Source of the DNA: Nitrososphaerota archaeon
Lineage (GTDB): Archaea > Thermoproteota > Nitrososphaeria > Conexivisphaerales > DTJL01
DNA length: 64,000 nucleotides
NCBI GenBank assembly: GCA_021324115.1
Contig: JAJPJS010000013.1
Location: 1-64,000, forward strand
Direction of reading: 5' to 3'
The translations under genes and the position numbers were made by a program. The notes beneath the pieces are model-generated. The model was not told where the DNA came from. It worked only from the letters and a program-made list of their open reading frames with translations, and did not search any database. The number at the start of each line of letters is the position of its first letter. Within the stretch, counting starts at the first letter, position 1. This document shows, in pieces, positions 1 through 64,000 of the stretch.

Positions 1-23
1 CGGTTCAAATCCGCCCGGCCCCA
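1..23 (+). tRNA. 3' end of a tRNA cut by the window edge
   Basis: The first 23 bases fit the end of a tRNA. The last three bases of the T-stem 5' strand (CGG) are followed by a seven-base T-loop TTCAAAT, a matching T-stem 3' strand beginning CCG, a seven-base acceptor strand CGGCCCC and discriminator A. CCA is not encoded. The anticodon lies outside the window, so identity cannot be given. The partner acceptor strand should read GGGGCCG. Confidence 0.65.
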
Positions 24-34
24 TGCCAAAATGT

Positions 35-517
35 TCATTCCATCTTCGAAAGATTAATCTGATCTTCCTCATAGAGTGTTTCCATTAATCTGAGTACCGC
101 GGGTTTCACCTTATCTATATCGAGGACCGGCGATGTCCACTCCCCCACCGATGTCACGCCAGTCTTCTCCCCCTGCGGGATGTAGAAGCTAAACTCCTTA
201 GACCCTTCGAACAACCCTTCCAGCCACTCAAATGCGAACCCAAGCGGAGGATAGGCGGTCAGCCTTATTTTGTTCTTCACTTTCGTTCCGTTCTGCAGAA
301 TCTGTGTAGCATATATGTATGTAACATTCTCGCTCACCCGCTCGAACACGGCGTCGGGTACAGAGGGATGCACATGCTCGGGGCTTGAATGCAGCCTCCA
401 GATCTTCCCCATCGGCGCCTTGAACACACCTCCTTCGTCAAGCACAAAGACAAATCGCGAGAGGTCAAGCGAACTATCTGGCCGTGCCTTATACCCATCC
501 ATCGATTTTTCAGTCAT
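35..517 (-). CDS. START/SRPBCC-like domain protein, function unknown
   Basis: A 160-residue soluble protein without signal peptide or membrane segment. Alternating beta-type stretches, a central Pro-Pro-Leu-Gly-Phe turn and a long C-terminal helix resemble the helix-grip (SRPBCC/polyketide cyclase-like) fold used for binding hydrophobic ligands. The fold call is by eye and weak. The ATG at 515-517 lies about 30 nt from an AT-rich TATA-like stretch near 546-553, consistent with a leaderless message. It runs toward the tRNA end and has no operon partner in the window. Confidence 0.6.
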   Translation of the reverse strand: MTEKSMDGYKARPDSSLDLSRFVFVLDEGGVFKAPMGKIWRLHSSPEHVHPSVPDAVFERVSENVTYIYATQILQNGTKVKNKIRLTAYPPLGFAFEWLEGLFEGSKEFSFYIPQGEKTGVTSVGEWTSPVLDIDKVKPAVLRLMETLYEEDQINLSKME

Positions 518-562
518 CGTTGTATTAACATTTTATGGCTCAGGAGTATATGTAGTTTGTGA

Positions 563-712
563 AGTTTCGCCATTACTGCGGGGCCACGGCTCGAGGCCGA
601 GCCCCTCTTCCCAGGCGAGCTCGATGAGCAGAAGGAGTACATCCGCCACATATTCAACAGTTACTCGTTAAAGGCCGATAACCCGGGCAACGTCCTCTAC
701 GGCAACCCCTGA
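563..712 (+). pseudogene. Possible gene remnant (C-terminal 49 codons, no start)
   Basis: An open frame that begins right after a stop at 560-562 and ends with TGA at 710-712. It contains no start codon before its well-formed protein-like part (acidic and aromatic rich, ending VLYGNP). The base composition is clearly more GC-rich than the surrounding intergenic sequence. It looks like the 3' end of a decayed or transferred gene. I do not recognise the family. Confidence 0.3.
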
Positions 713-1060
713 CCACCCTAGCTCACTTCGCCGCGCTCGGCCTTTAACGCAAACACATTCAAAGCCTCAATAGCAATGGGAGCACGCCCTCCCGAACCGT
801 GCAAAGGACACCATTTATTCGAAAGCAACCACAAATCCCAGAAAACATATGTCCACGGTCACCAACTCTTCATCGAAAAGCTTGTTCTCTGCTGCAGCAC
901 GCGTCAGCCTTCTCTAGCTTAAACAACTTTCGCCAAGCTAGCTTTCGTCATACGTTTTCGCGCTCTATGCCGAGTATTAAGGGTTTAAACCGATAAGATG
1001 GAGAATGATCTGCAACACTGTAGGTTTTTGTTGGCCAATCACAAAAGCCAGCAACGTTGT

Positions 1061-1275
1061 CCGAAGATAGCATCACGGTCATTATGTATATCCAGAACGC
1101 CCTTATCATGGGGGCAAAAAGAGCAAGCTTGTAATGTTCCGTTGGTTCATCGTCGTTGTTACGAGGTCAACAACCCATGTCTAAATCTTGAAGAAATTAA
1201 TTACAATGGAATGGACGCAAGTTGTGTTGTTAGGAAAACCGACTCTGCACAGTGAAGTCCAAGCATTTGATGGCA
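1061..1275 (+). repeat. 215-bp direct repeat, left copy
   Basis: This stretch aligns without gaps to 4367-4581 (offset exactly 3306 bases) with about 14 mismatches, roughly 93 percent identity. The mismatches cluster near the start and middle of the repeat. Read on the minus strand, the end nearest 1275 encodes the C-terminal tail of the small zinc-finger protein found intact at 4507-4794, so the left copy carries a truncated 3' end of that gene plus about 140 bases of its downstream flank. Confidence 0.95.
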
Positions 1276-1377
1276 GCTTAACTCATCTAACCTTTGTCTG
1301 GGCGGTACTAGCGTACTCGTTCGAGACACGTTTGTGAAAGAGAGAGCATGTCAGAATTCTTAATAGGTTGTCTGTGA

Positions 1378-4296
1378 GTGATTGATACGTCATTGCGTGT
1401 CGTCCTGACCCGGTTGAGGGTCGTAGTCATCATACTTCTTATAGTGGTTGGTTCTCTCTCGGGTTTATTCGTTTTTCTGAACCTCCAGAAATCAACCTCC
1501 GCCAATCCCTTCATCCATACCGGTGTGGCCAGTTTTGCACTCGTATCTTCTGCAAGCGTTCTCTCGGTAGACCCTGGCTTTGCGAATCTAGCAAAGTTGC
1601 ACTATAATTTTATGTACGCAGATTCAAACAACTTTTCCGCAGTCAAAGCTGCTCCATTCATCCTGATCGTCGTAAGCTCCCTGATGGCAAACCCATACAA
1701 GACACTCGTGGCCCCGTATCTTAACGGCTCTCTTCTTTCATATGCCTTTAGAATCGGTGGTGTGACGCGATCCTACAACGGGACATGGAGCAAGGGCCAG
1801 ACCGTGTTCATTCTTGCCGGGTATCCTGCGGGTCGGCTTGCGAGCGCCCTGAACGCCTTCTTTGTAAGGCAACCGGTAGCTTTACCTCAAGAATCATTCG
1901 TGAACGTAACCGTCGCGAATGGGACCAAAGTGGATCCCATGCTTACCGCAAACTACGGTGGCTACCCGCTCACCCCTTCAGACCCCTACTTCAATGCAGC
2001 TTCAGGATACTCATACTACCTGAACTTCGCTAGTGTTTTCTATTGCGCGCCTTGGAGCATCGAAGTTGACCATGTCAAAGAGGAGTTTGCGTTCAACTGG
2101 AGCGGATCCGGCCCCCAGCTTCCCCACTCCGCACAATTGTGCTACATCGATGAACAACCCTCCATATGCTGGGGTGTTTACTCCGGCGTGCCCATCTTCA
2201 GCTTCGTCCAGGGGGTGACGCAATCCCCTGTTTTGGACTTGGATAATCAGGACTGTTCATTCTTCTTTGTGCACTGTATAGGCGTCAAGGGGAATGTGCT
2301 ATCCGGGTACAGCACTTCGTACGGTCCCGGGTACCTCGCTGGAGAGAAATTCTGGGCTCAGGACCTCCAACAATACAACGCTCCCACCAACTTAACCACA
2401 GTAAAGGAATTGTTGCAGGCAGGAGTTGCGGTCTATTCTACACCTCTCTCCAGTGTCCCAGCCTGCAACTGGCCAAACTGTTCCGCAACCATCAACTTCA
2501 CATATGGGATCTACCCTCTCGTTACGGCCTATTCGAACGTTGAGAGCCTGGACGCTTCATTGGGGGCCGTGTACAACTACACAGCCCTATTCGAGCCACT
2601 TACCCTGAGTGTCCCCTCGACTTATACCGATTCCACAGGAACCTACGCCTTCGAGCAGTGGACCGTGTACTCGGAGGTTGGAAACAGCACATTCGAGCGA
2701 ACATATAACTCGTCGAGCGCGACGATCGAGGTCGTAGGTCCAACACAGGCAGAGGCAGTCTATCTTCCTTTCAACCCTCCAAAGCCGGGGCTCTTGCAGG
2801 GCAAGGTTGAATTCTACCACACTTACGGTCTGAACATAACAGGCCTTGCAATACAGGGCGCCACGGTAGAGGTTACGCAGGACGGCCACACCGTATTCAA
2901 CACGACCAGTGGCTTGGACGGCAACTACTCTTCCCCCGTTCTTCTGCAACCTGGCTGCTACAACATCACCGCGACCAAGCACGGTTACAACCTTCAGCCC
3001 TCCATTCAGCCCGTCTGCATCGACGGCAACACCGTGGACGATATATACGAACGATACTACTTCACCTTCTGGGGGTTCGGTCCAGCCGGATTCGGTCAGC
3101 CGATCACAGCCAACCATGGGGTTCAATTATACTTTGAGCTCTACTGGCCGGACGGCACCCCAGTCACGGACTGGCCAATAACAGCAAGCGTAAACTCGGG
3201 CACAATAGGTTTCCAGTCCAACACCAACAATTCGGGCATCGCCACCTTCATTTGGACAGGGGGCGTTACACCTGGAGACTTCAACGCATCATTCAGCTCC
3301 CAGGGCCTTGGAACCAGACCACTCTACTACACGATGCCAATAGCAGTTTTCGGCTCTACCTACCCACTATTCATGCTGAACCTCACGTCGGCCTCGACTA
3401 GCTACTCCGCCGCAACGAATTCGACCGTCCTCATACCGGTTGATATCGCCAGCTGCTCACCCATTTATCCGCAAACTGGGGAGTATGTCTTCTCATGCGA
3501 CCCGAGCCAGCCCCTCAAGGTCTCGCTTTCTGTCGCAGGACTACCAAATAATTCATCGATAAGTCTAGTTCCCGCCCACGCGACTTCGTTCAGTCTGCTG
3601 AACGTGACCGTAGGACCCAATACTCCCGTTGGTATCTACGACATAAGCATAAGCGCCAGCAGCTCGCCTCCTTACTATTACATCCCCACCATAACGAATT
3701 CCACCAATGTAAAACTCGATGTATTTAGCTGCGTAAATCGGTCAGGCGAAATAACGGGTCAGGTTCTCAACCCGGACGGTCGGCTCCAGCCTAACGTGAA
3801 CGTAACGATATATCAAAACGGCGCGTCAGTGTTCACGACCAACAGTACCACCGGTCTATTCAGCACGGGTTACACTCTCAAGCCCGGAAGCTACAACGTG
3901 ACGGTGTACTACGCAGGAAGTTCGAAGATCTACTATTCAAGGATGGTCAGCGTGGCCGCCTGCAGTCAGTCTCCCGTGACTTTAACCCCGATGTCTGACC
4001 TCATCACTCAGGTAGACTACAACGGAACGCCTGCGGCGTACGCAAACCTCACCTTGACTGCCAGCAGCAGCGGCTATCTTCGCATGTTCCAAGCTAACAG
4101 CACAGGTGGTTTCGATTCCGGGTATTCATTACTGCCGGGTAGCTACGACCTGACAGCTTCCGTGGGGATGTACAACTTTACAGTTCCCGTTACCCTTACA
4201 GCCGACAACACCACGTACGTCGTAATCAACGTCCCAGACCCGCCACCCGCCGCAGTCAACGCGCAATTCTCTCCGTCTGAACGCATCTTCGGATAA
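1378..4296 (+). CDS. Large cell-surface glycoprotein with carboxypeptidase-regulatory-like domains
   Basis: A 972-residue protein with a single hydrophobic segment at about residues 13-35, then an entirely extracellular-type sequence very rich in Ser, Thr, Asn and Tyr and crowded with N-glycosylation sequons (Asn-X-Ser/Thr). At least three beta-sandwich units of the carboxypeptidase-regulatory/Ig-like kind can be seen: around residues 480-560, 790-860 and 870-940. They share a pattern of an internal N-V-T-V/I strand and a conserved PGSYN/D-(V/L)T turn. The N-terminal 450 residues match no family I know. There is no C-terminal anchor, so the first helix probably tethers it. The GTG at 1378 is the first plausible start. 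The gene sits alone between two copies of a 215-bp repeat. Surface-layer or adhesion role is inferred. Confidence 0.8.
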   Translation: MIDTSLRVVLTRLRVVVIILLIVVGSLSGLFVFLNLQKSTSANPFIHTGVASFALVSSASVLSVDPGFANLAKLHYNFMYADSNNFSAVKAAPFILIVVSSLMANPYKTLVAPYLNGSLLSYAFRIGGVTRSYNGTWSKGQTVFILAGYPAGRLASALNAFFVRQPVALPQESFVNVTVANGTKVDPMLTANYGGYPLTPSDPYFNAASGYSYYLNFASVFYCAPWSIEVDHVKEEFAFNWSGSGPQLPHSAQLCYIDEQPSICWGVYSGVPIFSFVQGVTQSPVLDLDNQDCSFFFVHCIGVKGNVLSGYSTSYGPGYLAGEKFWAQDLQQYNAPTNLTTVKELLQAGVAVYSTPLSSVPACNWPNCSATINFTYGIYPLVTAYSNVESLDASLGAVYNYTALFEPLTLSVPSTYTDSTGTYAFEQWTVYSEVGNSTFERTYNSSSATIEVVGPTQAEAVYLPFNPPKPGLLQGKVEFYHTYGLNITGLAIQGATVEVTQDGHTVFNTTSGLDGNYSSPVLLQPGCYNITATKHGYNLQPSIQPVCIDGNTVDDIYERYYFTFWGFGPAGFGQPITANHGVQLYFELYWPDGTPVTDWPITASVNSGTIGFQSNTNNSGIATFIWTGGVTPGDFNASFSSQGLGTRPLYYTMPIAVFGSTYPLFMLNLTSASTSYSAATNSTVLIPVDIASCSPIYPQTGEYVFSCDPSQPLKVSLSVAGLPNNSSISLVPAHATSFSLLNVTVGPNTPVGIYDISISASSSPPYYYIPTITNSTNVKLDVFSCVNRSGEITGQVLNPDGRLQPNVNVTIYQNGASVFTTNSTTGLFSTGYTLKPGSYNVTVYYAGSSKIYYSRMVSVAACSQSPVTLTPMSDLITQVDYNGTPAAYANLTLTASSSGYLRMFQANSTGGFDSGYSLLPGSYDLTASVGMYNFTVPVTLTADNTTYVVINVPDPPPAAVNAQFSPSERIFG

Positions 4297-4366
4297 TATT
4301 TTAGTTATATGTGAGCGGGAATAAGGATATTAGAAAATCAGATGACTCTGAAGGTAGCAATATTAT

Positions 4367-4581
4367 CCGAAGATAACATCACGGTCATTACGGTAGTTCA
4401 GAACGCCCTTATCATGGGGGCAAAAAGAGCAAGCTTGTAGTGTCCCGTCGGTTCATTATCGTTGTTGCGAGGTCAACAACCCATGTCTAAATCTTGAAGA
4501 AATTAATTACAATGGAACGGACGCAAGTTGTGTTGTTAGGAAAACCGACTCTGCACAGTGAAGTCCAAGCATTTGATGGCA
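4367..4581 (+). repeat. 215-bp direct repeat, right copy
   Basis: Gapless match to 1061-1275. The right copy is continuous with an intact small zinc-finger reading frame on the minus strand (its last 24 codons plus stop lie inside the repeat), so this copy looks like the parent and the left one like the truncated duplicate. Confidence 0.95.
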
Positions 4582-4794
4582 ACCCTCGCAAATAACCTGT
4601 TTGCAGTATTCACACTTGCCCCAACCAGGTTCTCCGCACATTATGCAAAGGGTATCCAATCCAAATAGATAAAACAGGTCACAGTAATATATCTTTAATT
4701 TTAGCACCATCTTGTTATGCAACTGTCGAATAGCAGTAATGCTACAACAGGCTTGCCTTTCTAAATTAAGTCGCCTGATAAAATTTTCAATCAT
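4507..4794 (-). CDS. Small Cys/His-rich zinc-binding protein
   Basis: A 95-residue frame whose second half carries a treble-clef or B-box-like series C-x2-C-x5-C-x2-C-x4-C-x2-C-H-x5-H-C. An internal ATG at about residue 29 would give a shorter form that keeps the whole metal-binding part. The cysteine spacing argues for a real protein. Its C-terminus and 3' flank are duplicated at 1061-1275. A protein-interaction or nucleic-acid role is possible, but no family is recognised. Confidence 0.45.
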   Translation of the reverse strand: MIENFIRRLNLERQACCSITAIRQLHNKMVLKLKIYYCDLFYLFGLDTLCIMCGEPGWGKCEYCKQVICEGCHQMLGLHCAESVFLTTQLASVPL

Positions 4795-5046
4795 TGGAGT
4801 TGATGAAGAAATTTAGCACTGAGTTTAGGCGCTCCGCGTGGTATGATCAAATTAAGACAGACCTTTAATTAACTATCAAGCTGGATTTCATTCTCCTCCA
4901 CTGTAGATACTGATCACTTATTTTGAATTCAAAACCACACACACGCTAGTCTTTCGGCAATTGTTAGAATTCATCGCGACTTGAAAAACAAGTTATCAAT
5001 GAATCTCACTGACCATTTTACAGTTTAAACGACCGGTTCCACCGTC

Positions 5047-5544
5047 TCATGCAGAGGACTGATCCATAACCAGCTTTGGTTTTGATATTTGTTTTGGCTT
5101 GTAATCGCCCGCGACAGTCCTGAAAGCTACATTTAACCTGTTCCAGCCGTTGATAGCTATTATTGCGAGGGTAAGATCGACTATTTCTTTTTCTGTGAAA
5201 TATTTCATCACTTCCTCATAGACGTCATCAGGAACATGAGTTTCTGACACAAGGGTTACGGCTTCGGTCCAGGCCAGAGCGGCTCGTTCCCTGTCCGTAT
5301 AAAATGGAGACTCACGCCAGGCAGAAAGCTGGTAGATGCGTTGTTCAGACTCACCTTCGGCTCTCGCGTCTTTTGTGTGCATATCCAAACACCAGGCACA
5401 ATTATTGATCTGTGACGCCCTTATCTTTACTAAATTCAACAGTGAGCTTTCAAGACCAGAAGAATGAACGTATTTTTCCAAGGAAAGCATGGCTTCCCGT
5501 ACTCCAGGCGCAACATCATTATACTTGATACGTGGCTTCATCAC
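5047..5544 (-). CDS. Carboxymuconolactone decarboxylase / AhpD-like peroxidase family protein
   Basis: A 165-residue all-helical protein with the family's redox motif C49-x2-C52 followed by His56, in the context N-C-x2-C-x3-H. AhpD-like proteins with this motif reduce peroxides by way of the two cysteines, usually fed by a thiol carrier; others in the family are decarboxylases. The longer form with an RxAALAWTEAVT-type helix is typical of the ubiquitous stress-related subgroup. It is monocistronic with about 180 bases to the next gene. The peroxidase function is inferred from the CxxC; the substrate is unknown. Confidence 0.85.
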   Translation of the reverse strand: MMKPRIKYNDVAPGVREAMLSLEKYVHSSGLESSLLNLVKIRASQINNCAWCLDMHTKDARAEGESEQRIYQLSAWRESPFYTDRERAALAWTEAVTLVSETHVPDDVYEEVMKYFTEKEIVDLTLAIIAINGWNRLNVAFRTVAGDYKPKQISKPKLVMDQSSA

Positions 5545-5724
5545 ATTTTGGTTTAAGGGATACTTCTTGTATTAAAACTCAGCTGCATTTTATACCAAGG
5601 AACACTTTCAGTTAAAAGAAGCGCCGCCTCATCAATTCCGATTTGCCCGCTTCCATATGCACTTGATATAATTCAGATTCGTAAAAAGCAAGATCCAAGA
5701 AAAATTTTGATTAGAAGAATCCTG

Positions 5725-6708
5725 TCAAATTTCTGTTGCATCGATAGCCAGTTCTCGGCTGAGTTCGGCCAAGTCAACCACGGATTTATTATCCGTACCA
5801 AAAATGTCTTGCTTGGCGGGTGGCATCTCAACATATGTGGGAATCCTTTGAAGAATCCTGTCTGCATATGTCGGCCTGTCTTCTTCCTGGTAGAATACAC
5901 CAATGGGTATTTTATTTCCCCACTCATTCGAAAGCCTGAAGATCTGCTCAATTTTTCTATCAAAATCTTCCTGTGGCATCTTCGAAGTTACAACAGGGTC
6001 ATACCCCTGCGAGTTAACGTCGTATATTCTTGGAACGGCCTTTCCTGAAGCATCTCTCCTGTCTTCGCCGTCGTACCAAGCCTTCGTTTCAATATCATTG
6101 TACGTGGGGCATGGCTGAAGCACGTCTACAAGTGCAAGCCCGTTGTGTGAAACAGCCTTCTTTATTGTTTCCTTCAGATGTCTCGTATTGAATGCGTAGC
6201 TTCTTGCAATGAATGTGTAGCCCGTAGAAAGAGCCAGAAGAATTGGATTTATTCCGCTGTTGATGTTCGGTTGTGGAAGCGACTTGGTCTGTTCCCCGAG
6301 GCGTTGTGTGGGTGAAGCCTGACCCTTTGTTAACCCATATACACCATTATCGTGCACTATGTATGTCATATCGATGTTTCTCCTACCTGCATGTACAAAA
6401 TGTCCGGCTCCAATTCCGAAACCATCCCCATCCCCACCCAGCGCGATCACTTCCAGACCGGGGTTCGCGAGTTTTGCCCCCTGGGCAAACGCCAGGGTTC
6501 GTCCATGAAGCGTATGAATGCCGAACGTATTCGTCCAGTGAACTATCTTCCCATGGCACCCAATGCCTGAAAAAAGAACCACTTTGTCTATGTCGATACC
6601 CATTTCAGTCAGTGCAAGCTGTAAGGAGGCCTCTATCCCGAAGTCTCCACAGCCTGGACACCAGTCATTGAACAGGTCGGTTCTGACATCCGTAAGTTTA
6701 AGCACCAT
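5725..6708 (-). CDS. 2-oxoacid:ferredoxin oxidoreductase, beta subunit
   Basis: A 327-residue thiamine-diphosphate-binding subunit. Cys17 and Cys20 in CPGCGDFG, Cys51 in GIGCHGK and a later Cys in LQPCPTYN fit the single [4Fe-4S] cluster of this family. GGDGDGFGIGAGH (about 91-103) is the diphosphate-Mg site. It pairs with the preceding fused gamma-alpha subunit and starts inside it (11-bp overlap), so the two are translationally coupled. The heterodimer oxidatively decarboxylates 2-oxoacids with coenzyme A and reduces ferredoxin, as in Sulfolobus-type enzymes. Substrate breadth (pyruvate, 2-oxoglutarate, branched chain) cannot be read from the sequence. Confidence 0.95.
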   Translation of the reverse strand: MVLKLTDVRTDLFNDWCPGCGDFGIEASLQLALTEMGIDIDKVVLFSGIGCHGKIVHWTNTFGIHTLHGRTLAFAQGAKLANPGLEVIALGGDGDGFGIGAGHFVHAGRRNIDMTYIVHDNGVYGLTKGQASPTQRLGEQTKSLPQPNINSGINPILLALSTGYTFIARSYAFNTRHLKETIKKAVSHNGLALVDVLQPCPTYNDIETKAWYDGEDRRDASGKAVPRIYDVNSQGYDPVVTSKMPQEDFDRKIEQIFRLSNEWGNKIPIGVFYQEEDRPTYADRILQRIPTYVEMPPAKQDIFGTDNKSVVDLAELSRELAIDATEI

Positions 6709-8644
6709 GGGTCAACACCACCCTCCTGTTCTTTCTAGGAGCCGAAATCACCAGCTTGATCGCTTGATACAGCTCATTCAGAGATATGGGCCTTCCGTTA
6801 TACTTGACTATGACATTTTCGATCATAATTCCGGTTTTTTCCGCAATAACCTTGGCCATCTGAGCAGAATAATTCTGTTCGACATCGACGATTAATTTTG
6901 CTCGGGAGAGGTACTTCTTCACCTGTTCGACCGGAAACGGGCTGGCGGTTCTTATCTGAAGAAATTCAGCCGCAACGCCTTCTTTTTTGAGCAGTTCCAT
7001 CACCTCCAGAATTGCGCCCTTGCTGGAACCCCAGCTTACAATCGTCAGGTCAACACTTTTCTGATCCGAGAAAATAGCGATCTTTTCCTCAACCGGTATC
7101 TCCTTATCGGCGGTCTCGAGTTTCCTCATCCTCTTGTCCATCATGCGAACTCGGTTGTCAGGCTCCTCATTGATGTGTCCCATCTCATCATGTTCGTCTC
7201 CCGTATTCCAGAATCTGTAACCAGGCATGCCAAGCACCGCCCTTTCGGAGACGCCGTCTTCAGTAAAAAGAAACCTCTTGTAAGGTTGCTGGTGCTGGCC
7301 GTCAGGAGTGATCAGCTTCCCCCTTTCGATTGGTATGGCACTCGCATCCAGTGGGGTGATTGTCACATTGCAATTAGCGAGTCCCTTGTCGACTATATGA
7401 ATTACGGGGAGCTGATACCTCTCTGCATAGTTGAACGCACGTATGGCATCATAAAAGCACTCCTTCACATCTCCTGAACAAATCACGATCCTCGGAAACT
7501 CTCCATGTGAAGCATTCAGAGCAAACTTCAGGTCGCCCTGTTCGGTTCTTGTCGGCATTCCGGTCGATGGTCCGCCTCTCGAATACAACGTAATCACCAC
7601 CGGTACTTCGTTGATTCCAGCCCACCCCATTCCTTCAACCATCAATGAGAATCCTGGCCCTGAAGTGGATGTTCCGGCCCTCGCGCCGGTCAGTGCGGCC
7701 CCGGTGGCCATCGTTATCGCGGCAATTTCATCTTCCGTCTGGACAACAAGTATGGAGCCCTTGCCTCCTGAGACATTAAAGTACTCATGTGCTTCCAAGA
7801 ATTCGCTTTCATCTGAGGCTGGCGTGATGGGGTAATACGTCTGTACCCTGCAGCCACCTACGAGTTTCCCAAGAGCTACGGCTTCATTTCCGGAAATGTA
7901 GATTCTCTCGCTGTTCTTGATCGGCACTATACTGTATGGGAGCTTTTCCTTGAAGTTATTCTCCGTAAAATCATAAGCGATTGCAGCTCCTTCCACATTC
8001 ATCTGAATGATCTTCTGCTTGGACGCAAACGTCTGCTCTATCGCTTTGAACATGTAACTTCTGTCGAGTCCAAGAAGAGCACCGGAAAATGAGGCAGCAA
8101 GCACATTGATTATCTTGTTCAGTCTGCTGAGCTGCGTCTCCCCCAGCTTCTTGGCAGTCTGACCAATGATATCATCATACTGCACAGGATAAATGTGAAT
8201 ACCTCTACCTTCGGCTTCTTTGATTATACCGGCGACATCAGGGGTGAAGCCCCCTGATTCCAGCCTCCGTATCACCCTCTGCCTGACTTCCATGTTGATC
8301 GTATCCACCTTTTCTATGGGTGTCTGCAAAACGGTATTGTTGTAGATTATAGCGCCTGAATTCTCCACGGTCTCCGCATGCCTGATCAATGTTTCCGCGT
8401 CAAAGGAGGCCAGGAAGGTCACACCGTCAACCTTGCAATTTACGGGTGTGGGACTCAGCCTTACTTCGAAATAGCTGTGCAACCCTTTGATGTTTGAGTA
8501 GTATTCCCTCGTTCCGTAGACCCAGAGGCCTGCAAGGGCGCAGGCTCTCGAGAAAATTCTGGCCGAAGAGTCGACGCCGCTTCCCTGCGCCCCTCCTATC
8601 TTCCAGTTTATTCTGTTTGTATCAGACAGGTCGCAATCACCCAC
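6698..8644 (-). CDS. 2-oxoacid:ferredoxin oxidoreductase, fused gamma-alpha subunit
   Basis: A 648-residue fusion. The N-terminal gamma domain (about 1-200) has the GGAQGSGVD signature at 17-25, and the alpha domain carries the diagnostic YPITP at 271-275, which is known to be functionally important in the Sulfolobus enzyme family. The architecture matches the two-subunit archaeal type. The GTG start at 8644 overlaps the stop of a 46-residue Cys-rich protein by 8 bases. Together with ferredoxin upstream and the beta subunit downstream it forms a compact minus-strand operon that links 2-oxoacid oxidation to ferredoxin reduction in the cytoplasm. Confidence 0.95.
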   Translation of the reverse strand: MGDCDLSDTNRINWKIGGAQGSGVDSSARIFSRACALAGLWVYGTREYYSNIKGLHSYFEVRLSPTPVNCKVDGVTFLASFDAETLIRHAETVENSGAIIYNNTVLQTPIEKVDTINMEVRQRVIRRLESGGFTPDVAGIIKEAEGRGIHIYPVQYDDIIGQTAKKLGETQLSRLNKIINVLAASFSGALLGLDRSYMFKAIEQTFASKQKIIQMNVEGAAIAYDFTENNFKEKLPYSIVPIKNSERIYISGNEAVALGKLVGGCRVQTYYPITPASDESEFLEAHEYFNVSGGKGSILVVQTEDEIAAITMATGAALTGARAGTSTSGPGFSLMVEGMGWAGINEVPVVITLYSRGGPSTGMPTRTEQGDLKFALNASHGEFPRIVICSGDVKECFYDAIRAFNYAERYQLPVIHIVDKGLANCNVTITPLDASAIPIERGKLITPDGQHQQPYKRFLFTEDGVSERAVLGMPGYRFWNTGDEHDEMGHINEEPDNRVRMMDKRMRKLETADKEIPVEEKIAIFSDQKSVDLTIVSWGSSKGAILEVMELLKKEGVAAEFLQIRTASPFPVEQVKKYLSRAKLIVDVEQNYSAQMAKVIAEKTGIMIENVIVKYNGRPISLNELYQAIKLVISAPRKNRRVVLTHGA

Positions 8645-8777
8645 CCGTTGCGACTCCGTAGCCTATGGCGCAATCACAGCCTTCTTTCTGGCCACAGTAC
8701 GGACACCCGCATGTGCAGTGGTCTATATCATTCTTACAGTTGGGGCACTTCAAAAGTTTATCATTTTCTGAAGACAT
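8637..8777 (-). CDS. 46-residue Cys-rich zinc-binding miniprotein
   Basis: An ATG (8775-8777) opens a 46-codon frame ending in TGA at 8637-8639. It encodes eight cysteines in the order C-x2-C-x6-C-x-C-x-C-x2-C-x5-C-x-C, with a His just before the third. The first four cysteines could build a zinc ribbon and the remainder a second metal site. It sits between ferredoxin (14-bp gap) and the gamma-alpha subunit (8-bp overlap), so it is a member of the operon by spacing. Cys density and tight coupling make it a likely real gene. Assembly factor, zinc or cluster carrier, or electron-transfer mediator for the oxidoreductase are guesses. Confidence 0.7.
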   Translation of the reverse strand: MSSENDKLLKCPNCKNDIDHCTCGCPYCGQKEGCDCAIGYGVATGG

Positions 8778-8791
8778 GGCATCACCTGTTA

Positions 8792-9223
8792 CTACTGCTG
8801 GGTTATCTTGATTGCCTGAGTGGGGCAGCTGGTTTCACACGCCATACAGAAGATGCAGTCTGGTTCCCTCACAGGGTCTGATTTGTCCGTTCTGTATTTG
8901 TTCCATTCATCTGACCCCTGTTGAAGAACCTTGTCTTTACCCGTACCCGCCTGGCCCGGATTCAGCGCCCATTCGAATACGAAGACCGGGCAGACGTCCA
9001 TGCATACGCCATCGGCTATACAGCTTTCCCAGTCGACGGCGACCTGCGTCCCATGAATGCCCAGCGTCGTTGGATACGGTACATTTGGCTCACCACTCAT
9101 TCGAACCTTACCTTCAGCCCTCACCTTGTGCCCGAGATGTTCTCCAGTCGACGGATATTCCTCTGCCTTGCTTATGAAGTCGGGGTCGATCGGTCTCGTC
9201 TTATAATCAACGGGTCGTACCAA
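8792..9223 (-). CDS. Zinc-containing ferredoxin (7Fe type)
   Basis: A 143-residue ferredoxin with the long N-terminal extension of thermoacidophile zinc ferredoxins. Candidate zinc ligands are His29, His32 and His57. Seven cysteines (68, 74, 78; 123, 126, 129, 133) fit one [3Fe-4S] and one [4Fe-4S] cluster, since the usual fourth ligand of the first motif is not Cys. Length and sequence are, from memory, very close to Thermoplasma acidophilum ferredoxin. It is the natural electron acceptor of the 2-oxoacid oxidoreductase encoded downstream in the same operon. It follows a coiled-coil protein gene by 6 bases. Confidence 0.95.
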   Translation of the reverse strand: MVRPVDYKTRPIDPDFISKAEEYPSTGEHLGHKVRAEGKVRMSGEPNVPYPTTLGIHGTQVAVDWESCIADGVCMDVCPVFVFEWALNPGQAGTGKDKVLQQGSDEWNKYRTDKSDPVREPDCIFCMACETSCPTQAIKITQQ

Positions 9224-9229
9224 GCAACA

Positions 9230-9673
9230 TCACCTCTTTAGCGTCCACCTGTAATGGGAAACCCTCCCCTGTTTAGTTGTTCTATAACATGTAGCTACGA
9301 GGTAAGCCATCTGTTCTGAAAATTTAACGGCTGGAGCAAAGCTGTGTCTTATCCATTCATGAAATACCTGATCGTTATCAAGAGTGCGCATCTGACCCAG
9401 CTCCTTCCTTATCCTGTCATGTTCCGACATCAACTTGGCTGCGATTGGGGGGCTGAATTTTGCCACATATTTCGATATGGATTCGCAGTTGTCAAGTGTT
9501 TTCTCTACCTGTTTGGCCCGTATCTGAATGTGTTTTAGCATGTCTTGGCTTTCGAGGGTTTGTCTGCGAGACCGAGAAAGTTCCGAAAGCTCAGACTTTA
9601 ATCCGGCAATTTTACCCTCCAACGCATCGAGCTCAATACTATTTTCAGCTTCATGCCTGACCATGTTTTTCAC
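9230..9673 (-). CDS. Coiled-coil protein heading the ferredoxin/oxidoreductase operon
   Basis: A 147-residue mostly helical protein. Residues 10-65 form a charged coiled coil, and the C-terminal part holds a HEWIRHSFAP segment that resembles a helical-bundle ending. There is no membrane segment and no recognised family. The GTG start at 9673 is preceded at the right distance by a strong Shine-Dalgarno GGAGGG (about 9679-9684 on the minus strand). It is the first gene of the operon, only 6 bases before ferredoxin, so its role is probably tied to 2-oxoacid oxidoreductase assembly or regulation; this is inference from position. Confidence 0.7.
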   Translation of the reverse strand: MKNMVRHEAENSIELDALEGKIAGLKSELSELSRSRRQTLESQDMLKHIQIRAKQVEKTLDNCESISKYVAKFSPPIAAKLMSEHDRIRKELGQMRTLDNDQVFHEWIRHSFAPAVKFSEQMAYLVATCYRTTKQGRVSHYRWTLKR

Positions 9674-9815
9674 ACTCTCCCTCCGTTCGATTGTATAGTA
9701 CCAAAAGAATGTACGTACTTATTTGCTGAATATGAAACGTATCCTATGATATCTTCCATCTTGATCTTTTTGACAAATAAAAAAGCACAATATAAGGATT
9801 CAAGCTTCTACGTCA

Positions 9816-10826
9816 TCAGGGTGTACTGTTCCACAGGTAGGGGTTCGTCGAGTTTACGGTGAACATCTCGAACAGATTACTGTTTGCGTTGTTGATTTGG
9901 GCAACTGTTGCGACTCCAGGTATCACCACCTGCTCCGGCGGTCCACCCAGGGTTTGCCAGATTGGATTGTTCTGGTTACTCGAAACCACTGCAGAAGATG
10001 GCGTGTTCAGCGCCTTTTCAAGGTTCTGTATTGTGTTCAAACAATCACCGGTCGGATTGGTGAGATTCGATGGGACCATCTGCGTACATTCGCCTGTTAC
10101 TGCATTTGGCATGATATTCGGGTCGAAGACGAGCACAACAACTGTGTACCATGGCACCGTCTGGAAACAGCAATCTATCAGGTGGTCATGTGCGGGTGTC
10201 GGCAATACACCCTCTGGCAATCCACCATATCCATTCATGAGGCCGAGATGCTGTTCCACTGCCGTGAAGAATGGTGAGTACAAAAGAAGCGGATGGTCTG
10301 GACAGGCCGATGCCGTCCCACTCGCTCCGCACTGCGTCACTATGGTCTGATTATCGAACGTTGCAAATCCAAGATTTGACGCTCCCAACGCCTTCACACC
10401 GAATATGGATAACCCGGCATAAGCAGGAACCAGCACCCACAACGGAGCTGCACCCTGAATGGCTGAAGCGTTGCCCTGCGCAACCTCACAGTTGGTAAGA
10501 CTTGAAACGCTCGTTTGTGATGAAAAGTACGTTGTAAGGGACGGAGTACACTTGAAGTTAGAAGGATACAGAAAGGTTACCACCTCTCCATTGTAGAATC
10601 CGGGAGTCCTGGCCATACGGGCTTGAAGCAGATCATTCTGAAGCGACGTTATCTGTCCAGTATCCAGGTTAACCTGAGTCTTTGTCGAATTAAGTTCCGA
10701 TTCAAGAAGATTAAGTTGCGACTTTACGGAATTAGTAGCGGAGTTCGTAAAATAGAGTCCAAAGCCTAGTCCCGCTATTGCGAGAAGCACCACTATTGTG
10801 ATTCCGAAAATTGTATTCGATACCAT
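9816..10826 (-). CDS. Membrane-anchored exported protein with coiled-coil stalk
   Basis: A 336-residue protein: an N-terminal transmembrane anchor (about residues 6-27), a short coiled-coil stalk (about 32-70), then a roughly 260-residue extracytoplasmic domain with several cysteines, sequons and a conserved-looking PTPAHDHLIDCC segment. Neighbouring His, Asp and Cys there could bind metal. I do not recognise the family. It is transcribed divergently from a SufR-like regulator, sharing one TATA element, so the regulator is a likely controller. Leaderless start is supported by the TATA-to-ATG distance of about 25-30 bases. Confidence 0.7.
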   Translation of the reverse strand: MVSNTIFGITIVVLLAIAGLGFGLYFTNSATNSVKSQLNLLESELNSTKTQVNLDTGQITSLQNDLLQARMARTPGFYNGEVVTFLYPSNFKCTPSLTTYFSSQTSVSSLTNCEVAQGNASAIQGAAPLWVLVPAYAGLSIFGVKALGASNLGFATFDNQTIVTQCGASGTASACPDHPLLLYSPFFTAVEQHLGLMNGYGGLPEGVLPTPAHDHLIDCCFQTVPWYTVVVLVFDPNIMPNAVTGECTQMVPSNLTNPTGDCLNTIQNLEKALNTPSSAVVSSNQNNPIWQTLGGPPEQVVIPGVATVAQINNANSNLFEMFTVNSTNPYLWNSTP

Positions 10827-10849
10827 TACCGACCGAAAACCGAAGGGAA

Positions 10850-10857
10850 TATAAATA
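10850..10857. promoter_or_regulatory. Shared bidirectional TATA element
   Basis: TATAAATA on the plus strand lies about 29-36 nt before the ATG at 10886. Read on the minus strand the same bases give TTTATA, about 25-31 nt before the ATG at 10826. Both genes would then have leaderless or nearly leaderless messages from one near-symmetric TATA box. Confidence 0.6.
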
Positions 10858-10885
10858 CATTTTAGTGCTTATAAGTCTGGGAAGA

Positions 10886-11506
10886 ATGTCCAGGAAAATG
10901 AGGACCAAAGAAGAAATTCTTGACAAGTTACTGAAGGGTCCCAGCACCGCTGGTGCTTTGGCATCGGTGTTGCGTATCCAGAAGAGTGCAGTAAGAAGAC
11001 ATCTGGAGGAACTCCAAATGGAAGGGTCAGTGTCTTCGAGCTTCAAAAGAAACATTGTGGGGAGACCGGCCAAATTCTACTACATAAGTGTGAAAGGAAG
11101 GGAGAATTTCCAGACCCAGTATGACGCGTTGCTGGAAAGATTGCTGACGGAGATGGAAGAAGATTCAATCGATCTGCTGGAAAACTACATGGAAAAATCT
11201 GCTTTGTATTTTGCAAGGCAGATGAGAAAATCAATCAGTGGCAAAACATCCGTCGACGATCTTCGTGGTCAGCTTCAGGCTTTTGGCTTTTCACCGTTGA
11301 TTAAGAAATCCGGAGGAAGAACAGAGATCTACAGCTATAATTGTCCGTTATTGAAGCTGGCGCAAAACCATCAAGAGATGATATGTCTTGGTTTTCATAC
11401 GAACCTCCTCGGTAGGCTTCTGAACAGCAATAAGGTACAGCTGAAGAAATCCATCGCACTGGGCGACCAATTCTGTCTTCATACGTCAGGCAAATCTTCG
11501 GCTTAA
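10886..11506 (+). CDS. SufR-like winged-helix regulator with cysteine cluster-binding motif
   Basis: A roughly 206-residue regulator starting at the ATG at 10886; an upstream in-frame codon at 10811 would place the promoter inside the gene, so the later start is chosen. The N-terminal winged helix (LLKGPSTAGALASVL...IQKSAVRRHLEEL) is of the ArsR/DeoR kind. The C-terminal half carries three cysteines, in YNCPLLKLAQ, EMICLG and GDQFCLHT, placed as in SufR proteins that ligate an Fe-S cluster. Role inferred: cluster- or redox-sensing control, with the divergent exported protein and itself as the first candidate targets. Confidence 0.75.
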   Translation: MSRKMRTKEEILDKLLKGPSTAGALASVLRIQKSAVRRHLEELQMEGSVSSSFKRNIVGRPAKFYYISVKGRENFQTQYDALLERLLTEMEEDSIDLLENYMEKSALYFARQMRKSISGKTSVDDLRGQLQAFGFSPLIKKSGGRTEIYSYNCPLLKLAQNHQEMICLGFHTNLLGRLLNSNKVQLKKSIALGDQFCLHTSGKSSA

Positions 11507-11607
11507 GAGTGAACAGAAGCAGGTAATGCCTAGGCTTGCTATCACCCAAAAGTTATCACAATCTAAATCTAACTGACCATTATCAGATTGGGTAAAGCAT
11601 TTTACGT

Positions 11608-12789
11608 TCACATACTCACTCGCGTTCCGATTTTCGCCTTCGCCTTCTCAATCTCATCCCAATCTCCGTTGATGGACAAGATCGCAGCCAGCTTGTTGCC
11701 TTCAAGGTAATATTCAATGAAACCTTTACTGCTTAGCCTGCCTTTGGTGACAATTCGGGTGGGTTTGGACAAATCACCGAAAGCGTTGATGCTAATATCG
11801 TACTGGTCAGAAAAGAAGTATGGAGGCTCATCATATTCGAGTTGCTCCCCCGTCATGTTTGCTCCGGCTATGGTGCCATGCTTTTCGGCTACATCGTAAT
11901 GTTCAACTCTCATGTATCTATCGAGGAGAGGCGAATAAAATCTGGCGATGTCCCCTGCGGCAAATATATGGCTGTCATTCGACCTTAGCTTCTGATTGAC
12001 AACCACCCCATTCTCAACTTTCAGGCCGGCATCTTCGGCTAAGTTCAGGTTGAGCACAATTCCTGCACCGATCGCTACCAGGTCAGCCTGTATCAGCTTG
12101 TTGTCGGAGGTCTTTACTCCCGTGACACGACCGTTTTCACCTTGGAACCCTATTACACTGGTTTGTGTTATGACCTTGGTTCCTTTGCTCTCATGATACT
12201 TCTTCAGCCACTCACTTGTTTTTTGGTCGATCGCTCTTCCTAGAATATGCGGCATGACTTCGATTATGGTGGTTTCAATTCCTCTAGTCGTAAGACTCGC
12301 CGCGAGCTCGCATCCAATGAAACCGCCGCCCACAACTACGGCCTTTTTAGCGAGTGGGATTCTCTGTCTGATAGCTATACTATCCTCCAGATTCCTGAGA
12401 TAGAAAATTCCGTCATAATGGGACCCGGGTATGTCAAGCTTCCTGGGCCTGCCTCCTGTTGCAAGAAGCAGTTTTTCATAGCCAATGCGCCCTCCATCAT
12501 CGAGAACAATTTCACGCTTCATACGGTTGAGTTTGACTGCAAGATGACCCCTGTACAGGTCCACCTTATTTCTTCTGTAGAATTCTTCCCTCTTGAAGAA
12601 AAGCTCCTCGAGTGGCCTTTCCCATCTCACGAACTCTTTCGATAGCGGCACACGATCGTACGGTAGATGAGGCTCTGCCCCGACCAAAGCGATGCTTCCT
12701 CTTTTGTCATGTTTGCGAATCGAAAAGGATGCGAAGCCTCCCGAGATGCCACCTCCGACTATTACGTAATCGTAGTCCTTCTTCTGCAT
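11608..12789 (-). CDS. FAD/NAD(P)-dependent ferredoxin reductase-type oxidoreductase
   Basis: A 393-residue pyridine nucleotide-disulfide reductase-fold flavoprotein. YVIVGGGISGGFA near the N-terminus is the FAD Rossmann motif, VVVGGGFIGCELA about residue 150 is the NAD(P) motif, and the FAAGD motif closes the FAD site. It lacks a redox-active CxxC pair, placing it with ferredoxin/rubredoxin reductases and NirB-like N-terminal domains rather than thioredoxin reductases. The short C-terminal domain is present. It is monocistronic, convergent with the SufR-like gene. Its partner could be a ferredoxin or the Rieske protein at 16 kb. Confidence 0.9.
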   Translation of the reverse strand: MQKKDYDYVIVGGGISGGFASFSIRKHDKRGSIALVGAEPHLPYDRVPLSKEFVRWERPLEELFFKREEFYRRNKVDLYRGHLAVKLNRMKREIVLDDGGRIGYEKLLLATGGRPRKLDIPGSHYDGIFYLRNLEDSIAIRQRIPLAKKAVVVGGGFIGCELAASLTTRGIETTIIEVMPHILGRAIDQKTSEWLKKYHESKGTKVITQTSVIGFQGENGRVTGVKTSDNKLIQADLVAIGAGIVLNLNLAEDAGLKVENGVVVNQKLRSNDSHIFAAGDIARFYSPLLDRYMRVEHYDVAEKHGTIAGANMTGEQLEYDEPPYFFSDQYDISINAFGDLSKPTRIVTKGRLSSKGFIEYYLEGNKLAAILSINGDWDEIEKAKAKIGTRVSM

Positions 12790-13131
12790 GTAGATACTTG
12801 CATTATTTCGAAGATATAAACTATCAATACCTGATTATTCATGGTCTTTTCATGGGTAAACCATGGCCCTTTGCCTTCATTCCAGATATTGGGGCGGAAT
12901 CAAGTTTGAGTACGAATTAATTGAGCTCGCTTTTTACCGCATCCAGCCGAATGTTGTGAATGAATAACCCAGCGACTATGGCTCCTTATGTGGTACATTG
13001 CATATGAGCCCAAATTCGAGAGCTAAAGAAGACCCGGAAAGGGCATCCTAAATACGATGCATTGCGATAACCTTTGCGAGATGTGCAAATGCTGCCACGA
13101 TTCAATTTTCGAGCCGAGTCAACTTAACGTT
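12790..13131. other. Intergenic interval, no supported gene
   Basis: About 340 bases between divergent-to-tandem minus-strand genes. Besides the promoter region for the flavoprotein just upstream of 12789, the only notable item is a 33-codon Cys-rich plus-strand frame at 13057-13158 that I do not annotate as a gene. Confidence 0.5.
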
Positions 13132-14487
13132 TCAGAATCCGCCCAACTCTTTCGTTAATTCCCTTATGCGTAAATGCTCCAAGTTCCTGACTATATTCAC
13201 TATTTTCCGGCTCCGTTCAGGCCGAATTGAAGCAGATAATCGTTCGAACTTCTTTATCGCCAAACCCCAACCCATCGGTCTGGTCAGGAATCCTTCGTAG
13301 TCATCCACCTTCTCTTCCACAACTTTCCCATCGTTCAGTTCCACAGTTATCTCACACGGCATAGCATTTGGGAATTTCGAACTCAGTTCAACATCTGGGG
13401 AGATCCTTATTTTGCGGAGCAGTGTTTGTACATCATTCGCCACAATTCTTTCTTTTCTGTATTGAGCAGGCGTTACCTCCCCGTCGATCAAAGCTACAGC
13501 GAGAATGTAGGGTAAACTATGATCCGCCTCTTCCTTGGTGGATACCGACATCTTCTCTCCTTCTTCTCCCCCTCCTATGATTTTATATGCTACGTCGAAT
13601 ATCTTCACTTCGATTTTCTTTATCTGATCCGCCTGCAAAGAATACCTGCTCTTCAGGCCGAGCAGGCATTCGACAGCTGATTGAGAGTGAACTTCAGAGT
13701 TATACTTCTTCAATATGGTTCTCTTCACTAATTCCAAGTCTTCCTTTTTCCAGTCAATAGCGAATCTACCCGATATGCTGTCCATGAATCCTTTGTTTCC
13801 TTCGAAGACTTCGAGCGGTCCCGTTATGCCTTCTTTTGCCAGAAAGGCAGCGTGTGTTGCGGCAAGAGAAACAAAAGGATACGCTAAACCTTTCCAGTTT
13901 GAAAGCTTGCCTGTTCGTGTCACCCTGAGTGCATTGAGGGCAGCCCCACTTATTGCGAGAGCATTTGCCGTCGCACTTTTATTCAGTCCCAAGGCCTTCG
14001 AAACACCTGCGGCGACAGCATATGCCCCCTGTGTCGTGTGGTCGAATCCCTTGCTTCGCACGGGTGCGACTTCGCTCAAACGACACTGAACTTGGTACGC
14101 CAGCGCAAGTGAAACAAGATAATTCTCACCTGAAGAATCAGCAAACTCGGAGGCGGCCAGTACCGGCGCTACATTGTCGCTCGGATGGCATGTCTCACCA
14201 GGGGCAAGGAAACTATCGTTAAAATCCAAATACCGAACAAAAGCACCATTGACGAACGCCGCCCGGTCCGGTGATGTTCTTCCCCCTCCAATTAACGTGC
14301 AATAGCCATGTCCACCAAACAGCGTTTCAACTTTTCTTACCAGATTTGGTGTGTTTTCACCATATGCCCCGATTGCACATCCCAGCGCATCCAGGGTTCT
14401 GATTTTCAACTGTTCCAGCGCTTCCGTTGAGATATCTCTAAAAGTAGCTTCAGTCACGAATTCGGCCATTTCCTCTGCCATCGTCAC
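13132..14487 (-). CDS. MmgE/PrpD family protein (2-methylcitrate dehydratase-like)
   Basis: A 451-residue protein with PrpD family hallmarks: the DALGCAIGA helix near residue 33, AAFVNG near 77, and YQVQCRLSEV followed by GFDHTTQGAYAVAAGV. Family members include 2-methylcitrate dehydratase and cis-aconitate decarboxylase, so the exact substrate is not fixed. No prpC or prpB is nearby, which argues against a simple methylcitrate cycle. It is the last gene of a minus-strand operon with DUF488 (4-bp ATGA overlap) and phosphosulfolactate synthase. Confidence 0.9.
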   Translation of the reverse strand: MTMAEEMAEFVTEATFRDISTEALEQLKIRTLDALGCAIGAYGENTPNLVRKVETLFGGHGYCTLIGGGRTSPDRAAFVNGAFVRYLDFNDSFLAPGETCHPSDNVAPVLAASEFADSSGENYLVSLALAYQVQCRLSEVAPVRSKGFDHTTQGAYAVAAGVSKALGLNKSATANALAISGAALNALRVTRTGKLSNWKGLAYPFVSLAATHAAFLAKEGITGPLEVFEGNKGFMDSISGRFAIDWKKEDLELVKRTILKKYNSEVHSQSAVECLLGLKSRYSLQADQIKKIEVKIFDVAYKIIGGGEEGEKMSVSTKEEADHSLPYILAVALIDGEVTPAQYRKERIVANDVQTLLRKIRISPDVELSSKFPNAMPCEITVELNDGKVVEEKVDDYEGFLTRPMGWGLAIKKFERLSASIRPERSRKIVNIVRNLEHLRIRELTKELGGF

Positions 14488-15059
14488 TGTGCTTCACCAG
14501 ATATCATGTTGGGTTCCGGATAGGTTATTTCCAATCCATCGGTTTTTGCAAATCTGGTAAGAGAGTGAAGACTGCCAGACCCAAAACCGGATAGATGGAT
14601 CACCTTTATCCCACGTATTGTGAGTGCATCGGCAACTAGGGAGCGATGACATCGGAAAGGGCTGCCTTCAGCGCACATCATGGCAACCCGTTTTTCTTTC
14701 GAATATGAAACCAATCTATCTACAGCATCCTTGAAAAGGTCTGTTTGCATATAATCGGCAAAACCTCTGAAACTCTGGTTCCTCCAGGCATTGTTAATTG
14801 AATCCCTCTTGGGATGACGTAAACCGCCCAGTTCCTTCATGTGAAGATATTCGATACCATGGTTTGGAAGTTCTTCAGCTAGTCGCTCTTTGTTGAATTG
14901 TGGGTTGAATCTGGATCTGGGCACGGTTCTAATGTCGACAAGCTTCATTATGGAATGAGCCTGCAGAATCGAAATGAATTTATCCAGTGACCTGGTCGAA
15001 TGTCCTATTGTATATATCGGATAAGCGGAGAGCGTGCCTTTCCTATCTTTCCTCTGCAT
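14484..15059 (-). CDS. DUF488 family protein
   Basis: About 191 residues from the ATG at 15057-15059, which overlaps the upstream comA-like gene by 17 bases; a more distal start would overlap far more. Family hallmarks are YTIGHSTRSLDKF at the N-terminus, LVDIRTVPRSRFNPQFN, and MCAEGSPFRCHRSLVAD near the C-terminus with two cysteines. The function of DUF488 is not established. Coupling to the genes on each side is by overlap. Confidence 0.9.
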   Translation of the reverse strand: MQRKDRKGTLSAYPIYTIGHSTRSLDKFISILQAHSIMKLVDIRTVPRSRFNPQFNKERLAEELPNHGIEYLHMKELGGLRHPKRDSINNAWRNQSFRGFADYMQTDLFKDAVDRLVSYSKEKRVAMMCAEGSPFRCHRSLVADALTIRGIKVIHLSGFGSGSLHSLTRFAKTDGLEITYPEPNMISGEAQ

Positions 15060-15891
15060 GTAGACCGATCTCCTTGCCCTCCCAGATTCTACTGTCACCC
15101 CAGAGTCCGGTCTTCCAAGCAATGAATTCTACTATCTGTGAGTGGTCGACAAAAACGTTCACATCCCTCCCGAACTCGGTGAGGTACCATTTGAATACCG
15201 ATGGGTCGGAAGCTTCAAACATAAAGACTTCATAGCCAAACTCATCAACGAGCTTCTCTATCACATCCTTTCTCCACTTCTCAGGAGGCAGGTCTTCGGT
15301 GAGACCTTCCGATTCCACCATTATAACATGGGCACCTGCGTCCAGATGCGCTCTGATCTCTCGTTCGAAATCGTCGTAGCTTCTCATCTTCATTTTGTTC
15401 TCATAGTTAGCTATGTGGGTGCCTGCGCCGGCTCCTATCATCATGGAAACCTCCGGCTTCGGCTCCATTCCCAGCGACTTGACTCTTCTGACTATTTCGA
15501 ATTTATCCTTGAGCGTAATTGGTGCCAAGCCGTTCGAAACCTCAACAACATCGAAGCCTAGCTCCTTGCATTCCTTCAGGTACCTGTCCACCGCCTCTCC
15601 GCCCTGAACAATCACTCTTTCGATAAAACCGCCCGTGGATACGTAGACACTGTGAGCATGACATAATTCCAATATCTCTTTAACCCTCTGACGTGTAAGA
15701 AGTCTCATGGACCCGCCGGCGAATTTGTATCCGTCGATATACTCGCTCCAATCATCAAGAAGGTCCTTCAGATAGCCCAGGCTTACAGACGTATAATATG
15801 GACCGCGTATTTCGACTATTCCTCTCTTACGTGGTTTGCTTGGCGGGCTGTAGATTTCAACGAAATCAAATGCCTTTCCGGATAAATTCAT
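15043..15891 (-). CDS. comA: Phosphosulfolactate synthase
   Basis: A 282-residue TIM-barrel protein of the ComA family, which adds sulfite to phosphoenolpyruvate to give phosphosulfolactate. Recognisable segments are DYIDGYKFAGGS-like (WSEYIDGYKFAGGS), the YVSTGGFIE strand, FDVVEVSNG, KPEVSMMIGAG, and VIMVESEGL. The pathway is known for coenzyme M in methanogens and for sulfolactate elsewhere. No comB, comC or methanogenesis gene is in the window, so the product's fate is open. It leads an operon with DUF488 and an MmgE/PrpD protein. Confidence 0.9.
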   Translation of the reverse strand: MNLSGKAFDFVEIYSPPSKPRKRGIVEIRGPYYTSVSLGYLKDLLDDWSEYIDGYKFAGGSMRLLTRQRVKEILELCHAHSVYVSTGGFIERVIVQGGEAVDRYLKECKELGFDVVEVSNGLAPITLKDKFEIVRRVKSLGMEPKPEVSMMIGAGAGTHIANYENKMKMRSYDDFEREIRAHLDAGAHVIMVESEGLTEDLPPEKWRKDVIEKLVDEFGYEVFMFEASDPSVFKWYLTEFGRDVNVFVDHSQIVEFIAWKTGLWGDSRIWEGKEIGLHAEER

Positions 15892-16045
15892 ATCGTGTTT
15901 CTGGGGGTTGGAATATTTACGTATTTTTTACTTCCAAGGAATAAGCACTGTGCTGAACACGAGTTTCTTAAAAAATAATATCGACACAGACTCTGCTAGT
16001 CAGTCTTGTCACAGGGCATTTGGTAAAAATACAAGCTCCTGTAGA

Positions 16046-16363
16046 TCATTTCATTTCCACGAAGATCGTTCCATCCTCTACCTTTACTGCATGAGTTGGT
16101 TGCGTCTTCTGTGCCGGACCGCGTTTTATGGTGCCGGTTCGCACATCAAACTGAGAGCCATGCCACGGGCAGGTCACAACGAACCCGTCCAGTTTGCCTT
16201 TGGCCAAGGGGCCGCCCATATGGGTGCATTTGTTATCGAGTGCGTACAAGTTGCCCCCTACATTGACCACCATTATCTCTTTCCCGCCAATCATAATACT
16301 CCTCATAGCACCTTTCGGCACGGCTGTTACCTCAATCGCCTTCTTGAAATTCGAAGAAGACAT
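16046..16363 (-). CDS. Rieske-type [2Fe-2S] ferredoxin
   Basis: A 105-residue soluble Rieske protein. The two cluster-binding boxes are C46-T-H48 (CTHMGG) and C65-P-W-H68 (CPWHGSQF), giving the 2-Cys/2-His set. It has no membrane anchor and no oxygenase domain, so it resembles the small electron carriers of dioxygenase or NirD-like systems. It is monocistronic. The NirB-like flavoprotein at 11.6 kb would be a sensible reductase partner, but they are not adjacent. Confidence 0.92.
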   Translation of the reverse strand: MSSSNFKKAIEVTAVPKGAMRSIMIGGKEIMVVNVGGNLYALDNKCTHMGGPLAKGKLDGFVVTCPWHGSQFDVRTGTIKRGPAQKTQPTHAVKVEDGTIFVEMK

Positions 16364-16794
16364 AAGGTTGATTGGTAATGTGACGTTTAAATCATTTTAA
16401 CCCAACTGGCATCGCTTGTGCGGCTACTTTCAACATTGATCGGCTGGCGCGAAAAACAATCAGTCAATACAGAGCGCAGATGCTTGGAACGAAAACAAAG
16501 TACAAGAGGTCATCCATGCGGAGGCAGGCACGACCTGCGTTGCCGACATTATGTCGATACACTGTCGGTCATGAATTCTCTGATTCAAATTAAAGCCTCA
16601 AGCTCGTAAGGGTGAGCGTTAAATGGCAACAATTCAAGGCCTGCCTATTTGGCAGTGTTACCTCGAATCGAGGTCCTTTAACCCCTGTACGCGAAATACT
16701 CAATATCAATAAAAGTGAAAAATGATCTTGGTCGAGCATGTACCCTAACATGTTCGGGAGAACAAATATTCGAACGTGAAATTTTGAGTGTGTT
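16364..16794. other. Intergenic control region between Rieske gene and DUF2249 operon
   Basis: About 430 bases without a supported gene. It contains divergent promoters and, near its right end, the palindrome at 16733-16756. The remainder (16400-16700) holds no tRNA-like or protein-like signal that I can see. Confidence 0.5.
16733..16756. promoter_or_regulatory. Candidate operator palindrome upstream of DUF2249/cupin operon
   Basis: CGAGCATGT, six-base spacer, ACATGTTCG: nine-base arms with one mismatch. It lies about 39 bases before the ATG at 16795, near where a TATA box would sit, so a protein bound here would probably affect initiation. Confidence 0.5.
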
Positions 16795-17433
16795 ATGCCG
16801 ACAGAAGAGCTAGACGTCAGAGTTCTACCCCCACCTCAGAGACACTCATTCATACTTGCGAAATTCGACCAACTTCCGCCGGGTGGAAAGATTACGATAA
16901 TAAACGACCATGAACCACTTCATCTACTTTATTTCATACAACATGAAAGAGACGATTTCGACCCTGAATCGTATAAAGCGATACAGGTTGAATCTGGCAA
17001 ATGGAAGGCGACTTTTGGGAAAAAGGACGCCAACGCCGCAAACGAAGAAGGCGGTCAGAATAGCATAATTACATCTATAGATAATCTAAGGCATTACGAA
17101 GCCGATCGTTTTTCACCCGTTCCCGTCTGCGGAAATGCTTCTTACAGGGCTCTCTTTGTCTTTCTAAAGGCTCATCAATTTATCCCCGTGCATGAGCCAA
17201 GCAATGATTTGGTATTGTTCATCGTAAAGGGCAGGGGGGATATGGTTGCAGGAAACTCAAGAACCAAGGTGTTTCCAGGCAGTCTTGTATTCGTTCCGGC
17301 TAATGTAAAAAGAGGATTGATGGCTGAAACTGACTTGGAGGCAATCCACTTCGTTTCTCCACCGCCATCTGACTCTGATCATGAAGAAGTTATACGCGGA
17401 TTGAAAGAAGGAAGTTTTGAGAAGAGTCTGTAA
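16795..17433 (+). CDS. DUF2249 - cupin fusion protein
   Basis: A 212-residue protein. Residues 1-75 match the DUF2249 pattern (ELDVR...PPPQRH...IL..FDQLPPGGKITIINDHEPLHLLY). The C-terminal half (about 110-195) is a small cupin with PVHEPSNDLVLFIVKG and a GSLVFVPA strand. DUF2249 proteins are frequently found beside denitrification and NO-related genes; that is family knowledge from memory. It is the first gene of an operon with a DUF59 protein and an NnrS-like membrane protein and has a palindrome in its promoter region. Confidence 0.85.
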   Translation: MPTEELDVRVLPPPQRHSFILAKFDQLPPGGKITIINDHEPLHLLYFIQHERDDFDPESYKAIQVESGKWKATFGKKDANAANEEGGQNSIITSIDNLRHYEADRFSPVPVCGNASYRALFVFLKAHQFIPVHEPSNDLVLFIVKGRGDMVAGNSRTKVFPGSLVFVPANVKRGLMAETDLEAIHFVSPPPSDSDHEEVIRGLKEGSFEKSL

Positions 17434-17436
17434 GAA

Positions 17437-17757
17437 ATGATGCCAGCTCCGCAGGACGAAGAAATGACAAGAAAATTACTCGAAGCGCTTAAAACCTGTT
17501 ACGACCCGGAAATACCATTCAATATTGTTGATCTTGGACTGATTTATGGACTCGATGTGGATAAGTATGGCAATGTGAAGATAAGGATGACTGTCACCTC
17601 TCCAGGATGCCCCGTTGGACCTTGGCTCATTGACGAAGTGAAAAATGCCTGCTTATCTGTGCCGGGAGTCAAGAGGGTCGACGTGGACCTTGTATTCGAG
17701 CCACTTTGGACGCCGAGGAGAATGAGCGAGGAAGCTCACAGAATTCTGGGGATCTAA
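17437..17757 (+). CDS. DUF59/MIP18 family (SufT/PaaD-like) Fe-S assembly protein
   Basis: A 106-residue DUF59 protein. Conserved family features are the CYDPEIPFNIVDLGLIY segment with the DPE motif and the TVTSPGCPVG loop carrying the reactive cysteine. Such proteins assist maturation of Fe-S proteins. The gene begins 3 bases after the stop of DUF2249/cupin and is followed at once by the membrane protein gene, so it probably serves a metalloprotein of this operon. Confidence 0.9.
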   Translation: MMPAPQDEEMTRKLLEALKTCYDPEIPFNIVDLGLIYGLDVDKYGNVKIRMTVTSPGCPVGPWLIDEVKNACLSVPGVKRVDVDLVFEPLWTPRRMSEEAHRILGI

Positions 17758-17780
17758 AAATCGGTCATGGTAGATCCGGC

Positions 17781-18971
17781 GTGACTAGCATTCCCAAAGT
17801 TCAGCTGGCTGCGTCGGTATTTTTCATGTTCCTGGCCGTTTTGATAGGCATCTTCAGATTGATGAATCTTCATTCGATCAACATATACCCAATTTTTCTC
17901 ACGGCTCTTTACCAGCTGCATCCGAACATAATGGTGTATGGATTTCTGGCACCTATTGTCATGACTGAGAGACTTGTTGGCATGAAGACATTGCATACAG
18001 GCAGAATCTACTCCCTATCCGCAACTTTGATGGTACCAGCGACGCTGATAGGCCTAATACTTCAAATCGGGGGTTTCGTCTCTGAGCAACCTGTTCTCAT
18101 ATCAGCTGGTGGCGGAATCATATTCTTGGGCTTGATCTTGTTCATCATCCTCATGTTCGGTCTTTCGATGAAAACCGGTTTGAAGCTACCGTTTTACCTA
18201 ATGATACTTTCTGTCATCCCAGTAGCCGATTTCGCACTTCTCTCCGTCAGATCAATAGAGGTAGACGGGATGCCTGACTCTTTGCTTCTCATGCTCTTTC
18301 CGATTCTTTTCATACTGGGTGAAAGGGTTGAATTATCGAGATTCGTTTCTGGAAACCTTGAACGTTATGGAAAGTACGTGCTCTCACTTGGTATACTTGT
18401 CGTACTTTTGACCGTGATGCTGGCGAATTTTCAGTTCTCCATGAATCTTTCCATGATGATATCCCTAGTTACGTTTGCTTTGCTTTTTGTCGCCGGCGGA
18501 CTCACCATGTTCCTTGAAGCGAAGAATTTGATTCATGTATCAAGATCAACCTCACCTTTGCAGAAATACGTCAGCAAACATGTCATGGTCGCATATGCTT
18601 GGTTGATGGTTGGATGCGCTTTCGGGGTTGCATATTCGATTCAAGCACCAGGTTTTATTTATGACGCGGTAATCCATTCACTAATGGTGGGTTACGTGGG
18701 TTCTATGCTTCTTGCGCACGGTCCGGTTATACTCCCTACTGTCACCGGACGCAAGATCAACCAATCCACTCTTACCCTCATTCCTCTTATCCTAATTCTT
18801 GTTTCAAACGTGTTCAGGATATCAGGTGATTTCCAGCTTGGCGGGGTGATCCAGGCCATCGTTTCGTTTGCCTCTGGTATATCTGGATGGCTGGTATTGG
18901 TTGCAGTCCTGGTGTTTCTCAGGTCGCTTGTTTTTTCGAAGCCTTTGATTCAGTCAGGGCCAGTACTATGA
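17781..18971 (+). CDS. NnrS-like polytopic membrane protein
   Basis: About 397 residues with roughly ten to twelve membrane helices. The pattern YQLHPNIMVYGFLAPIVMTERLVG in the second helix region, and a later VIHSLMVGYVGSMLLAHGPVILP, carry membrane histidines as in NnrS and haem-copper-oxidase-like relatives, suggesting haem or copper binding. An in-frame start at 17706 would overlap the DUF59 gene; the GTG at 17781, 23 bases after that stop, begins right before the first helix and is preferred. NnrS proteins protect against nitrosative stress; assignment to this family is by pattern, not by search. Confidence 0.7.
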   Translation: MTSIPKVQLAASVFFMFLAVLIGIFRLMNLHSINIYPIFLTALYQLHPNIMVYGFLAPIVMTERLVGMKTLHTGRIYSLSATLMVPATLIGLILQIGGFVSEQPVLISAGGGIIFLGLILFIILMFGLSMKTGLKLPFYLMILSVIPVADFALLSVRSIEVDGMPDSLLLMLFPILFILGERVELSRFVSGNLERYGKYVLSLGILVVLLTVMLANFQFSMNLSMMISLVTFALLFVAGGLTMFLEAKNLIHVSRSTSPLQKYVSKHVMVAYAWLMVGCAFGVAYSIQAPGFIYDAVIHSLMVGYVGSMLLAHGPVILPTVTGRKINQSTLTLIPLILILVSNVFRISGDFQLGGVIQAIVSFASGISGWLVLVAVLVFLRSLVFSKPLIQSGPVL

Positions 18972-19185
18972 ACATGTGAACTTTCCTTCAAAGATGACCG
19001 TTGATTGCGCTACTGCAGTCATTACGGTGTTTTTTCTTGGATGCATGCGATAATGTGATCACAGACGGGGACTGCCATGGTCCAAACTAAACTTTCACTT
19101 TTTTTGAAGGCATATTCTCCATTTTTTGCTCCGCATTCGTGGTAAGTAAGCTAGGCGGCGATACAAAACAATGGGAGGGAAACAT

Positions 19186-19617
19186 TCATCCCAAGTTCGC
19201 AGTAAGGGAGATTTCTACATTGTTCCTGATTGCATTTGCAACGGGGCAGATTTTTTCTGCTTCAGCTGCCGCATTTCGAAAATCTTGCAGATTCAATCCA
19301 GGGACTTGCCCAACCACGCTAATCCGCATGTTTCTGATCTTCAAGGCCGCATTATCAAAATCGCACTCCGCTTTGACAGTTAGTTTTTCAGGAACACTAC
19401 CTTTTCTTGTCAGGGTGGAGGATAGAGCCATAGCATAGCAGGCGGCCTGTGCCGCTGCAAGAAGTTCCTCTGGGCTCGTTTTGCCGGAAGGTTTCTCAAC
19501 CCTAGATGCCCACGTGACACCAAATACGGGCAATGCTTCTGATCCCACCCTCACCTTGCCGTTTCCGTGCAAGAGATCTTTTTCCCATACCACTTCAGCA
19601 TTTCTTGTAGCAGGCAA
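19186..19617 (-). CDS. OsmC/Ohr family peroxiredoxin
   Basis: A 143-residue OsmC-fold protein with both catalytic cysteines: Cys60 in AAQAACYAMAL and Cys124 in EKICPVANAI. The family reduces organic hydroperoxides with dithiol cofactors. It is monocistronic. A seven-base inverted repeat lies 19 bases upstream of the ATG and may be its operator. Confidence 0.93.
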   Translation of the reverse strand: MPATRNAEVVWEKDLLHGNGKVRVGSEALPVFGVTWASRVEKPSGKTSPEELLAAAQAACYAMALSSTLTRKGSVPEKLTVKAECDFDNAALKIRNMRISVVGQVPGLNLQDFRNAAAEAEKICPVANAIRNNVEISLTANLG

Positions 19618-19635
19618 ATAATTGCACCGCTACGC

Positions 19636-19655
19636 ATTAACCATGGGTGGTTAAT
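19636..19655. promoter_or_regulatory. Inverted repeat upstream of OsmC-like gene
   Basis: ATTAACC, six-base spacer, GGTTAAT: perfect seven-base arms, placed 19-38 bases upstream of the start codon at 19617, the zone expected for the core promoter of a leaderless archaeal gene. Confidence 0.45.
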
Positions 19656-20036
19656 TAGAATAAAGTTCGGCTGAATAAAAGGTACAAAAAGAAGTCAGTA
19701 CAGCATTTTTCAGATCGAACAGATTATCGGTATCTGAATCTGGTTGGAGGAGACTTCTACCATTTCTTCAAATCTTTCGGTGATGGCGCAGATTCGAGCA
19801 AGTTACTTTTATTCATCGGGAGACATTCAAGAATCGGTGATAGAATCTCCACCACCTTCAGTGTAACTTTGATCGAATCTTTTCATTTTGCTTTGCGCCT
19901 GGTATAGTAACCACTGCGAAGACACCTCAACTTCAGGAGACCACAACAGTACTGATTTACGAATCTTCACACAATGTATCTCAACGAAAGACCCGAAGCT
20001 GTTACAAAAAAGCAGAATTTTTGTATAAGGCTCGGT
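19656..20036. other. Intergenic interval, no supported gene
   Basis: About 380 bases with no protein-like frame, no tRNA-like cloverleaf and no long repeat that I could see. Confidence 0.45.
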
Positions 20037-20309
20037 TCAGATTTTTTCCGCCACTAGGTGCAGTTTTTCCCTGAGCTCTTTTACATCTTCTGAATCTTTA
20101 TGGACGTCCGCCATATGTATATTGAAGTTCTGAAGTAAATCCTGCATGGTTCGCCCTGCAAGAATAACGTGGCAACCACAAAGATGGACCAAATTCGCTT
20201 TGAAACCCATTTCCCATTCTTGATGTAGTGGAGTGTCAAAATATAGCATTTTACGGGTTCTCGATTTAATATGAAAGAGCATCAAAGGAGCGTTTTGGAA
20301 AGTAAGCAA
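20037..20309 (-). CDS. Small hypothetical protein
   Basis: A 90-codon frame, possibly starting at an internal ATG (residue 21 or 34). The part from residue 30 on looks protein-like: an amphipathic C-terminal helix rich in Glu, Lys and Leu, and an HLCGCHVILAG segment with two close cysteines. No family recognised and no operon partner. It may be spurious. Confidence 0.35.
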   Translation of the reverse strand: MLTFQNAPLMLFHIKSRTRKMLYFDTPLHQEWEMGFKANLVHLCGCHVILAGRTMQDLLQNFNIHMADVHKDSEDVKELREKLHLVAEKI

Positions 20310-20439
20310 GACGTATATTATTGCGAGTAATTTTGAAACATCGTGCTATCATACTTTACAAAAAACCCGTCACGTATTTGTTGCAGCTTTGATGGAGAAT
20401 GCAATACCGTCGTAATTGGATTAAAAGGAGCGAGATGCG

Positions 20440-21336
20440 TTGAAGCCTAAACGTCTTTTTGGCACGGAGCTTCTGCCGGGTTATCTTGATGAGCTCTGGG
20501 TTAAAGACATCCAACCAAACAGCAGTCCGTTAAGAGAGTCCAACGATATCGCAGACGACCTTGTAATTTCCATCCAAGAAAAGGGCATACTTCAGCCCAT
20601 AATCGTAAGACCCAAGGAAAACGGATTCGAAGTGATAGCAGGAAACCGAAGGCTGGAAGCGTGTAAGAGGTTACGAATCAGGAAGGTGCCCTGCTACATC
20701 ATCGGTGTTGACGATAAACAGGCATATGAAATAGCATTGATAGAGAATCTGCAAAGGAAGAGCCTCAATCCTATAGAAGAGGCGAAAGCATTCAGAAGAT
20801 ACGTCGACGATGTGGGGTATGGCGCTGTTTCAGAATTAGCAAGACGAATTGGCAAAAGCGAACCGTACGTGAGCAAGAGACTGGCTTTGCTGGAGTTGCC
20901 TCAAGAGATGCAGGAAGAAATTATTCGCCAGCGAATAAACCCAAGCATAGCAGAGGAGCTGGCAATGCTTGATTCGAGTGAATTGAAAGAAGTTGAGAAA
21001 AGACTGGACCTGAAAAACATCACAAGGTCTGAATTGAGGAATACGTTGAAGAATGTACGGCAATCCATTGCAAATGTAGAAGTTGATCCATACAGGGAAG
21101 AAGAAGATGCATTGAGGAGAATAGACAGAGCAAGGTCGAGGTGCATCGCAAGCATGAGTGCATGCCTGATGCAGATGGATGACGCAATCAACAGTCTTGA
21201 CGACAGTGAATGGTTCGTCAAAGAGAACCTGATACTATTCAGAAAATCCATTCATCAGTATATTGATGCAATGATCCGGCTTCGAAAGAAGTCCGAGACG
21301 AAAAAACTCGTAAGAAAAATACTCATGGAAAAATAG
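20440..21336 (+). CDS. ParB/Spo0J-like nuclease/CTPase-fold DNA-binding protein
   Basis: A 298-residue ParB-family protein. The N-terminal domain contains the CTP-binding motifs GNRRLEA (68-74) and ENLQRKSLNPIEEA (102-115). A helix-turn-helix follows at about 127-155 (AVSELARRIGKSEPYVSKRL), and the C-terminal 100 residues are helical and coiled-coil-like. The start is TTG at 20440, supported by a Shine-Dalgarno AAAGGAG about 9 bases upstream. No parA neighbour is visible, so a role in plasmid-like partition, nucleoid organisation or gene regulation is open. Confidence 0.88.
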   Translation: MKPKRLFGTELLPGYLDELWVKDIQPNSSPLRESNDIADDLVISIQEKGILQPIIVRPKENGFEVIAGNRRLEACKRLRIRKVPCYIIGVDDKQAYEIALIENLQRKSLNPIEEAKAFRRYVDDVGYGAVSELARRIGKSEPYVSKRLALLELPQEMQEEIIRQRINPSIAEELAMLDSSELKEVEKRLDLKNITRSELRNTLKNVRQSIANVEVDPYREEEDALRRIDRARSRCIASMSACLMQMDDAINSLDDSEWFVKENLILFRKSIHQYIDAMIRLRKKSETKKLVRKILMEK

Positions 21337-21536
21337 ATTTGATTTGAAAGTATGCCGTCCAGTGATATGCATCTTAAAGGAAGTTATCTTTGATTGATAT
21401 ATTCGCGAAGCTTTTTGATTTAATTGATTCATCAGATGTTCAACACTACCTCTCTATGAGTATAAAATTTAACAAAACAAAAATTGGGTTTTTACAAGCT
21501 TTGTTTGCCTTGCATATATCTAACGAATTGTATGGT

Positions 21537-22547
21537 TTACATCCTTGCAGCCGCGAACACTCTCAACTCATTTGCGGTGGGCTCTGGACTCAGTATCGAA
21601 GAAAGTTCATCGTACCACTTTTCTGGTGCGTAGGCCGATTCCTGCCAGTAATTCACGCTGAAACCGTATATTCTCTTGCTTTTGTATGCGGGAGTTTGTG
21701 TTATACCAGGGTAAAGTTGTTCGATATGAGCGACGTTGGGCCTTACCATCGTGAACACCATAACATCAGCTTTCGGCAGGTTTTCGGATATCCATTCCTT
21801 CGTCGCATCGGCACTTCCGGGCGTGTCCGGGTCGGGCGTTAACACTTCGCCCCCAAGTTCATCGATGGATTTTGCCACCCACGATTTCCCTCCGGTCACG
21901 AACGCATAGCCCTGAAAATCAACAAACCATATCACCTTTGTTCTATTTTGCGACCTTTTGTTCTCCCTGATCGCCTTGAGTTCCTCCACTATTCTTTCTA
22001 CGAGCGAATGTGCCTCATTTCCTAAACCAAAAAACTGCCCCATGAACTCAATCCATCTTACACGATCGGGATACGTCGTCTCGTACCAAGAATCAACTAC
22101 GACGTGAGGCAGTTTGAACCTTTCCATAATATGGACCAACTGCGGGTCGTCCCTTGGATAAATGAAGGAGAAGACAAGGTCGGGTTGCAGGGATCTGAGT
22201 TCAGCTATGCTTCTAATATCTCTGATTTTGCCCGACCTGAATCTTTCTATCAGCTCCGGAAGCACCAGATGAGCTTCTGCCGCATTGAGAATACCCACGA
22301 ATTTATCCAGCACTCCTCCAAACTCTTTTTCCAGTCTGAGCGCAAAGGCAAGGTGTATTGGTGAACATGCAACCACCTTCGAAACAGGAGTCTTCAGAAT
22401 CAAGGTGCCAGTTTCAACTTTGTGACTCGCAGGATCGCTTGAAACAAGAATCTTCCTACCCAAGGCATCTTCGAGCAGCGCACCACCCTTTGTGATGGGT
22501 GTCACTTTGAAATTCGGCATCATGGCTTCTGACCATCTACTCAGCAT
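21537..22547 (-). CDS. Periplasmic-binding-protein-like fold protein without signal peptide
   Basis: A 336-residue (or 327 from the internal ATG at about 22520) protein resembling substrate-binding proteins of ABC importers for cobalamin or iron chelates (BtuF/FepB class): VSKVVACSPIHLAFALRLE, a LQPDLVFSFIY strand, and the long connecting helix LGNEAHSLVERIVEELKAIRENK. There is no signal peptide, lipobox or membrane segment and no permease or ATPase nearby. It may be a cytoplasmic relative that binds a corrinoid or chelate; this is inference. Confidence 0.7.
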   Translation of the reverse strand: MLSRWSEAMMPNFKVTPITKGGALLEDALGRKILVSSDPASHKVETGTLILKTPVSKVVACSPIHLAFALRLEKEFGGVLDKFVGILNAAEAHLVLPELIERFRSGKIRDIRSIAELRSLQPDLVFSFIYPRDDPQLVHIMERFKLPHVVVDSWYETTYPDRVRWIEFMGQFFGLGNEAHSLVERIVEELKAIRENKRSQNRTKVIWFVDFQGYAFVTGGKSWVAKSIDELGGEVLTPDPDTPGSADATKEWISENLPKADVMVFTMVRPNVAHIEQLYPGITQTPAYKSKRIYGFSVNYWQESAYAPEKWYDELSSILSPEPTANELRVFAAARM

Positions 22548-22658
22548 TAAGCTTTAACGAAGTCCGGCATCCAGGCCGAGTATCCACACTTCCAACGTCA
22601 ATGCAATGAAAAAAGACCACACATTCTGGTCCACGATGGATCTACCATGATATCGGAC

Positions 22659-23123
22659 CTAAATGGACCTCTCACGTATGATAAGCATTGAAGCGAGTTT
22701 CCCGGCTAATAAAGCAGCCGGATAAAGGATTTCCTCCTCCACCGCTGCATGGTGTGAAAGAAGTTCCAATATATTTAGGACGTCTTCCCTCCCCTCAGCC
22801 TTGGCCAGGACGGAAGCAGCTTCTACCTTTTCCCTTATCCTTCTGTGCTCCTCAAGCATGTTCGCATAATCTTCACGCAACGCGTCTGATCTTTCTTTTA
22901 CCTCCTCCAGGTCTGTATAAATACCCGAAGCCAGGTCGCCAAGACTGCCAAGTACTGGGACGACGGTCTCCTCTTCCTTTTCAAAGTGTGGTTCAAGAAT
23001 TATCAGGATTTGCTTGACGCTTTTTGCAATTTTACTATCGCCTGACGCAAGCATCTCAATCGAATCCATCAGCTCCTTATGCTCTTCTTCAAGTGACGTT
23101 GGAACCTTCAGCATATCTATCAT
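22659..23123 (-). CDS. Hemerythrin-like HHE domain protein
   Basis: A 154-residue four-helix-bundle protein with a full set of candidate di-iron ligands: His15, His46, Glu50, His93, His124/His125 and Glu129/Glu130. Related HHE proteins include the YtfE/RIC and ScdA repair factors and oxygen or NO sensors. It stands just upstream, in the same orientation, of nothing coupled, and downstream of an HTH_10 regulator (70-bp gap), which may control it. Confidence 0.88.
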   Translation of the reverse strand: MIDMLKVPTSLEEEHKELMDSIEMLASGDSKIAKSVKQILIILEPHFEKEEETVVPVLGSLGDLASGIYTDLEEVKERSDALREDYANMLEEHRRIREKVEAASVLAKAEGREDVLNILELLSHHAAVEEEILYPAALLAGKLASMLIIRERSI

Positions 23124-23193
23124 GCAAGGGTGGGCAGGATTGTGTATATGATTTATCCCTAAGTTGTGAGGGATTTTCCTTTCCTAGATGGTA

Positions 23194-23853
23194 TCACGAC
23201 TGTGGTGGTTGATCGAAATACTTCATCATGATATGCTTCTCAGCCCTTCGCAGTATCTCAGAAAGCGTGCCGGGTGATACGCCGAGGCTGTCAGCGAGCT
23301 TGTCTATTTTTATTCGTCTTGGGAATTCGAAGTAACCAAGATAGAGAGCAGTTCTCAATATCTGTTCCTGTCTCGCAGTCAACTCCTTTCTTCTGGACAG
23401 CTTTGTAACTTCATCGAGCTTGTACCTCACCCCCTTTTTGTCAAGCCTGTCCAATAGTGTGCGCAATGTTCTGTCCGCATTCATGAACAGGTTCCAAACC
23501 ATTTTTTCCTCATTTGCGGTGGCTGACACCAAATAGCAGTTCAATCCTGCAAAGGTAGAGCATACGGGGCAGTCTTCCGATTTTATAGAGCCTACAACCC
23601 TATGTTCATCCACAGCCGTCAAATCTGCTTCTGATACTTCATTTGTAATCAGAACCGCCCTGATCATTTCTTCTGCTCTCAATTCAGGAGATGATACTTC
23701 GATAAAGTCATGGACGCTCGGATCTTCCTTCGCAGATTTTACATCCATGATTCTCACCGAAGCCTTGTGGCCGGTCTGGAGTTCCTTTATCCAAGATTGT
23801 GGAATGTCGACCGACAGGCGAACTTCAATCACGAACGTTTTTTCTAGGACCAC
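23194..23853 (-). CDS. HTH_10 (bacterio-opsin-activator type) regulator with CxxC motif
   Basis: A 219-residue regulator. The C-terminal HTH_10 domain (about 150-212) shows LTARQEQILRTALYLGYFE followed by LADSLGVSPGTLSEILRRAE. The upstream sensor part has CPVC near residue 98 and a further Cys in LNCYLV, a set shared in outline with the regulator beside narG (34774-35421). Cysteines suggest redox or metal sensing. It is followed by the HHE gene on the same strand. Confidence 0.88.
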   Translation of the reverse strand: MVLEKTFVIEVRLSVDIPQSWIKELQTGHKASVRIMDVKSAKEDPSVHDFIEVSSPELRAEEMIRAVLITNEVSEADLTAVDEHRVVGSIKSEDCPVCSTFAGLNCYLVSATANEEKMVWNLFMNADRTLRTLLDRLDKKGVRYKLDEVTKLSRRKELTARQEQILRTALYLGYFEFPRRIKIDKLADSLGVSPGTLSEILRRAEKHIMMKYFDQPPQS

Positions 23854-23937
23854 CCTAATAGTTCTTTTGAAGGTTTTCTAATACCCACCATAGCACGAAT
23901 GTCCTTTGCTCTCTTCCTGTTTGTACCTCATGAAAGT

Positions 23938-24624
23938 TTATGGTTCGAGGGCACCGTGAAGAAAATTCGAAGCTGCACTGTTGAATTCATCTGGCCTATA
24001 CCAGTGGGGCGAGTGTTTTCCATTCTCTATAACAACCATTTTGCTTTCAGGAATTCTTTGATGAATGTAATAACCTATTCTGACAGGGATAATGGTATCG
24101 TCTTTTCCCCATATTACGAGTGTTGGGACACCTGAGGAGATAACGCCCTTCACCAGCTTTTCCGACTCTTCAAATTCCGGATAAATGCCGGCCGAGTCCT
24201 CCAAGACAAGTTTCTCCACCTTTTCAGGCCAATTCTCCAGTATATGCAGTGCTATCCATCCTCCCATCGAGTTACCGATGAATATAGCAGAATGCACCTG
24301 AAGGCTGTCAAGTAACGAGGTTACTTGTTTGGCGTATTTCCCGATTTCGTCAGAGGAAGGTTCCGACCGTATGGGGGGTAGGCTTGGAGCTATCACCTTC
24401 CATTCTTTTGCAAAGATGCTTGTATTGTAACGCCAAGTACCGGAATGCGCGTTCATGCCATGTAAAAGGACAATTGCACGATCTGCTTTGCCTTCCTGAT
24501 GAAAGTGGATCACTTCGTTAAAGTCTGTCATGAAACTCGCATTGTCGAACGAAGGAATGTTCAAGCCCCCCTGATCTGTATTTGTCTTGATGGTTTGAAC
24601 GCTGCCCTTTTTTAGTTGGTGCAA
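23938..24624 (-). CDS. Alpha/beta hydrolase
   Basis: A 228-residue hydrolase with LLHGMNAHSG oxyanion strand, nucleophile Ser119 in GNSMGG, acid WGKDDTIIP and catalytic His in GKHSPHW. The substrate is unknown. The start codon lies 28 bases from the divergent mobA-like gene, so both are probably leaderless from closely packed promoters. Confidence 0.88.
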   Translation of the reverse strand: MHQLKKGSVQTIKTNTDQGGLNIPSFDNASFMTDFNEVIHFHQEGKADRAIVLLHGMNAHSGTWRYNTSIFAKEWKVIAPSLPPIRSEPSSDEIGKYAKQVTSLLDSLQVHSAIFIGNSMGGWIALHILENWPEKVEKLVLEDSAGIYPEFEESEKLVKGVISSGVPTLVIWGKDDTIIPVRIGYYIHQRIPESKMVVIENGKHSPHWYRPDEFNSAASNFLHGALEP

Positions 24625-24652
24625 AAACCTCTAAAACTGGACTGGTTGGTAA

Positions 24653-25282
24653 TTGGCCGACTCTCTTTCTGTGGTCATTCTGGCCGGAGGTAGCAGCAAG
24701 AGAATGCGTGCAGACAAGGCCTTTTTGAAGATCAACGGACGAACTTTCATAAGAACCATTTACGAAGAAGCATCCAAGATAAGTGAAGACATACTTGTTG
24801 TAATAGGCAGCAAGCCAACAAAGAGATTCAGGCGTGTGCTGGGCTCTGATGCAACAATCATCAAGGATACATTTAACCTGGACAATCCAATGGGTGGAAT
24901 GCTTTCGGCTCTTGAGAAGGTGAAAAATGATTACGTCGCATTCATAGCCTGCGACCTTCCTCTTGTAAAGTCCGAATTAATCAAAAAGCTATTCTCACTC
25001 GCTTACGGTCACTCCGCAGCGGTGCCACGCTGGAGCAATGGGACAGTAGAACCCCTGTGTGCAGTCTATCAAACATCACAGGCAAGGCAGGCTGGAATGA
25101 AGGCATTAGACGCAAATCTTATCGGATGTCAAAACTTGATTTCTTTTCTCGCCGACGTTTTATTCGTCGATACACAAATGTTACGTGGAGTCGATCCCGA
25201 CCTGAGGTCCTTTATGAACATAAATTCAGCAGAAGACCTGGAGAAGCTGATCGCAATATCAGGAGCTATGATAAAGAGATAA
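24653..25282 (+). CDS. mobA: Molybdenum cofactor guanylyltransferase
   Basis: A 209-residue nucleotidyltransferase with LAGGSSKRMRADKAFL at the N-terminus, DNPMGGMLSAL and CDLPLV around the catalytic metal site. MobA attaches GMP to molybdopterin to form the guanine dinucleotide cofactor required by NarG. The start is TTG at 24653. It is convergent with mobB (17-bp overlap of 3' ends) and lies at the end of the nar cluster. Confidence 0.9.
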   Translation: MADSLSVVILAGGSSKRMRADKAFLKINGRTFIRTIYEEASKISEDILVVIGSKPTKRFRRVLGSDATIIKDTFNLDNPMGGMLSALEKVKNDYVAFIACDLPLVKSELIKKLFSLAYGHSAAVPRWSNGTVEPLCAVYQTSQARQAGMKALDANLIGCQNLISFLADVLFVDTQMLRGVDPDLRSFMNINSAEDLEKLIAISGAMIKR

Positions 25283-25784
25283 GCCTGATGGCTTTTTCTG
25301 TGTCGTTTACTATATCAAGAACCGGAACTCCATGATATGTCGTCATTCTATTTCGCAATTCACCACATATGAATAAAGGATTCCGATGTACGCGTAACAG
25401 GTCGTCTGCTTCGGATTCAGTCTTTGCGCAGATCACTGTTTTGACATTAATCTTGGAAAGTTCCTTATTGAAACCTTCAACCAGCACAAAATCGACACTC
25501 AGACCTTTGAGCGCTTCATTCAGAGCTTCGAACGGAGATCGATTCCTTCCAAACCTTTCAACCTTGTAAATCATGTCCTTTGAAACCGCAATCACGGTGG
25601 AAGCCCCAGAACGTACCTGTATCCAAGAATCCTTTCCTTTCTCGTCGAACGCGAACTCTTCATCGCCATGGATATGCTTTACCGTACACACTTCTTTTCC
25701 CAGTTTGCAAAGGGACCTCGTTAGGGCAGCGATTGCCGTGGTCTTGCCACTTCCCTTGTACCCTGCGAAGAGTATCATCATCAT
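25266..25784 (-). CDS. mobB: Molybdopterin-guanine dinucleotide biosynthesis adapter protein
   Basis: A 172-residue P-loop GTPase: GYKGSGKTT at 8-16, VKHIHGDEEF strand and LVEGFNKE as the Walker B region, all typical for MobB. It binds GTP and supports MobA. Its ATG overlaps the moeA stop (ATGA), so it is the last gene of the nar-moe-mob operon. Confidence 0.9.
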   Translation of the reverse strand: MMMILFAGYKGSGKTTAIAALTRSLCKLGKEVCTVKHIHGDEEFAFDEKGKDSWIQVRSGASTVIAVSKDMIYKVERFGRNRSPFEALNEALKGLSVDFVLVEGFNKELSKINVKTVICAKTESEADDLLRVHRNPLFICGELRNRMTTYHGVPVLDIVNDTEKAIRLISLS

Positions 25785-27037
25785 ATGTTAGGCACACCTG
25801 TCATGAGGGACACTTCGATTTGAGCCCCTTTTTCCACGACTGTTTTGGCGGGAACTCGGACAAAACCATTCGCCCTTACCAGTTCAAAGGAAAGGTTGGA
25901 TCCCCATCTAAGTGGATATATCGTCGTACTACCCCCCTCGTTCCGAACACGTACAAGGAAAGCACATTCTATCGGCCTGACGTTTTCAAAGGTTCTTTCC
26001 GAAGTTGCCAGAATTTTCGGAGGCCTTTCCTGTAGCCCAACACCTTCAAGCAGATTGAATACGGGTACGGCCACCTCAAAGAAGGATAGGGCCGCTGATA
26101 CTGCTCTTGCTGGAAGTATGCATATGGGTTTCCCCTGCAACAGGGCCAATCCGGTTGGTCTTGTCGGCAATAAGCGAAGCCCATGAAAAATTATGCTGGC
26201 ACCGGAGAGTTCTGATAAAACATCAACGACAATATCTTCATCGCCCACAGAACTTCTACCGATTGTTATCAGGGCATCGAAACGCCCTGCCGATTTGGCC
26301 AGGATCTTTTTCAGCTCTTTTGGGTCGTCTGGACAGCTCCCAATAATCATGGGTTGTCCTGAAAGCTCAGAGACATATCCTGCCAACATATGGGCGAAGT
26401 TATTGACGGTTCCTTTCTTTTTGTCGTCGTTGATTGTGCGAACTTCTCTTCCTATCGATAGTATTCCCACCTGGAGCCTGCGGCGCACCAGAACAGTTTT
26501 CAATCCGATGGATATCAGTACAGAAATCATCGATGGGGTAAGCCTTTCGCCATTGCGGACCAGAACACTTCCCTTACTGAAATCATCTCCAATTCTTTCT
26601 ATGTTCTTCCATTTCTGTATCGGTCTCTGTACGAAGAGCCTACCATCAACGATGCGAGCCTCCTCCCTTCTTATGACCGCATCCACACCCGGTGGAACGA
26701 CGGCTCCGGTAGAAAGTTTGACAGATTTACCGGGTAGTATCTTAAGACGACTGCTCCTCGAGTCATTAAAATCTAAAAGCTCGAATGTTACAGGATTCCC
26801 GGACGAGGCGCGTGCCGTAAGGTCAGACCGGACGCCAAAACCATCCATTGCGCTGGTCAGCTGTTGAGGCATATCGATAGTAGACCTGATAGTTTTACAG
26901 CATATGCGTCCCAGGCTCAAATGTACGGGAATCTCCTCCATGCCTATTGGATGTTCCCGTAACAGTGACTCCATCTTTTGAAGCGCCTCATCATACGGCA
27001 GCAGCTTGAGATATCTTCCCATCTCTTGTTGTGTCAT
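25781..27037 (-). CDS. moeA: Molybdopterin molybdenumtransferase
   Basis: A 418-residue MoeA with SAMDGFGVRSD near residue 54, KLSTGAVVPPGVDAVIRREE, and the MoaB/Mog-like domain with ITIGRSSVGDEDIV, and a C-terminal beta domain. MoeA inserts molybdate into molybdopterin. The usual TGG in the T-G-G-x-S-x-G-D loop reads IGRSSVGD here, a modest variation. It is within the nar operon, 54 bases after the TehA-like gene. Confidence 0.9.
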   Translation of the reverse strand: MTQQEMGRYLKLLPYDEALQKMESLLREHPIGMEEIPVHLSLGRICCKTIRSTIDMPQQLTSAMDGFGVRSDLTARASSGNPVTFELLDFNDSRSSRLKILPGKSVKLSTGAVVPPGVDAVIRREEARIVDGRLFVQRPIQKWKNIERIGDDFSKGSVLVRNGERLTPSMISVLISIGLKTVLVRRRLQVGILSIGREVRTINDDKKKGTVNNFAHMLAGYVSELSGQPMIIGSCPDDPKELKKILAKSAGRFDALITIGRSSVGDEDIVVDVLSELSGASIIFHGLRLLPTRPTGLALLQGKPICILPARAVSAALSFFEVAVPVFNLLEGVGLQERPPKILATSERTFENVRPIECAFLVRVRNEGGSTTIYPLRWGSNLSFELVRANGFVRVPAKTVVEKGAQIEVSLMTGVPNI

Positions 27038-27091
27038 GTCGTTACCATCCCACGGCCTGAACCCCTCTTCTACACATCATGGGTAAATTAA

Positions 27092-28111
27092 TCATCTTGC
27101 TTTGGGGAACAGGATCAGGTCTACCGCCACCAAGATCCAAGCCGCAAACGCGACCCATGTCATGAATGTCGCAAGCGTATGGAAAGCTTGCATCTCAAGG
27201 GCAGTACCCAGATTCCAGCTTGCCTTTCCGTACATACCAAGAACGAAGACCATGCTCCACATCACCGGTTCATATTTCAGTGTATAATGCTTGACGAAAT
27301 GCCGCCAGAATCCAAACAGGAACAATAGAGGCAACCACCAGGTCTCCCACCCCCACAGCACAACCGAGACCAGCATCACCCCACCTCCAAATTGGGACAG
27401 CGCACCCGTTCCTTCTATCACCGAATAAAGCGTGGTACCGGCAACCGTAGATATGGCCGCTGCTCCCATGTTGATCCAGTATGGAGGCGCCAGGTCTGGT
27501 GGTTCCACCTTGAAAAAGCTCAATCGGTAAACCAAAAGTATGATGAAGATGAAGTAAAAGACCACACCAATACCCCATATCGCGAGACTTAACATAATGG
27601 CCCAACCTTCGAAACCGGAAAATGATCCCGTAATGTAGCTTGTCAGAATGGAAACGGACTGCGTTCCGACTATAAGGAGGAGCCAGCCGCCGTTCGCCAC
27701 CTGCTCAATTGGAGCGGAATTCTTGAGCGTGAGTACGGAGAATGTAAGATATGTGAGCGGGAGCCAGGATACGATTGAAAAGACCCAGAAAAGCTTTGCA
27801 AGGCCCACGGAGGATTCCAGTGCCAGGTGAACGCCAAGGACCCCCGTACCCGCCACGAAGGTGAAGAATGAAAACATAACCTTCGCATCGGTCAGGTCGG
27901 CCCGAAACTCCTTTGAAAAGAATATGGCCCTGGACAGGAAGATCACGCACAGGGACAGCCAGGCTGCGATTCCAACATAAAAAAGTCCAACAGAGAGGAG
28001 CCTGTTTCCCATCGCAAAGAAATCATTTGAAATGATTCCCGTTGCCATGACCACGGCAAAATATGCAGGATGCAGGTTCCTCAGAAAATCAGCCTTAATG
28101 GTCATCGTCAC
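27092..28111 (-). CDS. TehA/SLAC1-type (TDT family) anion channel or transporter
   Basis: A 339-residue membrane protein with about ten helices, opening with LHPAYFAVVMATGIIS, the signature start of TDT proteins. The family includes tellurite-resistance TehA, yeast sulfite and malate permeases and plant SLAC1, which conducts nitrate and chloride. It is embedded in the nar operon between narI (47-bp gap) and moeA, so nitrate, nitrite or molybdate-related anion movement is a reasonable inference. Confidence 0.88.
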   Translation of the reverse strand: MTMTIKADFLRNLHPAYFAVVMATGIISNDFFAMGNRLLSVGLFYVGIAAWLSLCVIFLSRAIFFSKEFRADLTDAKVMFSFFTFVAGTGVLGVHLALESSVGLAKLFWVFSIVSWLPLTYLTFSVLTLKNSAPIEQVANGGWLLLIVGTQSVSILTSYITGSFSGFEGWAIMLSLAIWGIGVVFYFIFIILLVYRLSFFKVEPPDLAPPYWINMGAAAISTVAGTTLYSVIEGTGALSQFGGGVMLVSVVLWGWETWWLPLLFLFGFWRHFVKHYTLKYEPVMWSMVFVLGMYGKASWNLGTALEMQAFHTLATFMTWVAFAAWILVAVDLILFPKAR

Positions 28112-28158
28112 CTTTTGCTTCGAAAGATGTATGTCGACATATCATTTTCCTGCCAGCT

Positions 28159-28875
28159 TTACTCAGTCTGGCTCTTCACTTTAGGCGCTTCTTTCTTGGT
28201 CATGCTGCGATAAACTATATTCTTTCTCCAAAGGTAAGGCAACGGAAGGCTGAAAATGTGAACCAGTCTTGTGAACGGTAAGACTGCAAAGAAGAGCAGA
28301 CCGAGCAAAGCATGAAGCTGGTAGGTATATGGCGTCGTCGCCATGATCGTAAGATTCGGATTCAGTGTAAGTATGCTCCTTATCCAGGCGCCGAGTGTAT
28401 AACGATAATCATATGGACCCACAAAAAGACTGAAACCAAGTGTATTGAGCAGACCGCTGCTCATCACTACAAGCAGCACGCCCAGGGTGACGTAGTCATC
28501 AATCCCTGCTATCGCCCTTACTCTCGGCACTGCCAAACGCCTTATGAGAAGTATAACCAGGCCTGCCACGGACAGAACGCCAGCCACAGCACCGCCATAA
28601 AATGCGATTTCGTGATACGAAGAGAACGATATGCCGAGTGAAAGATAGAATGATGGCGGTATAACGAGTCCCATTATGTGGCCTATGAATACGAATATGA
28701 AACTCCAGTGGAAAAGCATACTTCCAACCATAAGCATTCTTCGTTCCAAGATCTGACTGGATTTCGATGTCCAGCCGTAAGGGTCCTTATCGAACCTCAG
28801 TACAAGCCCTACGACGAACACCGTAATGGCCACGTATGGATATATCACCCAGAATAGGAGGTTAATGAAACCCAA
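28159..28875 (-). CDS. narI: Respiratory nitrate reductase, gamma subunit (cytochrome b)
   Basis: A 238-residue membrane protein with five helices. Four histidines stand at the expected places for two b haems: His56 (LFHWSF), His66 (GHIMG), His188 (YQLHALL) and His206 (RLVHIF). NarI oxidises quinol at the membrane and passes electrons to NarH. The start overlaps the end of narJ by 14 bases. Confidence 0.95.
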   Translation of the reverse strand: MGFINLLFWVIYPYVAITVFVVGLVLRFDKDPYGWTSKSSQILERRMLMVGSMLFHWSFIFVFIGHIMGLVIPPSFYLSLGISFSSYHEIAFYGGAVAGVLSVAGLVILLIRRLAVPRVRAIAGIDDYVTLGVLLVVMSSGLLNTLGFSLFVGPYDYRYTLGAWIRSILTLNPNLTIMATTPYTYQLHALLGLLFFAVLPFTRLVHIFSLPLPYLWRKNIVYRSMTKKEAPKVKSQTE

Positions 28876-29407
28876 ACCTGTTCCACCTCGTCCCCATCAT
28901 CTCGTTCATCGCACTGATACAGGCTGAGAGCACAATGGAATACAGACTACCAGATCTTTCCAGATTCTCCTTGATCTTTGAAATCGAATCGATGTATTCC
29001 TTGACAAGATTCTTCGATTGAGACTCCGGCGCAATGCTCAGGTATTCCAGGAAGACAGGAAGGTAATCCGGAAGCTCAGGCGCATCAAGCAAGAGACCTG
29101 CGCTTTTGTACTGACTATTGATCTTAAGGAGTTCGACTCCCCTCTCTGGTCTCGCGCCATATGAAGAGTGAGTCAGGTAAAGACAGTTTTTCTCCTCAAA
29201 ATCAAACGTTTGAACATAATTTTCCTGAAGAGATTCTGCATCGTTTGATTTGAGGTAAATGATGAATTTGGAAAAGGCACCGCGGTGAACTTCAGGAAGA
29301 CTGTCAATCATCGAGCCTAATTCGTCCAGAGATTCGAGCAGGTAGGAATCAGGGTATCTGAGAAGCACAGAGGCCACCGCAAATATGTCCTGGATAGACC
29401 CACTCAT
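28862..29407 (-). CDS. narJ: Nitrate reductase assembly chaperone
   Basis: About 181 residues from the ATG at 29405-29407, which overlaps the narH stop as ATGA; a longer frame extending into narH is unlikely. The helical protein has the NarJ/TorD family pattern, with YVQTFDFEEKNCLYLTHSS matching the conserved tract that follows the substrate-binding groove. It helps cofactor insertion into NarG. Confidence 0.92.
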   Translation of the reverse strand: MSGSIQDIFAVASVLLRYPDSYLLESLDELGSMIDSLPEVHRGAFSKFIIYLKSNDAESLQENYVQTFDFEEKNCLYLTHSSYGARPERGVELLKINSQYKSAGLLLDAPELPDYLPVFLEYLSIAPESQSKNLVKEYIDSISKIKENLERSGSLYSIVLSACISAMNEMMGTRWNRFGFH

Positions 29408-30999
29408 TCTATAACACCCGAACCCACACCGATTCCTGTCCCTTTGCCTAAAGCGCCACACCCGGAGCATCCGGATGTGGTACACATTGTATTATCTGAT
29501 TGATTTCCTCCGGTATGAAGCGCGATATGTTTTGCATACATTTCCTTTTCGTAGAATGGCAGGCCTGCCATGCCCTGGTCCATGTACAGGTCACGCGCTT
29601 CCTCTCTGTGGGAGGTGGGTATGACGAATCTTTCATCAAATTTAGCTATCGATAACAGGCGGAACATGTCTTTCAGCTCATCCTCTTTGACTCCCGCCCG
29701 TTCCAGCACCTCTTTTTTGAGCTGGGAGCCCGTGCTGATGCAGCGCATGTACGTCCTGAGTGCAGCCAGCTTCCTCAGAACCACTCTGATTGTTTCTTCA
29801 TCCCCCGCCGTCAAAAGATTCGCCAGGTACTTGATGGGTATCCTGAGTTTATCGATAGCAGGGAAGATATCTTCCGGGTCTTCAGACAGTTCCAATCCCT
29901 CGACCCTGTTGGTGATTGGGCTGAGCGGTGGTATGTACCACACCATCGGGAGCGTCCTGTATTCGGGATGAAGAGGAAGCGCAAGTTTCCATTTTACGGC
30001 AAGCAGGTAGATCGGCGAACGTCTGGCGTAATCGAGCCATTCTTCGGGCACGCCGTCCTCCACCGCCTTTTTTGCGATGGCTTCATCAAACGGGTCCAGA
30101 AATACAGACAATTGAGAGTCCAGCAGTTTCTTTTCATCTGTTACAGAAGCGGCTTCTGCGATTCTGTCAGCGTCATACAGGATCACGCCGATGTACCTTA
30201 TTCTGCCCACGCAGGTTTCAGAGCAGATTGTGGGCATACCCGCTTCGATTCTGGGATAGCAGAAGGTACATTTCTCGGCCTTGTGTGTTTGCCAGTTGAA
30301 GTAGACCTTCTTGTAGGGACAGCCAGAAATGCAAAATCTCCAGCCGCGGCACCCCTCCTGGTCCACAAGTACAATACCGTCCTCCTCGCGCTTGTATATT
30401 GCTCCAGACGGGCAGGACGCGACACAGGACGGGTTAAGGCAGTGTTCACATATCCTGGGTAGGTAAAACATGAAGGCGTTCTCGTAATCCAGTCTTATCT
30501 CGTCTTCGAGCCCTTTGCTGTTTGGGTCCAGATGTCCTGTGACCTGACTCCCGGCAAGGTCATCTTCCCAGTTAGGCCCCCAGTTGACCTGTGTGTTGAC
30601 GTGCGTGATAGACGAAATCGGCCTGGCCACCGGCTGGTGTTTCTGTCGAGGGCTTTCGATCAGGTTTCCGTATTTATAGTCCCACGGTTCGTAATAGTCG
30701 TCGATGGATGGGAGCACAGGATTGAAGAATATCTTGAGGATTCTTCCAAGCTTGCCTCCCTGTTTCAGACGGAGCTTCCCGTTCTTAAGAACCCAGCCAC
30801 CCTTTCTCTTTTCCTGATTCTCCCACTCTCTTGGATAGCCGATTCCGGGTTTTGTCTCAACATCGTTGAACCAGATGTATTCCGCCCCCCTGCGGTTCGT
30901 CCAGGTATTCTTGCAGGTGACAGAGCAGGTATGGCATCCGATGCATTTGTCAAGATTCATCACCATGCAGATCTGTGCTTTAACTTTCAAGCCAGTCAA
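29404..30999 (-). CDS. narH: Respiratory nitrate reductase, beta subunit (Fe-S)
   Basis: A 531-residue iron-sulfur subunit. MNLDKCIGCHTCSVTCKN opens the first cluster; CEHCLNPSCVASCPSGAI and CRGWRFCISGCPYKKVYF follow. The Trp in CRGWRFC replaces a cysteine, as in known NarH, so that cluster is [3Fe-4S]. It closes with CTFCYPRIE...C. The C-terminal part past residue 400 has a Cys-Gly tail (TTSGCSGCGALGKG) that may be an extra metal site. The start lies 20 bases inside narG. Confidence 0.96.
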   Translation of the reverse strand: MTGLKVKAQICMVMNLDKCIGCHTCSVTCKNTWTNRRGAEYIWFNDVETKPGIGYPREWENQEKRKGGWVLKNGKLRLKQGGKLGRILKIFFNPVLPSIDDYYEPWDYKYGNLIESPRQKHQPVARPISSITHVNTQVNWGPNWEDDLAGSQVTGHLDPNSKGLEDEIRLDYENAFMFYLPRICEHCLNPSCVASCPSGAIYKREEDGIVLVDQEGCRGWRFCISGCPYKKVYFNWQTHKAEKCTFCYPRIEAGMPTICSETCVGRIRYIGVILYDADRIAEAASVTDEKKLLDSQLSVFLDPFDEAIAKKAVEDGVPEEWLDYARRSPIYLLAVKWKLALPLHPEYRTLPMVWYIPPLSPITNRVEGLELSEDPEDIFPAIDKLRIPIKYLANLLTAGDEETIRVVLRKLAALRTYMRCISTGSQLKKEVLERAGVKEDELKDMFRLLSIAKFDERFVIPTSHREEARDLYMDQGMAGLPFYEKEMYAKHIALHTGGNQSDNTMCTTSGCSGCGALGKGTGIGVGSGVIE

Positions 31000-33900
31000 C
31001 CTCCCCTGACATCTTTCGTATCAGCACAAGCGTATCTCTCTGACTTCCCACAGGTCCCCAGTAGTTGAAACCGTAACTGAGCTGCGCATAGCCTCCGATC
31101 ATATTTGTTGGCTTCACTCTGATTCTTGTGACACTGTTGTGGATTCCTCCCCTCTCCTTTGTTATCTTCGAGCCTGGCACATTCACCGTCCTCTCCTGTG
31201 CATGGTAAGAGAATGCGGCTCCCCTTGGTATGCGGTGGCTCACGATCGCCCTAGCAACCATCACCCCGTTTCTGTTAAAAACTTCTACCCAGTCATTATC
31301 AGAAACACCAATTTCCACCGCATCTTCGTTGTTCAGCCAGACGGTTGGACCACCCCTGAAGAGTGTGAGCATTCTAAGGTTATCCACATAAGTGGTATGA
31401 ATCGACCACTTATTGTGAGGCGTAATCCACCTGGCCCTTAGGAATTTTCCGGTTATCTCGGCCGGCATCTCGCCGTCCAAAAATGGCTCGGGCGTAAGCG
31501 GCGGCCTGTACAAAGGAAGGCCTTCACCGAATTCCAAAATCAGCTCATGGTCCAGGTAGAATTGTTGCCTACCCGTGAATGTCCTCCATGGAATTCTTCT
31601 TTCGACGTTAGAAGCGAACGCTGTGTACTGTCTTCCCCCCTTCTCGATTCCGCTCCAGACGGGTGTGGTTATGACCCTCCTCGGTTGTTGGACAATGTCT
31701 GCAAACCTGATTCTGACATCGGCATGCCCTTCCGCCAGGTCACTCAACTGCTCACCGGTCTTCTTCTCGAGATACCTCCAACCTTTCATTGATATGGTTC
31801 CATTTGTAGCGCCAGAAAGACACAATATCGCTTCGGCGGCTTTCTGGGCTGTATCGATTCGAGGGCAGCCTTTCGCCACCCCATCATTCAGCACGCCAAG
31901 GTCTTTGCCCAGCTGTTCATACTCTTCTGCTGGAACTATTTCAACCCCCTTGATATTCAAGCCCAGTTTGCGGAGCAGCGGTCCAAGTGACACCATCTTA
32001 TCATAAATCTGGGTGTAGTCTCTTTCAACAACTTTGAGTTTCTGGGTAGTCTTGCCGGGGATAGGATGACCATCACCCAGGAACCAGTCATGTATTTTTC
32101 CTCTTGGTTGTGCTATTTCGTCTGGAGTATCATGCATCAGAGGTGTAGCGACCAGGTCTTCGACCTTTTCTGGGAAGTATTGCTTGGCCATCTCCGAAAA
32201 CACCTTTGAAAGGTCTCTGAACGCATCCCAGTCCGTTTTCGACTCCCAGGGAGGGTCAATCGCAGGGTTGAACGGGTGAACAAAAGGATGAAGATCCGTT
32301 GTGCTTATGTCATGCTTTTCGTACCATGTAGATGCCGGTAGTACTATATCGGAGTAAAGCGCCGTTCCCTCCATTCTGAAATTAAGGTCGATGAGAAGGT
32401 CTAGCTTACCCACAAGTGGCTTGTCTCTCAGATTTACGAATTGAGGTTTAACGCCCGGTACATCCTTACCCATCACACTGCTCTCCACACCAAGCAGATG
32501 TTTCATGAAATATTCATGGCCCTTGCCGTTGGCAGAGATGATATTCGCTCTCCAAACGAACAGAACCTTAGGTGCGTTCACCGTGTTGTCGGGATCTTCG
32601 ATTGCAAATCGGAGCTCTTTAGAATCCAGTTTCTTTGCGACGAAGTCGATTATGGCCTTTTCATCGGCGGCACCCTTCTCCCTGGCTTCCCTCACCAGGT
32701 CCAGTGGACTCGCGTTGAACTGGGGGTAGGATGGAAGCCAGCCCAGACGTGCGGCGAGCACATTGTAGTCCGCGAAGTGCATGTTTCCATACTTCTTTGC
32801 GATGGGTGAAGAAAGCCTGTCACCCATGTACTGCTCGTAACGCCACTGGTCTGTTGCGAAATAGAAGAAGGAGGTTCCATTTTGCAATCTGGCTGGTCTT
32901 ACCCAGTCGTTTGCGAAGGCTAAAGCGGTCCAGCCTTCAAGCGGCCTGACCTTTTCCTGTCCGACGTAGTGCGCCCAGCCCCCTCCATTTATCCCCTGTC
33001 CGCCCGTAAGCATGACCATGCAAAGTATTGCCCTGTAAATTTCATCGTTATGATACCAGTGGTTGATGCCCGAACCCATTACGATCATCGACTTGCCACT
33101 GGTAAGCTCTGCATTTCTGGCAAACTCCCTGGCTATTTGAATCGCGACATTTCTATTCACCCCGGTTATGGATTCCTGCCAGGCAGGAGTGTATGGCATC
33201 GGATCATCGTAGTCTTTGGGATAATCACCTGGGAGGGACCTTCCCAGCCCGACCTGAGCAAGAAGAAGGTCAAACACGGTGGTGACGTATACCTGTCCCT
33301 TGGGTGTCTGGACCAGTTTCGCCGGGACCGATCTGTTGAGTACCTTCTTTACACCATTATCCTCAAAATGAGGGAGCTTTACAGGCACTATCTGGTCTTC
33401 CTGGCCCAGCAGGGAAAGCACAGGAACAACTTCGTTGCCGTCGGCAGACATTTCAAGATTCCATTTTCCTTCCTCACCCCATCGAAAACCTATGCTGCCA
33501 TTCGGCACCACGAGCCGCTTCGTGGCATCATCAAGGACCACACCCTTCCATTCCGCGTTGTTGACGTTTAATCCAAGGTCATGTGCAACCAGGAAGTTAT
33601 CTGAAATGTACGAATCTCCATCCTTCTTCAGCGTAATCAGAAAGGGCAGGTCTGTATACGAAGACGCGTATTTCTGGAAGTACTCTACTTTTCTTTCTAG
33701 GTAGAATTCCTTCAGTATGACATGAGTCATTGCCATTCCAAGAGCGCCATCGGTTCCCGGCTTGGGTGCCACCCAAACATCCCCGAACTTGACATGGTCG
33801 CTATAATCTGGACTGACGACGACGACCTTGGTCCCCCTGTACCTGGCTTCAACCATAAAGTGAGCATCTGGTGTTCTCGTCATCGGCAGATTGGTTCCCC

Positions 33901-34676
33901 AGATCAAAAGGTATGTCGAGTTGTACCAGTCTGCGCTTTCAGGAACATCGGTCTGCTCCCCCCATATCTCCGGGGACGCGGTGGGGAGGTCGCAGTACCA
34001 GTCGTAGAAGCTTATCGGGGAACCGCCGATTAGGGAGAGAAACCTAGTTCCCGCAGCATAGCTTACCATCGACATCGCAGGTATTGGGGTGAATCCGAAG
34101 ATTCTGTCGGGCCCATACTTTCTTATTGTGTATATGATTGAAGCAGATATCAGCCTGTATAATTCTTCATTCTTCGCCCTGATGAAGCCACCTCTCCCTC
34201 TCGCCGACTTGTAGATACTTGCCTTCTGAGGGTCTTCGATTATACTCCTCCAGGCTTCTACCGCATCACCATGGCTGGAGGCGAGGGCTTCCTGCCAGAG
34301 TTTCCAGAGTGCTCCTCTCACATAGGGATATTTAACTCTCAAAGGGCTGTAAATGTACCAGGAAAAGCTCGCCCCTCTTGGACACCCTCTAGGTTCGTAC
34401 TCCGGCATGTCCGGTCCATTTGTCGGATAGTCTGTTTGCTGGGTTTCCCAGGTAATTATGCCATCCTTGACGTATATCTGCCAGCTGCAGGAGCCCGTAC
34501 AGTTGACCCCGTGGGTAGAACGCACGATTTTGTCGTGCTGCCACCTTGACCTGTACGCCTCCTCCCACTCTCTGTCGCGGGGAGAAACCGCACTCCATCC
34601 TTCAGAATTCGGTTTACTTCTCTTGAAATATTGGGGTATCTTTCTTAACTGCGAGTCAGGCGTTTGAAAACACCAT
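30980..34676 (-). CDS. narG: Respiratory nitrate reductase, alpha subunit (molybdenum); 5' end broken
   Basis: Catalytic subunit, about 1231 residues if the 5' end is completed. HGVNCTGSC plus the Cys in EPRGCPRG give the His/Cys3 FS0 cluster, and GEQTDVPESADWYNS contains the Asp expected to bind Mo. An in-frame GTG exists at 34523-34525 but homologous sequence clearly continues upstream (EWEEAYRSRWQHDKIV and further to LRKIPQYFKRSK), open back to a stop at 34691-34693 with no ATG, GTG or TTG. An ATG at 34674-34676 enters this frame only if one base is removed from the A4 run at 34667-34670, giving MVFQTPDSQLRKIP. A sequencing error, a real frameshift, or a non-canonical start are the options. 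No twin-arginine signal is visible. Confidence 0.93.
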
Positions 34677-34688
34677 CCTGACGGAGCG

Positions 34689-34709
34689 TGTTACGCTGCA
34701 ATCGTAACA
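34689..34709. promoter_or_regulatory. Candidate nar operator palindrome
   Basis: TGTTACG, seven-base spacer, CGTAACA: perfect seven-base arms. It lies 13-33 bases upstream of the putative narG ATG at 34676 and within the 97-base gap after the upstream HTH_10 regulator gene. AT-rich candidates for a TATA box lie upstream near 34730-34756 on the minus strand. Confidence 0.5.
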
Positions 34710-34773
34710 AACTTCTGCAAGCTCCACACGATAAGATATTTCCGGGTCTGATATATACCGCTACCCTTACCTA

Positions 34774-35421
34774 TTAGGTTGCGTACTCCCTTGCGTGATT
34801 TGTACCTTCCTTGTTTTCAATGTAATCTTCGACCAACTTTTTCAGGGCTCGCCTGAGCGTCTCGTCAAAAGAAGCGGGAGAAATTCCAAGGCTGCGCGCC
34901 AACTTCGTAAGAGTAACTTTGCGGTCAAGGTCAAAGTATCCATTTTTTGAGGCCAGGGCTATTATCTGGCGCTGTCTGATCGTTAACCCCAGACCGTTAA
35001 GGGATTTTGCAGGGTCGACGATCGTAATCTTCGCTTCTTGTCTTTTTAACTTCTCTCCAAGGTCTGACAGGCTTTTCTTGGACATCGCGATTACCCTGTA
35101 TGATGTAACACCATTATCAAGCTGTTCTGTACCCATAAGCACCGCCTTTGAGTTTGAAAGCTCTCTGCAGAATGCACAGCTTTTGCTTTCGATCAGGAGT
35201 TTTCTATCTCCGACTTTTGCGACTCCCTGAAAACTCGAAACAGTTTTCGAATAAGTGTCCGTACTCAACCGTTCAAAAGTCACCAGATGGATGCTGGTGT
35301 GGGGTCCGAGTTTGACCCTTTCTATAAACATCTTTTCGGTCATGGCTGACGCAAATTTGGCTACCTCACAGCCGGTCTCCTTGATCTGGATGTACGCTTC
35401 CACCGGGCTTTCTGGCTTCAT
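34774..35421 (-). CDS. HTH_10 regulator upstream of narG, with CxxC motif
   Basis: A 215-residue regulator with C-terminal HTH_10 (LTIRQRQIIALASKNGYFD, then LARSLGISPASFDETLRRAL). The sensor half contains CAFC near residue 82 followed by a ligand-domain-like stretch, the same plan as the 23194-23853 paralogue. It lies directly upstream of narG in the same direction, so it is the prime candidate to respond to nitrate, nitrite or redox state and act at the palindrome in between. Confidence 0.9.
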   Translation of the reverse strand: MKPESPVEAYIQIKETGCEVAKFASAMTEKMFIERVKLGPHTSIHLVTFERLSTDTYSKTVSSFQGVAKVGDRKLLIESKSCAFCRELSNSKAVLMGTEQLDNGVTSYRVIAMSKKSLSDLGEKLKRQEAKITIVDPAKSLNGLGLTIRQRQIIALASKNGYFDLDRKVTLTKLARSLGISPASFDETLRRALKKLVEDYIENKEGTNHAREYAT

Positions 35422-35640
35422 GTGATGGGTCAGATTTTCTTGCCAGCCGACTCATATATATCTGCTTGTTCGAAGCGGGATGAAAAACAACATTCGTATT
35501 ACTAGAGCGAACGATAAATGTACTTTGGCTCAAACACATAGAATAGAATATTTGCGGCGCCATTCGCTTCAGTCTGGACCAATAATCAACAAGGCCTGCT
35601 CCCAAGACCTGATATCTGGCAAATACTTTTATTGTCGAAG

Positions 35641-35655
35641 AGATTTCTGAAATCT
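35641..35655. promoter_or_regulatory. Short inverted repeat before HHE gene
   Basis: AGATTT, three-base spacer, AAATCT, ending 11 bases before the ATG at 35666 and overlapping the likely transcription start. AT-rich, so chance occurrence is possible. Confidence 0.25.
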
Positions 35656-35665
35656 GTGAACTGAT

Positions 35666-36118
35666 ATGAGTTATGCGTTTGACTACGAGGAGCCCGCACC
35701 GAAAATGATCAAGAGGCTAGGGTCCGAGCATGATCTGCTGGAATCCGAATTGGAAGAAGTCGAACGGCTGTGCAAGGAGGGGAAGGTAAGGATCGCCATC
35801 AGTTTGCTTAACGCCATTCAGGTTCCCATCCTGCGTCACGCTGTCGAGGAAGAAGCCAAGCTGATGAGACTGATCATGAAGGAGACGCCTTCGGAGTCTC
35901 AAAAATCAGTTGAAGTGATGCGTCGTCACAGGAAGATTTCTGATTTCCTGCGTCTTGATTTGCCACGCTTAACCGGTATGAAGGAAAAAGAAGCGAAAAG
36001 ATCCATAATGGAATTCGTGAAGTTGTTCAGGGAGCAGCGGATGGAAGAAGAAGCCGTGGTCTTCCCTCAAACCTTGAAGGCTCACAAAAAAGCTTCCAGG
36101 CAGAAACAGAACACATGA
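35666..36118 (+). CDS. Hemerythrin-like HHE domain protein, partly degenerate
   Basis: A 150-residue four-helix-bundle protein. Candidate iron ligands are His22, His58, Glu62, His88 and Glu128/129, but the second His pair in the last helix, normally preceding Glu, is replaced (FREQRMEEE). The iron site may therefore be incomplete or altered. It is divergent from the nar regulator, across a 244-base control region, which ties it to the nitrate cluster. Confidence 0.78.
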   Translation: MSYAFDYEEPAPKMIKRLGSEHDLLESELEEVERLCKEGKVRIAISLLNAIQVPILRHAVEEEAKLMRLIMKETPSESQKSVEVMRRHRKISDFLRLDLPRLTGMKEKEAKRSIMEFVKLFREQRMEEEAVVFPQTLKAHKKASRQKQNT

Positions 36119-36257
36119 GCAGGAATATCACTCCTGGTTTCATGCCGTCATAACCCCATCCTTCGGCATATGTAAAATGAGGCTTACGCCGAATGTTACC
36201 GAATAATGGATGCGTTTTTTAGCGTTAGGATTATGGGCGTAGGATGCCTGATATTAG

Positions 36258-37475
36258 ATGAAAGGGAACGCTTCAAACACGCGTGGATGGATAAGCAGGG
36301 ACGGTCTTCTGTTATCCCTTTCCGCATTCTTTGCAGACATGGGGTATCAGGCGGTTTCTGCGGTGTTTCCCATACTGATCGTAGTCGAATTGAAGGAGCC
36401 TGCCTATGTTTACGGCATACTTCTTGCTCTGAGCTATGGTGTTGGATCAATCTTCTCTTATCTGGGAGGGCTTCTAGGAAACAGATACAGCAAGAAGGCG
36501 GTTTCCCTTGTCGGAAATCTTCTCATCCCATTGATGTCAATAAGCGTTCTATTCCCAAACCTGATTTTCATAGGAGTGCTCTTTGTGTTCGGCTGGTGGG
36601 CAAGATACTTCCGCACACCAGTGCGAAGGGCCTGGTTGATCGAGGTGACCGACCCCAGATACCGATCAAAGGTCTTTGGTTTCATCCATGCTCTTGATGT
36701 AGGGGGTGGCATGATTGCTGTGGTATACTCCATTCTTCTCCTTTTGCTTGGAGTCGGTGTCAGAGAAATAATACTCGTCACTCTTCTGCCCCTCATTGTC
36801 TCGAGCCTGTGTCTTGTTGCTGCTGGAACCAACCAGAATCCCGAGTACAAGGCTTATGTTTCCAGTCAGCAAACGGGTGAACATACTGAAGGCTCGGAAG
36901 AAAGGAGCAGGATGAATGATTTCATATTCAGGGCTTTGTTACTTTCTGCAACACTCTTCGGTTTCAGTTACTATGCCCTCGGCTTTCCAATCGTCACCGT
37001 GACACAAACCCAGCACAGCGCAGTGCTTGGTATTGCGACCTTCGGAATATACCTTGGGGTTTCTGCGGGTGCGGGTTATCTTCTTGGTTCAAAGCGCGGG
37101 CAGTCTCCGTTGAGGACCCTTTGGAGCCTGGGCTATCTTGTAGCAGCTCTGTCATCTCTGGCAATCGGTTTGTCATTTGTCTTGAAGAGCTATCTTGCGC
37201 TTTACTACATAGGGGCAGCCGGCCTTGGCTTTGCAACCGGTTCGGTTGAAACATTCGAGCCTGTCCTTACATCCATACTGGTGAAATCAACGAAGCTATC
37301 CAGCGGCATGGGCAGGCTTTCCTCAAGCAGAGCGCTGGGTTTGTTCGTGTCGAATGTCGTAATGGGTGTGATATTCACTTTCAGTCAATTCGACTCCTAT
37401 CTCTATGCTGCCACTACAGCCCTGCTTGCGGCTGTCATATTGTTAGCCGTCGAGCCGAAGTTCAGGAAGTCATAA
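36258..37475 (+). CDS. Major facilitator superfamily transporter
   Basis: A 405-residue protein with twelve predicted helices in two halves. GLLGNRYSKK after the second/third helix is the MFS loop motif, and RYFRTPVRRAWLIEVT is a conserved cytoplasmic helix seen in drug and metabolite exporters. The NarK signature for nitrate/nitrite exchange was not found, so nitrate transport is not assigned despite its place next to the nar genes. Confidence 0.88.
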   Translation: MKGNASNTRGWISRDGLLLSLSAFFADMGYQAVSAVFPILIVVELKEPAYVYGILLALSYGVGSIFSYLGGLLGNRYSKKAVSLVGNLLIPLMSISVLFPNLIFIGVLFVFGWWARYFRTPVRRAWLIEVTDPRYRSKVFGFIHALDVGGGMIAVVYSILLLLLGVGVREIILVTLLPLIVSSLCLVAAGTNQNPEYKAYVSSQQTGEHTEGSEERSRMNDFIFRALLLSATLFGFSYYALGFPIVTVTQTQHSAVLGIATFGIYLGVSAGAGYLLGSKRGQSPLRTLWSLGYLVAALSSLAIGLSFVLKSYLALYYIGAAGLGFATGSVETFEPVLTSILVKSTKLSSGMGRLSSSRALGLFVSNVVMGVIFTFSQFDSYLYAATTALLAAVILLAVEPKFRKS

Positions 37476-37631
37476 ACGAGGATTGGAATTCTATACTTAA
37501 CCACTGATCAGACGTTCAAAATTCAGACGCCTGAAACTGACGTATAAATACGGATTTGAAATAGACTTTGCAGTACATTTCTGCATTTTTTTGGTAACAG
37601 TTTTTAACCCTCGGTAAAATCAAATTAATCC

Positions 37632-38153
37632 ATGGATGTATATGAGCTGGTAAGAACAAAACTCGAAACAAGAGATTTCAGTCAAAAGCAAGTGCCCGAC
37701 AAAATAAAGCTGAAGATCTTGGAAGCAGCCAGATTCACACAGTCCGGCAACAACAGCCAGCACTGGAGATTCATACTTTTGGATAAGAAGGATGAACTGG
37801 ACAAGCTTGCAGAGGATAGTCTTTATGGTAAGTGGGTCAGGAATGCGAACTTCGCGATCATCGTTCTGACAGACCCTTCACTGGGCTATCACAAGATCGA
37901 TGCGGGCAGGGCGGTGCAGAGCATGCAGCTGACCGCGTGGGGCGAAGGCGTGGCTTCTGGGGTGTTCGTCGGTGTCAAAGACCAGGAGCTCAGAAAGGAT
38001 TTCGGCATTCCGGCGAATCTGGCTCCGACCATAACGGTCGGCTTCGGGTACCCGGCAAGGAAGGTTCTTGGCAGGAAAAATAGAAAACAGTTATCGGAGA
38101 TAGCATTTCAGCACAGTTTCGGATCTCCTTTGGAAATCAAAAACCAATTATAA
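37632..38153 (+). CDS. Nitroreductase family protein
   Basis: A 173-residue FMN-dependent nitroreductase-fold protein. The N-terminal RxxxRDFSQKQVPD-like segment (KLETRDFSQKQVPD), SGNNSQHWRFILL for FMN contact, the DAGRAVQSMQLTAW helix and GFGYPARK near the C-terminus are diagnostic. Short members such as this use NAD(P)H to reduce quinones, flavins or nitro compounds. Substrate unknown. It stands between the MFS gene and the hut genes, with its own promoter region. Confidence 0.92.
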   Translation: MDVYELVRTKLETRDFSQKQVPDKIKLKILEAARFTQSGNNSQHWRFILLDKKDELDKLAEDSLYGKWVRNANFAIIVLTDPSLGYHKIDAGRAVQSMQLTAWGEGVASGVFVGVKDQELRKDFGIPANLAPTITVGFGYPARKVLGRKNRKQLSEIAFQHSFGSPLEIKNQL

Positions 38154-38184
38154 TCCTGTAAGTGTGAGATTCTCCACCGCGTAA

Positions 38185-39840
38185 TCATCTTTTCAACATG
38201 GGTATTTTGATCCCTTTTTTCCTGGCGGTATCTATTGCTGCTTCGTAACCCGCATCCGCATGTCTCGCAACGCCAATCCCTGGGTCATTGGTGAGACAGG
38301 TCACGACCCGTCTTTCTCCTTCATCGGTACCATCCGCAACCACAACCAGACCTGCATGAATTGAATAACCGATTCCGACTCCTCCTCCATGGTGAACGGA
38401 AACCCACGAGGCGCCCGAAACCGCGTTCAGTAGCGCATTCAGGATCGGCCAGTCTGCGATTGCGTCACTACCATCCTTCATTCCTTCTGTTTCCCTGTAA
38501 GGAGATGCGACAGAACCCGAATCCAGATGGTCCCTTCCGATCACGATGGGGGCGGAAAGCGTGCCCTCCCGAACCATTTGATTTATTATTCTGCCGAATT
38601 TGGCTCTTTCTCCGTACCCCAGCCAGCACACCCTTGCAGGCAACCCCTGAAATGTTACGGAGTCGTGGGCCTTTTTTATCCACCTCGTGAGGGACTTGTT
38701 CGACGAGAATTCTCGAAGAACCACCTCATCCGTCTTGTAAATATCCTCGGGGTCTCCTGAAAGTGCGACCCATCTGAAGGGTCCCCTTCCCTCACAGAAG
38801 AGGGGCCTTATGTATTCGCTCACAAACCCGGGGATCCTGAATGCATCGTCGACCCCGGATTCTTGAGCGAGCTTTCTCAGGTTGTTGCCATACTCAAACG
38901 CTACCGCGCCCTTCTCCTGCATCTTCAGCAATGAGTTGACATGAACTCTCACAGAGCTTTTGACTCTTTCAAGATACCCATCTCTGTCACCTCTCCTCAT
39001 CTCCGAAGCCTCCTCGAGTGTCATACCGGAAGGAATGTAACCGATCAAAGGGTCATGAGCCGAAGTTTGATCTGTCACCACATCGGGAATAAAACCGGAC
39101 TCGAGAAGGTTTGGAATGACCTCTGCGGCGTTCCCGAGCACGGCGATTGATATAGCCTTGCCTTCCTTCGCATTCGACTTAGCTATTCTGAGCGCTTCTC
39201 CTGCATCCTCTGTGAAAACGTCACAATAATCTGTGTCCATTCTCCTCTTGATGGCTCTTCTGTCGACCTCCACGATTATCGCGACGCCATCATTCATTGT
39301 CACCGCAAGCGGCTGGGCACCTCCCATTTCACCGAGTCCGGCAGAAAGTACGATGCGGCCCTTCAGGCTCCCCCCGAAGTGTCTGTCAGCAATGGCAGCA
39401 AGAGTCTCGTAGGTTCCTTGAAGTATGCCCTGAGTCCCGATGTATATCCAGCTGCCCGCAGTCATCTGGCCGAACATGGTCAGTCCCCGCTGTTCCAGTT
39501 CCCTGAAGTAGCTCCAATCTGCCCACTTCGGAACGATCATTGCATTTGATATCAGAACTCGAGGCGAAGATGCAGACGTCTTAAAAACTCCCACCGGCTT
39601 TCCTGACTGAATGAGAAGCGTCTCGTCGTTTTCGAGCTCCCGTAAGGAGGCTACAATGGCGTCGTAAGCTTCCCAATTTCTTGCCGCCTTACCACTTCCT
39701 CCATAAACTATGAGATTCTCTGGATCCTTGGCTACGTCAGGGTCGAGATTGTTCATCAGCATTCTCAGAGCGGCTTCCTGAGCCCAACCCTTACAGGATA
39801 TTTCACTCCCACGCGGCGCTCTTACCACTCTCTTCAGCAT
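38185..39840 (-). CDS. hutU: Urocanate hydratase
   Basis: A 551-residue enzyme when started at the ATG at 39838-39840; an upstream in-frame extension would run into hutI and is rejected. Family marks are [19 protein letters not shown] at the N-terminus, [20 protein letters not shown] for NAD+, and [17 protein letters not shown]. It converts urocanate to imidazolonepropionate. It is transcribed divergently from hutI from a shared 80-base promoter region. Confidence 0.96.
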
Positions 39841-39870
39841 GCTTATCGTATTAACAAAGCCTGCAGAAGT

Positions 39871-39877
39871 ATATAAA
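39871..39877. promoter_or_regulatory. Bidirectional TATA element between hutU and hutI
   Basis: ATATAAA on the plus strand precedes the hutI ATG by about 43-49 bases (with a GGAG Shine-Dalgarno 10 bases before the start), and its complement TTTATAT precedes the hutU ATG by about 31-37 bases, which suggests a very short leader for hutU. Confidence 0.5.
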
Positions 39878-39919
39878 TTACAATCGAATCCGGTCAAGTA
39901 GGAACAGGAGATACAGCCG

Positions 39920-41173
39920 ATGCCTCCAGACCTGGCCGTGGTCAACATTTCACAGCTGGTTACAAACTCCAAGTGCAGTGTGGGGCAAACGGTCGATGAA
40001 GATTCTCTGGGAATAATAAACGATGGAGCCATGATTGTCGATAATGGTAAGATAACATGGACAGGCAGTATGCAGCAGTATAGAGCTCTCAATTTGGGGA
40101 AACCCGGTCGACTGATAGATGCCACGGGTCGACTGGTCACCCCCGGGTTCGTGGACCCTCACACACACCTTGTTTTCGGGGGGAGTCGTGAAGATGAGTT
40201 TGAGAGGAAGTTGAAAGGTGAAAGTTACAAGCAGATACTCGACTCCGGGGGAGGTATCAAGCGCACCATCATGTCCACTCGGGAATCTTCTGTGGAAGCT
40301 CTTTTTGACGCAGCCCAGTCTCGACTTAAGCAACTTATTTCATGTGGTGTGACCACCATAGAGGTCAAAACGGGATACGGACAGGACCTGAACACCGAGG
40401 AGAAGATTCTGAAGGTGGCGCAACTTCTGGAGGAACATTCTGGTATAGATATCATACCAACCTTCCTGGGGCTCCATTCGACACCTCCAGAATACGGATC
40501 GGCTTCGGACTATACAAGATACATCATACGAGATGTCCTTCCCAAAATAGCCACCTTGTCATATCGGCCGGTCTTCTCCGATTGCTTCTGCGAATCAGGT
40601 ATTTTCGACCAGGACCTATGTCGATCCTACCTCAAAGCATCTTCAACCTTTGGATTTCGATTGAAGATTCATGCGGACGAATTCGGTGCATCGGGCGGGG
40701 CCGAGCTCGCCGCAGAAACGGGATGCACCTCTGCGGACCACCTTGAAAACAGCACAGAGGCTGGTTTGCTTTCGATGGCTGAAAGAGGCGTCGTGGCTGT
40801 CCTGTTGCCGGCGACCGCTCTGTACAGTGGTATCAAACCGCCGGATGCGAAGAGGATTCAGAAACTTGGGTGCACGATTGCGCTGGGAACCGACCTCAGT
40901 CCCAATTCCTGGGTCGAATCACCTCAGTTGGTCATGATGCTGGCGTGCACCCAGATGGGGCTCTCACCGGCGCAGGCCCTATCTGCGTTTACATTCGGTG
41001 CCTCACTCGCCTTGGCGCGGGACGACACAGGGAGGCTGGTGCCCGGAGCGAAAGCAGACTTTGTTATACATGAAGTTCCAGACTACAGATTCCTTGTGTA
41101 CAGGATAGGTGGGCAATATGTGAGCTCGGTATTCAAATCTGGTGTTCAGATATACAGGAAACAGCAGGACTGA
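39920..41173 (+). CDS. hutI: Imidazolonepropionase
   Basis: A 417-residue amidohydrolase. [10 protein letters not shown] holds the first two metal-binding histidines, and [18 protein letters not shown] and [11 protein letters not shown] are further HutI hallmarks. It opens imidazolonepropionate to formiminoglutamate. Next in the pathway, hutH and hutG follow downstream on opposite strands. Confidence 0.96.
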
Positions 41174-41174
41174 A

Positions 41175-42650
41175 TCATGGCTTCATTAAGCGTGAAGCGA
41201 GCGCCTCGATATCATTGCCAAGCGGCCTGTCGCCCGAAATCGGATGGCTTACGGACCTGACTGTTTTGAGCAGTGAGACAGAGTGAGACGAAAGTCCGGC
41301 GAGATCACTCGAACTCAATGCGTTAGAGCTGCACAGAAGTTCTATTGAAAGAATCTTTGCAACATTCTCCGATACCTTAAGGGCCTTCAATCCCGCGTTC
41401 ACCCCATGGCTTGCATGGTCTTCCACTCCACCGGACACGTTTGCAGGGTAAGAAGAGGAGGGATGAATCAGGGTCGAATTCTCATTCATCAGTGCGGTGG
41501 CCGTGTATTCAGTCAGCATCAGACCCGACTCCAGCCCTGGCTTGCTTGCAAAAAACGCTCTTTTTCCTTCGCTGTACCGCATGAGCTGATGTATTCTGGC
41601 CAGCGACAGGTCGCCCAAATAGGAAAGCGCGAGCGAAAGAAGGTCAAGCGCCATCGCAACGGGTTGGGCGTGAAAGTTCCCCCCGTGCAGAATCACACCA
41701 GCCTCATTCATTACAGGGTTATCTGTGACCGCATTCAACTCGGTGTTCACAAGGGCTTGGGCGAAGGATACAGCATCGTACACCGAACCATGAACCTGAG
41801 GTGAACATCTTATCGAGTAAGGGTCCTGCGGGACGGGCGTATCGCGAACGTGCTTGCTGCCCTGAAGTTTGGTGCGGATGTCCCTGGCCACAAGCACCTG
41901 GCCCAATTGACCCCTAAGTTGCATCAATTCCTCATCGAAGGATTGCATGTTGGCTCGCAGGACTTCCCCTGTCAGGGAGACGCAGGAGTTCGCCATATCG
42001 AGCAATTTCCTTCCCAGAACAACTGCCTGGCATGCCAGCGCGGCTGTAAAGCACGTTCCGTTGATCAGGGATATTCCTTCCTTTGAATCAAGTGTCAGAG
42101 GAGCAATGCCAGCCTCTCGGAGGGCTGGTTTTGTTTCCATCAGAGTCCCCTTGTAAAACGACCTACCCTCTCCTATCATCGCCAGCGCCATGTACGCGGA
42201 TGGAGCAAGGTCTCCGCTGGCACCGAGAGAACCAATCTGAGGGATAAATGGGACGATCCTTCTATTCAAAAATTCGGCCAACGTAGTAGCAACCTCGGGT
42301 CGGACACAGCTGTTTCCTTTCAAGAGACTGTTGAGTTTGACGGTCATCGCTTCCCTCACTATTTCTTCAGGAAATGGCGGACCTACACCAGCCGAATGAC
42401 TTCTGACCAGGTTAGTCTGAAGCTTTCTAGCATCTCTCTCGGAAATGTGAGTGTTTGAGAGCATGCCAAAGCCTGTGTTCACACCATAGATCGATTCTTT
42501 CTTACTGATTTTTGTCTCGAGCCTCTTTCTAAACTCACCCATCCTCTTCAATGATTTCTTTGATAAAGCGACCTTTTCGCCCATGCACCCTATTTGATAC
42601 AGCGTGTCTACGGTGAGGGATTCCCCGTCTAAAACCCGCACGACTTCCAT
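41175..42650 (-). CDS. hutH: Histidine ammonia-lyase
   Basis: A 491-residue lyase. Ala144-Ser145-Gly146 in GSLGASGDLAPSAY forms the MIO electrophile, and the YGVNTGFG segment at 55-62 and QDPYSIRCSPQVHG are active-site hallmarks. It deaminates histidine to urocanate. Its stop is one base from that of hutI (convergent). Confidence 0.97.
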   Translation of the reverse strand: MEVVRVLDGESLTVDTLYQIGCMGEKVALSKKSLKRMGEFRKRLETKISKKESIYGVNTGFGMLSNTHISERDARKLQTNLVRSHSAGVGPPFPEEIVREAMTVKLNSLLKGNSCVRPEVATTLAEFLNRRIVPFIPQIGSLGASGDLAPSAYMALAMIGEGRSFYKGTLMETKPALREAGIAPLTLDSKEGISLINGTCFTAALACQAVVLGRKLLDMANSCVSLTGEVLRANMQSFDEELMQLRGQLGQVLVARDIRTKLQGSKHVRDTPVPQDPYSIRCSPQVHGSVYDAVSFAQALVNTELNAVTDNPVMNEAGVILHGGNFHAQPVAMALDLLSLALSYLGDLSLARIHQLMRYSEGKRAFFASKPGLESGLMLTEYTATALMNENSTLIHPSSSYPANVSGGVEDHASHGVNAGLKALKVSENVAKILSIELLCSSNALSSSDLAGLSSHSVSLLKTVRSVSHPISGDRPLGNDIEALASRLMKP

Positions 42651-42718
42651 TTGTCGGATGCGTCTTAATATTCTTTCGTTCCAGAACGTTAAATCTTATC
42701 ACACAGAACCTTCACTGT

Positions 42719-43684
42719 ATGGCGATGAAGGAACTTTCCCCTTCCGCGTATCCTGTACCAACCTACAAGGACCCCTTTGATAGAAGAATCACTTCCATCA
42801 TCAGACGCGGGCGAACAGCGAAAGACGGATGGCTGAATCTTCTCGGAGTACCCTTTGATGGAGCAACACTCGGAAGAAAGGGATCTTCCCTTGCTCCCAA
42901 CTTGATAAGGGAAGCCCTGAGATTTAATTCGAACTTTAACGCAGAAAATGGGAGCCGGCTTGCGGATGCAAAGATAAACGACATTGGCAACGTGAACTTT
43001 CAGAGTAATGACATAGAGAAGGTTCACGATATCATATACAATTTAGTTTACAAGTCATTGAGAGAAAAGTCGCTACTGGTTCTCCTCGGAGGAGACAACA
43101 GTATATCTTTGCCCAGCATTCTGGCTTGTTCCCGGCGTTATCACAATGTCGGCCTGATAGTCATCGATTCCCATTTTGACCTCAGAGGAAGAATCGCAGG
43201 AAAACCCACAAGTGGTTCTTCATACGGTCTTGCACTGGATTCTTTGGGTTCAAGACTCGATGGAAGATTCGTAGAAATAGGGATTCATGGGTTTCTGAAC
43301 TCATACGATTATCAAATGAAAGCAGAGCGGCTTGGTGTATCTGTCTTTACACCAGATGATGTCGCTCGTTTCGGACCTACAAGAACAGCAAGAAGAGCAT
43401 TCAAAATTGCGTCAGAGGGAGCTGACTGCGTCTATCTGAGTTTGGACCTAGATGCGGTGAGGCTTTCCGAGGTTTCAGGTGTGAGCGCACCAAGTCCCGC
43501 CGGATTGTCATCCCGCGAAGTGTTTGATATAGTGTATTTCGTAGCCAGCCGAAGGATCACCAGATGCGCCGACATAGTGGAGACTTCTCCTCCACTGGAC
43601 CCGACAGGGAGGTCTCAGATTGTCGCCGCATCAGCCCTTCTTTACATGGCTGCGGGATTTGAATTAAGAAGGACTCTTTGGTGA
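42719..43684 (+). CDS. hutG: Formimidoylglutamase (arginase/ureohydrolase family)
   Basis: A 321-residue ureohydrolase. Metal motifs are D150-S-H152-F-D154 and D243-L-D245. In the first motif, GGDNS at 124-128, Asn127 stands where arginases and agmatinases have a metal-binding His; I recall Asn in some HutG enzymes, which would favour formimidoylglutamase, but have not checked. The SGSSYG and linkage to hutU, hutI and hutH support the final step, hydrolysis of formiminoglutamate to glutamate and formamide. Confidence 0.88.
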   Translation: MAMKELSPSAYPVPTYKDPFDRRITSIIRRGRTAKDGWLNLLGVPFDGATLGRKGSSLAPNLIREALRFNSNFNAENGSRLADAKINDIGNVNFQSNDIEKVHDIIYNLVYKSLREKSLLVLLGGDNSISLPSILACSRRYHNVGLIVIDSHFDLRGRIAGKPTSGSSYGLALDSLGSRLDGRFVEIGIHGFLNSYDYQMKAERLGVSVFTPDDVARFGPTRTARRAFKIASEGADCVYLSLDLDAVRLSEVSGVSAPSPAGLSSREVFDIVYFVASRRITRCADIVETSPPLDPTGRSQIVAASALLYMAAGFELRRTLW

Positions 43685-43714
43685 ATGACCCTACCTGATG
43701 ATTTCCAAGTTCAA

Positions 43715-44605
43715 TCAGAGTTTCAGGAGCCTTTTGGCATTCGACTCGAGAAGCTTTTCGACAACCTGAGGCTTGAACTTACGACTTACTGACCGAAAGT
43801 CATGCATCCACTCGGTTTGCCTTATCATCGGATAGTCGGTCCCAAAAAGGACCTTGCCCTGCAAGGGACCGTTGATGTATCGTATCAGAGTTTCAGGAAG
43901 ATACCTGGGTTTCCAACCCGAAATATCAAGAAATACATTTTTGTGCCTCAGTGCAACCGCGATCGCTACTTCATACCAGGGCCACCCGAAGTGCGCGAGA
44001 ATTATTTTCAAATCCGGAAAATCATTCGCAACATCGTCAAGATACTCTGGTTTGCTGTATTTTATGTCGCAGTTCCCCAGAGCTGTGGTTCCCGTATGGA
44101 ACATAACTGGTACTTCGAACTCCTGGCAAAGTTCGCACAACAAATTGACTCGTGGGTCATCCGGGTACACCTCATTCACGCTGCTGTGAATCTTCAATCC
44201 CTTGAATTCCAAGTCCTTCAACGCATGTCGAAGCTCTCGAAGCGCAATTTCACCAGAGTTCGGGTCCACGCCAGCAAAGGGGATCAACCTATCCTCAAAA
44301 TTCCTCAGCATCTTGCGCAGCAGATCGTTGGGGATTGTGTAATTCCTGAAAGCTGGATTTCTTGTATTTTGTGCGCCCTGTCCGAGTACAATGGATTTTT
44401 CTATGCCCGCCTTATTCATTTCTTCAATAAGATCCTTTACCGTCAAGGGCAGGTCGGCCTGTTTTATTCCGAAAAAGTTGCAGGCATCCAGCACGGGGGG
44501 ATTCCTGGAAACGAATTCCTTCGTCCAGGGATGGACGTGAATATCTATCGGCAACAGTCTATTACCATTCGAATGACTGTTTAAGCTTTGTCCAAAGGCC
44601 AGCAT
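43715..44605 (-). CDS. Amidohydrolase family (amidohydrolase 2, TIM barrel)
   Basis: A 296-residue metal-dependent hydrolase. IDIHVHPW gives the HxH pair near residue 22, VMFHTGTT, ILAHFGWPWYE and LFGTDYPMIR give the remaining His/Asp ligands. Relatives act as decarboxylases or hydrolases of aromatic and heterocyclic acids. Convergent with hutG; a link to histidine or aromatic breakdown is possible but unproven. Confidence 0.9.
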   Translation of the reverse strand: MLAFGQSLNSHSNGNRLLPIDIHVHPWTKEFVSRNPPVLDACNFFGIKQADLPLTVKDLIEEMNKAGIEKSIVLGQGAQNTRNPAFRNYTIPNDLLRKMLRNFEDRLIPFAGVDPNSGEIALRELRHALKDLEFKGLKIHSSVNEVYPDDPRVNLLCELCQEFEVPVMFHTGTTALGNCDIKYSKPEYLDDVANDFPDLKIILAHFGWPWYEVAIAVALRHKNVFLDISGWKPRYLPETLIRYINGPLQGKVLFGTDYPMIRQTEWMHDFRSVSRKFKPQVVEKLLESNAKRLLKL

Positions 44606-44716
44606 AGGAGTTGCAATCTACAGGAAAGGATGAGTTCACGGCAAATTGCCAAACTAGACTAGGGCATCGGCCAAACAAGAATCTTTGGCATCCAGTGTTC
44701 TGTAACACCAGCAAAA

Positions 44717-46843
44717 TTGATTCAGTCAGATTCAGTCATAGATCAACTTCGGGTCGTATCATTTTCTCCTTTCGTAAAATCTTTTAGACCACATCTTCTT
44801 GACCAGAGGGGTCTAAGTAATTTGAGTATACAAACATCTATTCGACGCGTAAAGACAATATTTTCCGTTATTGCTTCTCCGAGCCGTTTGGAGGTTTTGC
44901 AGATCCTCAATACGAAGGGCCCGATGACATATTCTGAACTCAAGACTCAGGCTGGATTCAAAGCCAAAAAGGAGTCCGGGAAGTTCGCATACCACCTGCG
45001 CAAGCTCCTGAGACAGAACCTGATAGCTCAGAACCGTGCAGAACGCAAGTACATGCTCACCCAACTCGGAAGACTCGTGCTGAACTCTTCAAAGGAGATC
45101 GAGAAGCAGGCGCTCATGGAAAGTGGAAGATTATTCGTAAGAAGCAGTGAGCATAAGATGGAGGAGTTTACAACGGACAGAATAGTGCACTCCCTCGTAA
45201 CCGAGGCTGGAATGCCTGTGGAGCTGGCCCAGAGGGTTGCCAGTGAAGCTGAATCGAGGATTTACAAGTTTCAGACTGCATATCTGACGGCACCGCTTAT
45301 TCGTGAGCTCGTCAATTCAATCCTGATCGAAGAAGGGCTGGAGGAGTACAGGCACAGGCTGAGCAGGCTGGGCATGCCCGTATACGATGTCACTGAAGAG
45401 TTCGAAAAGATTGGTCAGAGCCCCTACGGCGTCGACTACCTGTTGGCCCAGACCGCCAGCTCCGTGCTCTCGGAGTATCTTCTCCTGATTCAACTGCCGA
45501 GAGACATTACCGATTCCCATCTTTCGGGCGACATCCACATTTCTAATGTTGGATACTGGAGTCTGAAACCAGACACCATCTTTGTCGACCTCTCGGTCGA
45601 TTCGAAGGGGATCCAGAGCGCGGAGGGTAAATTCCCGTTTCTCCCCAGACTCGATTCGGAGGAGGACGGGGTGGGGAAACTTCTAGCGATGAATCACCTT
45701 CTTTGCAAGGAGACTGGACGTGACATCTACTACGCCGGTTTCTCGGGGTACCTTCCTGACAGGGAAGGGCCCGAATATGGAAGACTCTTCAATTTTCTGG
45801 CCTATTCATATTCCTCAACAAATGAAAAGCCGCATGTGATGCTCGAAATCGATGCCAAGGCGGGGAAAACGAGATTCCCGAAGATGCTTCAGGGGTACTT
45901 GCAGTATGCCAAGTCAACACCCATTCCGTCGATCGGAATCGCGATACAGAATCCGGAATCTATGAGCAAAGAAGGATACGATGAACTCGTCAATATACTG
46001 AGGAACAACGGACTGGTTTCGCTTAACAGGAACAGCGGGTCTAGACGTTCGTCGTTTGGTGTGGTGGACGAAGGAAACGTCAGGTCTGGCTCCGTTTCCC
46101 TGGACTCTGTCTCTATCAACATGCCAAGGATAGCGCTAGAGGTTGCTAACGATGAGGTATATTACAGAACAAGGGCAAGGTTGCAGCTCGAAAATGCGGT
46201 CAACGCACTCCGTATCAGAAAGAAGCTTATAGAATCAAACATCAAGCGGGGAATTCTTCCGGCGCTGAATATGTTTGAAAATATGGTTTACAACGAATCC
46301 CCCTCACTCAAGGTGAACCTGACCGGGCTCCCGGAATCACTTGTTCTTGTCAACCAGAACGCTTCACCCGGAGAACTTTCTGAGTTGCAAAGGGAAACGA
46401 TCGAATCCGCATACGAATACTTTTCAACACTGTCAGACTCGAATACAAACTATTCTTTGATAATGACGAGCGACGAAAGCTCGATGCGTTTCGTCCAGCT
46501 TGACAGAGCAAAATTCGGCAAGTCAAAGACCAAGGCACTTAGTGCCGACAGATACCCACAGGGGATAACGTTGAGTATGAATGACCTGAGCGGAAAGGAA
46601 AGAATCGATTATGCGAACGATACCATGAAGATAGTGAAGGGTGGCGTACTTACAAGGCTTGTGCTTGAGCTTGGTGACAAGGAAGCGCTGGTCCACGCAG
46701 TGAGCAAAGCAGCTGCCTCGCTTGACTTCTGCGTGCTTGCGCCCGTTGTAAGGGTGTGCAAGAGGTGTGGAAGAAAGGATTACAAGGACGCCGTCAGGTG
46801 TACAGTCTGTGGTGGACCGATGATAGCCGTAAACACTGCATGA
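44717..46843 (+). CDS. wHTH - ATP-cone - NrdD-like - zinc-ribbon protein (candidate nucleotide-sensing regulator)
   Basis: A 708-residue protein of four parts. Residues 47-122 form an ArsR-like winged helix (SPSRLEVLQILNTKGPMTYSEL, then FAYHLRKLLRQNLI). Residues 144-222 are an ATP-cone ending YRHRLSRLGMPVYDV. Next comes a long stretch resembling the N-terminal half of anaerobic reductase NrdD (DYLLAQTASSVLSEY, HLSGDIHISNVGYWSL). The C-terminal end has a zinc ribbon CKRCGRKDYKDAVRCTVC. I do not see the NrdD glycyl-radical motif, so it is probably not an active reductase. Starts TTG at 44717 or, better placed before the wHTH, TTG at 44822. It is convergent with nrdJ. Reading it as a dATP/ATP-dependent transcription regulator is inference. 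Confidence 0.75.
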   Translation: MIQSDSVIDQLRVVSFSPFVKSFRPHLLDQRGLSNLSIQTSIRRVKTIFSVIASPSRLEVLQILNTKGPMTYSELKTQAGFKAKKESGKFAYHLRKLLRQNLIAQNRAERKYMLTQLGRLVLNSSKEIEKQALMESGRLFVRSSEHKMEEFTTDRIVHSLVTEAGMPVELAQRVASEAESRIYKFQTAYLTAPLIRELVNSILIEEGLEEYRHRLSRLGMPVYDVTEEFEKIGQSPYGVDYLLAQTASSVLSEYLLLIQLPRDITDSHLSGDIHISNVGYWSLKPDTIFVDLSVDSKGIQSAEGKFPFLPRLDSEEDGVGKLLAMNHLLCKETGRDIYYAGFSGYLPDREGPEYGRLFNFLAYSYSSTNEKPHVMLEIDAKAGKTRFPKMLQGYLQYAKSTPIPSIGIAIQNPESMSKEGYDELVNILRNNGLVSLNRNSGSRRSSFGVVDEGNVRSGSVSLDSVSINMPRIALEVANDEVYYRTRARLQLENAVNALRIRKKLIESNIKRGILPALNMFENMVYNESPSLKVNLTGLPESLVLVNQNASPGELSELQRETIESAYEYFSTLSDSNTNYSLIMTSDESSMRFVQLDRAKFGKSKTKALSADRYPQGITLSMNDLSGKERIDYANDTMKIVKGGVLTRLVLELGDKEALVHAVSKAAASLDFCVLAPVVRVCKRCGRKDYKDAVRCTVCGGPMIAVNTA

Positions 46844-46993
46844 GCTCTTCATAAACTTCTGATCCGAATTTTTTTATGAGTGTTTGCAGACAAGACAAAA
46901 ATATCCTCTGAGTTTTTACATTTAGCATAGGTGTCGAGTCGTTTGGCCGCGCTTCAATGAGCTAAGATATCCCTGCACGGCATGGCCATTCGT

Positions 46994-49519
46994 TTATGCG
47001 GTCGGGCAGTAGCTGAACCCGCATATGGGGCATGTAGCACACCCCTCCTTGAACTCCAGTTTCGTTGCGCAAACAGGACAGATACCGTTGTTTTCTGACG
47101 TGTCTGAGACTGGAATTGTGCGCGAGTGCGCAGGAGGTGCAAACACTAGATTAGTCGTACCTCCATCGCTTTCTGTCTGAGCGGGAGGGGACTGCAGCAC
47201 CTGACTCTTGATAGATTTGTCCCTGAACACTGTAACATCCTTGCATCCCAGTTTGTACGCCTGGAAATAGGCGGTCTTGATATCTTCAACCGTGGCACTC
47301 TCGGGGAGGTTCGTCGTCTTCGATATCGACGAATCCACCCATTTCTGGAAAGTCGCTATTGCCTTGATGTGGTCGAGTGGAGATATGTCCATCGCCGTGA
47401 CAAATACCTTCCTCAATCTTTCGGGAATGTAAGGTATCTTCTGTACACCACCGCCGTTTTCGACCACCTGTTTGATCAGGTCGTCATCGTAGAGCCCCTC
47501 CTTTTTCATGACCTTCTCGAAGACACGGTCCACATAATAGAAGCTCCCTATTGAGACATTCTTTTCGTACACAAGAGAGTAAACGGGCTCTATGCCGCTG
47601 CTGCAGCCAGCAATCATGGATATACTGCCGGTGGGTGCTATTATCGTTGTATATCCATTCCTTATTCCCTTTTGGGCGATTTCTTCGGCTAATGCGGCCC
47701 AATCGAAGTTCCAGCAGCTTTTGTCCTCGAAGCTGCTGAATGGCAGTTTACCTTCGGCATAGCTGCTCTGTTTGAACGTGGGTATAACGCCCCTCTCCTG
47801 CGCAAGTTCGATGGATGCCTTTTTCGAATGGAAGTTTATGAACTCCATCAGCCTTTCCATGAATTTGCGCCCCTCGTCTGTATTGTAAGGCAGTCCCATT
47901 TCGAACAACAGGTCGGCAAGCCCCATCACACCCAAGCCAATTTTTCTTGTGGCCAGGGTCATTTTTTCAATTTCCTTCAGGGGATACTTGTTCACATCGA
48001 TCACGTTGTCGAGGAAGCGGGTAGCCGTGTACACGGCCGTCTTCAGTGATTCCCAGTCAACCTGAGCATTACCGTTTTCATCCTCCACGACAAAGGCGTC
48101 TACGTTGATGCTGCCCAGGTTGCACGATTCGTTAGGGTAAAGCAGCACTTCTCCGCACGGGTTGGTCGTGACGATGGGTCCCAACTCCTTGAGGAACGGA
48201 TTGAATTCATTCACTCTGTCCAGGAATATCACGCCGGGCTCGGCGCTTTCCCATGCCTGATAGGCGATCATGTCGAAAAGCTGCCTGGGGTTCACCTTCC
48301 GGACTATCTCGCCATTCCTTGGGTTGACAAGCGGGAATGGCTCGTTCTTTTCGAAGTACTTCCAGAACTCCGGCTTTATCAGAACGGAGATGTTGAAGTT
48401 CCTGAGAGCCTTGTTTCCTTCCTTTGCCTTTACGAACTTTTCTATATCCGGATGGTCTATGTTCAGTATTCCCATGTTGGCTCCCCTTCGTATTCCGCCC
48501 TGCTTTATCACCTCGGTCATGGTATCAAAGAGTCTCATGAAACTGACAGGGCCGGAGGCCATTCCTGAGGTGCTTCGTACGAAGTCTCCCTCGGGTCTCA
48601 ACTTTGAGAAGTTGTACCCAACACCACCCCCCGCTTTGAATATTATCGCCGCATTCCCGAGCGTTTCCATTATGCTGTCAATCGAGTCTTCAATGTCCAG
48701 TACGAAGCATGCCGAACCCATTCCGAGCCAGTTCCCAAAATTAGCTATTGCTGGGGTGTTGGGAAGGAATCTGCGGCTCACCATTATCTGGAAGTAGGCG
48801 TCTACTTCATGCTCATACTTATCAAAATCCCCCGACTCGAACATCCTGATGAGCTCGGACCAGCCGACCCTGAGTCTTCTTTCTTCGTTGAACCTTGTAT
48901 ACAGCCTCCGCACGGCTTCGACATGAAACTCATTCAACTCATACTTCCCTAGCTTCAGGGCAAAGGCACCCGCACCGGGTGGTTCTCGTGTTTCCTGCGA
49001 ACCGGTCACGTCATAGACTCTTGGGTCGTAGAATATACTCGGCAGTACTGTGTGAACAGCAACACGGGTGAAAAGAGCCTTGGGAGTTTCCAGGAGCGCT
49101 CCACGTTCATCCTTCTTCAGGTATCTGGCCTTGAGGACGCGAAGGGCATTGACATCGAAGGACTTATCCACTTCATCGATTTCAGACTTCTCCAGAACCT
49201 TCTTCTTTTCATCCCTGAGTTCTGTCCTCTTCTGCCTGTACAGAATGTACGCCTTTGCGACTCTTACATCTCCTCTTTCTATTAATACCCTCTCGACTAC
49301 ATCCTGAATATCTTCAACGCCCGGCACGGCCTCGCCTGGGAAAAGTGATTCCAGCTTTCTGACCACTTCGACGGCCAGTCGCTCGGCCAGTGTCCTGTCC
49401 CTTCCACCGGTTGCCCTGATCGCCTTCCAAATTGCCTCGGTGATCTTCGTTGGCTCAAAACGGACGACCCTACCATCCCTCTTTTTTACACTCTTGATTC
49501 GAGATTCTATTGCTAGCAT
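46994..49519 (-). CDS. nrdJ: Ribonucleotide reductase, adenosylcobalamin-dependent (class II)
   Basis: An 841-residue reductase. An N-terminal ATP-cone (about 8-100) is followed by the ten-stranded barrel: GMGSACFVLDIEDSIDSI, KAGGGVGYNFSKLRP, and NPCGEVLLYPNESCNLGSINVD with the radical-site cysteine. The C-terminal tail has CPVC...CPICGFSYCP, a zinc ribbon with redox cysteines. It makes deoxyribonucleotides independent of oxygen using B12. It faces the ATP-cone regulator-like gene tail to tail. Confidence 0.95.
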   Translation of the reverse strand: MLAIESRIKSVKKRDGRVVRFEPTKITEAIWKAIRATGGRDRTLAERLAVEVVRKLESLFPGEAVPGVEDIQDVVERVLIERGDVRVAKAYILYRQKRTELRDEKKKVLEKSEIDEVDKSFDVNALRVLKARYLKKDERGALLETPKALFTRVAVHTVLPSIFYDPRVYDVTGSQETREPPGAGAFALKLGKYELNEFHVEAVRRLYTRFNEERRLRVGWSELIRMFESGDFDKYEHEVDAYFQIMVSRRFLPNTPAIANFGNWLGMGSACFVLDIEDSIDSIMETLGNAAIIFKAGGGVGYNFSKLRPEGDFVRSTSGMASGPVSFMRLFDTMTEVIKQGGIRRGANMGILNIDHPDIEKFVKAKEGNKALRNFNISVLIKPEFWKYFEKNEPFPLVNPRNGEIVRKVNPRQLFDMIAYQAWESAEPGVIFLDRVNEFNPFLKELGPIVTTNPCGEVLLYPNESCNLGSINVDAFVVEDENGNAQVDWESLKTAVYTATRFLDNVIDVNKYPLKEIEKMTLATRKIGLGVMGLADLLFEMGLPYNTDEGRKFMERLMEFINFHSKKASIELAQERGVIPTFKQSSYAEGKLPFSSFEDKSCWNFDWAALAEEIAQKGIRNGYTTIIAPTGSISMIAGCSSGIEPVYSLVYEKNVSIGSFYYVDRVFEKVMKKEGLYDDDLIKQVVENGGGVQKIPYIPERLRKVFVTAMDISPLDHIKAIATFQKWVDSSISKTTNLPESATVEDIKTAYFQAYKLGCKDVTVFRDKSIKSQVLQSPPAQTESDGGTTNLVFAPPAHSRTIPVSDTSENNGICPVCATKLEFKEGCATCPICGFSYCPTA

Positions 49520-49680
49520 GCCATCACCTATTCAAATCCTCCAGCCTATTATGGACGCAGTTATTAAGCAGTCATATATCATTATTTTGACAAAACAAAA
49601 CCGCCGGATGCTGGAGGAGTTCTTCCAGGAAGTCGCTCCTCAATTTTCATAGACAACAGATTTTGACAAAACGGCTGTTC

Positions 49681-50013
49681 TCAGGAGCTAAGTCTCATTA
49701 TGGCCAGCGCCAGGTCACCATTGGACTCTTCCAGCGCTGCCCGAGCCGCTTCCCTGGAGACCCCAGCCTGTGCCATTACCAGTGCAACATCTTCCTCCTT
49801 GAATTTTTGAGGAGCAGTCTCCGATTCTTCTATGTTGGAGGCTGTGACCTGGAAGATTCGGCTTCCCTTCGCCGTGATCTCAAAAACCTGCGCATCCTTC
49901 AGATGAATTTCCTTCTGAGAAGTTACTATCGTGACTTCTTTGACCCCTTCAATTTCGCGCATGTTTAGGCCCATTCTTTCCATCATGCGCCTGGTCTGCC
50001 GATTGTCGATCAA
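49681..50013 (-). CDS. nac: Nascent polypeptide-associated complex protein
   Basis: A 110-residue archaeal NAC: the beta-barrel NAC domain (about 15-70, EVTIVTSQKEIHLKDAQVF) and a C-terminal UBA domain (VSREAARAALEESNGDLALAI). Binds nascent chains at the ribosome as a homodimer. It is downstream of the PUA-domain gene (21-bp gap), likely one operon. Confidence 0.95.
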   Translation of the reverse strand: MIDNRQTRRMMERMGLNMREIEGVKEVTIVTSQKEIHLKDAQVFEITAKGSRIFQVTASNIEESETAPQKFKEEDVALVMAQAGVSREAARAALEESNGDLALAIMRLSS

Positions 50014-50034
50014 GTGAGATGGCAGTTGGGTTTG

Positions 50035-50520
50035 TCAGCTTAAATCCTTTTCCAACTCTTTTTCTCCTTTGCCAACCCTTACCCTCACGGCCACTCCACT
50101 TTTGAAAGCAAGCATGTACTCACGCGGCAGTAAAGCCTTCCCCACCCCAAGCAGTTTCCAATCTTCATCCACCACACCCACGTCCAAACCAGGGGCAACG
50201 TTGGGCCCGACCAATTTCACATGTTTGCAGAAAAGGCTCAGCCCCTTCCTTATCTCATCTTCGAATCCCTTCTTCACCATCACACAGCTTTTTCGAAACA
50301 CCTTCTCCTTTAACAGATGCTCAGCGCACTCCAGAGATAGCGCCAGCATGCCGTTTTCTCTGACGGTAACGTAGACCGAGCCCTCCTTCATGACCTGCTT
50401 CAATCTGTGGCTTCGCCCTGACTCTCGGTATGTCAGCTTCTGCCAGGGAATCGAATCCCCCACGCCTCTGCCGTAAAGGTATTCGAGGGACGCTCTGAAC
50501 CTTAGTTCATCGACGGACAC
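50035..50520 (-). CDS. PUA-domain RNA-binding protein
   Basis: A 161-residue protein whose second half is a PUA domain: VMVKKGFEDEIRKGLSLFCKHV, then VGPNVAPGLDVGVVDED and LLGVGKALLPREYMLAFKSGVAVRV-type beta strands. PUA proteins bind tRNA or rRNA and many archaeal ones modify RNA. No catalytic domain is visible. It pairs with NAC, which supports a translation role. Confidence 0.85.
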   Translation of the reverse strand: MSVDELRFRASLEYLYGRGVGDSIPWQKLTYRESGRSHRLKQVMKEGSVYVTVRENGMLALSLECAEHLLKEKVFRKSCVMVKKGFEDEIRKGLSLFCKHVKLVGPNVAPGLDVGVVDEDWKLLGVGKALLPREYMLAFKSGVAVRVRVGKGEKELEKDLS

Positions 50521-50576
50521 GCGAAACCGTTTTTAACACATCTTTATTAAATGTCTCTGACCGGATTAGTGATGCC

Positions 50577-50987
50577 ATGACCGTTTGCGAAGTCTGTGGC
50601 ACGAAGATAGTCGGAGAAGAACTGCAGGTGGAAATCGACGGCGCCACACTTGTGGTGTGTGCCAGATGCGCCAAGCTCGGAAAACCTGTGAAGCAACTGT
50701 TCTCTGTTGCATCCCCCTCCCATGCAAATCCAGGGCAGGTGTACAGGAAACCCGAGCAGATAATTGCAGACGATTCACTCATAGTGAGAGAAGATTTTCC
50801 GGCAGTCATCCGTAATGCAAGAACTTCAATGGGCCTAACGCAGGAGCAACTGGGCATGAAGGTTAACGAGAAATCATCGGTGATAGCAAAACTCGAGACT
50901 GGCAAACTGAAACCAAGCATACAGCTGGCAAGGAAGCTTGAGAACCTCATGAAGATACATCTTCTCGAGAGGGAAGAGTCCCCCTGA
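50577..50987 (+). CDS. mbf1: Multiprotein bridging factor 1 family regulator
   Basis: A 136-residue protein: N-terminal zinc ribbon (C-x2-C ... C-x2-C: CEVCGTKI and VCARCAKL) and a Cro-type HTH (about 78-130, RNARTSMGLTQEQLGMKV) typical of archaeal MBF1. It is divergent from the PUA-NAC pair and followed after one base by hflX, an arrangement widely conserved in archaea as far as I recall. Confidence 0.93.
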   Translation: MTVCEVCGTKIVGEELQVEIDGATLVVCARCAKLGKPVKQLFSVASPSHANPGQVYRKPEQIIADDSLIVREDFPAVIRNARTSMGLTQEQLGMKVNEKSSVIAKLETGKLKPSIQLARKLENLMKIHLLEREESP

Positions 50988-50988
50988 C

Positions 50989-52152
50989 ATGCAAGGCATA
51001 CCTCTCCAACCCGCAGTTGTCGTCACATACAGAGACCAAGCCATAATCGAAGAAGCGATGGGCCTGGCCGAAGCCGGTGGCTACTCACCGGTCGAGACCG
51101 TTACCATAAGGGAACTGCGGCACGGAAGGTATGGGATAGGGGAAGGCAAAGCAGACACCCTTAGGGAGTTAATCCAATCAGGCAGAGCAAAGCAGATAAT
51201 CATAGATGAAAGGTTGAGCGTTTCGGAAAGTTACAACCTGTCGAAGTATTGCGGGTGCGAAGTCATAGACAGGGAAAAGCTCGTGCTGCAGATATTCGCC
51301 AAAAGGGCAAAGACCCAGGAAGCGAAACTTCAGGTCAGGCTTGCAGAGCTTTCGTACGAATTGCCAAGGGTCAGAGAACTGGTGAAGGTGCAGAAGGTTG
51401 GAGAACAGCCTGGCATGTTCGGGTACGGCTCCTATGAGGTGGAAAAGTATGTCAGGAGCATCAAGGCAAGAATGGAAACAACGAAGAAGAAACTCGCCAG
51501 AATAGAATCCCGCCGGGACCTTTTCAGGCTGCACCGGAGGGACGACGGATTATCGACAGTTTCACTGGCTGGGTACACCTCGGCTGGAAAGACTACGCTG
51601 TTCAATGCCCTGACGGGTACCAGTCTCCCGGTTTCACCCAGGATCTTTTCCACACTGACAACAACTGTCAGACGGATGGAGCTGGAAAGCACCCCGATAC
51701 TTCTTTCTGACACGGTTGGTTTCATCAGTAGACTGCCCCATTACATGGTGGAGGCTTTCAAGAGCACCCTCGAAGAGCTCACCTACTCCGACCTCATACT
51801 TTTGGTTGTAGATGCGAGCGAGCCGGTAGAGAGGCTGGACTCAAAGCTGCAGGTTTGTCTTGGCACTCTTTCCGAACTCCAAGTCCAGGAAGAGAAGATG
51901 ATCGTGATTTTCAATAAGATGGACAGGTTGGATGATGATGAAGCAAGAATTCGTATGGATATCGCAAGCGAGAAGTTCGATGACCCTGTCTTCATCTCCG
52001 CCAAGAATGGACAGGGGCTGGACCATCTGAAGAGAATGATGGATGAGCGACTTAACGTACGGGCAAAGGCAGTGGTGCAAGAAAATACAATTTCCAACAC
52101 AAGCCTGCCAAACGATTCCGTTTCAACCCTCAGCAGGTCATCATTTCCGTAG
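50989..52152 (+). CDS. hflX: GTPase HflX
   Basis: A 387-residue GTPase. The N-terminal HflX domain (about 1-180) is followed by P-loop GYTSAGKTT (195-203), DTVGFISRLP (G3), NKMD (G4) and SAKNG (G5). HflX splits or rescues ribosomes. Its ATG comes one base after the mbf1 stop, so the two are co-transcribed. Its 3' end overlaps Trm56 convergently by 12 bases. Confidence 0.95.
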   Translation: MQGIPLQPAVVVTYRDQAIIEEAMGLAEAGGYSPVETVTIRELRHGRYGIGEGKADTLRELIQSGRAKQIIIDERLSVSESYNLSKYCGCEVIDREKLVLQIFAKRAKTQEAKLQVRLAELSYELPRVRELVKVQKVGEQPGMFGYGSYEVEKYVRSIKARMETTKKKLARIESRRDLFRLHRRDDGLSTVSLAGYTSAGKTTLFNALTGTSLPVSPRIFSTLTTTVRRMELESTPILLSDTVGFISRLPHYMVEAFKSTLEELTYSDLILLVVDASEPVERLDSKLQVCLGTLSELQVQEEKMIVIFNKMDRLDDDEARIRMDIASEKFDDPVFISAKNGQGLDHLKRMMDERLNVRAKAVVQENTISNTSLPNDSVSTLSRSSFP

Positions 52153-52713
52153 GAGCTTTTTACCCGCTTCTTGAGGAATGATCCTCAGTTTTGCATTTTC
52201 GAACTCATTCTCCAGCTCCGAGCCCTTGAACACCCTGTCAAGAAATACTGCCAGCGCGGCAACTTCGGAATGGGGTTGATGACCAATCGCGAGATTGTAA
52301 TCCGCAAGCCTGTAGTACCCGATTGGTACCTTGCTCGCCCCGATCATTACGAGAAGCTCCTTGTGGCGGTCGGTACTCTGAAATAATTCAGAAATCTTGG
52401 TGATCGGAAGACCATACATTGTAAGGTGAACTACACTTCCACCCGATTTCTTCCAGTCCTTGATGAATGAAACCGGGTTTCTCACATGCTGGACCGAGAA
52501 TGCCCCGCCCCAGTTTATCCTGACATTCTTTATGGCTGTTTCAAGACCTTCGTCCTGATCGCCGGAATAGTACATGCCGAGCGCACCAAACGCCCTTCCC
52601 ACGAGGGCGCAGTGCGTGGTTATTCTCTTGTCCCTCTCCCTTCTATGATTCAACCTCAGTACGTAAACTCGCCAGTCTGCATCCTCGCGCGGCTCCTTCT
52701 GATGGATGTCCAT
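52141..52713 (-). CDS. trm56: tRNA (cytidine-56-2'-O)-methyltransferase
   Basis: A 190-residue SPOUT methyltransferase of the archaeal Trm56 family: LRLNHRRERDKRITTHCALVGRAFG near the N-terminus and IGASKVPIGYYRLADYNLAIGHQPHSEVAALAVFLDR at the knotted SAM site. It methylates C56 in the tRNA T-loop. Divergent from the TFE gene by about 37 bases. Confidence 0.93.
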   Translation of the reverse strand: MDIHQKEPREDADWRVYVLRLNHRRERDKRITTHCALVGRAFGALGMYYSGDQDEGLETAIKNVRINWGGAFSVQHVRNPVSFIKDWKKSGGSVVHLTMYGLPITKISELFQSTDRHKELLVMIGASKVPIGYYRLADYNLAIGHQPHSEVAALAVFLDRVFKGSELENEFENAKLRIIPQEAGKKLLRK

Positions 52714-52750
52714 TGTCCTCTGAAGCGCTTCTTGGGATAAGGTTTTAAAG

Positions 52751-53299
52751 TTGAACTTCGAATATGACGTGAATTTATTGAAGAAACTTCAGTATGAGGA
52801 TTCATTCGTCAAGGTGGCAGGATTACTTGGCGGGGACGAATACATCAAGGTAGCAAGGGCACTGCTCAACAACGAGAATGCTACAGACGAAGAGATCGCA
52901 AGCGCTACAGGATTGAAGATAAACATAGTCAGGCGTGCACTCTACGACCTTTTCGGAAAGTCTCTCATATCAGGCATAAGGGTGAAGGATCCCAAGAGAG
53001 GCTGGTACGTATACCAGTGGAAGGCGCAGGCGGACCAGGTTGAAGCCTTCCTCAACAACAGGAAAAGGAAGATACTTGAGAGGCTGAAGCGAAGGCTCGA
53101 GTACGAAAAGGCCCACAACTTCTATTTCTGCGGCACACAAAGCTGCGTCAAGAGAACGTTTGAAGAAGCCATGGACCTGGATTTCAAATGTCCCGAGTGC
53201 AGCAATCAACTTGTGCCCTATGACAACTCGGAGCAGATAACAGCCATCGAATGGAAGATTAAGCAGCTGGAAAGGGAAATCTCACTTCCGCATGGCTAG
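52751..53299 (+). CDS. tfe: Transcription initiation factor E, alpha subunit
   Basis: A 182-residue TFE-alpha: N-terminal extended winged helix (about 15-90; NENATDEEIASATGLKINIVRR) and C-terminal zinc ribbon (C-x5-C ... C-x2-C: CGTQSC and CPEC). It stabilises the open promoter complex of archaeal RNA polymerase. The start codon is TTG at 52751. Its 3' end overlaps a methyltransferase gene convergently. Confidence 0.95.
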   Translation: MNFEYDVNLLKKLQYEDSFVKVAGLLGGDEYIKVARALLNNENATDEEIASATGLKINIVRRALYDLFGKSLISGIRVKDPKRGWYVYQWKAQADQVEAFLNNRKRKILERLKRRLEYEKAHNFYFCGTQSCVKRTFEEAMDLDFKCPECSNQLVPYDNSEQITAIEWKIKQLEREISLPHG

Positions 53300-53863
53300 A
53301 AGGTAATCCTTACCCTCATCCATAAATCCAACAGACCGGAAACCCCTGTAACGCCGTATTTGTCTCAGCTGTTTCGTCCAATCTGAAGCCTTTAGAAGGG
53401 TGAGAAAGAAATAGCCACCAGTGTGCAACACCCTGTAGGCTTCTTTGAGTGCCATTCTTCTGTTGGTTGCGTGATGAAATGATGTTATTGAAGTAACGGC
53501 ACGAAATGATCTATCCCTGAAGGGTAGATGGCACATGTCAGCCTGAACAGCGTCGTATCCCTTTCCAGATGCAAGCTCGAGCATTTCTTTCGATATGTCC
53601 ACCCCCACAGAGCGTTCCATCCCCTTCCACCCCATCGATATTCCGGTGCCACACCCGATGTCCAGAACCATACCTTCAAATCTGAGCTGAAACGCGTCGA
53701 TAAGTTTCACCTTGTACGTCTGCTCTTCAGAATACAAAGAATCGTAGAGATGGGCTGTGGCATCGTATCTTTTCTGAACTATCCGTGCACGTCTGTTTAA
53801 AATCGATCTATGCGGAGTACTGGACTTCTTTCTTTTGGTTGCGGGATTGGGTTGTCGGATCAA
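53282..53863 (-). CDS. Class I SAM-dependent methyltransferase
   Basis: A 193-residue Rossmann methyltransferase: VLDIGCGTGISM (motif I), VGVDISKEML (acidic loop), and MCHLPFRDRSF. It belongs to the Methyltransf_11 class; substrate unknown, tRNA or small molecule. The start overlaps the stop of the zinc finger gene (ATGA), so these two are an operon. Confidence 0.92.
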   Translation of the reverse strand: MIRQPNPATKRKKSSTPHRSILNRRARIVQKRYDATAHLYDSLYSEEQTYKVKLIDAFQLRFEGMVLDIGCGTGISMGWKGMERSVGVDISKEMLELASGKGYDAVQADMCHLPFRDRSFRAVTSITSFHHATNRRMALKEAYRVLHTGGYFFLTLLKASDWTKQLRQIRRYRGFRSVGFMDEGKDYLLAMRK

Positions 53864-54144
53864 GTAGTTGCCTTACAATCCCCTTTTGACATATGGCTTA
53901 CCCAGGCCGCATCGTCATCGAAACGCTGACCGCATCTTTCGCACTTGTATTCCCATTTTCCATCTACGAGATTAATCTCGTTCCCGCGTTTGTCCAGCAG
54001 TACCACGTCGTGATTTCTGACCTTGTGTTTGTAGAGAAAGAGTCTTGCCTTCTCCAAGCCTCCGACTTCGATTATTACCCTGTCTTCTGTTTTACAGTAT
54101 ACACGGAACTTCGTCCGTTCAATTAGTCCTCCGAAGGCTGGCAA
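53860..54144 (-). CDS. Small C2H2-type zinc finger protein
   Basis: A 94-residue protein with a beta-rich first half and a C-terminal finger: CERCGQRFDDDAAWVSHMSKGDC, i.e. C-x2-C-x11-H-x5-C. The first half (EVGGLEKARLFLYKHKVRNHDVVL) could bind nucleic acid. Coupled to the methyltransferase by overlap. Confidence 0.8.
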   Translation of the reverse strand: MPAFGGLIERTKFRVYCKTEDRVIIEVGGLEKARLFLYKHKVRNHDVVLLDKRGNEINLVDGKWEYKCERCGQRFDDDAAWVSHMSKGDCKATT

Positions 54145-54315
54145 TGCAGATGACCCTTCTTCGGCCCTGTTATCACTTTTTCTCAGAATTCACTTCATGG
54201 AGCTGGCCGAAGCGGATTCATTCATAAAAGTGGTAATGAAGTCTATTCATAAATAGCGAAACTGACATTGTGAAACTCTGCCCTTAACAGATTTAACCGC
54301 AGGCTTTTTTACACC

Positions 54316-54900
54316 GTGACAAAACATACAATCAAATTGACAGTGGAAGGGTCGGATAAAACATCGCTCGAAAAGGCAACCTTGGGAGGCGGTTGTTTCT
54401 GGTGCACAGAAGCAGTATTCTCCGAGGTTAAAGGCGTCACAAGCGTCACTCCAGGCTATTCAGGAGGACATGTCAGGAACCCAACCTACGAGCAGGTGTG
54501 CACGGACACCACCGGTCATGCCGAAGTGGTACAGGTTGAATTTGATCCACGTGTGGTTACATTTGGTGAGCTACTACACATCTTTTTCACGATACATGAC
54601 CCCACGACCCCGAACAGACAGGGGGCTGATGTCGGTACGCAATATCGCTCTGTAATATTCTATCACACAGAACAGCAGCGGAAGACGGCTGCAGAGGTCA
54701 TGGAAGAGATAACAAAATCCGGCATCTGGGGAAAGAAACTTGTTACACAGCTAGAACCATTAAAGGAATTTTATCCAGCGGAGGAGTATCACAGAAACTA
54801 CTTCGAACGGAACCCCTCCCAGCCCTACTGCAGGATGGTTATCGAGCCCAAGGTTGCGAAATTCAGGAAGCACTACCTTCAAATGCTGAAGGTCTCTTAG
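54316..54900 (+). CDS. msrA: Peptide methionine sulfoxide reductase A
   Basis: A 194-residue MsrA with the catalytic motif [11 protein letters not shown] (nucleophile Cys27), the GYSGGH segment and [10 protein letters not shown]. It reduces the S-epimer of methionine sulfoxide. The GTG at 54316 fits the family's N-terminal length. The gene overlaps the convergent UPRT-like gene by 4 bases. Confidence 0.96.
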
Positions 54901-55961
54901 TCAAGCTGCCTTAACATGTCCTCGCCGGACTGATTTCTCAGAGAATCAAGCAACCTTTCATAGTTTTTCTGGTACACCTCATCGATCTGTTGAGAGTACC
55001 AAGGCTCCCCGCTATTTATTGACCTCAAGGCGTTCAGTCTTGTCAGACTTCTGTTGAGATGGCTCAGAATATCCCCCTTTTCCACGGACACCCCATTGAA
55101 GAGTTCCGACTGACGCTCTGACCAATCACCAGGCTGGTCCATTCCAGGATAGTACTCCGGAAGGATTCCCTCCAGAACCTTCTCTGGAATCATTGAGGCG
55201 AGGCGTACCATGCCTCCCTTGTTACTTCCCCCACCCTCATCGACCCCGTACACCGGCATATCATATCCGTTTGATGCGAGTGCAGTTACATCTTCAACCG
55301 CCAGCGCAACTACATCTAATTTTCTCTGATTCGCAAATTCAAGTATCCGTCTGTACCCGCTCATTGAAATGAAACCATAAAGGACCACTTTATCAATCGA
55401 AGCCCCAACACTCCTGCATTTCTCAACCACGGCATCGATGGCCGCGATAGAGCTTCGCCCGGTGGCTTCTGTATCAGGCTTAACCAGGGTATAACTCTTT
55501 GATTCTTTAAGGCGAAGCTCCCCCGTGAAGACATTTTCCACATAATTATGCGAGTGCTGCCTGTAAGAAGTCTGAATATACCTGGGTCGTATGTAGAAAT
55601 CTGTAACTTTGAATGACGACCTCTCCTCTATCGCCTCCCTTAGCCTGTAGCCAGGAGCCGCCCGCAAAACGTGCTCGAAGATGATATCTTCTCCGACGGC
55701 ATTCATGTCTTCGATAAGTCTCCACACCTTCCTAGAAAGCGTCCGATTCAGCGAGTCAAATTCCTCACCGACTATCGACGGGTCGGTGGCTAGCCTTCTT
55801 CCCTCAGGGGCATCTACGATAAACAGTTGGGGCCGCTCCCGGATGCCATATAGTGAAACCCCTCCCAACTCCCTTTCAGGTATTACATCATCAAAATCAA
55901 AGGCAAAATTTTGAACCACTTTACTTAAGATGTCTTCATGCATTACTGAGGGTCCGACCAC
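54897..55961 (-). CDS. Phosphoribosyltransferase-fold protein (UPRT-like), function unknown
   Basis: A 354-residue protein. Residues 150-245 look like a uracil-phosphoribosyltransferase core: [13 protein letters not shown] (160-171) in place of the PRPP loop [25 protein letters not shown] in place of the flexible-loop strand, and [12 protein letters not shown] near the base-binding site. The N-terminal 140 and C-terminal 90 residues are additional and match nothing I know. It may be a divergent PRTase or a nucleotide-sensing derivative; the fold assignment is inference. Confidence 0.7.
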
Positions 55962-56001
55962 CGGTGGTATAAGGTATTGTCTGTTGGCTTACAGCGACCT
56001 G

Positions 56002-56940
56002 TTAGGGATGCCCGATCGAATCGAGTTCATCGAAAGTCTTACTGTCAATATTGACGTTTAACGCTTCGCAGTTCTCCTCCACCTGCCGGGGCGTCGAAGC
56101 ACCCACGATTGGAGCGGTCACGGCCGGATTTTTCATTATCCAGGCCAGGGCAAGGGCTGAAGTGGAAACACCCTTTTCTTTGGCAATTTTGACAACCCTT
56201 TCTACAGCCAGATAGTCTGAATCCGACCTGATTCTCTCAAAGAACCTCTGGTTGATGGCCCCTCTGCTTCCCGGTGGAGGCGGCTTTCCCTTTTCATATT
56301 TTCCAGTCAGAAATCCACCCATGAAAGGACTGTAGCTGAATACGGAGATGGATTTTTCGAGACAGTAAGGAAGCACATCCGACTCTGCTTCACGCTGAAG
56401 GAGATTATACCTTGGTTGTGCAGCAATGAATTTTGCATATCCGTTCTGCTCCTGAATCCGTTCCGCCTCACTCATGAGATCCCGACTGAAATTAGAGCAT
56501 GCGATGTACCTTACCCTGCCATCCTTAACAAGCCCATCAAGGGTTTCGAGTGTTTCTTGTAAGGGTGTGGTTGGGTCCGGGTGATGCAGGTAGTAAATGT
56601 CGATGTAGTCAGTACCAAGACGCTTGAGGCTTTCTCCAACCCCCCACAAAATATGCTTCCTGGACAACCCTCGGGCCCCGGGAACACCGACTATTTCACT
56701 CCCCACTTTGGTCGCTATAAGAACATCCTTCCTCGAGCCTGCCACCGCCTTCCCTATGATCTCCTCCGATTTTCCTTGCACATACACGTCGGCCGTGTCG
56801 ATTATGTTGACACCCAGGCCAAGTGCTTTCCTGATTATAGCTATCGATGCACTTTCGTCAACCTGACGGCCGAAGTTATTTGAACCCAAGCATATCCTGG
56901 AAACATTCATGTCTGTGTTGCCCAATTTTCTGTACTTCAT
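56002..56940 (-). CDS. Aldo/keto reductase
   Basis: A 312-residue AKR with NMNVSRICLGSNNFG-like start, DTADVYVQGKSEEIIG holding catalytic Asp and Tyr, LIATKVG (Lys), YYLHHPDP (His) and IVGASTPRQVEENCEAL binding NADP. The substrate is unknown; it stands upstream and divergent from the cyclase family gene. Confidence 0.93.
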   Translation of the reverse strand: MKYRKLGNTDMNVSRICLGSNNFGRQVDESASIAIIRKALGLGVNIIDTADVYVQGKSEEIIGKAVAGSRKDVLIATKVGSEIVGVPGARGLSRKHILWGVGESLKRLGTDYIDIYYLHHPDPTTPLQETLETLDGLVKDGRVRYIACSNFSRDLMSEAERIQEQNGYAKFIAAQPRYNLLQREAESDVLPYCLEKSISVFSYSPFMGGFLTGKYEKGKPPPPGSRGAINQRFFERIRSDSDYLAVERVVKIAKEKGVSTSALALAWIMKNPAVTAPIVGASTPRQVEENCEALNVNIDSKTFDELDSIGHP

Positions 56941-57305
56941 GCAGTTCGGGGTTTGAGATGAATCTAAAAATGTTTAGTCGATATCCGAGTTTGACGCAAG
57001 TTTCGGACATATCTAAAACGATGCCAAAGTCTGTTCAAAACTCCAGCCCCAATAGTATATCGGCGTCTACAGCACATATTGATTTCGAACAAAAGGATCA
57101 TGTAACGGACAGCAGAAATTTTGCAAGGAGATTTTTCCCAATTAGACCAGAATGCCGATCTCGTCCAATTCTGGGAAGGTCGCATCATTGAGTCCATCAG
57201 ACACCACTGTCGCGATGACCTTGCAAATATTGCCTGCTGCAGGTGCTGGAAGAGTGGGCAAGACTTGTATACTACCGGAAAATGTTAAGCACCATGCAAA
57301 TTAAA
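56941..57305. other. Intergenic control region, no supported gene
   Basis: About 360 bases between divergent genes. The first in-frame start of the cyclase gene is near 57243; apart from promoter-like AT-rich stretches I see nothing specific here. Confidence 0.4.
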
Positions 57306-57968
57306 ATGAATATCGGAAAGGCAGTAGACCTCACTCATACCATATCAAAGGGGATGACTACATACGTCGGTGACCCAAAACCTGACATCAAGCAAGTGAA
57401 GAAACTTGAGCATGATGGTGTCAACCTCAGCAGACTGAAACTCGGGTCTCACACCGGCACCCACATCGATGCACCACATCATTTTGTCAGCAATGGGATC
57501 ACCGTCGATGAATTGGACCCGGAAGCATTCTGCGGCCAGGCGGTCGTCCTTGACCTTTCAAACAAGAAGCCCGGTTCAGGTATCACGGCAAGCGATCTCA
57601 AGAGATTCACTTCTTCCATAAAACCCGGAGATATAGTCCTTCTGTACACAGGAATGAGCGAACACTGGGGGGAACAATGGGCGAGGCGGAAATTCACCTA
57701 TCTGGATGAGGGTGGTGCAGCATGGCTGTTGCAGCGCAAGGTTAAGGTGGTCGGAATCGATTACCTCAGCGTAGAAAAATTTGCATCAAAGGAGAATCTC
57801 ACACACAAAAAACTTCTCGGCAATGGGGTTCTCATCATAGAATCGCTGAACAAAAACCTGCGGAAGTTTCTCGGCAAGCGTATTTTCTTGATGTGTCTGC
57901 CGATAAAAACGAAGGGAACTGATGGAGCACCTGCCCGGGTATTAGCTTACCCGTTAATCGGTGAATAA
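57306..57968 (+). CDS. Cyclase family protein (kynurenine formamidase-like)
   Basis: About 220 residues from the ATG at 57306; further ATGs at 57294 and 57282 are possible, while a start at 57243 adds an unconvincing tail. The metal motif H49-T-G-T-H53-I-D55-x3-H is that of the cyclase/kynurenine formamidase family, and DLTHTISKGMTTYVGDP is the conserved N-terminus. Substrate unknown. Confidence 0.9.
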   Translation: MNIGKAVDLTHTISKGMTTYVGDPKPDIKQVKKLEHDGVNLSRLKLGSHTGTHIDAPHHFVSNGITVDELDPEAFCGQAVVLDLSNKKPGSGITASDLKRFTSSIKPGDIVLLYTGMSEHWGEQWARRKFTYLDEGGAAWLLQRKVKVVGIDYLSVEKFASKENLTHKKLLGNGVLIIESLNKNLRKFLGKRIFLMCLPIKTKGTDGAPARVLAYPLIGE

Positions 57969-58057
57969 CATCATTAGTTCATATACTCGCTTTAGTCGAG
58001 ATTCAGTTGTCTCGTACCTGTGTTGATTTCACTTTTTCGGTGCTCCAAAGCTATCAT

Positions 58058-58098
58058 ACGATGCATCGACGTATTTTTGCAATAAACGGGTGCATCGT
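58058..58098. repeat. Inverted repeat upstream of KDG aldolase gene
   Basis: ACGATGCA (58058-58065) and TGCATCGT (58091-58098) are perfect eight-base arms with a 25-base spacer, 65-105 bases before the aldolase ATG. Could be an operator or a hairpin; there is no T-tract that would mark a terminator. Confidence 0.3.
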
Positions 58099-58162
58099 CC
58101 CATAATCGAACATCAATTACACCGAAGTGACTATTAACTTCTATCCAGCACATCACGAAAGC

Positions 58163-59056
58163 ATGAGCAAGAATTATGAAGGTATCTGGTCCCCAATGCC
58201 TACACCTCTTGACACCACGGGGCACATAGATGTAAAGAGGATCCCTGAACTGGTGGAATATCTTGTGGAAGGAGGTGTTGACGGGCTGTTTCCGCTTGGA
58301 ACTTCGGGAGAATTCGCATTCCTGTCCAGAGACGAAAGAAGAACCATGGTAAAGCATGTGGTGGATGCTGCCAATGGCCGCGTACCCGTTGCTGCGGGAG
58401 TTTCAGACACATCCATCGAAAGCGTAATTCAGTACGCGAAGGAGGCAGAAGACCTCGGTGCCGACGCGGTTGTAACCACGACTCCGTACTATTTCGCTAC
58501 CGGCGATAAGGGCATACATAATTTCATAAAGGCGATCGTCGGACGAATCAACCTGCCTCTGATACTGTATAATATACCAGATTATACCAGGAACCCGGTC
58601 TCTGTCCAGCTGCTGAACGAACTCTCCGAAGAGCATCTGATAGTCGGCATGAAGTACACGGAGAACAACATCTCAAAGCTGATTCAGTACCTGGCATCCT
58701 GCGGCAAAAAAATTTCAATATTGAACGGGACATTCGCTCTCACATATTCATGTCTTTCATTCGGTGGAGCAGGCAGCGTCATATCCGTGGCAAACATAGC
58801 ACCCAAGAAGGCATCTTCAATATATGACGACTTTCGTGCCGGCAGGCTGGAGAGGGCCGCAAAGACACAGCTTGAACTGATGCAGATAGATCAGATTCTC
58901 TCGGTTGGCTCGTTTCCTGCTGCGATGAAATACGCCATGAGTCTGGTGGGTCAACCCGTTGGCGGTACCAAACCGCCTATACCCGATCTGTCTGATTCCG
59001 AGAAATCCATCGTGAGGAGCATGCTTGAGAATTATGAAAAGCATGAACCACAGTAA
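58163..59056 (+). CDS. 2-keto-3-deoxygluconate aldolase (DHDPS/NAL family)
   Basis: About 297 residues from the ATG at 58163. The family lysine Lys164 (GMKYTENN) and Tyr136 (LYNIPDY) are present, with GTSGEF near residue 46. It cleaves KDG, possibly also KDPG, to pyruvate and glyceraldehyde (3-phosphate). With gluconate dehydratase at 62.1 kb it completes the archaeal Entner-Doudoroff branch. Other members of the DHDPS family are alternatives, but neighbours favour KDG aldolase. Confidence 0.82.
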   Translation: MSKNYEGIWSPMPTPLDTTGHIDVKRIPELVEYLVEGGVDGLFPLGTSGEFAFLSRDERRTMVKHVVDAANGRVPVAAGVSDTSIESVIQYAKEAEDLGADAVVTTTPYYFATGDKGIHNFIKAIVGRINLPLILYNIPDYTRNPVSVQLLNELSEEHLIVGMKYTENNISKLIQYLASCGKKISILNGTFALTYSCLSFGGAGSVISVANIAPKKASSIYDDFRAGRLERAAKTQLELMQIDQILSVGSFPAAMKYAMSLVGQPVGGTKPPIPDLSDSEKSIVRSMLENYEKHEPQ

Positions 59057-59137
59057 ATGAAAAACTGCCCAGTAAAAACACAAATGAAACACTATATCAG
59101 AACCTACAAAACTCGGAAGCAGGACTTCAATACCTGA

Positions 59138-60385
59138 CTACTTCAGCTCTTCTTCGATCCTTAGCAACTCATTGTATTTCGCCGTTCTCTCCCCCCTGGC
59201 GGGGGCTCCGGCCTTCAGGAAACTGCTCCCCACAGCTGTGGCGAGATGAGATATGAACACATCTTCGGTCTCTCCGGAACGGTGTGATACCACCGTGGAA
59301 AGGCCCGAACTGTGACATAAATTCACTGCTTCCATCGTCTCTGTAACAGAGCCTATCTGGTTAAGTTTGATGAGAACAGAATTCGTGGCGTGCATCGCGA
59401 GTCCCCTCTTTATTCTTTCAGGGTTGGTGACATACAGGTCGTCTCCAATTATCATGACCTTCTTCCCCAGCTTTTCTGTGATTGAGGCAAAATCTTCAAA
59501 CGAATCCTCATCAAAAGGATCTTCGAGTGTGTTTATCTTGTACTCCTCCACTATCGAGATATAGTAATCAAGGAGCTCGGACCCGCTCAAGATCTTTCCA
59601 TCTATTCTGTACTTTTTCGTCGAAGTATCATAGAAACCTGAGGCAGCCGCATCCATCCCGATTCTGACTGCCGAATCATCATACCCTGCCTTCTTGATCG
59701 CCTTTGAGATGGATTCTAGGGGCTGCTTCGTGTTTACCATGGGTGGCGCATACCCGCCTTCATCACCCACATTCGTGGCTGAAACTCCATATTCATCCCT
59801 CAGCACCTCCTTGAGCACATGATAGATTTCTGAGCCCATCCTCAGGGCGTCAGAAAAACTGTCAGCGCCTACTGGCTCCAGCAGGAATTCCTGAACCGAG
59901 AGCTCATTTCCTGCATGCTTCCCACCATTCACAACGTTCATCATCGGCACAGGCAGTCGATAAACCTTCTTTTCGACCAGAAATCTGTACAGGGGAACCC
60001 GGCTGCATGCAGCACCCGCCCTGGCCACGGCCATGGAAACCGACAGAATGGCATTTGCTCCGAGTTTACCCTTGTTCACCGAACCGTCGAGATCCAGCAT
60101 CAATCTGTCCACTGAGCCCACGTCACATGGGTTCAGCCCGACAAGCTTGGGAGCTATCACTTCGTTTACGTTTCTGACTGCCTTCAGCACCCCCAACCCA
60201 CGATAGAATTTTTGGTCGCCATCCCTCAGTTCAACGGCTTCGTGTATCCCCGTTGAAGCTCCCGAGGGCACGGTGCCCCTGCCGAAGAAGCCCGCTTCAG
60301 TCCTTACATCCGTCTCTACTGTCGGATTCCCCCTGGAATCCAGAACCTGTCTGGCGTGAATATATTTTATTCTATCAGAGACCAA
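59138..60385 (-). CDS. eno: Enolase
   Basis: A 415-residue enolase: ARQVLDSRGNPTVE at the N-terminus, PSGASTGIHEAVELRDGD, the three Mg ligands in RIGMDAAASGFY, LEDPFDEDSFEDF and IGDDLYVTN, Lys in LIKLNQIGSVTET, and SHRSGETED. It converts 2-phosphoglycerate to PEP for the pyruvate kinase at the right edge. The start is TTG at 60385, the only candidate near the conserved N-terminus. Confidence 0.97.
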   Translation of the reverse strand: MVSDRIKYIHARQVLDSRGNPTVETDVRTEAGFFGRGTVPSGASTGIHEAVELRDGDQKFYRGLGVLKAVRNVNEVIAPKLVGLNPCDVGSVDRLMLDLDGSVNKGKLGANAILSVSMAVARAGAACSRVPLYRFLVEKKVYRLPVPMMNVVNGGKHAGNELSVQEFLLEPVGADSFSDALRMGSEIYHVLKEVLRDEYGVSATNVGDEGGYAPPMVNTKQPLESISKAIKKAGYDDSAVRIGMDAAASGFYDTSTKKYRIDGKILSGSELLDYYISIVEEYKINTLEDPFDEDSFEDFASITEKLGKKVMIIGDDLYVTNPERIKRGLAMHATNSVLIKLNQIGSVTETMEAVNLCHSSGLSTVVSHRSGETEDVFISHLATAVGSSFLKAGAPARGERTAKYNELLRIEEELK

Positions 60386-60651
60386 AACGCATCAGGTTAT
60401 TCTGGTTGAAGCAGGTGTTAAATAAATAGTCGTCCGCCAGTGCAGATAATGTATAATTAACAATTTTTAGTACGAAGTCAAATCATCTCTATTGTGATAT
60501 CTGAACGCCTAGATAACAAGCTCCAATTGATCCAAAATGTGAGCACACGAGATGCTCCTACAAGCCATTCAGTCAGATGAGCTATCAGGTTATGAACAAT
60601 GATGCTTATCGAAAGCTATACGATTCAGGATCCAAGGTTGAATGCTTTGTG

Positions 60652-61065
60652 CTATTCTAGTTTTGATATCTTGATATCTTCGCTAAATCTTCTTAGTCTC
60701 TCATCCTGAGAGAAGAGAAGATCCGATGCTTTGCTTATTGCTGTCGCCACTATCACTGCATCAGGAAGCTTCCCTCCTCTCCTTCCCCTTAATCGTGCAG
60801 CAAGATCGGCTATGTCAAATGTCACCGGGACTATTTCGAAGTTGTTAACTGTAAGATCCTGAAAGAGATTTTTCATCTTCACGGCTCTTTTAAAATCATT
60901 TGCGATATAGAAACCGGTTAATAACTCAGCTACTGTTATTGTCGATATTATACCCTGATTCTCTCCATTCATAAAAGAGCTCAGAAGATTTTGAACCCTT
61001 GTAGCGTGAGGTTCAATCCCTTCGACAAAGTATATCAGAATGTTTGTGTCAAGTGTTATTTTCAA
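60652..61065 (-). CDS. vapC: PIN-domain toxin (VapC family)
   Basis: A 137-residue PIN nuclease from a TTG at 61063-61065; a longer frame begins inside the antitoxin and lacks support. Acidic active-site residues are Asp6 (LDTNILIY), Glu47 (AELLTG), Asp102 (LPDAVIVATA) and Asp121 (SQDERL). It overlaps the antitoxin gene by 17 bases. VapC toxins cleave tRNA or rRNA. Confidence 0.9.
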   Translation of the reverse strand: MKITLDTNILIYFVEGIEPHATRVQNLLSSFMNGENQGIISTITVAELLTGFYIANDFKRAVKMKNLFQDLTVNNFEIVPVTFDIADLAARLRGRRGGKLPDAVIVATAISKASDLLFSQDERLRRFSEDIKISKLE

Positions 61066-61297
61066 CAGACTCTGCTTCCCACTCCTTTCGAATCTTCCTC
61101 TGGTATCTGAGTGGGTCTCCAAAGAAGCCTTTGCCTAAACCTTTCATTTCCCTGATAGGATCAACAGGCCTTAGAAGGAGGCTTCCATCAGATTCCTCTA
61201 TTTGAAGTATGGCGCCGTGCTCTATGTTCAACTTTCTTCGTATTTTCTTTGGAATGACAACCTGTCCACGTGCACCGACCTTAACTTTCTCCACCAT
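61049..61297 (-). CDS. vapB: AbrB/SpoVT-type antitoxin (VapB)
   Basis: An 82-residue swapped-hairpin AbrB protein: VKVGARGQVVIPKKIRRKLNI is the DNA-binding part, and the C-terminal charged tail should wrap the toxin. A Shine-Dalgarno GGAGGG lies 6-12 bases before the ATG, and a palindrome lies just beyond it, suitable for autorepression. Confidence 0.9.
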   Translation of the reverse strand: MVEKVKVGARGQVVIPKKIRRKLNIEHGAILQIEESDGSLLLRPVDPIREMKGLGKGFFGDPLRYQRKIRKEWEAESVENNT

Positions 61298-61307
61298 GAT
61301 ACCCTCC

Positions 61308-61332
61308 TATCAGAGAATCGATTAATCTGATA
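61308..61332. promoter_or_regulatory. Palindromic operator upstream of vapBC
   Basis: TATCAGA and TCTGATA (perfect seven-base arms) enclose an 11-base spacer that itself contains AATCGATT. The element starts 10 bases before the vapB ATG and overlaps the likely promoter, as expected for an AbrB-type autoregulatory site. Confidence 0.6.
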
Positions 61333-61539
61333 AATAAACTATCTTACAAAAATAGTTTCAGATTATTAATCAACCTTTCCCAAGACAAAAGTATATTCTG
61401 ATGAATTCCTTCATGAGAAGTCAGTAACAGCACCATTGTGTGCACGCGGCGATGGCTCTTTAATTTATTTCAGACGAGAGCGAAGTGCGTGACAGACAAT
61501 GCCTTCTTCGGTGTTGTTCGGGAAGGGTTCAAGAACTCT

Positions 61540-62030
61540 GACTCAGGGAAGCATAGAGGAAAGCAGAAGAAGCTTGGAAGAATAACATTCAGAGTTCAGA
61601 AGAAAGAGATACAGGAGAATAGTTGCCATGGATGAAACCAGTCTCGATGTGAATGGTATTCAGCTGTTTGTATGGGCGGCTATAAATCCAGATACCAAGA
61701 AGAGAAGCCATTAGTTACACCCTCATTCATCTTACCAGAGATCATTGATAAGTACCCTGTTATTCGTTAGAATGATTCTTTCTTAACACATGCACGAATA
61801 AACCTGTAGTACTGGTTGGTGGTGTTCCATGGTTGATGCGCACGGACCATTGAAAGATATGGATTGAAGTGGCTTCATATAACATTCAGAAAGAGGAATA
61901 GTATAGAAAGATATTTCAGGACGTTGAAGGAAAAAACAAAGAAGTTCTGCAATAACATCGACATCGACTCGAGTCAACGGAATAAGATCACTCACAGTTT
62001 TCCTGAACCTATTCATACTATACTTTGATC
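61540..62030 (+). pseudogene. Decayed DDE transposase
   Basis: Two in-register pieces of an integrase-fold transposase survive, separated by stops and frameshifts. About 61601-61712 reads KRYRRIVAMDETSLDVNG then VWAAINPDTKK (the first catalytic Asp region, D-E-T) and stops at TAG. About 61850-62028 reads YGLKWLHITFRKRNSIERYF then RTLKEKTKKF, the last catalytic Glu region (N-S-I-E-R) of IS6-like elements. Terminal inverted repeats were not found, so the element ends are not fixed. Confidence 0.7.
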
Positions 62031-62139
62031 ATCTGAGATGGGATCAGAGCAGAATGTCCGCACCAGAAGGGAGCTCATTTGAACAGTTTGCAGTGCTAAA
62101 TCGACACACTTAAACGAGAGCACACTCTGGAAATTCGGA

Positions 62140-63324
62140 TTGACAAAGATAAAACAGGCCGAAATATTTCAGGTCGGAGAACCTGCAGCGGCTGGAGGTG
62201 CCACCTGGGCGGGAAATTCAATTCTTCTCAAGCTCACCACGTCCGATGGCATGGTGGGATGGGGGGAGGCCGTGCCGACGCTCAGGGTTCAACCGGTGAT
62301 ACAGTCCCTGCATGAAGTCGCAAGGGTGTACGTTGGGAAGGACCCTTTTGATACTGAAAAGAATATTCATGAATGGCACAGGCATGATTTCTACCTGCCC
62401 GTATCATTCGAATCAACAACAGCATTGAGTGCGTTTGACATCGCCTGCTGGGACCTGATGGGCAAGTACCTGAATACGCCCGTGCACAGGTTGACCGGTG
62501 GTGCCTTCAGGTCTTCGGTGAAGCTGTATGCCAATGGCTGGTACGACGGCTGCGTTACGCCGGAGCAGTTCGGGACCAGAGCGAAGAAGTACGCCAAGAT
62601 GGGCTATACGGCTCTAAAGTTCGACCCGTTTGGCAACTACTACGACTACATAGATGAGAAGGGGCTGGAGAGGGCGTACGAACGGGTGAGGGCGGTCAGG
62701 GATTATACGAACGGGAAGGTTTCGCTTCTGATAGAGCATCATGGCAGGTTCAACCCTACATCCGCCATCATGATAGCAAGGCGGTTGAGGGACTTCGACC
62801 CACTTTTCATGGAGGAACCAGTGCATCCTGACAACATGAGGGGCCTGAAAAAGTACAGAAATGCAGTGGACGTCAGGGTGGCCCTGGGCGAAAGGCTGCT
62901 GACGAAGGAGCAGGTCGTGTTCGTGCTCCAGAACAACCTTGCGGACTTCCTGCAGGTGGACCTGACGAACATCGGCGGCATCACCGTAGCAAAGAAAGCA
63001 GCATCCATAGCCGAAGCGTACGGTGTGGAAATGGCGTTCCACAACGCATTCGGTCCTGTGCAGAATGCAGCGACGATCCAGCTCGATGCATCTATCCCGA
63101 ACTTCCTGATACAGGAGTCCTTCTATGACTGCTTCCCCAAATGGAAGAGGTCTTTGATCAGGAACGCCTACAGGGTAACAGATGGAAGATGCAACGTTCC
63201 AGACAAACCGGGTCTTTCGATTGAAATCGATGAGGAGATACTTGAAACCCACAAGGCGAGCGGTCAGGAGCCTTTCAACCCTTCAGAACCTGTATGGGTG
63301 GTGAAGGACACCTGGCATCCATGA
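62140..63324 (+). CDS. Gluconate/galactonate dehydratase (enolase superfamily)
   Basis: A 394-residue mandelate racemase/MLE-type protein, with TSDGMVGWGEAV at the N-terminus, LKFDPFGNY, and the acid/base and metal residues in LIEHHGRF, MEEPVHPDN and ALGERLLT. It resembles Sulfolobus and Thermoplasma gluconate dehydratase, which forms 2-keto-3-deoxygluconate. Start TTG at 62140; no other start lies nearer the conserved part. Followed by pyruvate kinase. Confidence 0.9.
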   Translation: MTKIKQAEIFQVGEPAAAGGATWAGNSILLKLTTSDGMVGWGEAVPTLRVQPVIQSLHEVARVYVGKDPFDTEKNIHEWHRHDFYLPVSFESTTALSAFDIACWDLMGKYLNTPVHRLTGGAFRSSVKLYANGWYDGCVTPEQFGTRAKKYAKMGYTALKFDPFGNYYDYIDEKGLERAYERVRAVRDYTNGKVSLLIEHHGRFNPTSAIMIARRLRDFDPLFMEEPVHPDNMRGLKKYRNAVDVRVALGERLLTKEQVVFVLQNNLADFLQVDLTNIGGITVAKKAASIAEAYGVEMAFHNAFGPVQNAATIQLDASIPNFLIQESFYDCFPKWKRSLIRNAYRVTDGRCNVPDKPGLSIEIDEEILETHKASGQEPFNPSEPVWVVKDTWHP

Positions 63325-63411
63325 AGGGTGTGCACCAGGAAACACAACGATGATAAACCAATGAAATGACCCGATTCGGAATGGTGAACTGTTTCGAGGC
63401 CGATCAGTAGC

Positions 63412-64000
63412 CTGAGAAGAACCAAAATAGTGTGCACGCTCGGTCCTGCGCAGGCTTCAGTTAACGATGTGGTTGTCCTGGCAAGGGCTGGGATGGACTG
63501 TGCCAGGATAAACTTCTCCCACGGCGACCTGGGAGAACATGCCAGAACGATCAGATTTGTCAGGTCCGCCGAATCCCGCCTCCACTCCCACCTTCCGGTG
63601 ATGCAGGACCTGCCGGGTCCTAAAATCAGAGTTGGAATACTCAGGGATGGTTCTGTCCTTTTGAAAAGGGGAGAAAGGGTGATTCTCGACACGGCCAACG
63701 ATACACAGGTTGCGTCGAACGAGATTCCGATAAAGTACAGGGGACTGGAAAACTATGTGCTGCCTGGAACCAAGATCTACCTGTCGGATGGTTCCATAAA
63801 ACTCGACGTGATATCTGCAGAGCGGGGCAAGATACACTGCAGATGCGTCGTCGGTGGGAAACTGCAGTCAGAAAAGGGCGTGAATATACCGACGCTGTCC
63901 GCAGACTTCAAAACATTTACAGAAGCGGACGACAGATTTCTTGCCTTCGGTATAGAGAACCGGGTGGACCTCGTAGCAGTTTCCTTCGTCAGGTCTGCAC
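63412..64000 (+). CDS. pyk: Pyruvate kinase, 5' part (runs off the window)
   Basis: The open frame encodes RRTKIVCTLGPA, then GMDCARINFSHGD, MQDLPGPKIRVG, KGVNIPTLSADFKTFTE and VDLVAVSFVR, all conserved at the N-terminus of pyruvate kinases; the gene continues past 64000. No ATG, GTG or TTG precedes the conserved region back to a stop at 63385-63387. CTG at 63412 (LRRTKIV) would give a standard-length N-terminus, whereas GTG at 63430 would lose the conserved R-T-K. The start is thus non-canonical or the sequence carries an error. Confidence 0.9.
   Translation, partial: MRRTKIVCTLGPAQASVNDVVVLARAGMDCARINFSHGDLGEHARTIRFVRSAESRLHSHLPVMQDLPGPKIRVGILRDGSVLLKRGERVILDTANDTQVASNEIPIKYRGLENYVLPGTKIYLSDGSIKLDVISAERGKIHCRCVVGGKLQSEKGVNIPTLSADFKTFTEADDRFLAFGIENRVDLVAVSFVRSA

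Follow-up and report, generated by a model that had tools for sequence, protein, structure and literature searches.

Gene Organization of the Locus

The window, the whole stretch of 64,000 nt analysed here, derives from a contig of a Nitrososphaerota archaeon. Its minus strand carries, in the order of reading, a 147-aa frame (9230–9673), a zinc-containing ferredoxin, a small cysteine-rich protein, the oxidoreductase subunits KorA and KorB, and a carboxymuconolactone-decarboxylase-type protein (5047–5544). The small protein, for which the working label S is used, has 46 residues including eight cysteines and is encoded at 8637–8777 (minus strand) between an ATG start and a TGA stop; its translation is MSSENDKLLKCPNCKNDIDHCTCGCPYCGQKEGCDCAIGYGVATGG. 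The assignment relies on the frame as read, on homologues and on dN/dS values. A putative Shine-Dalgarno-like element, AGGTGAT, can be read in the sequence ahead of the ATG at 8777 (8781–8787, minus strand, read from 8787 to 8781). The stop codon of the ferredoxin gene ends at 8792, leaving a gap of 14 nt before the start of S, and KorA begins with a GTG at 8644, overlapping S by 8 nt, so that the tight coupling on both sides described in the sequence-only reading holds. In the relative G002 (L101), the gene order is identical and the overlap of S and KorA is likewise 8 nt.

KorA (6698–8644, minus strand) is the fused gamma-alpha subunit of a two-subunit 2-oxoacid:ferredoxin oxidoreductase. 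Its POR, POR_N and core II domains score above their cut-offs, NF041170 is passed (847.6 against 800), and the alpha subunits of PDB entries 5b46 and 5b48 are matched at 7.6e-168 and 4.1e-167. KorB (5725–6708, minus strand) overlaps KorA by 11 nt (6698–6708) and is the beta subunit according to Pfam and NCBIfam, passing TIGR02177 (385 against 261.9) and falling just short of NF041171 (416.7 against a cut-off of 423). It carries the TPP site and, by homology, would hold the single [4Fe-4S] cluster. The zinc-containing dicluster ferredoxin (8792–9223, minus strand), likely the electron acceptor, matches PDB entries 1xer and 2vkr as well as NF041165, the latter at 2e-69 and below the cut-off (232 against 280 bits). 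The 147-aa frame preceding it is coiled-coil-like and matches no Pfam family; a similar-sized counterpart lies before the G002 ferredoxin (L101:2617–3039).

Evidence for a Protein-Coding Gene

S is a real gene, since its conservation settles the question. A frame this short, under the usual gene-calling size, could in principle be a chance open frame without a product. However, S is the only one of the 444 frames of 30–70 aa in the window to contain at least eight cysteines, and in 30 first-order Markov simulations as many cysteines were seen in 5 of 20,978 frames of this length, while the pattern CxxC..CxCxCxxC..CxC was seen in none of the 20,978. The comparison with G002, the nearest relative, covers 36 aligned codons from the first cysteine on, with 14 identical codons, 15 synonymous and seven non-synonymous differences (dN 0.10 and dS 2.33 by NG86; dN 0.12 and dS 0.62 by YN00), and gives a dN/dS of about 0.04. 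S is furthermore conserved across several archaeal phyla. The chance-frame reading was rejected on the simulation statistics and dN/dS, and its probability is negligible. An eight-cysteine protein of 46 residues inside the oxidoreductase operon, as first proposed from the sequence, is thus confirmed by the reading of the frame and by conservation.

Cysteine Sites and C-Terminal Tail

S is built of two tandem halves on one plan, CxxC-x(4–6)-CxC, followed by a conserved C-terminal ATGG. The first four-cysteine site, C11-x2-C14-x6-C21-x-C23 (8709–8747, minus strand), is a putative metal-binding site whose four cysteines are conserved without exception in the 44 aligned sequences. The second, C25-P-x-C28-G-x4-C34-x-C36 (8670–8705, minus strand), is conserved in the same alignment, with C25, P26, C28, G29 and C36 invariant and C34 present in >90% of the sequences. 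Counted from the first motif cysteine on, the 66 distinct KorA-linked S sequences contain eight cysteines in 42 cases, nine in 21 and ten in 3. A variant at L104:690–824 is devoid of the seventh cysteine (C34), and KEDDC replaces the CxC. In the tail (ATGG, 8640–8651, minus strand), G45 is invariant and A43, T44 and G46 are nearly invariant across the 44 aligned sequences; 62 of the 66 distinct sequences end in GG, and TG followed by G or A is found in 65. An invariant C-terminal GG is therefore not a property of S, as Nitrosopelagicus-type tails end in ATGA and the tail of L129 in GGD.

The second site contains a CPxCG knuckle, a feature characteristic of zinc or rubredoxin-type sites. S matches no family in Pfam or NCBIfam, and the sole Pfam suggestion for one of its homologues is a zinc ribbon at 0.0016, below the cut-off (18.3 against 27 bits). 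The window S itself has no Pfam zinc-ribbon match, and a profile search of the PDB returned just zinc-ribbon scraps with E values of 0.2 or worse. Membership in the Pfam zinc ribbon was rejected because the score lies below gathering. Zn_ribbon_3 (PF13248) and the haloarchaeal zinc-finger micro-proteins, as presented in the accessible part of their description (PMC10716476), resemble S in their shortness and CPxCG knuckle, whereas S is set apart by the low score of its homologue, its paired CxxC/CxC sites and its GG tail. The PorD/KorD delta subunits (2[4Fe-4S]) are similarly small, have eight cysteines and are encoded beside the alpha gene, but the cysteine spacing of S is not ferredoxin-like. 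The CxxCxxCxxxCP motif is absent and there is no Fer4 match in Pfam or NCBIfam, and S was accordingly rejected as a ferredoxin of the 2[4Fe-4S]/PorD class. An AlphaFold model calculated from 44 alignment rows has a mean pLDDT of 58.2 and is unusable as a fold; a beta-grasp fold appears unlikely for a protein of 46 residues with eight cysteines.

The listings of literature searches, which took in few subscription papers, contain no description of S, and none of the three peptides CPYCGERD, CPYCGERDKCEC and ALFDAATGG occurs in the papers searched within this same scope. Archaeal small-protein families with a conserved C-terminal GG or CC were screened in 2010, when about two ammonia-oxidiser genomes existed. 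According to the available text of that study, the screen yielded 8 families, comprising six with a beta-grasp fold, one with a TBP-like fold and one uncharacterised family with CC, none of which is described there as cysteine-rich or tied to 2-oxoacid:ferredoxin oxidoreductase (PMC2948915).

Distribution and Linkage to KorA

GTDB 220, scanned at one genome per species, yielded 335 relatives, and the best 80 named loci were kept. At 69 of these best 80, S precedes a same-strand KorA by <200 nt, so that the small frame is indeed present at this position in relatives; such loci were found in ammonia-oxidising Nitrososphaeria, Bathyarchaeota, one Methanoperedens and a few Thermoplasmata-type genomes. 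The other 11 loci are situated at contig ends (L103, L120, L123, L135, and L136), have KorB following instead (L147) or KorA 409 nt off (L150), or belong to a last set (L171, L174, L178, and L180). Within a sample of 61 genomes, consisting of that of the window and 60 relatives, S immediately precedes KorA in the window genome itself, in G002 and in 24 of 24 genomes of family f7, whose S sequences are those of Nitrosopumilus and its kin as judged from the named loci. The order ferredoxin-S-KorA recurs in G002, archaeon B6 (L104) and G920 (L325), and S-KorA-KorB without the ferredoxin is the general arrangement. A tie of S to the ferredoxin was rejected, since S stands before KorA without a ferredoxin at most loci.

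Across 398 Thermoproteota genomes, S is present in 97 (E<=1e-7), a count from which 30 of 127 genomes with best E values of 1e-7 to 1e-3 were excluded because their matches are weak and were taken for other zinc ribbons. Where KorA is present (1e-120), S accompanies it in 94 of 226 genomes, with no S at E<=1e-7 in the other 132; where KorA is missing at this threshold, S occurs in 3 of 172 (G124, G167, and G307). S is rare outside Thermoproteota. At 1e-5, the phylum of L105 gave three positive genomes among 194, with G632 counted on a weak partial match inside a long frame, and the phylum of L157 gave one among 196.

Mapped onto a KorA tree with 69 rows, of which 43 have S and 26 lack it, the S label changes 4 times as opposed to 21.0 times in shuffles, none of 500 being as low; near-identical KorAs (>93%) and a hand-chosen similar set were dropped, and the tree shows clustering rather than a rate. 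Within or beside the S clade, the rows without S comprise G374, the second KorAs of the window's own family (contig C27 of the window genome, G000, as well as G001 and G002), a second KorA of G524, and G096. KorA positions specific to S-bearing enzymes were not found at the single threshold tried. Judged by this conservation, S appears to be an accessory protein of ancient origin that belongs to a single clade of the two-subunit 2-oxoacid:ferredoxin oxidoreductases of archaea.

The KorA and KorB of the window are clear members of the Sulfolobus-type enzymes StOFOR1/2 (PDB 5b46 and 5b48), with a zinc ferredoxin as the likely acceptor. The Sulfolobus-type enzyme differs in being described with alpha and beta subunits only, as the Sulfolobus tokodaii enzymes are presented in the accessible text as two-subunit alpha-beta enzymes studied as purified protein, StOFOR2 being recombinant (PMC5020499). 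The KorAs of families f29 and f32 at L271, L272, L281–L284, and L287 showed no S upstream.

Links to Fe-S Cluster Assembly

In two species of one genus, G520 (L122 and L210) and G922 (L323), a NifU domain and S are joined in a single gene of 118 aa that is directly followed by KorA. The NifU domains of the two fusions exceed the gathering score of Pfam NifU (6.4e-7 and 2.7e-8) and retain the NifU CxxC. The dN/dS values, at 0.10/2.04 in the NifU portion and 0.096/1.86 in the S portion, indicate strong purifying selection on both halves.

A second link comes from G096 (L243/L312, contig C7), whose KorA lacks S and falls inside the S clade. Here, the genes leading into KorA encode TusA, DsrE, a class-V aminotransferase, read by context as a cysteine desulfurase, a NifU_N/IscU protein (4.6e-53) and, in the slot of S, a 57-aa YHS/TRASH-type protein. 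This ISC-KorA arrangement stems from one contig of one MAG, for which mis-binning is possible, and, of the 44 genomes examined from the order of this MAG, one has the small TRASH protein. An adaptor should be genetically linked to an Fe-S carrier and to one client; for S, such a link is provided by the NifU-S fusion and by this one S-less ISC operon. Their simplest reading is that S, or a stand-in, brings Fe-S machinery to the KorB cluster.

The sulfur-transfer genes neighbouring KorA in G096, even though S is absent there, and the predominance of GG ends would also fit a role of S as a sulfur carrier or protein modifier that ends in GG without having the ubiquitin fold. This is very improbable in view of the ATGA and GGD ends.

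Upstream of S, L102 and L317 carry ferritin-like genes, as does L318 on sequence likeness only. The second KorA of the window genome and its kin (L269, L270, and L053) are without S; upstream of this second KorA in G000 and G002 lies a conserved protein of ~120 aa with weak DUF779/Fe-S_biosyn similarity below the cut-off, for which a PDB search found nothing.

Proposed Role as an Fe-S Adaptor

Three roles had initially been put forward for S, namely metal loading, electron transfer and regulation. Metal loading is the best supported of the three because of the NifU fusion and the ISC-KorA operon, and we infer metal binding by S and its docking on the enzyme as parts of it. We favour S as a client-specific adaptor that loads or maintains the single [4Fe-4S] cluster of KorAB over an electron-transfer or a zinc-type regulatory subunit, at a probability somewhat short of even. 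The two tandem CxxC-CxC sites would each bind one metal, zinc or iron, and S would dock on KorAB, perhaps via its ATGG tail, thereby bridging an Fe-S carrier (an Nfu/NifU-type protein) and KorAB. The sole [4Fe-4S] cluster, in KorB, would be inserted or repaired through S, which, being translated just ahead of KorA, would be made in step with its client.

Several observations stand against an adaptor. The fusion comes from one genus and two species, the ISC-KorA contig from one MAG, and Fe-S assembly genes do not adjoin S at most of its loci. Furthermore, S occurs without KorA (at 1e-120) in three genomes, an S-dependent KorA residue was not found at the threshold tried, and extra copies adjoin Lrp/AsnC proteins. 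The S-less majority of KorA-bearing Thermoproteota implies that two-subunit enzymes can mature without S.

In the available text on the two-subunit enzymes, TPP is accompanied by only one [4Fe-4S] cluster, located close to the surface of a large pocket that is left by the missing ferredoxin domain, domain V (PMC5020499). As a small electron-transfer subunit, S would occupy this domain III/VI pocket, standing in as a minimal version of the ferredoxin-like delta subunit, and pass electrons from the proximal cluster to ferredoxin. Its eight cysteines in two fours are what a dicluster protein needs, the ferredoxin gene adjoins S in the window, G002, L104, and G920, and the KEDDC stretch without Cys34 in L104 is counted in its favour. 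However, S has the CPxCG knuckle instead of the ferredoxin motif, and the single Pfam suggestion points to a zinc ribbon, if below the cut-off. A NifU fusion would be odd for such a subunit, and S-less relatives function with free ferredoxin, which together make an electron-transfer role unlikely.

The favoured adaptor would resemble a known system in idea only. In yeast, Yae1-Lto1 is an adaptor for Fe-S insertion into Rli1 that uses a C-terminal recognition residue, according to the part of the study available (PMC4523923). The analogy would lie in a small dedicated adaptor with a conserved C-terminal motif that connects Fe-S machinery to one client; no sequence relation is claimed, and S has neither the deca-GX3 motif nor the C-terminal tryptophan reported in that text. 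A still more tentative proposal, on the doubtful side, sees in S the first known member of a class of archaeal adaptors dedicated to the assembly of 2-oxoacid:ferredoxin oxidoreductases. S would hand a cluster or sulfur from NifU/ISC to KorB, its ATGG tail would dock or be chemically active, and its duplicates in ammonia oxidisers would couple other partners through the tail.

S precedes a central-carbon enzyme in all 24 Nitrosopumilaceae-type genomes of the first sample, yet it is nameless in Pfam and NCBIfam. Nitrosopumilaceae-type archaea are among the commonest in the ocean. Should the [4Fe-4S] cluster depend on S, KorAB of such archaea ought to be co-produced with S when made recombinantly, and the finding would open a direct way to study how an Fe-S adaptor specific to one target operates in archaea.

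Additional Copies and Orphan Loci

Extra S copies are found in ammonia-oxidising archaea (L031–L043, L047, L048, L050, L171, L174, L178, and L180). One type keeps the ALFDAATGG tail and adjoins stand-alone Lrp/AsnC ligand-binding proteins (L036, L038, L174, and L178), a position which points to regulation. S might be a zinc-type subunit, structural or regulatory, through which KorAB is connected to effector-sensing proteins and 2-oxoacid flux is controlled. This would fit L147:3239–4606 of Nitrosopumilus sp. b1, where an Lrp/AsnC ligand-binding protein, an S copy and a KorB paralogue stand in a row with no KorA adjoining. However, all three are joined at this one locus only, the KorA-linked S has no Lrp/AsnC neighbour in the loci read, and the NifU fusion, on which the adaptor reading draws, is left unexplained; a regulatory role is accordingly rather improbable. 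The tail-less type of S copy has a separate neighbourhood beside a DUF5679-like gene and unnamed proteins.

At L264 and L265 (G307 and G124) and at L135, S has an intact tail and no KorA nearby, and the frame ahead of it carries an extra CxxC. An orphan S on a Bathyarchaeota chromosome (L123:615–1450) has glutaredoxin and ferredoxin-thioredoxin reductase genes ~2 kb upstream.

Follow-up and report, generated by a model that had tools for sequence, protein, structure and literature searches.

Trigger enzymes and other enzyme-derived regulators, such as PutA and BirA, place a metabolic enzyme fold in the service of gene control. The genes for bacterial ribonucleotide reductases (RNRs) are repressed by NrdR (TIGR00244), a protein of about 150 amino acids which joins an N-terminal, DNA-binding zinc ribbon to an ATP-cone, and which is linked to RNRs of several classes. 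The oligomeric state of NrdR changes with ATP or dATP, and it binds to boxes in RNR promoters. NrdR is rare in archaea (PMC9110341), and gene-level control of archaeal dNTP supply is therefore largely open. The archaeal family described here resembles NrdR in its ATP-cone, its zinc ribbon, its linkage to RNR genes of several classes and its expected role in dNTP feedback, but its DNA-binding candidate is an N-terminal winged helix, its zinc ribbon is C-terminal and NrdD-derived, and what appears to be a whole dead NrdD lies between them. With NrdD itself (PF13597, TIGR02487; PDB 9dca, 4coi and 1h78) the family shares the fold and the order of ATP-cone, barrel and zinc ribbon, but it lacks the catalytic cysteines and the glycyl-radical loop, and carries the winged helix in addition. 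An N-terminal winged helix is also common to archaeal HTH_20/DUF7347 (ArsR-like) regulators, from which the family differs in having the inactive reductase as its effector part. In contrast to trigger enzymes, catalysis appears to have been lost and the fold is that of an RNR, a fold for which the open papers searched gave no account of a regulatory role.

The window analyzed comprises 64,000 nucleotides of a Nitrososphaerota archaeon contig (JAJPJS010000013.1, positions 1 to 64,000). The regulator candidate occupies an intact single open frame at 44717-46843 (+) and, as an earlier note on this DNA described, converges with a class II reductase gene, nrdJ, at 46994-49519 (-). The features are as follows.

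44822-46843, + strand: regulator gene (winged helix-turn-helix, ATP-cone, inactive NrdD, zinc ribbon), 673 aa, probable TTG start
44774-44789, + strand: TATA/BRE-like element GTAAAATCTTTTAGAC, probable regulator promoter, judged by its conservation
44855-45082, + strand: winged helix-turn-helix (HTH_20/DUF7347), with a nearly invariant GKFAYHLRKLL helix
45134-45382, + strand: degenerate ATP-cone, with residues invariant in 84 of 84 members
45383-46744, + strand: inactive NrdD alpha/beta barrel, from domain match and predicted fold
45509-45577, + strand: loop of the NrdD PYC (T4 Cys79 type) site, here TDSHLSGDIHISNVGYWSLKPDT, with the Cys lost
46022-46072, + strand: segment aligned to the NrdD MCCRL (T4 Cys290 type) loop, without Cys
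46757-46810, + strand: zinc ribbon (CxxC...CxxC), a homologue of the C-terminal zinc site of NrdD
46994-49519, - strand: nrdJ, encoding a class II (adenosylcobalamin) ribonucleotide reductase that carries an ATP-cone itself (NrdJ_Z, E 2e-216)
49571-49592, - strand: candidate regulatory element upstream of nrdJ, TGTCAAAATAATGATATATGAC, weak, the pattern having been chosen after looking

Although the frame is open from 44717, translation probably begins at TTG 44822, which is preceded by GAGGGG. Four genomes of the window's family preserve the element at 44774-44789 at the DNA level, even though it is out of frame in one of them (L091); it therefore appears promoter-like rather than coding, in keeping with the later start. 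The window's genome is placed in class Nitrososphaeria by its nearest named relatives, for example L111 ('Nitrososphaeria archaeon'; 62% identical), and no active-type reductase other than nrdJ was found in it. Beside the regulator, at 38185-43684, stands a histidine-utilization-like cluster which includes a urocanase-like gene, an imidazolonepropionase-like gene (39920-41173), a histidine ammonia-lyase-like gene (41175-42650) and an arginase-family gene (42719-43684); these names come from reading of the open frames, the arginase family alone having a domain match.

Pfam, profile comparison and predicted fold agree that a winged helix, an ATP-cone, an NrdD-like segment and a zinc ribbon are joined in one protein, as was first proposed from the sequence. 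The N-terminus matches the winged-helix family HTH_20/DUF7347 (residues 47-122, E 4e-11), and its recognition region, GF..K.ESGKFAYHL..L, ranks with the best-conserved stretches of the chain. The ATP-cone match (residues 140-211, E 1e-4) falls under the curated cut-off in the window member, and is recovered in all 31 aligned members at E 0.01 (best 1.6e-10); by profile, the regulator cone aligns with those of NrdJ and NrdD at 98.7% probability (E 2e-16). NRDD is matched over residues 437-699 (E 1.4e-23), and in clade A, the group which includes the window protein, only the C-terminal half of NrdD is recognized by sequence search. An AlphaFold model built from 31 homologues (pLDDT 85.7, pTM 0.78) nevertheless contains the whole NrdD barrel, with every one of its 36 top-ranked PDB matches being a class III reductase (9dca first, E 1.6e-18, TM 0.55). 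The middle region, earlier called NrdD-like and itself missed by sequence search, is thus NrdD by predicted fold. The window protein scores 81 bits against an NrdD family cut-off of 326, and the presence of both the barrel fold and the C-terminal zinc site denotes common descent with NrdD. The zinc ribbon, previously likened to that of NrdR, is the normal C-terminal zinc site of NrdD; the parallel with NrdR holds for expected function and for the ATP-cone, but fails for the DNA-binding part. An NrdR orthologue was rejected, as an NCBIfam scan gave no TIGR00244 match in the protein and there was none in the genome.

Within the cone, R142, F151, E163, T191, R196, L203 and G219 are invariant in 84 of 84 members, and V-R-[TS]-S stands in place of KRDG. 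In other ATP-cones a basic Lys-Arg pair of the phosphate-binding hairpin lies near the phosphates, being Lys7/Arg8 in PcNrdD (PMC11226230) and K50/R51 in NrdR (PMC9110341). As the Arg of this pair stays in the regulator (Arg142, 84/84) and the Lys has become Val or Ile, nucleotide binding by the cone is plausible, in an altered form. Further NrdD residues retained are NxPR, the R..LD motif, and a His which, by comparison with PMC11226230, would be the first of the HxHD substrate-triphosphate motif.

The catalytic residues were compared by alignment with true NrdD of the same class. At the T4 Cys79 (PYC) position none of the 23 members examined there (10 from clade A, 13 from clade B) has a Cys, and clade A shows an invariant Pro-Asp before or after the lost residue, read as SLKPD in the window protein. 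The T4 Cys290 (CCR) position is without Cys in 10 of 10 clade A members and has one in 2 of 13 from clade B; among 31 clade A members, the four zinc-ribbon cysteines form the only conserved Cys columns. Clade A chains stop shortly after the ribbon, without a glycyl-radical loop, and in the window protein, which ends 10 residues past it, no glycyl-radical motif was found, as stated before. Members of clade B (about 750 aa) retain the tail, but there YSRVxGY has degenerated into sequences like FNRFAST or YSRANAKY and the loop Gly is kept in 2 of 13; this decayed tail is a visible intermediate. The suggestion of a dead reductase was upheld, in that the full NrdD catalytic set was absent from every member inspected in both clades, and no NrdG activase was found in the window's genome. 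By its residues, then, the reductase part is catalytically dead.

At 92 loci, mostly from Nitrososphaeria, the regulator is the immediate upstream neighbor of nrdJ and is read in the same direction, and at 7, the window included, the two genes converge; owing to an overlap of two collections these counts include some genomes twice, and they draw on relatives that are not independent. The tail-to-tail order, which the earlier note took to strengthen the link with RNR, is thus a minority arrangement and probably derived, but the link itself stands on class-wide synteny, exchange of RNR partners and absence of NrdR. Regulators of families f2, f4 and f5 are unlinked to an RNR gene, as are those of most clade B genomes in the sense of adjoining one; among 53 clade B loci, 8 have nrdD and 1 has nrdJ directly downstream of the regulator. 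Overall, the genomic neighbors of the regulator include RNR genes of both class II and class III. A small conserved gene with a two-CxxC zinc ribbon (CGKCG...CPSCGQ) precedes the regulator in Nitrosopumilaceae loci such as L094, L095 and L102. The nrdJ frames of L119, L110, L056, L057 and L062 are very long or interrupted (about 1270 aa, or with LAGLIDADG-like sequence in L119), probably by inteins.

Distribution was assessed in 398 Thermoproteota genomes and in 61 relatives of the window, 35 of which are good genomes. Homologues occur in 46 of these 61 relatives and in 34 of the 35 good genomes. In the relatives, co-occurrence with RNR genes is near-complete, which accords with the link first proposed. 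The family is present in 270 of the 398 Thermoproteota, ocean ammonia oxidizers among them. Nitrosopumilaceae-like genomes with NrdJ as their sole reductase also carry the regulator, and some Thermoproteota families have nrdJ without it. A true NrdD accompanies the regulator in all 26 clade B-type genomes checked, which were picked mainly for lacking an NrdJ match. NrdR was found neither in the window's genome nor in any Nitrososphaeria genome of the sample; it scored above the cut-off in 35 of the 398 genomes, almost all from family f12, where an nrdD lies no more than about 1 kb away (and directly beside it, for example, at G226:C11:243520-246046 and G267:C26:35084-37611). Family f12 also retains the clade B regulator, there away from RNR, and it may be that NrdR and nrdD were imported into these genomes as a pair which then assumed the regulatory link.

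Quick, unrooted trees place the enzymes downstream of the regulator in at least seven lineages of two classes: four deep lineages of NrdJ, two of them without an ATP-cone, and three of NrdD. Nitrososphaeria regulators across the four NrdJ lineages are about 40-50% identical. Near-identical regulators are found at loci L225 and L245, followed in both by the same intergenic promoter region and by the beginning of a glutaredoxin-like gene, past which the sequence breaks and leads to different nrdD genes. As the regulator is kept while the RNR changes, this exchange fits a promoter-tied regulator better than a protein which contacts one enzyme. The glutaredoxin-like gene (VYTTSGCPRCDMLKKWL...), likely a dedicated reductant, sits between regulator and nrdD in L225, L249, L226, L230 and L261, and that of L245 is truncated where the different nrdD begins. 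Class II reductases without an ATP-cone adjoin the regulator at L161, L124, L125, L120, L117, L130, L147, L138 and L246, and in these pairs the sole ATP-cone may be that of the regulator.

Together these findings make it likely, in our judgment, that the protein is a dNTP-sensing transcription regulator of RNR, descended from a class III reductase, with DNA and nucleotide binding inferred. An NrdD-like dimer would present two winged helices, and the ATP-cone, perhaps with the old substrate pocket, would read ATP against dATP. Nucleotide binding would shift the cones as in NrdD and so move the attached DNA-binding heads, and this movement would set transcription of the neighboring RNR gene, whether nrdJ or nrdD; dATP would more likely exert negative feedback than activate. 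We lean, with somewhat less assurance, towards the broader proposal of a phylum-wide control of RNR, in which a class III reductase that has lost its catalytic function, joined to a winged helix, acts as dNTP sensor and promoter switch, stays fixed while class II and class III enzymes are exchanged, and constitutes an independently arisen counterpart of NrdR. No description of such a regulator was found in the open literature searched. If true, a reductase has been turned into a sensor of its own products, and the family offers a concrete answer on dNTP control for the Nitrososphaeria, marine ammonia oxidizers included, and for the group of about 750 aa. With RNR classes changing places while the regulator and promoter before them stay fixed, nature has in effect set up a promoter-swap experiment. 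More broadly, members could easily be mislabeled as anaerobic reductases, which would credit aerobic archaea with false class III RNR activity.

Four other explanations merit consideration. The retention of the full NrdD fold, together with the first His of HxHD, NxPR and R..LD, might recall a functional anaerobic reductase with an unusual active site, but the clade A members examined have neither of the catalytic cysteines and no glycyl loop, NrdG is missing from the window's genome, and the protein occurs in Nitrosopumilaceae-like genomes with only NrdJ; a functional NrdD was rejected on these grounds, and we regard this reading as very improbable. Still more improbable is a pseudogene decaying beside nrdJ, for while NrdD remnants stripped of catalytic residues could be so construed, the frames are intact, residues are invariant over 31 divergent members, and the gene is near-universal in relatives of the window.

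The remaining two concern what is regulated, and how. In clade B the regulator converges with pyrB in 26 adjacent cases (and 5 more at a distance) and with pyrI in 5, and several Nitrososphaeria have the order regulator, nrdJ, opposed pyrB, with pyrBI about 3 kb downstream; this arrangement might indicate a winged-helix regulator of wider nucleotide metabolism, specifically pyrimidine synthesis, for which RNR is a neighbor only in some lineages. We find this unlikely, given that pyrB is encoded on the other strand, in tail-to-tail orientation and without a common promoter, and that the RNR gene, if present (in clade B, nrdD), mostly fills the slot between regulator and pyrB, directly downstream on the regulator's strand. 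Slightly less credible is an action by direct contact, whereby the protein serves RNR as an inactive, NrdD-like allosteric partner and the winged helix merely dimerizes. The regulator is itself an RNR homologue with an ATP-cone, which could be supplied in trans to the adjoining cone-less NrdJ of L161, L124, L125, L120, L117, L130, L147 and L138; yet it is kept where its partner has been exchanged, a class II enzyme in some genomes and one of three class III kinds in others, and its winged-helix recognition region is among the best-conserved parts.

An operator was sought upstream of nrdJ and of the regulator. In Nitrosopumilaceae, TGTnAA-N5-TTGA is conserved some 35-40 bp upstream of the presumed nrdJ TATA box (strict pattern GGTGTnAA-N5-TTGA), and the looser TGTnAA..TGA occurs upstream of nrdJ in 15 of 18 related sequences, against about 1 expected. 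The window string at 49571-49592 resembles this element, and similar strings are present in 4 of 5 members of the window's family (0.24 expected), a post hoc count in which some lie on the other strand. The element was not enriched upstream of the regulator, nor found in other families, and genome-wide it gave no clear regulon, being only slightly above a reversed-pattern control; it is at most a weak operator candidate. No operator common to clades A and B was found. Between regulator and nrdD, the dyad TATACAAAATTTTATAC has a single-site match in three f34 genomes, and is absent from most other clade B genomes. Two further sites from that search, in G349, lie beside integrase-like genes and were set aside as apparently unrelated. 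There, on two contigs (G349:C9:101215 and G349:C21:44552; loci L281 and L282), stands the perfect palindrome GTATACAATTTTGTATAC, probably part of a mobile element. Finally, TGATC(C/T)AAA is repeated upstream of the regulator's own TATA box in Nitrosopumilaceae loci such as L100, L101 and L109, where TGATC has a density of 18 per kb, compared with 5 in the remaining intergenic DNA, and these strings are possible autoregulatory sites.
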